From Comamonadaceae bacterium (lineage in GTDB: Bacteria > Pseudomonadota > Gammaproteobacteria > Burkholderiales > Burkholderiaceae_C): a DNA stretch of 32,643 nt. The notes beneath the pieces are model-generated. The model ran no database searches, had not been told where the DNA came from, and saw only the letters and a program-made list of their open reading frames with translations. The stretch spans positions 1-32,643 of the forward strand of contig CANCJD010000007.1 in the NCBI GenBank assembly GCA_947378275.1, read 5' to 3'. Of the stretch, positions 1 through 32,643 are shown in pieces (the first letter of the stretch is position 1; each line of letters starts with the position of its first letter). Position numbers and translations under genes: made by a program.

Positions 1-1794
1 AACACTTTAGCCGCACCAGCCTTACACCCCATCAACCACCGGGGTCCCTTGGACTGGCAGCGGCTGATTGCCTGGTTGCAGGCGGACGGTACGGTGTCTG
101 CCGACGAAGCCGCACGCGCCAGCGCGCGCTGTGCCCAAGGCGAGAGCGCGCAGCACCCTGTGCTGCGCTTGGCCAGCTTGGGCATGCGCCGCGCCGTCGA
201 TCAAAAAATCTTGGACGCCGAAGCGCTTTTGGCTTGGCTGGCGCCGCGCGCCGGGCTGGCTTATTTACGCATTGATCCGCTCAAGGTGGACGTAAGCAAG
301 GTGGCCGAAGCCTTTACCGCCGCCTACGCCCAGCGCCACAAAGTGCTGCCGGTGGCCATGAGCGCCACGGAGATTGTGGTGGCCACCTGCGAGCCTTTTG
401 CCACCGACTGGCTGGTTGAGGTGGAGCGCCAGTCGCGCCGCCGGGTGCGGCTGGTGGTGGCCAACCCACAGGACATTGCGCGCTATACCGCCGAGTTTTA
501 TGCATTGGCGCATTCGGTACGCACCGCCCTGAAGAATGGCAACCAGACGCGCGTGAGCTTTGAGCAACTGGTGGAACTGGGCAAAACCAACAAGCAACTC
601 GACGCCAATGACCAAAGCGTGGTGATGGTGGTGGACTGGTTGTGGCAGTACGCTTTTGACATGCGCGCCAGCGACATTCACCTCGAACCCCGGCGCGAAC
701 AGTGCGTGATCCGCTTTCGCATTGACGGCGTGCTGCATCCGGTCTACCAGTTGCCGCCGGCGGTGATGCTGGCCATGACCTCGCGTATCAAGATCTTGGC
801 ACGCATGGACGTGATCGAGCGCCGCCGCCCGCAGGACGGCCGCATCAAAACCCGCGACGCCAAAGGCAACGAGATCGAGATGCGCCTGTCCACGCTGCCC
901 ACCGCCTTTGGCGAAAAAATGGTGATGCGCATCTTTGACCCCGAAAACACGGTCAAAGACCTTGACGCCCTGGGCTTTGCAGCCCACGATGCCCAACGAT
1001 GGGAGGCGCTGCTGAAAAAACCGCACGGCATTATTTTGGTGACCGGCCCGACCGGCTCGGGCAAGACCACCACGCTGTATTCCACCCTCAAACGGGTTGC
1101 CACTGAAGAAATCAACGTCAGCACGGTGGAAGACCCGATCGAGATGATCGAGCCGTCTTTCAACCAGACGCAGGTGCAGCCGCAGCTCGACTTCAGCTTT
1201 GCCCAGGGCGTGCGCGCCCTGATGCGCCAGGACCCGGACGTCATCATGGTGGGCGAAATCCGCGATTTAGAGACCGCCGAAATGGCGGTGCAGGCGGCGC
1301 TGACCGGGCACCTGGTGTTTTCCACCCTGCACACCAACGACGCGCCATCGGCCATGACGCGCCTGATTGAGCTGGGTATTCCGGCGTATTTGATCAATGC
1401 CACGCTGTTGGGCGTACTGGCCCAACGTTTGGTGCGTACCCTGTGCGCGAGTTGCAGCGTGCCCGACCCCGATGCGCCACTTGATGGTCTGGCTGCTGCT
1501 GTCAAGCCATGGTCCTTGAACGGCAGTTACCGGCCTTTCAAGGCCGTGGGTTGCGTCGAGTGCCGTATGACAGGGTTTCGGGGGCGCATGGGCTTGTACG
1601 AATTGCTCGTGGTGTCTGAGCCGCTCAAGGCCTTGGTCAATGCCCAACCAGACATCGAAGTCCTGCGCCGCCAGGCAGTGGCCGACGGCATGCAGCCGCT
1701 GCGGCTTGCCGGCGCCCTGCGGGTGGCTGAAGGCCGCACGGTGCTGGAAGAAGTGCTGAGCGCGACACCGAATGTGAGCGACGGCAAAGCCTGA
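1..1794 (+). CDS. GspE/PulE/PilB-family type II secretion / type IV pilus assembly ATPase, 5'-truncated by window
   Basis: Walker A GPTGSGKTTTLYSTL, Walker B DPDVIMVGEIRD, HLVFSTLHTNDAPSA, C-terminal CxxC...CxxC (CASC/CVEC). The listed start at 49 is TTG and the frame stays open to base 1, so the real start is probably upstream. Confidence 0.93.
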   Translation, partial: NTLAAPALHPINHRGPLDWQRLIAWLQADGTVSADEAARASARCAQGESAQHPVLRLASLGMRRAVDQKILDAEALLAWLAPRAGLAYLRIDPLKVDVSKVAEAFTAAYAQRHKVLPVAMSATEIVVATCEPFATDWLVEVERQSRRRVRLVVANPQDIARYTAEFYALAHSVRTALKNGNQTRVSFEQLVELGKTNKQLDANDQSVVMVVDWLWQYAFDMRASDIHLEPRREQCVIRFRIDGVLHPVYQLPPAVMLAMTSRIKILARMDVIERRRPQDGRIKTRDAKGNEIEMRLSTLPTAFGEKMVMRIFDPENTVKDLDALGFAAHDAQRWEALLKKPHGIILVTGPTGSGKTTTLYSTLKRVATEEINVSTVEDPIEMIEPSFNQTQVQPQLDFSFAQGVRALMRQDPDVIMVGEIRDLETAEMAVQAALTGHLVFSTLHTNDAPSAMTRLIELGIPAYLINATLLGVLAQRLVRTLCASCSVPDPDAPLDGLAAAVKPWSLNGSYRPFKAVGCVECRMTGFRGRMGLYELLVVSEPLKALVNAQPDIEVLRRQAVADGMQPLRLAGALRVAEGRTVLEEVLSATPNVSDGKA

Positions 1795-1845
1795 TTTCCA
1801 GGGTGCACAATGGCACCATTTACCGAGAAGCCAAAACAAAAAACT

Positions 1846-2340
1846 ATGAACATAAAAAGCCAGAAAGACTTTTTCTCGGGGTTGATGTTTATGACGGCAG
1901 GCGTGGCCTTTGTGTGGGCGGCGAGTGGCTATCCCATAGGCCAGGGTGCGCGCATGGGGCCGGGCTACTTTCCCCTGGTTTTAGGCGTGGTGTTGACGCT
2001 ATTGGGCGCCATGATCACATTCACATCGCTTGTGGTGGAAACGGTGGACGGGGACAAAATTGGCAGTTTCGCCTGGAAACCGCTGATTTTTATCATTGCA
2101 GCCAATCTGGTGTTCGGCGCTGCGCTGGGGGGATTGCCCAGTATCGGACTACCGCCTATGGGCTTGATCGTGGGCATCTTTGCGCTTACCTTCATCGCCA
2201 GCAACGCGGGCGAAGAGTTCAAGTTCAAGGAGGTGACCCTTCTGGCCAGCGTTTTGGCGGTTCTGAGTTATGCGGCATTCATTTTGCTGCTGCAGTTGCA
2301 GTTGCAGTTGCCGGTTTGGCCAAGCTTCGTCAAAGTCTAA
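1846..2340 (+). CDS. Tripartite tricarboxylate transporter small membrane subunit, TctB family (copy 1)
   Basis: MNIKSQKDFFSGLMFM...YPIGQGARMGPGYFPL is typical of TctB; directly upstream of tctA. An alternative start at 1810 has an AGGG upstream. Confidence 0.88.
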   Translation: MNIKSQKDFFSGLMFMTAGVAFVWAASGYPIGQGARMGPGYFPLVLGVVLTLLGAMITFTSLVVETVDGDKIGSFAWKPLIFIIAANLVFGAALGGLPSIGLPPMGLIVGIFALTFIASNAGEEFKFKEVTLLASVLAVLSYAAFILLLQLQLQLPVWPSFVKV

Positions 2341-2350
2341 GGGGCGCTTC

Positions 2351-3862
2351 ATGGATTTGTTTAACAACCTGGCACTTGGCTTTGGCGTGGCTTTTACGCT
2401 GCCCAACTTGATGTACGCGTTCGTGGGTTGCCTGCTGGGCACCCTGATAGGGGTTCTGCCCGGCATTGGCCCCTTGGCGACCATTGCCATGCTCTTGCCC
2501 GCAACCTATTCCTTGCCACCCGTGGCCGCGCTGATCATGCTGGCTGGTATTTACTATGGCGCGCAGTATGGCGGCTCAACTACCGCGATCTTGGTTAACT
2601 TGCCCGGTGAATCTTCGTCCGTGGTGACGGTGATTGACGGTTACCAGATGGCGCGCCAAGGGAGGGCCGGTCCGGCGCTGGCAGCCGCGGGCCTGGGGTC
2701 GTTTTTTGCCGGCTGCGTGGGCACACTGATTTTGGCGGCCTTTGCGGCGCCCTTGACCGAGTTGGCCTTCAAGTTTGGCCCGGCAGAGTATTTTTCGCTC
2801 ATGATTTTGGGCCTGATTGGCGCCGTGGTGTTGGCGTCGGGCTCATTGATCAAGGCCGTTGCCATGATCGTGCTGGGCCTGTTGCTGGGTATGGTGGGCA
2901 CCGATGTGAATTCGGGGGTGGCGCGCTTTAGCTTCGATGTGGCCGAACTGACCGATGGCATCGGCTTTATCGTGATTGCCATGGGCGTGTTTGGCTACGG
3001 AGAAATCATCAGCAATCTGTCCAAGCATGAAAGCGAGCGCGAGGTATTTACTGCATCAGTCGCGGGTCTGGTGCCGACCAAAGAAGACTTCAGAAACATG
3101 GTTCCGGCCATATTGCGCGGAACGGCATTGGGTTCTTTGCTGGGAATTTTGCCCGGAGGTGGTGCGGTGATGGCGGCGTTTGCGGCTTACACGCTGGAGA
3201 AGAAAACCACGCTGCGCCCGGGCGAACTCCCATTCGGAAAAGGCAATATTCGCGGCGTGGCGGCCCCCGAAGCCGCCAACAACGCAGGTGCGCAAACCTC
3301 CTTTATTCCCCTGCTGACCTTGGGTATTCCACCTAACGCGGTGATGGCGCTGATGGTGGGCGCGATGACCATTCACAACATTCAGCCCGGACCGCAGGTG
3401 ATGACCAACAACCCTGAATTGTTCTGGGGCCTGATTGCGTCAATGTGGATTGGCAATCTGATGCTGGTGATACTGAATCTGCCGCTGATCGGCATCTGGA
3501 TCAAGCTGCTGAGCGTGCCTTACCGCTGGCTGTTTCCTTCCATCGTGTTGTTTTGCGCGATTGGCGTGTATTCGACCAACAACACCACGTTTGACATCTG
3601 GATGGTGGGAATTTTTGGTTTCATTGGCTACATCTTTATCAAGCTGGGTGCCGAACCTGCGCCACTCTTGCTCGGCTTTATCCTGGGGCCGATGATGGAA
3701 GAGTACTTGCGCCGCGCGCTCTTGCTCTCGCGGGGTGACTGGAGCGTATTTGTGACACGTCCCCTGTCTGCGGGTCTGCTCGCTGCTTCGGCGGTGTTGC
3801 TGGCGATTGTGCTCATGCCTTCGGTCAAGGCCAAACGCGAAGAAGCCTTCGTCGAGGATTGA
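2351..3862 (+). CDS. Tripartite tricarboxylate transporter large permease, TctA family (copy 1)
   Basis: GTLIGVLPGIGPLATIAMLLP, GGSTTAILVNLPGESSSVVTVIDGYQMA, TSFIPLLTLGIPPNAVMALM, GPMMEEYLRRAL; start codon 10 nt after tctB. Confidence 0.94.
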   Translation: MDLFNNLALGFGVAFTLPNLMYAFVGCLLGTLIGVLPGIGPLATIAMLLPATYSLPPVAALIMLAGIYYGAQYGGSTTAILVNLPGESSSVVTVIDGYQMARQGRAGPALAAAGLGSFFAGCVGTLILAAFAAPLTELAFKFGPAEYFSLMILGLIGAVVLASGSLIKAVAMIVLGLLLGMVGTDVNSGVARFSFDVAELTDGIGFIVIAMGVFGYGEIISNLSKHESEREVFTASVAGLVPTKEDFRNMVPAILRGTALGSLLGILPGGGAVMAAFAAYTLEKKTTLRPGELPFGKGNIRGVAAPEAANNAGAQTSFIPLLTLGIPPNAVMALMVGAMTIHNIQPGPQVMTNNPELFWGLIASMWIGNLMLVILNLPLIGIWIKLLSVPYRWLFPSIVLFCAIGVYSTNNTTFDIWMVGIFGFIGYIFIKLGAEPAPLLLGFILGPMMEEYLRRALLLSRGDWSVFVTRPLSAGLLAASAVLLAIVLMPSVKAKREEAFVED

Positions 3863-3902
3863 ACGGCGCGCCTTCTTTGCTCCCGGCTTACGCATGTCGG
3901 AA

Positions 3903-3967
3903 ATAGGTTTTGGCAATAGGCCTCATTGAATCAATCAACCCGCTGCATGGCTGAAGCGCCCTAGAAT
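3903..3967 (+). promoter_or_regulatory. Candidate OxyR-type operator and promoter of ahpC
   Basis: ATAG(3903-3906)-N7-CAAT-N7-ATTG-N7-CAAC(3936-3939) has the 4-7-4-7-4-7-4 spacing of OxyR consensus ATAG-N7-CTAT-N7-ATAG-N7-CTAT, with 12/16 core bases matching by eye; -10-like TAGAAT at 3962-3967 without a good -35. Confidence 0.5.
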
Positions 3968-4012
3968 TTGAACTGTTCATCCACCCACCTCCAACTTCTA
4001 GAGGAAATCACC

Positions 4013-4576
4013 ATGTCTTTGATCAACACCGCAGTCCAGGCTTTCAAGAACGAAGCGTTCCACAACGGCAAGTTCGTTACCGTCACCAACGAGTCCATCA
4101 AGGGCAAGTGGAACGTGTTTATTTTTATGCCTGCAGCATTCACCTTCAACTGCCCGACCGAAGTTGAAGACGCAGCCGACAACTACGCTGAATTCCAAAA
4201 AGCGGGCGCCGATGTCTACATCGTCACCACCGACACGCATTTCGCCCACAAGGTGTGGCACGAAACGTCTCCTGCGGTTGGCAAGGCCCAATTCGCCCTG
4301 ATCGGTGACCCCACCCACGCCCTGACCCGCGCGTTTGACGTACATATTGACGAAGAAGGCTTGGCATTGCGCGGCACCTTCATCATCAATCCCGAAGGTC
4401 ACATCAAGACCATGGAAGTGCATTCCAACGAAATCGCTCGTGACGTGAAGGAAACCTTGCGCAAGCTCAAGGCTGCGCAGTACACCGCAGCCCACCCCGG
4501 CCAGGTGTGTCCCGCCAAGTGGAACGAAGGCGCCAAGACCATCACTCCGTCGCTGGACCTGGTCGGCAAGATCTAA
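4013..4576 (+). CDS. ahpC: Alkyl hydroperoxide reductase subunit C (peroxiredoxin)
   Basis: [21 protein letters not shown], peroxidatic motif FTFNCPTE, resolving motif [19 protein letters not shown] upstream. Confidence 0.97.
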
Positions 4577-4618
4577 GCCACAGGCTGAGAAGTGCAGGGC
4601 GCTGCGGCGCGCCTGCCG

Positions 4619-4664
4619 GCCGGACAGCGTCCTGCGATGCGCAGCGGGCCGTCCGGCTTTTTTT
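4619..4664 (+). terminator. Intrinsic terminator/attenuator between ahpC and ahpF
   Basis: GCCGGAC (4619-4625) pairs with GTCCGGC (4651-4657), followed by 7 T (4658-4664). Confidence 0.7.
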
Positions 4665-4734
4665 ATGCCAAAAATGGGTGTGGCTTGCAGCCAATACGCA
4701 CCAGTTGCCCCCTTCAGAATCCAAAGGAACTCCT

Positions 4735-6321
4735 ATGCTTGACGACACACTTCAATCCCAGCTCGCGGCTTATCTTGAACGCGTGACGCTCCCGATGGAG
4801 ATCGTGGCGTCCATGGGGGACGACAGCAACTCCACCGAAATGCGCGAACTGCTAGAGACAATCCAGCGTCTGCGCAGCGACAAGATCAGCGTGCGATACG
4901 ACGGGCAAGACGCGCGCAAGCCCTCGTTTTCGCTCAAGCGCACAGGGTCAGACACCAGCTTGCGCTTTGCCGGACTGCCTTTGGGCCATGAATTCACCTC
5001 GTTGGTGCTGGCGCTCTTGTGGACCGGCGGCCACCCGCCCAAGGTGGAGCCAGACGTGATTGAGCAGATCAAGGGCTTGCGTCCCGAGCCCGGCAGCGAC
5101 TTCAATTTTGAGGTCTACATGAGCCTGACCTGCCACAACTGCCCCGACGTGGTGCAAGCCCTGAGCCTGATGGCCATTCTGAACCCCCACGTCAAGACCA
5201 CGGTGATCGAAGGCGGCGCCTTTCAAGACGAAGTGAACGCACGGGAAATCATGGCGGTGCCCAGTATTTACCTCAACGGCGCGTTGTTTGGCAACGGCCG
5301 CATGCTTGTGGAAGAAATTGTGGCCAAGCTCGACGCCGGCGCGGCCGACAAGGATGCCGCCAAGTTATCGGCCAAAGACCCGTTTGACGTGCTCATCGTC
5401 GGCGGCGGCCCGGCAGGCGCGGCCGCTGCGGTGTACGCCGCACGCAAAGGCATTCGCGTGGGCGTGGTGGCAGCGCGCTTTGGCGGGCAGGTAAACGACA
5501 CGCTGGCCATTGAAAACTACATCTCCGTGCTGGAAACCGACGGCCCCAAGTTTGCTGCCGCCATGGAAGCCCAAACCCGCGCTTACGGCGTGGACATCAT
5601 GAACCTGCAAGAGGCCGCCAAGCTGGTGCCCGCCACCCAGCCCGGCGGCCTGACCGAAGTGGTGCTGGCCAACGGCGGCAGCCTGAAGGCCAAGACCGTG
5701 ATTTTGTCTACCGGCGCGCGCTGGCGCAACGTCAACGTGCCCGGCGAATCCGAGTACAAAAACAAGGGCGTGGCCTATTGCCCGCATTGCGACGGCCCCT
5801 TGTTCAAGGGCAAGCGCACGGCGGTGATTGGCGGCGGCAACTCGGGCGTAGAGGCTGCCATTGACCTGGCCGGCATCGTGGCGCACGTGACGCTGGTGGA
5901 GTTTGCCGACCAGCTCAAGGCGGATGCGGTGCTGGTGAACAAGCTCAAGAGCCTGCCCAACGTCACTATCCACGCCAAGGCCCAAACGACGGAGATCACC
6001 GGTGCGCAGGGCAAGGTCAACGGCATGCGCTTCAAAGACCGGGCCACGGGCGCCGAGCATCTGGCGGACCTGGAGGGCGTGTTTGTGCAGATTGGCCTGA
6101 TTCCCAATACCGAGTGGGTCAAGGGCACGGTTGACCTGAGCAAGTTTGGAGAAATTGTGGTGGACGCCAAGGGCCACACCAATGTGCCTGGCGTGTTTGC
6201 CGCAGGCGACTGCACCACGGTGCCCTACAAGCAAATTGTGATTGCCGCGGGCGAGGGCGCCAAGGCCGCGCTCAGCGCCTTTGACCACCTGATACGCGCG
6301 CCGCTGCCCGTGACGGCTTAA
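4735..6321 (+). CDS. ahpF: Alkyl hydroperoxide reductase subunit F
   Basis: N-terminal thioredoxin-like domain with CHNCPD, FAD motif [23 protein letters not shown] redox centre, C-terminal [27 protein letters not shown]. Confidence 0.97.
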
Positions 6322-6333
6322 ATCTCCGGAGGC

Positions 6334-7194
6334 CTAGGCGAAGAGGGCGTCAAACCCGCCTTCGGCCTCAAAGCGCTTGTTGCGCCAGAACAGGCGCGAG
6401 GGGCCGGGCATGGCGCGCGCGCGCACCGAGTGCTGCGCGTCGCCGGGGTAGCAGATCACCCGTTCGCCGTCCTGGTTAAAAGCCTCGGGCATGATGACCG
6501 GCGGGGGGCGGCTGGCGGCCTCAGTCAGTGCGCTGGCCACCGTGGCGTGGCGCGAGAGCTGCGCCAGGCTCATGATCTGCGGCGGAGCCAACTCGATTTC
6601 ACGGTCCCAGTATTGCTGCAGCGCGGTGCGGGGTTGGAGCCAGGCGCTCTCAGTGGCTTCGACGTTGTCGTGTGCGGCCAGCTGGCCCTCGGGCATGGCA
6701 GCGATAAAAAACCGGGTGTCGAAGCGCTTGTTGGTGACCGAGGGCATAAGCGGCGTGATCCAGCGTGTCCAGGGCTGCACCGCGCTGGTGTGCAGGCGCA
6801 GTTGCTGGGCGGCAAGCCGCGCATGAAAGTCTGGTGCCGCAGCGGCGGTGCTGGTGCCCGTCCCGGTGCCGCTGGCAAACAGCACGCCAGATTCTTCGAA
6901 CGTCTCGCGCAGAGCGGCGACAAACAGTCCGCAGGCGGTGGCCTGGTCGGTGCCAGATTCACCCAGCGCTGCGTGCAGCAGCGCCGCGTCGCGGTCAAAG
7001 TGTGCGTGGTGGGCGGCGTCGCAGTCAGCGGTGTCCAACTTGCCGCCTGGAAAGACGTAAGCGCCACCCAACACGTCGGACAAGCCATGGCGCTTGACCA
7101 AAAACACTTCCAGCCCTTGGGTGCCGTCGCGCAGCATGACTACGGTGGCCGCGTCGCGCGGGGGCAGGGTGGGGATTTCGGAGTTGAGTTCCAT
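6334..7194 (-). CDS. NUDIX hydrolase (NUDT19/RP2p-like, with insertion in the Nudix region)
   Basis: GGAYVFPGGKLD ... ALRETFEESGVLF; ATG at 7194 (the listed 7203 start is GTG). Confidence 0.85.
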   Translation of the reverse strand: MELNSEIPTLPPRDAATVVMLRDGTQGLEVFLVKRHGLSDVLGGAYVFPGGKLDTADCDAAHHAHFDRDAALLHAALGESGTDQATACGLFVAALRETFEESGVLFASGTGTGTSTAAAAPDFHARLAAQQLRLHTSAVQPWTRWITPLMPSVTNKRFDTRFFIAAMPEGQLAAHDNVEATESAWLQPRTALQQYWDREIELAPPQIMSLAQLSRHATVASALTEAASRPPPVIMPEAFNQDGERVICYPGDAQHSVRARAMPGPSRLFWRNKRFEAEGGFDALFA

Positions 7195-7304
7195 GCGTGT
7201 CACATTCGTTGCGTGGGTAATTGAGGCGGTAGCTGGCGTGCAGTAGAGTCAGCCTTTTGTTTTGGCGGCTGCGGCTGCCTTTTGCCACTTGATTGGAGAA
7301 TTTT

Positions 7305-8213
7305 ATGGCCCTGGACTTTAAAGACCGTGTAGCAATTGTGACCGGTGCCGGTGGTGGACTGGGTCGCCTGCACGCGCTGGCGCTGGCCAAGCGCGGTGCC
7401 AAAGTGGTCGTCAATGACCTGGGCGGCGCGCGTGACGGTTCCGGCGGTTCGGTGTCGGCGGCGCAGGCGGTGGTCGCAGAAATTGAAGCGGCTGGCGGCG
7501 TGGCCATGGCCAACGGAGCGTCTGTGACCGACTACGCGGCGGTGCAAGCCATGGTGCAAGCGGCGGTGGATGCCTGGGGCCGGGTGGATATTTTGGTCAA
7601 TAACGCGGGCATCTTGCGCGACAAAAGCTTTGCCAAGATGGAGATCGACGACTTCCGCCTGGTGCTTGATGTGCACCTCATGGGCGCTGTGCACTGCACC
7701 AAGGCGGTCTGGCCGCATATGGTGGCGCAAAAGTACGGCCGGATTCTGATGACCACGTCGAGCAGCGGCTTGTATGGCAACTTTGGGCAAAGCAACTACG
7801 GCGCAGCCAAGATGGCACTGGTGGGGCTGATGCAAACGCTGTCGATTGAGGGCGCAAAAAGCAATATCCACGTCAACTGCCTGGCGCCCACGGCGGCCAC
7901 GCGCATGACTGAAGACCTGATGCCGCCCCAGATTCTGGAAGCCCTCAAGCCCGAAGCCGTGGTGCCCGCCATGCTGGTGCTCGTGGCCCAGGACGCGCCC
8001 ACCCGCACGATTTTGTGCGCGGGCGCGGGCAGCGTGGAGGCAGCGCAAGTCACGCTGACCCAAGGCGTCTGGATGGGCCTGGGCAGCGACGCGCCTGAGC
8101 AGTTGCAAGCGCAGTTGGCGCAGGTAAGCGACGGCCACGACGCTGCAGTGCCCGCCAGCGGTGCAGCCCAAGGCGCCCTTGAGATTGGCCGCGCCAGCAA
8201 ACATCTGGCCTGA
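7305..8213 (+). CDS. SDR-family oxidoreductase, resembling the (3R)-hydroxyacyl-CoA dehydrogenase unit of MFE-2
   Basis: VAIVTGAGGGLGRLHALALAKRGAKVVVNDLGG, NNAG, catalytic YGAAK; RBS GGAGAA before ATG 7305. Confidence 0.9.
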   Translation: MALDFKDRVAIVTGAGGGLGRLHALALAKRGAKVVVNDLGGARDGSGGSVSAAQAVVAEIEAAGGVAMANGASVTDYAAVQAMVQAAVDAWGRVDILVNNAGILRDKSFAKMEIDDFRLVLDVHLMGAVHCTKAVWPHMVAQKYGRILMTTSSSGLYGNFGQSNYGAAKMALVGLMQTLSIEGAKSNIHVNCLAPTAATRMTEDLMPPQILEALKPEAVVPAMLVLVAQDAPTRTILCAGAGSVEAAQVTLTQGVWMGLGSDAPEQLQAQLAQVSDGHDAAVPASGAAQGALEIGRASKHLA

Positions 8214-8230
8214 AGTGGCGCGTGGGAGGG

Positions 8231-8296
8231 GTGTGCGGGGGCGCTTGTAATAGCCCGCTTGCGCCCCATATGCACACGACTGTGCTAACTTCACAG
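8231..8296 (+). promoter_or_regulatory. Tandem/overlapping stem-loops in the SDR-gshA intergenic region
   Basis: GTGTGC-G-GGGGCGC (8231-8244) pairs with GCGCCCC-ATAT-GCACAC (8261-8277), 13 bp with a 1x4 internal loop; second hairpin CTGTG (8280-8284)/CACAG (8292-8296). Confidence 0.5.
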
Positions 8297-8319
8297 CGTT
8301 GAATGGATTTTGAGGGCCT

Positions 8320-9849
8320 ATGGGCATGACAGAAAGCAATACCGCCCTCGTTGGCATAAGCACGCAAAGCCTGCTGGGCATTCGCCGGGGCATTGAAAAA
8401 GAAAGCCTGCGCTGCGACCCCGACGGCGTTTTGGTACGCACGCCGCACCCGGCCGCATTGGGCTCGGCGCTGACGCATCCGCATATCACCACCGATTTCA
8501 GCGAGTCGCAAGTCGAATTGATTACCGGCGTGCACGCAGGCGTGCAAAGCTGTATCGACGAGTTGCGCCAGGTGCAAAAATTCACCTTGCAATCCCTGAG
8601 TGACGAGCTGCTGTGGGTGTCGAGCATGCCTTGCAAGCTGCCAGCGGACGACGCTATTCCGCTGGGCCAGTATGGCAGTTCCAATGTGGGCCAGGCCAAA
8701 ACCGTGTACCGCAGTGGTCTGGGCTACCGCTACGGGCGTCGCATGCAAACCATCTCCGGCATCCACTACAACTGGTCCATGCCCGGCCTGTCCAGCGAAG
8801 CCTATTTTGGGCTGATCCGTAATTTCCGCCGCCATGCGTTTTTGCTCTTGTACCTGTTTGGCGCCTCGCCTGCGGTGTGCGAGTCCTTTGTGGCCGGGCG
8901 CAGCCATTCGCTGCAGGTCCTGCACCCCGGCACCATGGGTTTGCCCTATGCCACTTCGCTGCGCATGGGGCGCCTGGGCTACCAAAGCGACGCCCAAAGC
9001 GCACTTGCCGTGAGCTACAACAGCCTGGAAGGTTACGCCGCGTCCTTGCACCAGGCGCTGACCGTGCCCTACGCCCCGTACGAAGCCATTGGCGTGCAGG
9101 CACCGGACGGCCACTTTCGCCAGCTAACTACCAGCTTGTTGCAAATCGAGAACGAGTTTTACGGCACCATCCGCCCCAAACGGGTGATTTTTCAGGGCGA
9201 ACGCCCCTTGCACGCGCTGCGCGAGCGCGGGGTGGAATATGTCGAAGTGCGCCTGATGGACCTCGATCCGTTCGAGCCCGTGGGCATTAGCGCCCGTACT
9301 CTGCGCTTCTTAGACGTGTTTTTGCTGCATTGCCTGAGCCAGCCCAGCCCGGACGATTCGCCACAAGAGATTGCTGCCATGGCGCGCAACCAGCAGTGTG
9401 TGGCCGAACGCGGCCGTGAACCCGGTCTGCAGTTGCAACGCGGGGACGCTCAAGTAGCGCTGACCGACTGGGGCATGGACTTGGTGCGCCAATTCGGGCC
9501 GCTAGCCCGCGCGCTGGACGCGGCGCACGCTTGCACAGACTACACCGACGCGATAACGCAGGCCGAACACGCCTTGCACCACCCTGAGACGCTGCCTTCG
9601 GCGCGGGTTTTGCAGTCCATGGCGCACGATTTTGGCGGCTCGTTTTCTGCGTTTGCCAAGGCGCACTCCGCGCAAACCAAGGCGCAAGAGCTGGCCGAAC
9701 CGCTTCAGGCGCACGAGCTGGCCCACTTCCAGCAGTTGGCCGAAGCATCGATGGCGCAGCAGCGCGCTATTGAAGACGCGGACAGCCTGCCCTTTGACCG
9801 CTACTTGACGCAGTACCTGTCGCCGGATCGCCTAGGTCGCGCCGCTTGA
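8320..9849 (+). CDS. gshA: Glutamate--cysteine ligase (E. coli GshA type)
   Basis: GIEKESLRC near N-terminus, DFSESQVELIT, ISGIHYNWS, YVEVRLMDLDPFEPVGI. Confidence 0.95.
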   Translation: MGMTESNTALVGISTQSLLGIRRGIEKESLRCDPDGVLVRTPHPAALGSALTHPHITTDFSESQVELITGVHAGVQSCIDELRQVQKFTLQSLSDELLWVSSMPCKLPADDAIPLGQYGSSNVGQAKTVYRSGLGYRYGRRMQTISGIHYNWSMPGLSSEAYFGLIRNFRRHAFLLLYLFGASPAVCESFVAGRSHSLQVLHPGTMGLPYATSLRMGRLGYQSDAQSALAVSYNSLEGYAASLHQALTVPYAPYEAIGVQAPDGHFRQLTTSLLQIENEFYGTIRPKRVIFQGERPLHALRERGVEYVEVRLMDLDPFEPVGISARTLRFLDVFLLHCLSQPSPDDSPQEIAAMARNQQCVAERGREPGLQLQRGDAQVALTDWGMDLVRQFGPLARALDAAHACTDYTDAITQAEHALHHPETLPSARVLQSMAHDFGGSFSAFAKAHSAQTKAQELAEPLQAHELAHFQQLAEASMAQQRAIEDADSLPFDRYLTQYLSPDRLGRAA

Positions 9850-9887
9850 TCTTGCAGGGTCTGGCGCTACGCGTTTTGGCCCTTGTG

Positions 9888-9938
9888 CGGGGGCCCACAT
9901 GCAAAGTGCCGGACAATCGGGGGCCCTGACTCCGATTG
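9888..9938 (+). promoter_or_regulatory. Direct repeat and stem-loop upstream of ylqF
   Basis: CGGGGGCCC at 9888-9896 and 9918-9926 (30 bp start to start); CAATCGG (9914-9920) pairs with CCGATTG (9932-9938), ending 15 nt before the ATG. Confidence 0.4.
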
Positions 9939-9953
9939 AAAGAATAAAAACAT

Positions 9954-10940
9954 ATGGCGATCCAATGGTTTCCCGGCCACATGCACCTCACGCGCAAGGC
10001 CATTGGCGAGCGTATTAAAGACATTGACGTGGTGATCGAACTGCTCGACGCGCGCCTGCCCGGCTCCAGCGCCAACCCCATGCTGGCCGAGATCACCAGT
10101 GGCAAGCCCGCGCTCAAGGTGCTCAACAAACAAGACCTGGCCGACCCGGCGCGCACCGCGCAGTGGCTCGCGCACTACAACGCGCTGCCAGGCGTGCGTG
10201 CCCTGGGGCTGGATGCGAGCATGAGCACGCCCGCCCGCGCGCTGGTGGCCGCCTGCCACACCCTGGCGCCCAACCGCGGGGGCATGGCCAAACCCATGCG
10301 GGTGCTGATTTGCGGCATTCCCAATGTGGGCAAGTCCACGCTGATCAACACCTTAAAGGGCAAGCGCTCCGCCAAAACGGGCGACGAGGCGGGTGTCACC
10401 AAAATCGAGCAGCGGATCACGATTGCCGACGACTTTTATCTCTACGACACGCCTGGCGTGCTGTGGCCGCGCATCATCGTGGCCAAGAGCGGCTACAACC
10501 TGGCCGCCAGCGGCGCTATTGGCCGCAATGCTTTTAACGAAGAAGAAGTGGCGCTGGAGTTGCTGGACTACCTGCGCCAGCACTACGCCCACGAGATTGA
10601 GGCCCGCTACAAGCTAGAAGGTGTGGCGGCCATGAGTGACGAAGAAATTCTGGCCGCTATTGGCAAAAAGCGTGGCGCTTTGCAGTCAGGCGGGCGCATC
10701 AACTTGCAAAAAGCGGCCGAAATCGCGATTTACGACTTTCGCGCCTGCAGCCTGGGCCGCGTGACGCTGGAGACGCCCGAAGAATTTACCCAGTGGTTGG
10801 CTGTGGGCCAAAAGATCGACGCCGAGCGGCAGATCAAGAAAGACGATATTGAACACAACCGCCTGGTGCGCCTGAAAAAGATCGCCCGCCCTGCCACGCG
10901 CGCCGAACGCGATGCGCAAGAAGACAAACACGGCGACTGA
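9954..10940 (+). CDS. ylqF: Ribosome biogenesis GTPase YlqF/RbgA family (circularly permuted GTPase)
   Basis: IQWFPGHMHLTRKAI, DARLPGSSANP, NKQDLAD preceding GIPNVGKSTLINTL, DTPGVLWP. Confidence 0.95.
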   Translation: MAIQWFPGHMHLTRKAIGERIKDIDVVIELLDARLPGSSANPMLAEITSGKPALKVLNKQDLADPARTAQWLAHYNALPGVRALGLDASMSTPARALVAACHTLAPNRGGMAKPMRVLICGIPNVGKSTLINTLKGKRSAKTGDEAGVTKIEQRITIADDFYLYDTPGVLWPRIIVAKSGYNLAASGAIGRNAFNEEEVALELLDYLRQHYAHEIEARYKLEGVAAMSDEEILAAIGKKRGALQSGGRINLQKAAEIAIYDFRACSLGRVTLETPEEFTQWLAVGQKIDAERQIKKDDIEHNRLVRLKKIARPATRAERDAQEDKHGD

Positions 10941-10961
10941 AGTGTGTGGGGCACTAGCCGC

Positions 10962-10980
10962 GTTCGCCTATACGGCGAAC
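10962..10980. terminator. Stem-loop between convergent ylqF and the small ORF, overlapping the small ORF stop codon
   Basis: GTTCGCC-TATAC-GGCGAAC perfect 7-bp stem; no T tract. Confidence 0.35.
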
Positions 10981-11144
10981 CGGGTGTAGAGATAGCCCAA
11001 GCCGAAAAACAAGCCTATAGCCAAGATCGATGCAACCCAGCGGCGGCCCATGCGCTCCAGCTTATCGTCACTCATCAAGGTTGTTGGTTCGTCGTTGCGT
11101 TTTGATTTTTTTCGCAGAAGGACTTGTATGACAACGGGCAGCAT
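10968..11144 (-). CDS. Small (58 aa) hypothetical protein with one predicted transmembrane helix; absent from supplied ORF track
   Basis: Read on minus strand: MLPVVIQVLLRKKSKRNDEPTTLMSDDKLERMGRRWVASILAIGLFFGLGYLYTRFAV*; RBS-like GGAGAA immediately before ATG. Alternative in-frame ATG at 11075 gives 35 aa. Confidence 0.55.
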   Translation of the reverse strand: MLPVVIQVLLRKKSKRNDEPTTLMSDDKLERMGRRWVASILAIGLFFGLGYLYTRFAV

Positions 11145-11197
11145 GGTTCTCCAATGAAAAAATAGGTGGATGGACAGGTTCAGCTTACGCTTCTCAC

Positions 11198-12316
11198 CTA
11201 AAACAGCACTACGCCCCGGATCGACTCCCCACTTTTCATCAGGTCAAAGCCTTTGTTGATGTCCTCAATGGGCATGGTGTGGGTGATCAGGTCGTCAATA
11301 TTGATCTTTCCTTCCATGTACCAGTCGACGATTTTGGGCACATCGGTGCGACCGCGCGCGCCGCCAAAGGCCGAACCTTCCCATTTGCGCCCGGTCACCA
11401 ACTGAAACGGCCGGGTGCTGATCTCGGCTCCGGCTTCTGCCACGCCGATGACGATGCTGCGGCCCCAGCCCTTGTGCGTGCATTCCAGCGCCTGGCGCAT
11501 CACCTTGGTGTTGCCGATGCACTCAAAACTGTAGTCGGCCCCACCGTCGGTGAGTTGCACGATGGCCTCGACTACGTTGCCGCCTGCGGCCTCGATTTCT
11601 TTGGGGTTCAGAAAGTGGGTCATTCCAAACTTGCGCGCCATGGCCTGGCGCGCCGGGTTGATGTCCACACCGATGATTTTGTCTGCACCCACCATTTTTG
11701 CGCCCTGAATCACGTTCAGGCCAATGCCGCCCAGGCCAAACACCACCACGTTGGCGCCGGCCTCGACCTTGGCGGTAAACAGCACCGCTCCAATGCCGGT
11801 GGTCACGCCGCAGCCGATGTAGCAGACCTTGTCAAAAGGCGCGTCTTCGCGGATTTTGGCCAGGGCGATCTCAGGTACCACGGTGTAATTGCTAAAGGTG
11901 CTGGTGCCCATGTAATGAAATATCGGCTTGCCGTCCAAACTAAAGCGGCTGCTGGCGTCGGGCATCAGACCTTTGCCCTGGGTGCTGCGGATGCGCTGGC
12001 ACAGGTTGGTCTTGCGGCTCAGGCAAAACTTGCATTCCCGGCATTCGGGGGTGTAAAGCGGAATGACGTGGTCACCTTTTTTGAGGCCGTTGACACCCGG
12101 ACCCACGTCCACCACGATGCCTGCGCCCTCGTGGCCCAGGATGGCCGGGAAAATACCTTCGGGGTCGGCGCCCGAGAGGGTGTAGTAGTCTGTGTGGCAG
12201 ATGCCGGTGGCTTTGATCTCGACCAGCACTTCGCCAAACTTGGGGCCTTGCAGATCGACGGTTTCAATTGCGAGGGGCTGGCCTGCTTTCCAGGCGACAG
12301 CGGCTTTGGTTTTCAT
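11198..12316 (-). CDS. adhC: S-(hydroxymethyl)glutathione dehydrogenase / class III alcohol dehydrogenase
   Basis: [55 protein letters not shown], structural-zinc cysteines [31 protein letters not shown]. Confidence 0.96.
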
Positions 12317-12502
12317 GGTGTGTTGCGTTTGCGTTAGAGAGGTAGGTCGCATCGTAACTTCATCCCAGCGTGTTGAACCAATGCACCTAGGCTGCGGCGC
12401 CCCGCATATGGGGTGCGCGATGGCCAGGGTTTTTACCTACTGCGCGAACACCTGATAAGCTTCGGGGCTGAAAACTATTGTTGGACTATTCGCTGCAATC
12501 CT

Positions 12503-12925
12503 ATGAAAAATATGAATCTAGTCAGGGGGGTATTCCTCATCGCCATATCGTTGTTGTTTGGTCTAACATCAATGACGTATTCGATAGGCAAGTTTGGCAA
12601 GGCCGGGCCTGGCATGTTTCCGCTGCTGGTCAGCGGCATGCTCTTGGTTATTGGCGTAGTAACCGTCATCGGCGCACATTACAAACCACCGGTTCCTATC
12701 AGTTACAACTTCAAAAACATCGCGCTCGTGCTGCTGGGCTTGTGCGGATTTGCGATTATTTCCCAGTACCTAAATATGATTCTCGGAGTTATATTTTTGG
12801 TATTTTCCACGGCGTATGCAGCGTCCTCTTTTACGGTCGCACGCAACCTCAAAATATCGGCATGCCTGATAGCCATTGCCTTTGCTTTCAAATACTTACT
12901 TGGCCTTAATCTGCCCCTGATCTAA
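12503..12925 (+). CDS. TctB-family small membrane subunit (copy 2)
   Basis: MKNMNLVRGVFLIAISLLFGLTSMTYSIGKFGKAGPGMFPLLVSGML; TctB-like size and N-terminal G-P-G-FPL motif; followed by tctA. Confidence 0.82.
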   Translation: MKNMNLVRGVFLIAISLLFGLTSMTYSIGKFGKAGPGMFPLLVSGMLLVIGVVTVIGAHYKPPVPISYNFKNIALVLLGLCGFAIISQYLNMILGVIFLVFSTAYAASSFTVARNLKISACLIAIAFAFKYLLGLNLPLI

Positions 12926-14415
12926 TGGACTTAATACACAATCTCGCTTTTGGTTTTGAGCATGCTCTGACTTGGCAAAACCTGTTGTATTGCGCAATTG
13001 GATGCGTAGTTGGTACATTGGTCGGTTTGCTGCCCGGTTTGGGTCCGTTGTCGACCATCAGTTTGCTGCTTCCGTTGACATACTCTATTCCAACCGATGG
13101 CTCCATCATTATGTTGGCTGGTATTTACTACGGGGCGCAATACGGGGACAGCGTTAGCGCCATCACCATGAAGATACCGCATGCCAGCAGCATTGTGGCG
13201 TGCATTGACGGTTACCAGATGACGCTCAAAGGTAAAACGGGCTTGGCCTTGTTTACTGCCGGTATTTCAAGCTTTATTGGTGGCACCGTAGCCATCCTCG
13301 TGTTGGCGACTTTGGCACCCACTTTAGGTGAGGTTGCACTTCTGTTTGGTCCTGCAGATTATTGCGCGCTGATGCTGCTCGGATTTGTCTGCGTGAGTTT
13401 TGTCACGACGGGAAGCATGCTCAATGGCTTGGCAATGACATTGATCGGTGTGCTTCTGGGCTTGGTCGGAACCGATGTCAACAGTGGCGTTCCACGTTTC
13501 ACGATGGACTTGGGCTTTTTAGCAGATGGCGTTGGCCTGATTAGCGTTGCTTTGGGTTGCTTCGGTATCGCTGAAATTGTAAAAAACCTCGACAGCGGCG
13601 GACAGGTAACCCCTTTCAACGGCCAGATCAAGCTGATGCCGACATGGCCCGAGTTCAAACGAATTATTCCAAGCGCCCTTCGTGGCAGCGTGATTGGGTC
13701 GGTTCTCGGTCTGTTGCCCGGCGGTGGCCCCGTTATTGCCCAATTTGCGGCCTATGCGGCCGACAAGCGATTCAGCAAGTACCGGGACGAGATCGGCGAG
13801 GGCGCTATTGAAGGCGTCGCTGGCCAAGCGGCGGCCGACGAGGCGGCTGCGCGTACCAGTTTTATTCCACTGATGAGTATTGGCATTCCCGAGAATGCGG
13901 TCATGGCTTTGATGATGGCCGCTTTTATTGTCAAGGGCGTGCAGCCTGGTCCCAACATGATCGCCAATCACCCTGATTTATTCTGGGGACTGGTCGCGAG
14001 TATGTGGGTGGGAAATTGCTTTCTGGTGATCTTGAACGTTCCATTGGTTCGCTATTGGCTTTCGGTATTCAAGATCCCTTTCAGTGTCCTTTTCCCTGCG
14101 ATTCTGTTCTTCTGCTGCATTGGTACCTACAGCATTAACAATAACCTGGATGACGTCTACATCACGGCGACATTTGGTTTTATTGGCTATATGTTTATGC
14201 GTCTCGGTCTGGAAGCCGCACCTTTGATGCTGGGCTTTATTTTGGGGCCTATGCTCGAAGAATATTTCCGCCGACAGTTGCTGATCAGCCGTGGCGATTT
14301 CACTTCCTTCTTTACCCGGCCCATCAGCGGAAGCCTGCTGGCTTTAATCAGCTTATTCATTGTGTGGCAAGTGGTTACTTTTCTTCGCCAAGTGAGGAAA
14401 ACCCGGACGGCCTAA
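12925..14415 (+). CDS. TctA-family large permease (copy 2)
   Basis: GTLVGLLPGLGPLSTISLLLPLTYSIP, IMLAGIYYGAQYG, TSFIPLMSIGIPENAVMALM, GPMLEEYFRRQL; ATG overlaps the tctB stop (TAATG). Confidence 0.92.
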   Translation: MDLIHNLAFGFEHALTWQNLLYCAIGCVVGTLVGLLPGLGPLSTISLLLPLTYSIPTDGSIIMLAGIYYGAQYGDSVSAITMKIPHASSIVACIDGYQMTLKGKTGLALFTAGISSFIGGTVAILVLATLAPTLGEVALLFGPADYCALMLLGFVCVSFVTTGSMLNGLAMTLIGVLLGLVGTDVNSGVPRFTMDLGFLADGVGLISVALGCFGIAEIVKNLDSGGQVTPFNGQIKLMPTWPEFKRIIPSALRGSVIGSVLGLLPGGGPVIAQFAAYAADKRFSKYRDEIGEGAIEGVAGQAAADEAAARTSFIPLMSIGIPENAVMALMMAAFIVKGVQPGPNMIANHPDLFWGLVASMWVGNCFLVILNVPLVRYWLSVFKIPFSVLFPAILFFCCIGTYSINNNLDDVYITATFGFIGYMFMRLGLEAAPLMLGFILGPMLEEYFRRQLLISRGDFTSFFTRPISGSLLALISLFIVWQVVTFLRQVRKTRTA

Positions 14416-14572
14416 CCTCGACAAGCCATCCTGGCCTTGGCTGGGATGGCGGATCAATGCCGTAACCATGCGGCCTAAAGAGCGAATGTGCAAGGCTTGG
14501 CGCGCCGCTCTGCGAATTGCACCGATTTGCGTGTCGCGCAAAGCAATTCATTGCCTCCCCGCTCTCGCCTAA

Positions 14573-17119
<2,547 letters not shown>

Positions 17120-17143
17120 TAATTTTTCAAACTGAGCACCCCT

Positions 17144-17953
17144 ATGACCGACAACTTCAAAAATCTCTTTTCCATCCAAGGCAAAACTGCGTTGGTCACT
17201 GGCGGCTCGCGCGGCATTGGAGAAATGATCGCGGCTGGCTTTTTGTCCCAGGGCGCCAAGGTGTATATCTCGTCGCGCAAGGCAGACACCTGCCAGGCCA
17301 CGGCCCAGCGCCTGAGCGAGATTTATGGCGGCCAATGCATTGCGCTGCCCGCCGACCTGTCCAAACTGGCCGGTGTGGAAAGCCTGGCGGCGCAACTTGC
17401 CGCGCACGAGGCCAAACTCGATATTTTGGTGAACAACGCTGGGGCGTCCTGGGGCGCGCCCTTGGACCAGTTTCCTGAAATGGGCTGGGACAAAGTGATG
17501 GACACCAACGTCAAGGGCGTGTTCTTTTTGACGCAAAAGCTGCTGCCACTCTTGCGCGCGGCGGGCCAGGGCGCAAGCCCTGCACGGGTGATCAATATAG
17601 GCTCGATTGACGGCATCAAGAGTTCGTCTTTTGACGCCTTTTCGTATGGCGCGTCCAAAGCGGCGGTGCACCATCTGACGCGCTTCATGGCCACGCACCT
17701 GACCAAAGAACGCATTTTGTTCAACGCCATCGCGCCCGGCCCTTTCCCCACCTGGATGCTGAGCACCGGCGTGGGCTTTGGTGGTGAGACCGAAGGCGTG
17801 GACTGGGACAAGGTGGGCCAATCCAACCCCAGCGGACGTGTGGGTACGGCCCAAGACATTGCCGGACTGGCTATATTCCTTTGCTCGCGTGCGGGCGAAT
17901 ATGTGGTGGGCCAAACCATTGCCTGCGACGGCGGAGTGGTCGGCACGGCCTGA
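17144..17953 (+). CDS. SDR-family oxidoreductase
   Basis: KTALVTGGSRGIGEMIAAGFLSQGAKVYISSRK, NNAG, YGASK, C-terminal VVGQTIACDGGVVGTA. Confidence 0.92.
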   Translation: MTDNFKNLFSIQGKTALVTGGSRGIGEMIAAGFLSQGAKVYISSRKADTCQATAQRLSEIYGGQCIALPADLSKLAGVESLAAQLAAHEAKLDILVNNAGASWGAPLDQFPEMGWDKVMDTNVKGVFFLTQKLLPLLRAAGQGASPARVINIGSIDGIKSSSFDAFSYGASKAAVHHLTRFMATHLTKERILFNAIAPGPFPTWMLSTGVGFGGETEGVDWDKVGQSNPSGRVGTAQDIAGLAIFLCSRAGEYVVGQTIACDGGVVGTA

Positions 17954-18021
17954 ATCCCTGGGAAGCGCGACTAGTATCCGTCCCCTGTTATCCCCAATAT
18001 AAAACCCAAGGAGCCCCTTTC

Positions 18022-19704
18022 ATGTCAAGCCCCAAGCTGATGCTCGATTACATCTACGACCACGAAAAGAACCTGGCAAACCAGGTTTACCTAACCCAAC
18101 CTCTGGGTCAGGGCCAGGTGGTGGACTACACCTGGGGCCAGACCATGGACCAGGCGCGGCGCATGGCCACACACCTGCAAAGCCTGGGCTTTGTTCCGGG
18201 CGCGCGCATTGGCATCTTGTCTAAAAACTGCGCACACTTCTTCATGGCCGAACTGGCCATTTGGATGGCGGGCTACACCACGGTCGCCATCTTTCCTACA
18301 GAGGCTGCGTCCACCGTTGCCTACGTGCTGGAGCACAGCGAGGCCAGTTTGCTGTTTGTAGGCAAGCTCGATACCTGGCCAGAGCAAGAGCCCGGTGTGC
18401 CCGCGCACCTGCCGCGCATCGCATTCCCTCTGGCGCCTGTCACGCCTTACGACACCTGGGACGCTATTACTGCGCGCACCGCACCGATTGCCGGATTCCC
18501 CCAGCGCGCAGGCGCCGACCTGGCCATGCTGATTTACACCTCGGGCTCTACCGGCCAGCCCAAGGGCGTGATGCACAGCTTTGAGCGCATTACCGCCGCG
18601 ACCGAATTTTCGGTGGCGCAAAACATGAGCGGCGCTGTCGCGCCAGGTCAAGAGCACCGCGTGCTGTCCTATTTGCCGTTGGCTCATGTGTTTGAGCGCG
18701 CGGTCATCGAGTGCAATAGCTTTGCGGTGGGTCGGGTGCATGTGTTCTTTGCCGAGTCGCTGGACACCTTTGCCGCCGATTTGCAGCGTGCGCGGCCCAC
18801 GCTTTTTGTGTCGGTGCCACGCCTATGGCTCAAGTTTCAGCAGGCGGTGTTTGCCAAAATGCCGGCGCGCAAGTTGTCACTGCTGCTGCGTATTCCCATC
18901 CTCAACAAGATAGTGGCGCGCAAAATTTTGACCAACCTGGGCCTGGACCAGGCGGTGCTGGCTTTTAGCGGATCTGCGCCCTTGCCCGCAGACCTGATCC
19001 GCTGGTACCGCAGCCTGGGCTTGCAACTGCTCGAAGGTCTAGGGATGACCGAAGACTTTGCCTATTCCCACAGTGCGACGCCCGAATTCAGCGAGCCGGG
19101 CTATGTCGGCATCGCCAACCCCGGCGTGCAGGCACGCATCAGCCCCGAGGGTGAGATTTTGATCAAGTCCCCCGGACAAATGGTGGGCTACTACAAGCGG
19201 CCCGACCTGGATGCAGAGGCGTTCACTGCGGATGGCTTTTTCCACACGGGCGACTTGGGCTCCAAACTTGCGGATGGGCAACTGAAGGTGACAGGCCGCC
19301 TCAAAGAATTGTTCAAAACATCCAAGGGCAAATACGTGGCTCCCGCGCCCATCGAGAACCTGCTCAACATACACCCACTGGTCGAAAGCAGCATGGTTTC
19401 TGGTTTGGGTCAGCCCGCCGCCTATGCGGTGGTGGTGCTAGGTGAAGAGTTCCGCCCCAAGCAAAACGATCCTGCCTTCCGGGCTGAGGCGCAGACCCAG
19501 TTGGAGCACTTGCTCAAAGAAGTGAACGCCCAGGTTGCGGACTACGAAAAGCTGCAGATGATCGTGGTGGCCAAAGACCCCTGGTCGATCGAGAACGGCT
19601 GCCTGACTCCGACCATGAAAATCCGGCGCAGCCGCATTGAGAGCGCGGTCGAACCCAAGGTAGACGGTTGGTACGCCAACAAAAGCCCGGTGCAATGGGC
19701 CTAA
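18022..19704 (+). CDS. AMP-binding long-chain acyl-CoA synthetase-like ligase
   Basis: AMP-binding motif LIYTSGSTGQPKGVMHS, YLPLAHVFER, GLGMTED, HTGDLG, GRLKELFKTSKGKYVAPAPIENLL. Confidence 0.94.
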   Translation: MSSPKLMLDYIYDHEKNLANQVYLTQPLGQGQVVDYTWGQTMDQARRMATHLQSLGFVPGARIGILSKNCAHFFMAELAIWMAGYTTVAIFPTEAASTVAYVLEHSEASLLFVGKLDTWPEQEPGVPAHLPRIAFPLAPVTPYDTWDAITARTAPIAGFPQRAGADLAMLIYTSGSTGQPKGVMHSFERITAATEFSVAQNMSGAVAPGQEHRVLSYLPLAHVFERAVIECNSFAVGRVHVFFAESLDTFAADLQRARPTLFVSVPRLWLKFQQAVFAKMPARKLSLLLRIPILNKIVARKILTNLGLDQAVLAFSGSAPLPADLIRWYRSLGLQLLEGLGMTEDFAYSHSATPEFSEPGYVGIANPGVQARISPEGEILIKSPGQMVGYYKRPDLDAEAFTADGFFHTGDLGSKLADGQLKVTGRLKELFKTSKGKYVAPAPIENLLNIHPLVESSMVSGLGQPAAYAVVVLGEEFRPKQNDPAFRAEAQTQLEHLLKEVNAQVADYEKLQMIVVAKDPWSIENGCLTPTMKIRRSRIESAVEPKVDGWYANKSPVQWA

Positions 19705-19735
19705 GCGCAGGGCCAGCGACCGGACAGAGGCCTAA

Positions 19736-19779
19736 GCCCGCACCATGCGGGCGTGGCGTTTAAGCCCGCAGCACGCGGG
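19736..19779. terminator. Pair of near-identical stem-loops between convergent genes
   Basis: GCCCGC-ACCAT-GCGGGC (19736-19752) and CCCGC-AGCAC-GCGGG (19765-19779), each preceded by TAAG; the second lies at the 3' end of the minus-strand hydrolase. Confidence 0.45.
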
Positions 19780-20668
19780 TAATAAAGTCCGCCGTCTGGC
19801 GCAGTGCATCACGTGCCTCGGGCAGCAAGCGCGCCATTACCGCAAAGGCGTGGGGCGTGTGCTTCCATTGCAGGCAGGTGCTGTCGCTGCCTAGGGCCTG
19901 CAGCTTTTGGTGCATGCGCAGCGTATCGTCTCGCAAGATTTCGGATTGGCTCACCACCGTCAGACACGGCGGCAAACCTGCCAGATTTCCCAGCAGCGGC
20001 GAAATGCGGGCGTCACTGGCTGGCACGTTGGGCGAGTACATAGCCAGTGCGTCAACCAGCAATCGCCGGTGCAGCATGGCGTCTGAGTCAGAATTGCTGT
20101 CAATGGATTCGCCCTGGTGCGTCAAGTCCAGCCAAGGCGAAAAAAGCACCAGGCCACGCGGTAGGGGCAGATGGGTATCGCGCACGGTCTGTGCGGTGGC
20201 CAGCGCCAGGTTGCCGCCCGCGCTGTCGCCGCCCAGGATCAGCTGCCCGGCGTCTACGCCTTGGTTCAAGAGCGCTTGGTAAACCACCATCGCGTCCTCA
20301 TGCGCGGCGGGAAATGGATGCTCGGGTGCGAGCCGGTAATCCACCATCAGCATGCGAACCTGGGCCAGTTGCGCCAGTGTGCTGGCCATGTCGCGGTGGC
20401 TGTTGAGGCTGCCTGCAATATATCCCCCGCCGTGAAAGTAAACACAGATGGGCGCATCCGCTTTACCCACCAACGTCTGGGGCTGCACCCATTCCACCGG
20501 CACGCCCGCGATCACGTCGGCGCGCACCTCAATCTGCGGTCTGGGCTTGCCGTAGTCGCGGCTCAGGAATTTGCGCCCTTGGCGCAAGCGCTGCTCAGGC
20601 GAAAGCTGCAGGCTGGCCGCCCGGCGGGACTTTAAAAACCGGTTGATAAAGAAGTTTTGAATGCTCAT
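19760..20668 (-). CDS. Alpha/beta hydrolase, hormone-sensitive-lipase family esterase
   Basis: Oxyanion motif YFHGGGYIAG, nucleophile elbow LGGDSAGGNLA, LFSPWLDLT, C-terminal HTPHAF. Confidence 0.93.
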   Translation of the reverse strand: MSIQNFFINRFLKSRRAASLQLSPEQRLRQGRKFLSRDYGKPRPQIEVRADVIAGVPVEWVQPQTLVGKADAPICVYFHGGGYIAGSLNSHRDMASTLAQLAQVRMLMVDYRLAPEHPFPAAHEDAMVVYQALLNQGVDAGQLILGGDSAGGNLALATAQTVRDTHLPLPRGLVLFSPWLDLTHQGESIDSNSDSDAMLHRRLLVDALAMYSPNVPASDARISPLLGNLAGLPPCLTVVSQSEILRDDTLRMHQKLQALGSDSTCLQWKHTPHAFAVMARLLPEARDALRQTADFITRVLRA

Positions 20669-20683
20669 GGTGGGGCGTCTCTT

Positions 20684-22180
20684 TTATGGCGTGCGGGTTT
20701 TGGTCACAAAGTCTTGCACCACGAAGCGGGCCAGGCGCCGGCGCATGGTGAAGGTGGTCCAGGGCCAGTTGGTGCTGTTGCGGCCGTTTTTGTCCAGAAA
20801 ATAACTGGTGCAGCCGCTGTTCCACACCGTGGTTTGCAGTGCCGACTGTATTTTTTGGTTATAGGCGGTATAGCGCGCCGGATCCACCGCAATGCTGGCA
20901 ATCCCCTTGCGCTTCGCCGTGGTGATGGCCGAGACGATGAACTTGAGCTGCGCCTCAATGATCACAAAGGCCGATGAAAAGGTATACAAATTGGGGCCGA
21001 AGGTGAGAAACAGGTTGGGGCAGTCTTGCGTCATGGTGCCTAGGTAAGCGGTGGGCGAACCCTGCCACTGCGCGGCCAGGGCGGTGCCGCTTTGGCCAAC
21101 AATGCAGTTGGCAATGGGCGGGTTGGCGACTTCAAAACCCGTGGCAAAGACGATGGCATCTACCTCACAGGTGCTGCCGTCGCTGGCGGTGACCGTGTTG
21201 CCGTTAATGTTGACCACGTCGGAAACCACTTGCACATGGGTTTGGGCCAGCGCCCTGTACCAGGTGTTGGACAGCAAGATGCGTTTGCAGCCCACCGAAT
21301 AATCGGGCACGAGCTTGGCGCGCAGGGCGGGGTCATTCACGCCGCGGGCAATGTTCTTCACCCCCTGGGCCTGGATGCGCTTGAGTAACCAGGGGTAATT
21401 CAAACTGGTGTTGAGCAGCTCAAACTGCAAATACAGCGTGGTGCGAAACAGCGACTGCATCCAAGGGAATTTGGCAAACAAGGCTTGCCAGCGCGGGGCA
21501 ATGGGCGCGTCGAGCTTGGGGAGCACCCAGGGTGCGGTGCGCTGGAACAGCGTGAGCTGACCTGCCTGCTGCGCAAGGTGTGGCACAAACTGAATGGCCG
21601 ACGCGCCCGAGCCAATCACCGCCACCCGCTTGCCCTTCATGTCATAGCCATGGTTCCAGCGGGACGAATGGAAGTGCACGCCGGTAAATGTGTCCAGGCC
21701 GGGTACGCGCGGCAGCACCGGCACATGCATGGGGCCGCAGGCCATGACCACAAAGCGTGCCCAAAACACGCCAGCACTGGTTTGCAGGCGCCAGCGCTGG
21801 TGCGCTGCATCCCAGCGCGCTTCGGTCAGTTCATGGCGCAGGCGGATGCGGTCCAGAACGCCAAACTTTTCGGCCGTGTCATGCGTGTATTTTTTGATCT
21901 CCTCTTGTTTGGCAAACAGGCGGCTCCAGCGCGGATTGGGGGCGAAGGAGTAGGAATACAGCGCCGACGGAACGTCACAGCCACAACCGGGGTAGGTGTT
22001 GTCGCGCCAGACGCCGCCGATCGCACTGCCTTTTTCCAGCACCACGCAATCCACGCCGGCTTGGCGCAAGCGGATGGCCGCGCCTATGCCGGCAAAGCCA
22101 GCGCCGACCACCACCACCTCGTGCACTTCGGCTGGGGCAGAGGCGCCGATCTCGGCCTCGGCCTGCTGCGGGTTAGACAC
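20684..22180 (-). CDS. Flavin-containing monooxygenase / Baeyer-Villiger monooxygenase-like
   Basis: VVVVGAGFAGIGAAIRLRQAG, BVMO-like fingerprint FTGVHFHSSRWN, second Rossmann VAVIGSGASAIQFVP, ATGFEV; GTG start. Confidence 0.88.
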   Translation of the reverse strand: MSNPQQAEAEIGASAPAEVHEVVVVGAGFAGIGAAIRLRQAGVDCVVLEKGSAIGGVWRDNTYPGCGCDVPSALYSYSFAPNPRWSRLFAKQEEIKKYTHDTAEKFGVLDRIRLRHELTEARWDAAHQRWRLQTSAGVFWARFVVMACGPMHVPVLPRVPGLDTFTGVHFHSSRWNHGYDMKGKRVAVIGSGASAIQFVPHLAQQAGQLTLFQRTAPWVLPKLDAPIAPRWQALFAKFPWMQSLFRTTLYLQFELLNTSLNYPWLLKRIQAQGVKNIARGVNDPALRAKLVPDYSVGCKRILLSNTWYRALAQTHVQVVSDVVNINGNTVTASDGSTCEVDAIVFATGFEVANPPIANCIVGQSGTALAAQWQGSPTAYLGTMTQDCPNLFLTFGPNLYTFSSAFVIIEAQLKFIVSAITTAKRKGIASIAVDPARYTAYNQKIQSALQTTVWNSGCTSYFLDKNGRNSTNWPWTTFTMRRRLARFVVQDFVTKTRTP

Positions 22181-22195
22181 GCGGCGCTTCTTCGT

Positions 22196-22837
22196 TCAGG
22201 GCTTGGTGAGCGCTGCTTTGCGGTCGGCGTTGACCTTTTGTGAACTGGCGCGCTCGCCCAGCATCTTGGTGTAGGCCTTGTAGTCCACGCCACCGGCGAC
22301 CAGCAAGTCTTCGCCGTACACCGCACGGGTCGCCAGGCCCACCAGCGGCAAGTTGCTAAACGCCACGCAGTCGGCCAGCGTAAAGGTGTCACCGCCGATG
22401 TAAGGCAAAAACTTGGCCATGCGTTTGAATGCCGCAATGTTTTTCTCAAGCCGCTTGCGCACCGAGGCCTGCGTGTCCTCGCTCACCGTACCGCCAAAAA
22501 ATGCCTGCGCGTACAGCTCGCGCGCCACCAGTTCGAGGTGCAGGTTGATAAAGGTGATGAGTTCGCGCAGCTTGGCGGCCGCAAAAGCATCGCTGGGCAT
22601 CAGCGGGTGGGCGGGGTACTGGGCTTCGAGGTAGTCCAGAATCACAGCGCTCTCGCACAGTCCGCCTTGGGGCGCGCGGATGAACGGAATTTTGGCCAGC
22701 GGTGAGTCGGCCAACAAGGCCTCGTCTTTGCTGCCGGTGAGGACGTGTTCTTCGGCGAACGGAATCTCTTTTTCAAGCAAAACTTGCTTGACGATGTTGT
22801 AGTAATTGGAAACGGCAAAGCCGCAAAGTGTGATCAT
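22196..22837 (-). CDS. Glutathione S-transferase family protein
   Basis: MITLCGFAVSNYYNIVKQVLLEKEIPFAEE, SPLAKIPFI, ESAVILDYLE; helical C-terminal domain with FTLADCVAFSNL. Confidence 0.9.
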   Translation of the reverse strand: MITLCGFAVSNYYNIVKQVLLEKEIPFAEEHVLTGSKDEALLADSPLAKIPFIRAPQGGLCESAVILDYLEAQYPAHPLMPSDAFAAAKLRELITFINLHLELVARELYAQAFFGGTVSEDTQASVRKRLEKNIAAFKRMAKFLPYIGGDTFTLADCVAFSNLPLVGLATRAVYGEDLLVAGGVDYKAYTKMLGERASSQKVNADRKAALTKP

Positions 22838-22912
22838 GGTGCAAAGGCTCCTGGGTTGTTTGTCCCAGTGTAAATTGCCCAACCCACGCCGTCGTGCCGC
22901 TTGGGCGACAAC

Positions 22913-23191
22913 TTAGGTGGCCATGTGCTCGGTGGCTTTTTGCAGCCACAGTTCTAGATTGTCCAGCAGCGCGGACTGGCTGAAGGAGCAGCTTTCTTCG
23001 CTAAACAGAGCGCTGGATTCCAGCCGGTCTAGCAAACCCAGCCACACCTCGCCGTAGCGCGGGGGCAGGGCGACCAGCAGCGGCTCTTGCGCGCGGGCCT
23101 GGGCGCAAAAGGCCGCCACGCCAAGGGCGCCAGCGCGCAACTGGGCCAAAGACTGGCCCAAAGTGTTCAGATTGTTGGCGTGGCTTGGCAT
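22913..23191 (-). CDS. Hypothetical protein, 92 aa
   Basis: Open frame in a same-strand run between nitroreductase and GST; no recognised motif. Confidence 0.6.
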   Translation of the reverse strand: MPSHANNLNTLGQSLAQLRAGALGVAAFCAQARAQEPLLVALPPRYGEVWLGLLDRLESSALFSEESCSFSQSALLDNLELWLQKATEHMAT

Positions 23192-23212
23192 GTGCGCTGG
23201 GCCGTGCAGGTC

Positions 23213-23851
23213 TTACTTGACCTCGGTGACGAACTCGGCGCTGGGGCGACGTACCTTGGGCAGGTTGACCAACCAGTCCTTGTCCGCTTCGCGGTAGCCC
23301 AGGGGCATGATGGCCACGCTGCGCAGGCCACGGGCCGACAGGTTCAAGATGGTGTCCAGCGCCTTGGGGTCAAAACCTTCCATGGGCGTGCTGTCGACTT
23401 CTTCAGACGCTGCCGCCACCAGCGCTACGCCCAGGCCAATATAGGCTTGGCGCGCGGCGTGTTCAAAGTTCACTTGCGGCTCGCGCACGGTGTAGTTGGC
23501 CAGCAGGTTTTTGCGGTAGGCGTCACCCGCTTCGGTGCTGCCGCCGCGCTTGGCGTTGGTGTAGTCAAAAATTTGGTTGATGCGATCAGCCGTGTAGTTA
23601 TCCCAGGCGGCAAACACCAGCAGGTGCGAGCCTTCGGTAATCTGCGCTTGGCCCCAGGCGATCGCTTTGATCTGCTCGCGCACGGCGGCATTGGTCACCA
23701 CAATCACCTCAAAAGGCTGCAGGCCGCTGGAGCTGGGCGCCAGGCGCACGGCTTCCAGAATCCGGTCTACTTTTTCTTGGGGTACCGCTTTGGCGGCGTC
23801 CATTTTTTTGGTGGCGTAGCGCCATTCGAGTTGTTGTTGCAAAGTTGACAT
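23213..23851 (-). CDS. NAD(P)H-dependent nitroreductase (NfsB-like) family protein
   Basis: From ATG 23851: MSTLQQQLEWRYATKKMDAAKAVPQEKVDRILEAVRLAPSSSGLQPFEVIVVTN ... GLRSVAIMPLGYREADKDWLVNLPKVRR. The longer listed ORF (to 24631) lacks the family upstream. Confidence 0.92.
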   Translation of the reverse strand: MSTLQQQLEWRYATKKMDAAKAVPQEKVDRILEAVRLAPSSSGLQPFEVIVVTNAAVREQIKAIAWGQAQITEGSHLLVFAAWDNYTADRINQIFDYTNAKRGGSTEAGDAYRKNLLANYTVREPQVNFEHAARQAYIGLGVALVAAASEEVDSTPMEGFDPKALDTILNLSARGLRSVAIMPLGYREADKDWLVNLPKVRRPSAEFVTEVK

Positions 23852-24030
23852 GGTGTTTGGGTCCAGATAGGTGTTCAAGAAGTGCTGCGCAAGCAAGGGC
23901 GTTAGCCAAAGTGTGCGACACGCTGGATTATCGCGAAACCATGCGCCCGCCTGCTGTGGCGCCGAAATGCCCTTGGCGAAGATGGTTGTCACCGTTGGTC
24001 CTGGGCCAAGGCAAGCCTGGGCTGGCAGCG

Positions 24031-24058
24031 TTGCAGCGCCAGAGGCCTCGCATAAAAT
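24031..24058 (+). promoter_or_regulatory. Sigma70-like promoter for 24083 ORF
   Basis: TTGCAG (24031-24036), 16-bp spacer, TAAAAT (24053-24058). Confidence 0.4.
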
Positions 24059-24082
24059 CACCGTCAACGTTAGAAAGAAACA

Positions 24083-24340
24083 ATGTTTGATAAAACCGGT
24101 GAGTGGATTCCCCTGCAGTCGTTTGACGATTTTGACAACGGCTTGTCCGACCTGATTGACCTGTGGTCGAGCACGGGTCGGTCGCCCACCAAAACCGTCA
24201 AAAAAGCAGCGCTGGCGCATTTCAAGGCAGATCTGGAAGCCGCCACTCTGGAATGGGCCGACAACAAAGCCAAGTCCAAAAAATACGCTGCCATTGCCGC
24301 AGAGCTGGCCGAGTTTGAAGAAGCGTTGCAAGACGTCTGA
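24083..24340 (+). CDS. Hypothetical protein, 85 aa
   Basis: Open frame with promoter-like sequence upstream, 9 nt before the RluE-like gene; no recognised motif. Confidence 0.65.
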   Translation: MFDKTGEWIPLQSFDDFDNGLSDLIDLWSSTGRSPTKTVKKAALAHFKADLEAATLEWADNKAKSKKYAAIAAELAEFEEALQDV

Positions 24341-24349
24341 TCCACGGCT

Positions 24350-24901
24350 TTGCCCCCTGAGTGGCGCCCCTTGATTTGCTTCAACAAACCGTATGGCGTG
24401 CTCAGCCAGTTCACGCCCGAGGGGCGCTGGCGGGGTCTGAAAGACTTCATCGACATTCCCCACGTCTACGCCGCCGGTCGTCTGGACGCCGACAGCGAAG
24501 GCCTGCTCTTGCTGACCGCCGACGGCCAGGCCCAAGCCCGCATTGCTGATCCGCGCTTCAAGATGGAAAAAACCTATTGGGTGCAAGTGGACGGCGTGCC
24601 CACCGAAGCCGCACTTGCCGCCCTGCGCCAAGGCGTGCTGCTCAAAGACGGCCCCACGCTGCCCGCCCGCGCGCGCGCCATCGACGCCCCAGCGGACCTA
24701 TGGGAGCGCGATCCACCCATCCGGGTGCGCCAAAACAAACCCACCGCATGGCTGGAACTCGCCATCAAAGAAGGCCGCAACCGCCAGGTGCGGCGCATGA
24801 CCGCCGCCGTGGGTCTGCCCACCTTGCGCCTGGTACGTGCGGCTATCGGCCCCTACGCGTTGGAGGGGCTGGCTCCAGGGTGTTGGCGGGAGGTGGGCTA
24901 A
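24350..24901 (+). CDS. rluE: 23S rRNA pseudouridine synthase, RluE-like (RsuA/RluB/E/F family)
   Basis: [17 protein letters not shown], catalytic [49 protein letters not shown] start. Confidence 0.88.
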
Positions 24902-24937
24902 AGCGACACCCCTGGTGCGCCGGTTAAGCGGGAATCG

Positions 24938-26764
24938 TTACTTCCCAAACGAATCCTTCAACCCCACCGCCAAATTAAACACCGGCTGGCTGCCTTGCAC
25001 ATGGTCCACCCGGTCCGCCACAAAGTAGCCCAGGCGTTCAAACTGAAACTTCTGGTCGGGCAGGGCGTTGGCCAGTGACGGCTCCACGATGGCGGTGACG
25101 ATTTTCAGGCTTTGGGGGTTCAGGCCCTCCAGAAAGTCTTTGCCGCCGGCATCGGGTTGTTCGTCGCTGAACAGGCGGTCGTACATGCGCACTTCGGCGG
25201 CCACGCCGTCATGGGCGCCCACCCAGGTGATCACGCCCTTGACCTTGACGCTGGACGAGCCGGGCGTGCCGCTTTTGGTGTCTGGGATCAGGGTGGCGTG
25301 CACTTCGGTGATGTGGCCGTTGGCGTCTTTTTTGGCGCCGGTGCATTCGATGATGTGGCCGTATTTGAGCCGCACCTTGTTGCCGGGGAACAGGCGAAAG
25401 AAGCCGGCCGGGGGCGTTTCTTCAAAGTCGCTGCGCTCAATCCACACCTCGCGCCCGATCACAAACTGGCGGTTGCCCAGTTCGGGGTGGTGCGGGTGAA
25501 CGGGAGCGCTGCAGGCGTCAAGCGTGCCTGCGCCCATGACGGAGTCCCAGTTGGTCAGCACGAGTTTGACGGGGTCCAGCACCGCCATGGCGCGCTGGGC
25601 CGAACCGTCCAGGTCTTCGCGCAGACAGCCTTCCAGCGTGGAATAGTCAATCCAACTGTCGCTCTTGGTCACGCCAATGCGTTCAGCAAAGAGGCGCAGG
25701 CTCTCGGGCGTATAGCCCCGGCGGCGCAGGCCGACTATTGTTGGCATGCGCGGGTCGTCCCAGCCGCTTACTTTGTGTTCATTGACGAGCTGCGCGAGCT
25801 TGCGCTTGCTGGTGATCACATAGGTCAGGTTCAGACGGGCAAATTCGTATTGCTTGGGCGGCGGGCTGGCCAAGAGGCCTTCCTCAATCAGGCGCTCCAT
25901 CAGCCAGTCGTAAAACGGCCGCTGGTCTTCAAATTCGAGCGTGCAAATGCTGTGGGTGATTTGCTCGAGTGCGTCTTCAATCGGGTGGGCAAAGGTGTAC
26001 ATCGGGTAGATACACCAGGTGTCACCCGTGTTGTGGTGCGTGGCGCGGCGGATGCGGTAGATGGCCGGGTCGCGCAGGTTGATGTTGGGGCTGGCCATGT
26101 CAATCTTGGCGCGCAACACCATGGAGCCGTCCGCGTGCAGACCGTCGCGCATTTCGCGAAAGCGCGCCAGGTTTTGGGCGGGCGTGCCGCTGCGATAGGG
26201 GCTGTCGATGCCGGGTTTGCCAAAATCGCCGCGGTTGGCGCGCATTTCCTCGGGTGTTTGTTCGTCCACATAGGCGTGGCCCGCCTCTATCAGCGCTTCG
26301 GCCGCGCGGTACATGAAGGCGAAATAGTCGCTGGCCTGGTAGGGCTTGTTATTACCCGGCTGGCTCCAGTCAAAGCCCAGCCAACGCACCGCGTCGATGA
26401 TGCTGTTCACATACTCGGTGTCTTCTTTTTCAGGATTGGTGTCGTCAAACCGCAAGTGGCAGACGCCACCATAGTCACGCGCCAACCCAAAGTTCAGACA
26501 AATGCTCTTGGCGTGGCCCACGTGCAAGTAGCCGTTGGGCTCGGGCGGAAAGCGGGTGCGGATGCGGGCTGGGTCCATCGTGCCCGTGGCCTGGTGCGCG
26601 GCGTCGCCGGGGCTGCCCGCCCAACGGCGCGTGGCGTAGGTGCCAGCCGCCAGATCGTGCTCAATAATCTGTCGCAAGAAGTTGCTTGGTTTGGTGGCTT
26701 CGGGCGCGGTGGCGGTATGGGCGCCAGACTTTGCAGCAGGCTTGGCAGAAATAGGGTTACTCAT
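24938..26764 (-). CDS. glnS: Glutaminyl-tRNA synthetase
   Basis: TRFPPEPNGYLHVGHAKSICLNFGLA, RFDDTNPEKEDTEYV, CIYPMYTFAHPIEDALE, VITSKRKLAQLV. Confidence 0.97.
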   Translation of the reverse strand: MSNPISAKPAAKSGAHTATAPEATKPSNFLRQIIEHDLAAGTYATRRWAGSPGDAAHQATGTMDPARIRTRFPPEPNGYLHVGHAKSICLNFGLARDYGGVCHLRFDDTNPEKEDTEYVNSIIDAVRWLGFDWSQPGNNKPYQASDYFAFMYRAAEALIEAGHAYVDEQTPEEMRANRGDFGKPGIDSPYRSGTPAQNLARFREMRDGLHADGSMVLRAKIDMASPNINLRDPAIYRIRRATHHNTGDTWCIYPMYTFAHPIEDALEQITHSICTLEFEDQRPFYDWLMERLIEEGLLASPPPKQYEFARLNLTYVITSKRKLAQLVNEHKVSGWDDPRMPTIVGLRRRGYTPESLRLFAERIGVTKSDSWIDYSTLEGCLREDLDGSAQRAMAVLDPVKLVLTNWDSVMGAGTLDACSAPVHPHHPELGNRQFVIGREVWIERSDFEETPPAGFFRLFPGNKVRLKYGHIIECTGAKKDANGHITEVHATLIPDTKSGTPGSSSVKVKGVITWVGAHDGVAAEVRMYDRLFSDEQPDAGGKDFLEGLNPQSLKIVTAIVEPSLANALPDQKFQFERLGYFVADRVDHVQGSQPVFNLAVGLKDSFGK

Positions 26765-26801
26765 GCGTTTGATTTTAGACGGGGCCTTTTGAAGATACGC
26801 G

Positions 26802-27215
26802 CTACAGCCAACCCAGCCACTGGTGCCAGATCAGTGTGCCCAAATAGCGGTTGGGCAGCAGCGTAAAACCACCGGCCACCACGCAGGCACCCAGGTACAG
26901 CGACTGCATGGTTTTGCGGTGCCCGGCGATGTTTTTGTGCCGCAGGAAACGAAAAGCGCCGAACAGGCTAAACAGCGTAAACGGCACCAACAAATGAATC
27001 GGCGTGTAGCCGGCCAGATTGGGCAGGTCAAAGTCGCGGATGAAAACTGCCGAAAAAGCCGTTACCAGCATCAATGTGACCCAGGCGTAGCCAAATGCGC
27101 GGTGCAGCACCGGGCGCTGGGTGCGGCCCTTGCGCGCCCATAAAGCCACAGGACCCAAAGCGACAGCGCCCAAAGCGGCAGTCATGTGGACGGCAATCAA
27201 GGGGGTGAGTTGCAT
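26802..27215 (-). CDS. DUF2306-like membrane protein
   Basis: Four hydrophobic segments with [58 protein letters not shown]. Confidence 0.8.
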
Positions 27216-27357
27216 GGTGTTTGGATGGGCTGGAGGTGAGAGCGCCGGAGCTTACAGGAGCCCGCCGCGCGCCTCGGGCCTGCAGCCGATGGAGACCGCT
27301 GCGCCATGGGTGAGAAAATACCGGGCTTACTTGCGACAAACCACCAAGGATAAAACT

Positions 27358-28209
27358 GTGATCGATATTGTGCTGCTGGCCAAAGCCGCCCTGATGGGCA
27401 TTGTGGAGGGCCTGACCGAGTTTTTGCCCATCTCGTCCACCGGGCATCTGATTTTGGCTGGGGCCCTGCTGGGTTTTGACGACGAAAAGGCCAAGGTCTT
27501 TGACATTGCCATCCAGACCGGCGCCATTTTTGCGGTAGTGCTGGTGTATTGGGACAAGATCAAGTCCACGGTGCTGGGCTTGTCCACGCAGGCCCAGGCC
27601 CGCGCGCTCACACGCAATGTGTTCATCGCTTTTTTGCCAGCAGTCGTACTGGGTTTGCTTTTTGGCAAAGCGGTCAAGGCGCATTTGTTTACGCCCGAGG
27701 TGGTGGCCAGCACTTTTATTCTGGGCGGCTTCATTATTTTGTGGGCTGAACGGCGCCAAGCGGCGGCCGAGGACGTGCAATTTGGCCGCTTTGCCCGCGT
27801 GCAAACCGTGGAGCAAATGACGGCGATGGACGCGCTTAAAGTGGGGTTGGCCCAATGCCTGGCGCTGGTGCCGGGCACCAGCCGCAGCGGCGCGACCATC
27901 ATCGGCGGTATGTTGCTGGGCCTGTCGCGCCAGGTGGCCACCGAGTTCACCTTCTTTTTGGCCATTCCCACGCTCATCGGCGCCGGCGCCTATAGCCTGT
28001 TTAAGGAGCGCGCCTTGCTCAGCGTGGCTGACGTACCCTTGTTCATGGTGGGGCTGGTGTTTTCATTCATCAGCGCCTGGCTGTGCGTGCGCTGGCTGCT
28101 GCGCTTTGTGTCTACCCATAGCTTTGTGGGTTTCGCCTACTACCGCATTGCCTTTGGCATGGTGGTGTTGGCCACTGCCTTTAGCGGCGCCGTGACCTGG
28201 GCGGCCTAA
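27358..28209 (+). CDS. uppP: Undecaprenyl-diphosphatase (BacA/UppP)
   Basis: [42 protein letters not shown] start at 27358 with AAGGA upstream. Confidence 0.96.
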
Positions 28210-28227
28210 ATCTCTTTTGACAGGGAA

Positions 28228-28243
28228 GGGCGCTCAGGCGCCC
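28228..28243. terminator. GC hairpin between convergent uppP and hydrolase; the stop codon lies in its tetraloop on the minus strand
   Basis: GGGCGC-TCAG-GCGCCC, 6-bp perfect stem; minus-strand loop CTGA contains the stop TGA. Confidence 0.45.
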
Positions 28244-29037
28244 ATATTGCGCAGCGAGGCCTCAATAGCAGCGGCGGTGACCAGCGGTTTTTCCATCGGG
28301 AAAAGGTGGCTGCCGTCAAGCATCATGGTGCGGCCCTTGGTGAACTGGTCGGTCATGGACATGCCGACCCTGCGCATTTCCACCGACTGGCGCCCGCCGA
28401 TAAAGCTCACCGGGCACTTGAGCGGGTGCCGTTTGAACAGGCGGTCCAGGTTGTCAGGAATCGTGTTGTAGATTTGGGTCTCGATCTCGCGGTCAAAGGC
28501 CAGCACGCGCTTGCTGTCTTGCTCTACCGTGCCGTGGCTTATGTAGTCGTGCAACACTTCGTCGTTCCAGTGAGCAAACGCCTTTTTGTGGCGAAAGTGC
28601 TCAAACGCGGCCTCGGCGCTGGGCCAGCTATTGCGCCGCTTGTGGCTTACTGCACCCGGCGACACGCTGCCCACCAGTTGCGCACCCTTGATCATGCCCA
28701 GCGCGGTGGAGCGCCAGCCGCCCAGAATGGGCGAGTCCAGCAGCAGCACGCCGCGCGCGAGTTCCGGGTGTTTGGCTGCGGCCATCAGGCTCAATATGCC
28801 GCCCAGCGAATGCCCCACCATCCATACCGGCTGCCCCAGTTTGTCCACCTGGGTGTGGGTGAATTCGGCCACTTGCTCCACCAGGCCGCGCCAGTTGTTG
28901 TCCACCGGATGGCGCGGGTCGTGGCCCAGCTTTTCGATGGCCTTGACGCTAAAGCCGCGCGCGCGCAGGTGCTTGAAAAGCACCCGATAGGTGCTGGCGG
29001 GAAAGCTGTTGCCGTGAAAGAAAACGATGGGGGTCAT
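28234..29037 (-). CDS. Alpha/beta hydrolase
   Basis: VFFHGNSFPASTYRVLF, nucleophile elbow VGHSLGGILSL, C-terminal GSHLFPMEKP. Confidence 0.9.
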   Translation of the reverse strand: MTPIVFFHGNSFPASTYRVLFKHLRARGFSVKAIEKLGHDPRHPVDNNWRGLVEQVAEFTHTQVDKLGQPVWMVGHSLGGILSLMAAAKHPELARGVLLLDSPILGGWRSTALGMIKGAQLVGSVSPGAVSHKRRNSWPSAEAAFEHFRHKKAFAHWNDEVLHDYISHGTVEQDSKRVLAFDREIETQIYNTIPDNLDRLFKRHPLKCPVSFIGGRQSVEMRRVGMSMTDQFTKGRTMMLDGSHLFPMEKPLVTAAAIEASLRNMGA

Positions 29038-29049
29038 GCAGTGGCGGGC

Positions 29050-29877
29050 TTAGATCAGCTTTTCTTCGGGCGTGCTGATCTTTTTCAAGGGCAGGTTGCG
29101 TTGGGAATGCAGGCGCAGCGGCACCTCGGTGGGGCCGCCATTCCACATCGGGTCTTCGATGCTGTCAAAGACTTCGCGCAGTTTTTGGCCCCAACTGTTG
29201 TGCAACATTTTGAAGTAGGGGTTGTTTTCGTCAATGCAGACAATTTTGTCGGTGCTAAAGCTATTGGCCTCGTAGACCACCATGTCCAGCGGCAAACCCA
29301 CGGACAGATTTGATTTAAGGGTGGAGTCCATGGAAACCAGAGCGCATTTGGCGGCTTCTTCCAGCGGCGTGTTGGGCGTGATAACGCGGTCAAGCACCGG
29401 TTTGCCGTACTTGGACTCGCCGATCTGAAAGTAGGGCGTCTCGGGCGTGGCCTCAATAAAGTTGCCGGCTGAATACACCTGAAACAGGCGCATGCCTTCG
29501 CCGGCAATCTGGCCACCAAAAATCAGGGACACATTGAAATCCATGCCCGCTTGTTTGAGCGACTCAGCGTCGCGCTGGTAGACCCGGCGAATGGCCGCGC
29601 CCAGCACACGGGCGGCGTCAAACATGCTGGTGGCGTTCCAGATGGTGGTGCCAGCGGCGTCGCCGTTTTCCTTGAGCTGCTCGACCTGCAAAATCTCGCG
29701 CACCGACTGCGCAATGCTCAGATTGCCCGCTGACAGCAGCACCATAAAGCGGTCGTCGGTCTTTTCGTAGACGATCATCTTGCGAAAGGTGTTGATCTGG
29801 TCCAGACCTGCGTTGGTGCGCGAGTCCGAGAGAAACACCAGGCCGGCGTTGAGTTTGATGGCGACGCAATAAGTCAT
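29050..29877 (-). CDS. Anbu-type (ancestral beta subunit) proteasome-like peptidase
   Basis: MTYCVAIKLNAGLVFLSDSRTNAGLDQINTFRKM: Thr nucleophile after Met removal, D17, K32; LLSAGNLSIAQSV, FGGQIAGEGMRLFQVYSAGNFIEAT. Confidence 0.92.
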   Translation of the reverse strand: MTYCVAIKLNAGLVFLSDSRTNAGLDQINTFRKMIVYEKTDDRFMVLLSAGNLSIAQSVREILQVEQLKENGDAAGTTIWNATSMFDAARVLGAAIRRVYQRDAESLKQAGMDFNVSLIFGGQIAGEGMRLFQVYSAGNFIEATPETPYFQIGESKYGKPVLDRVITPNTPLEEAAKCALVSMDSTLKSNLSVGLPLDMVVYEANSFSTDKIVCIDENNPYFKMLHNSWGQKLREVFDSIEDPMWNGGPTEVPLRLHSQRNLPLKKISTPEEKLI

Positions 29878-30120
29878 GGGCAACGGGTATTTTTAGAAGC
29901 AAAGCCGCTGATTATCGGTGCACCCGTGCGTTGCAGGCGTACGCCAGCGTGCAAATGGCGCCGTTACCCCGAGGCTGCGCTGCCATTCAGGCGCGCCTGC
30001 GGTGCGTCGCTAGAATCAGGCGACCACAGTCCTGGGTCGTGGCAGCCGCCGCGAAGCATGCTGATTGCCCCGGGCATTTTTGCTAAACCTCTACTTTTCA
30101 TCCCCGCACACCCTGTTTCC

Positions 30121-30567
30121 ATGTCCGAAGGCCCGCTGAACCACCCCGATGCGCAGGCTACTGCCCCAGCCACGCCCACCGCGCCTGCCGACGCGGCTTG
30201 GGGACTCGTGGACGCGGGCAATGCTGCGGGAGCGCGGGTGCATGCCCCGGCCCCCGCCTACCAAAACCTGGCGCAGCAAATGCAGGTGTTCCTGAGCCGC
30301 ACCGACCTGCAGCACGGGCGCAAAAACAAGTTTTTCCTGCAGCAGACGCTGGAGCTGCTGGCAGAACTCGACCAGCACACCGCGCGCGAAACGCATTTGC
30401 AAACCGCTTTGCAAGACACCCAAGCGCAAATCGTGCGCCTCAAACAAAAGCTGGTGGATATGGCCGCCGATTCGGTGGACGCCGAGCAAGAAGCGCTGGC
30501 CATCGCTCAGGCGCGCGCGCACCTGGCCAGCTTGCTGCACGACAAGCTGGTGCAAGAGTTTAAATAA
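30121..30567 (+). CDS. Hypothetical protein with C-terminal predicted coiled coil
   Basis: Start at 30121 (MSEGPLNHPDA); Ala/Pro-rich N-terminus then Gln/Leu/Glu-rich helical stretch. Confidence 0.7.
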   Translation: MSEGPLNHPDAQATAPATPTAPADAAWGLVDAGNAAGARVHAPAPAYQNLAQQMQVFLSRTDLQHGRKNKFFLQQTLELLAELDQHTARETHLQTALQDTQAQIVRLKQKLVDMAADSVDAEQEALAIAQARAHLASLLHDKLVQEFK

Positions 30568-30585
30568 GCCCCCCCAGACAACGCC

Positions 30586-31158
30586 ATGTTTTTCATCGCC
30601 ACCCTGTGGGCCGCCGTGCTCAATCTCTGTTTTCTGACGGCCGCCTTGGCTTGGACGCCCGCCTTTTGGACGGACGCCGCCCACTGGCTGCAGGCTTTGC
30701 CTTGGCGCACCTTTGGCACCGAGCTGGGCGCTTTGCTGCAAATGCACCCCGCAGACGCGGGCACCGTGTGGGCGCTGTGGCTGTGCGTGAGCGCGTTCTT
30801 GCTGGTGGGCGCACTGGCCGCCTATGTGCTGCTCAAGCTGCGCGCCCCGACCGCCACCGTGGCGCCCCTGCCCACGCCCGAAGTCGCGGCCATGTTTGGC
30901 AATTTGTCCAGCAGCTTGCAGGGTTTGCAGGGCTTTGGCGACCTGGATGCGCCCGCGCCCAAGGCAATCAGCCCAGCGCCTGCCGTTGCTGCAATACCAG
31001 TCGCCCAAGACGTGCACACCGTTTCTGCCCTGATGGCGCAAGAGCCAGCGCCAGCGCCTGCGGCTATCGGTGCGTCATTGCAAGAAATTGACCCCGAACT
31101 GGGCTCTAGTTACGACGCACTGTTGCGCGAGCTGGGGTCGGCGCGACCCTTGAAGTAA
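30586..31158 (+). CDS. Hypothetical membrane protein, two hydrophobic segments and a Pro/Ala-rich tail
   Basis: MFFIATLWAAVLNLCFLTAALAW and TVWALWLCVSAFLLVGALAAYVLLKL; starts 18 nt after the preceding ORF. Confidence 0.72.
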   Translation: MFFIATLWAAVLNLCFLTAALAWTPAFWTDAAHWLQALPWRTFGTELGALLQMHPADAGTVWALWLCVSAFLLVGALAAYVLLKLRAPTATVAPLPTPEVAAMFGNLSSSLQGLQGFGDLDAPAPKAISPAPAVAAIPVAQDVHTVSALMAQEPAPAPAAIGASLQEIDPELGSSYDALLRELGSARPLK

Positions 31159-31165
31159 CGCTACT

Positions 31166-31183
31166 GCGCCCCGCGCAGGGCGC
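31166..31183. terminator. GC hairpin between convergent membrane protein and mutS
   Basis: GCGCCC-CGCGCA-GGGCGC, ending 2 nt before the mutS stop; no T tract. Confidence 0.35.
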
Positions 31184-31185
31184 CG

Positions 31186-32643
31186 CTACGTTGCCGCAAG
31201 CGCCTTGAGCTGGTAAATCGCATCCATCGCCTCACGCGGGCTCATGGCGTCGGGGTTCAGGGCGGCGACGGCCGCTTCTACGGCGCTGGGGGCGGCCAGC
31301 GCTTCCAGAGGTGGCGCGGCAAACAGATCGACTTGGGCGCGCGATGCGGTGGACTGGGCCTCTAGCGCATCCAGCGTGCGCCGGGCCTGGTTGAGCACCG
31401 CAGCGGGCATACCGGCCAGGCGCGCCACTTGCACGCCGTAGCTGCGGCTCGCGGGCCCCGGCTCTATGGCGTGCAAAAACACAATGTCGCGTCCCGACTC
31501 GGCGGCGCTCACATGCACATTGACCGCGCCATGGTGGCTGGCGGGAAACTCGGTCAGCTCAAAGTAATGCGTGGCAAACAGGCAAAAGGCTTGGGTTTTG
31601 TCGTGTAACTGGGTGGCAATGGCGCTGGCCAGGGCCAGGCCATCAAAGGTAGACGTGCCCCGGCCAATCTCGTCCATCAGCACCAGCGACTGCGGTGTGG
31701 CGCTGTGCAATATTTGTGCGGCTTCCACCATTTCCAGCATAAAGGTCGATTGCGCATTGGCCAGGTCGTCGGCGGCGCCAATGCGGGTGTGGATGGCGTC
31801 CATCGGCCCCAGGCGGCAGGCACTGGCCGGCACATACGAGCCCACGCTGGCCAGCAACACGATCAGCGCCACCTGGCGCATATAGGTGGATTTGCCGCCC
31901 ATATTGGGGCCGGTAATCACCTGCAGGCGCTGGCGGAGCCCGAGCTGCGTGTCGTTGGCAATAAAGCAGCCGCTGCTCAGTTCAGCCAGACGCGATTCCA
32001 CCACCGGGTGGCGGCCCTGGGAAATTTCGATGCAGGGGTGTTCGACAAACTGCGGTGCGCACCAGCCCAGGGTGAGCGAGCGCTCGGCCAGGGCGCACAG
32101 CGCGTCCAGTGCAGCGAGCGCGCGCGCCAAGCGCGTGAGCGGGCTCACAAAGGCTTGCAAAGCGTCCAGTACCTGCTCAAACAGCCATTTTTCGCGGGCC
32201 AGGGCGCGCTCTTGGGCGCTCAGCGCCTTGTCTTCAAAGGTCTTTAGTTCGGGGGTGATAAAGCGCTCGGCGTTTTTCAGGGTCTGGCGGCGGCGGTAGT
32301 CGTCGGGCACTTTGCTGGCCTGACCCTGGGTCACCTCAATATAAAAACCATGCACCTTGTTGAACTGCACGCGCAAATTGGCAATGCCGGTGCGCGTGCG
32401 CTCGCGTGTTTCGAGGTCGAGCAAAAAAGCGTCGCAATTGGTCTGGATGGCGCGCAGCTCGTCCAGATCGGCGTCAAAGCCGCTGGCAATCACGCCGCCG
32501 TCGCGCACCAGCGCGGCGGGCTCGGGCGCAATGGCGCGCAGCAGCAGGGCGGCGCAATCATTAGGCGGCAGCAGATCGGTGCCAATGCGTTCCAACAAGG
32601 TGCCGGCAGCGCCCAGGCCAGTGATTGATTCCTGGTCGGCCTG
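31186..32643 (-). CDS. mutS: DNA mismatch repair protein MutS, C-terminal part (5' end beyond window)
   Basis: Walker [71 protein letters not shown]. The frame stays open through 32643. Confidence 0.97.

Follow-up and report, generated by a model that had tools for sequence, protein, structure and literature searches.

An apparently relocated, tailed Anbu subfamily that probably still serves the amidoligase pathway in trans

Anbu proteins of the Anbu-1 type form a dodecameric, open split ring that is held by the C-terminal helix. The known operon is composed of ATP-grasp, alpha-E, transglutaminase and anbu genes (Iyer et al. 2009, as summarised in PMC5666114). In P. putida, Anbu is up under nitrogen limitation (PMC5666114). 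In B. cenocepacia, the ATP-grasp, alpha-E and transglutaminase genes need NtrC, and the cluster is activated by NtrC and sigma-54 (PMC5491218). Peptidase assays with the Anbu of the published operon were negative, and a stable complex between it and the other proteins of the cluster was not found (PMC6376114). Since these assays gave no peptidase activity, general proteolysis is not assumed here. The published operon studies did not show in what way the products work together.

The window analyzed here is a stretch of 32,643 nucleotides on contig C7 of a Comamonadaceae bacterium. The source genome is a draft assembly of 2.2 Mb, split into 197 contigs and about 70% complete. Open reading frames were listed for positions 24000-32643 of the window, and alpha-E was searched for in the whole genome. 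The features are collected in Table 1.

Table 1. Features of the anbu locus in the window and a promoter-like site elsewhere in the same genome.
Feature	Position	Strand	Basis or remark
Alpha/beta hydrolase (Abhydrolase_6)	28234..29037	-	Pfam 54.9 bits, cut-off 26.3
anbu-hydrolase intergenic stretch, 12 nt	29038..29049	-	Sequence
anbu, 275 aa, ATG at 29877	29050..29877	-	phmmer to solved Anbu proteins, residue conservation
Anbu C-terminal tail, residues 246-275 (linker and end motif PLKKISTPEEKLI)	29053..29142	-	Absent from most cluster-type Anbu
anbu upstream region	29878..29960	-	CCGATAAT, sigma-70-type -10-like, read by eye; no good sigma-54 site (scan)
Two uncharacterized genes between mutS and anbu	30121..31158	+	tblastn on relatives
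mutS, C-terminal part in window	31186..32598	-	Synteny in relatives; ancestral neighbor of the hydrolase
Sigma-54-like site TGGCCCAAGTCTTGC	L084:10545-10605		Followed 46 nt later by the ATP-grasp start codon; window's own genome

The anbu product resembles solved Anbu proteins over their full length. Phmmer aligns residues 1-245 with E-values from 1e-63 to 1.8e-90, e.g., 5loy (1.8e-90), 5nyw (2.5e-80), 5nyj (7e-71), and 5nyf (2.6e-70). Pfam and NCBIfam see it merely as a weak member of the proteasome family, and its 23.6 bits against TIGR03634 (archaeal-type proteasome beta subunit) lie below the cut-off of 224. Thr is residue 2 of the reading frame, and removal of Met would expose it as Thr1. 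Asp18 and Lys33 of the frame correspond to Asp17 and Lys32 in mature numbering, and Thr1/Asp17/Lys32 do not vary in an alignment of 129 Anbu homologues. From the S1 pocket list of Anbu-1 (PMC5666114), Thr20, Phe30, and Leu52 can be read from the sequence, with Ser at 48 and Ala at 55 where Thr48 and Ser55 are listed. An AlphaFold monomer built on a 43-row alignment has a pLDDT of 62.9, with low confidence in the C-terminal helix region and nothing firm on the tail, and was set aside as weak.

The stop codon of anbu ends at 29050 and the hydrolase begins with an ATG at 29037, which leaves 12 nt between them; the gene that precedes anbu lies on the opposite strand. The earlier note had described an Anbu gene with Thr1/Asp17/Lys32-type residues, a stop 12 nt from the start of a same-strand alpha/beta hydrolase, a divergent upstream gene, and a lack of the usual neighbors. 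The similarity, alignment, and coordinates bear out the first three points, and the genome-wide alpha-E search below does the same for the last. By tblastn, the two genes between mutS and anbu are recognized in the nearest relatives only (L002, L003, L006, and L007), and the one tested has no Pfam match. The hydrolase is a generic Abhydrolase_6 protein whose nearest solved relatives are monoacylglycerol lipases, with weak E-values. Its nucleophile elbow GHSLGG (Gly75-His-Ser-Leu-Gly-Gly80) and His244 are near-invariant.

The four-gene linkage of the known operon is absent from the window, and alpha-E has no match on C7. Alpha-E occurs twice in the genome, on contigs C24 and C40. On C24, a ComEC-type gene with Competence and DUF4131 domains is followed by ATP-grasp and, directly downstream, alpha-E; this locus has no transglutaminase gene after alpha-E. 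On C40, alpha-E is fused to ATP-grasp, with a DUF2126-transglutaminase on one side and another transglutaminase gene on the other. Neither contig carries Anbu, and the pathway genes are thus present yet unlinked to anbu. The search found no second Anbu in this incomplete assembly, so the window Anbu is not a redundant copy, and that option was rejected.

Among 80 close relatives, the order mutS-anbu-hydrolase predominates, and the hydrolase lies next to anbu in 65. A second set was drawn from the GTDB family of the window's genome and comprised 71 well-assembled genomes, the window's own included, with an Anbu identity threshold of 62%. At or above this threshold, anbu and the hydrolase are paired within 300 nt in 43 of 61 genomes, and none of these 43 Anbus has alpha-E within 10 kb. 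Below it, alpha-E is no more than 2 kb away and the hydrolase is unlinked in eight of ten genomes. In the outgroups, Anbu sits beside ATP-grasp/alpha-E, and mutS and the hydrolase are direct neighbors. In eleven genomes with anbu elsewhere, mutS and the hydrolase are adjacent and 17-60 nt apart, an "empty site". Inserts of about 3.6-3.9 kb occupy the mutS-hydrolase gap at L183, L186, and L189 and the anbu-hydrolase gap at L128.

In the Anbu tree, which omits the tail columns, 56 mutS-linked and 5 re-linked Anbus form one clade with an SH-aLRT of 98; the trees are quick searches with this support measure only. The clade is nested among alpha-E-linked, cluster-type Anbus. The simplest account of gene order and tree would be one move of anbu into the mutS-hydrolase gap. 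Synteny and the single tree clade support a move near the base of a large Burkholderiaceae clade (in the GTDB sense, including Comamonadaceae), and we infer that the moved copy originated in the same genome. No paper on a link between Anbu and mutS was found in the literature searched.

Tailed Anbus are again found beside amidoligase genes at L105/L156, L155, L074, and L057 (G036/G147, G092, and two Limnohabitans). Three genomes that the mutS tree places close to the window's group (G003, G013, and G131) nevertheless carry a cluster-type Anbu, with nothing between mutS and the hydrolase, which suggests that a tailed copy was later replaced by a cluster-type one. A tailed and an alpha-E-linked Anbu were not seen together in any of the genomes examined. 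Two Anbu matches occur in seven genomes, and in the two inspected the second copy is of a different type near a transglutaminase-like gene. These copies (L153:5343-6068 and L154:5453-6250) lack the tail and are about 45% identical, and each of the two genomes has a tailed Anbu as well. L105 contains, directly downstream of its tailed anbu, an 819-aa reading frame (6832-9291, minus strand) that is an apparent fusion of a transglutaminase-like and a circularly permuted ATP-grasp part. In G126 (L162:4006-11977), a ComEC-type gene, ATP-grasp, alpha-E, transglutaminase, anbu, and the hydrolase stand in a row, the only case seen of the hydrolase in a cluster.

Members of the window's clade have in common a tail of about 30 residues that ends in PLxKIxxPxEKLI. 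Cluster-type Anbus mostly stop near residue 245, and those of the moved clade are 273-282 aa long, with one exception. Three cluster-type Anbus near the clade (L097, L162, and L163) have extra C-terminal residues of unrelated sequence. The pN/pS ratio is 0.176 for the tail end (263-275), 0.645 for the linker, and 0.118 for the core. By these ratios, the tail end is held almost as tightly as the catalytic core and the linker is loose, the pattern of a putative short linear motif on a flexible arm. In basal clade members (L135, L136, and L158-L160), the tail end is diverged, shortened, or changed, and the tail and the move may therefore not be simultaneous. HslU docks on HslV through its C-terminal tails. 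By analogy, and tentatively, the PLxKIxxPxEKLI-COOH tail might be a docking peptide through which relocated Anbu is bound and switched on by the distant ATP-grasp/alpha-E proteins or by a neighboring subunit. If so, we know of no interaction handle identified for Anbu before it.

The promoter regions differ between the moved gene and its former cluster. Side-by-side upstream sequences show that CCGATAAT is kept upstream of anbu in all six nearest relatives. Sigma-54-like -24/-12 sites were sought with a home-made score at a threshold of at least 0.85. Of 21 clade genomes, 13 (the window's own included) have such a site in the 150 nt that precede ATP-grasp, mostly 40-51 nt before the start codon; weaker versions stand at equal distance in most of the others. 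Within 300 nt upstream of mutS-linked anbu, sites are found in only 14 of 117 cases, with comparison values of 3/111 for mutS, 3/123 for the hydrolase, and 2.4% for shuffled sequence. It is therefore probable that anbu, through the move, escaped control by nitrogen limitation. An NtrC-like palindrome upstream of the window anbu (11/12) was dropped because it is not kept in relatives.

Taken together, the relocated, tailed Anbu subfamily probably still serves the amidoligase pathway in trans, with the hydrolase as a positional hitchhiker. The sole Anbu found in this genome would belong to a subfamily that moved from the ATP-grasp/alpha-E/(transglutaminase)/anbu cluster into the gap between mutS and the hydrolase. 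This Anbu retains the active-site residues and carries a tail with a loose linker and a constrained end. The ATP-grasp/alpha-E genes remained elsewhere with a sigma-54-like promoter sequence in front, still tracked by Anbu from genome to genome. Anbu may act as a threonine Ntn-hydrolase and trim or hydrolyze the peptide or amide product of the ATP-grasp/alpha-E/transglutaminase enzymes, in trans since the move and under a different promoter. As a docking motif, the tail would hold Anbu to a partner or shape its own ring.

The tie to the pathway comes from co-occurrence. Alpha-E is present in 149 of 150 genomes with Anbu (70/70 and 79/80) and in 11 of 32 without it (Fisher 1.6e-18, over all genomes and ignoring relatedness). 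The window's own genome has both, as do all 60 genomes of the GTDB-family set with an unlinked Anbu of at least 62% identity. Class-wide, alpha-E occurs in 41 of 43 further genomes with Anbu, and the two exceptions match half of Anbu only. G015 has a tailed Anbu and no detected alpha-E. In nine genera with one Anbu-positive and one Anbu-negative genome, alpha-E is gone from the negative member in all nine (sign test 0.004), and the hydrolase is kept in eight. For at least three of these genera the cluster is linked in the sister genome, so that joint loss there is less telling, and some of the joint losses are deletions of such a cluster. Where the sister's Anbu is clearly unlinked (genera g25, g65, g86, g97, and g113), the Anbu-negative genome lacks alpha-E in 5/5 and retains the hydrolase in 4/5. 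Alpha-E is present in eleven genomes that have no Anbu, so the amidoligase can dispense with Anbu, and the co-occurrence is no proof of joint action.

The earlier note had allowed for Anbu acting as an orphan or with the hydrolase, and neither role fares well. An independent orphan protease with no tie to the amidoligase, whose tail recruits a new unfoldase or adaptor, would account for the lost linkage and sigma-54-like promoter, the newly gained conserved tail, and the absence of alpha-E within 10 kb of the 43 hydrolase-paired copies. Such a role is nevertheless unlikely, given partner genes on other contigs, near-absolute co-occurrence with alpha-E even when unlinked, joint losses within genera, re-linkage in at least three lineages, and the replacement of tailed by cluster-type Anbu in close relatives.

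The presence of the hydrolase is independent of Anbu: it occurs in 58 of 71 genomes with Anbu and in 24 of 32 without (p = 0.44). Of the 61 genomes with an Anbu of at least 62% identity, 13 lack it; it stays behind in most within-genus Anbu losses and adjoins mutS where anbu is elsewhere. These observations make it quite improbable that Anbu and the hydrolase are a working pair, co-transcribed and acting on the same substrate or with an acyl or ester group removed before or after Anbu acts. This is despite the same-strand conservation in close relatives and the second set, with gaps of mostly 2-66 nt, and despite G126, where the hydrolase follows anbu inside the cluster by an apparently separate linkage. 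On the co-occurrence test, the hydrolase was rejected as partner in the main reading even with the separate link in G126; it is probably a positional neighbor, and a functional role is unlikely. An assembly or binning artefact, as a fragmented draft might invite, is refuted by the identical mutS-anbu-hydrolase order in many independent genomes, single-contig ones included (G198, AP026970), and its chance is negligible.

With an Anbu that is unlinked and probably differently expressed, but still tied to alpha-E/ATP-grasp, the clade parts gene linkage from functional dependence. The tie names a partner worth testing for Anbu, and the conserved tail is a concrete handle for finding binders. Since tailed and cluster-type Anbu seem to have been exchanged in nature, complementation suggests itself as a ready test.

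Compared with known systems, the window Anbu is closest to Anbu-1 of P. aeruginosa (PMC5666114) and Y. bercovieri (PMC6376114). It belongs to the same family by sequence and has the same Thr1/Asp17/Lys32, three of the listed pocket residues, and the usual single copy per genome. Unlike Anbu-1 of known structure, it is encoded outside the ATP-grasp/alpha-E/transglutaminase operon, between mutS and the hydrolase, and extends past the usual end near residue 245 by about 30 conserved residues. The known four-gene operon has its likeness in the ATP-grasp and alpha-E pair and in the DUF2126-transglutaminase/ATP-grasp-alpha-E fusion/transglutaminase cluster of the same genome, but these lie on two other contigs and without Anbu. 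HslV, which has no match in the genome (of little weight at 70% completeness), and the 20S proteasome beta subunit have the superfamily and catalytic residues in common with the window Anbu, which differs in scoring far under the archaeal beta-subunit cut-off and in having no linked unfoldase gene in view.
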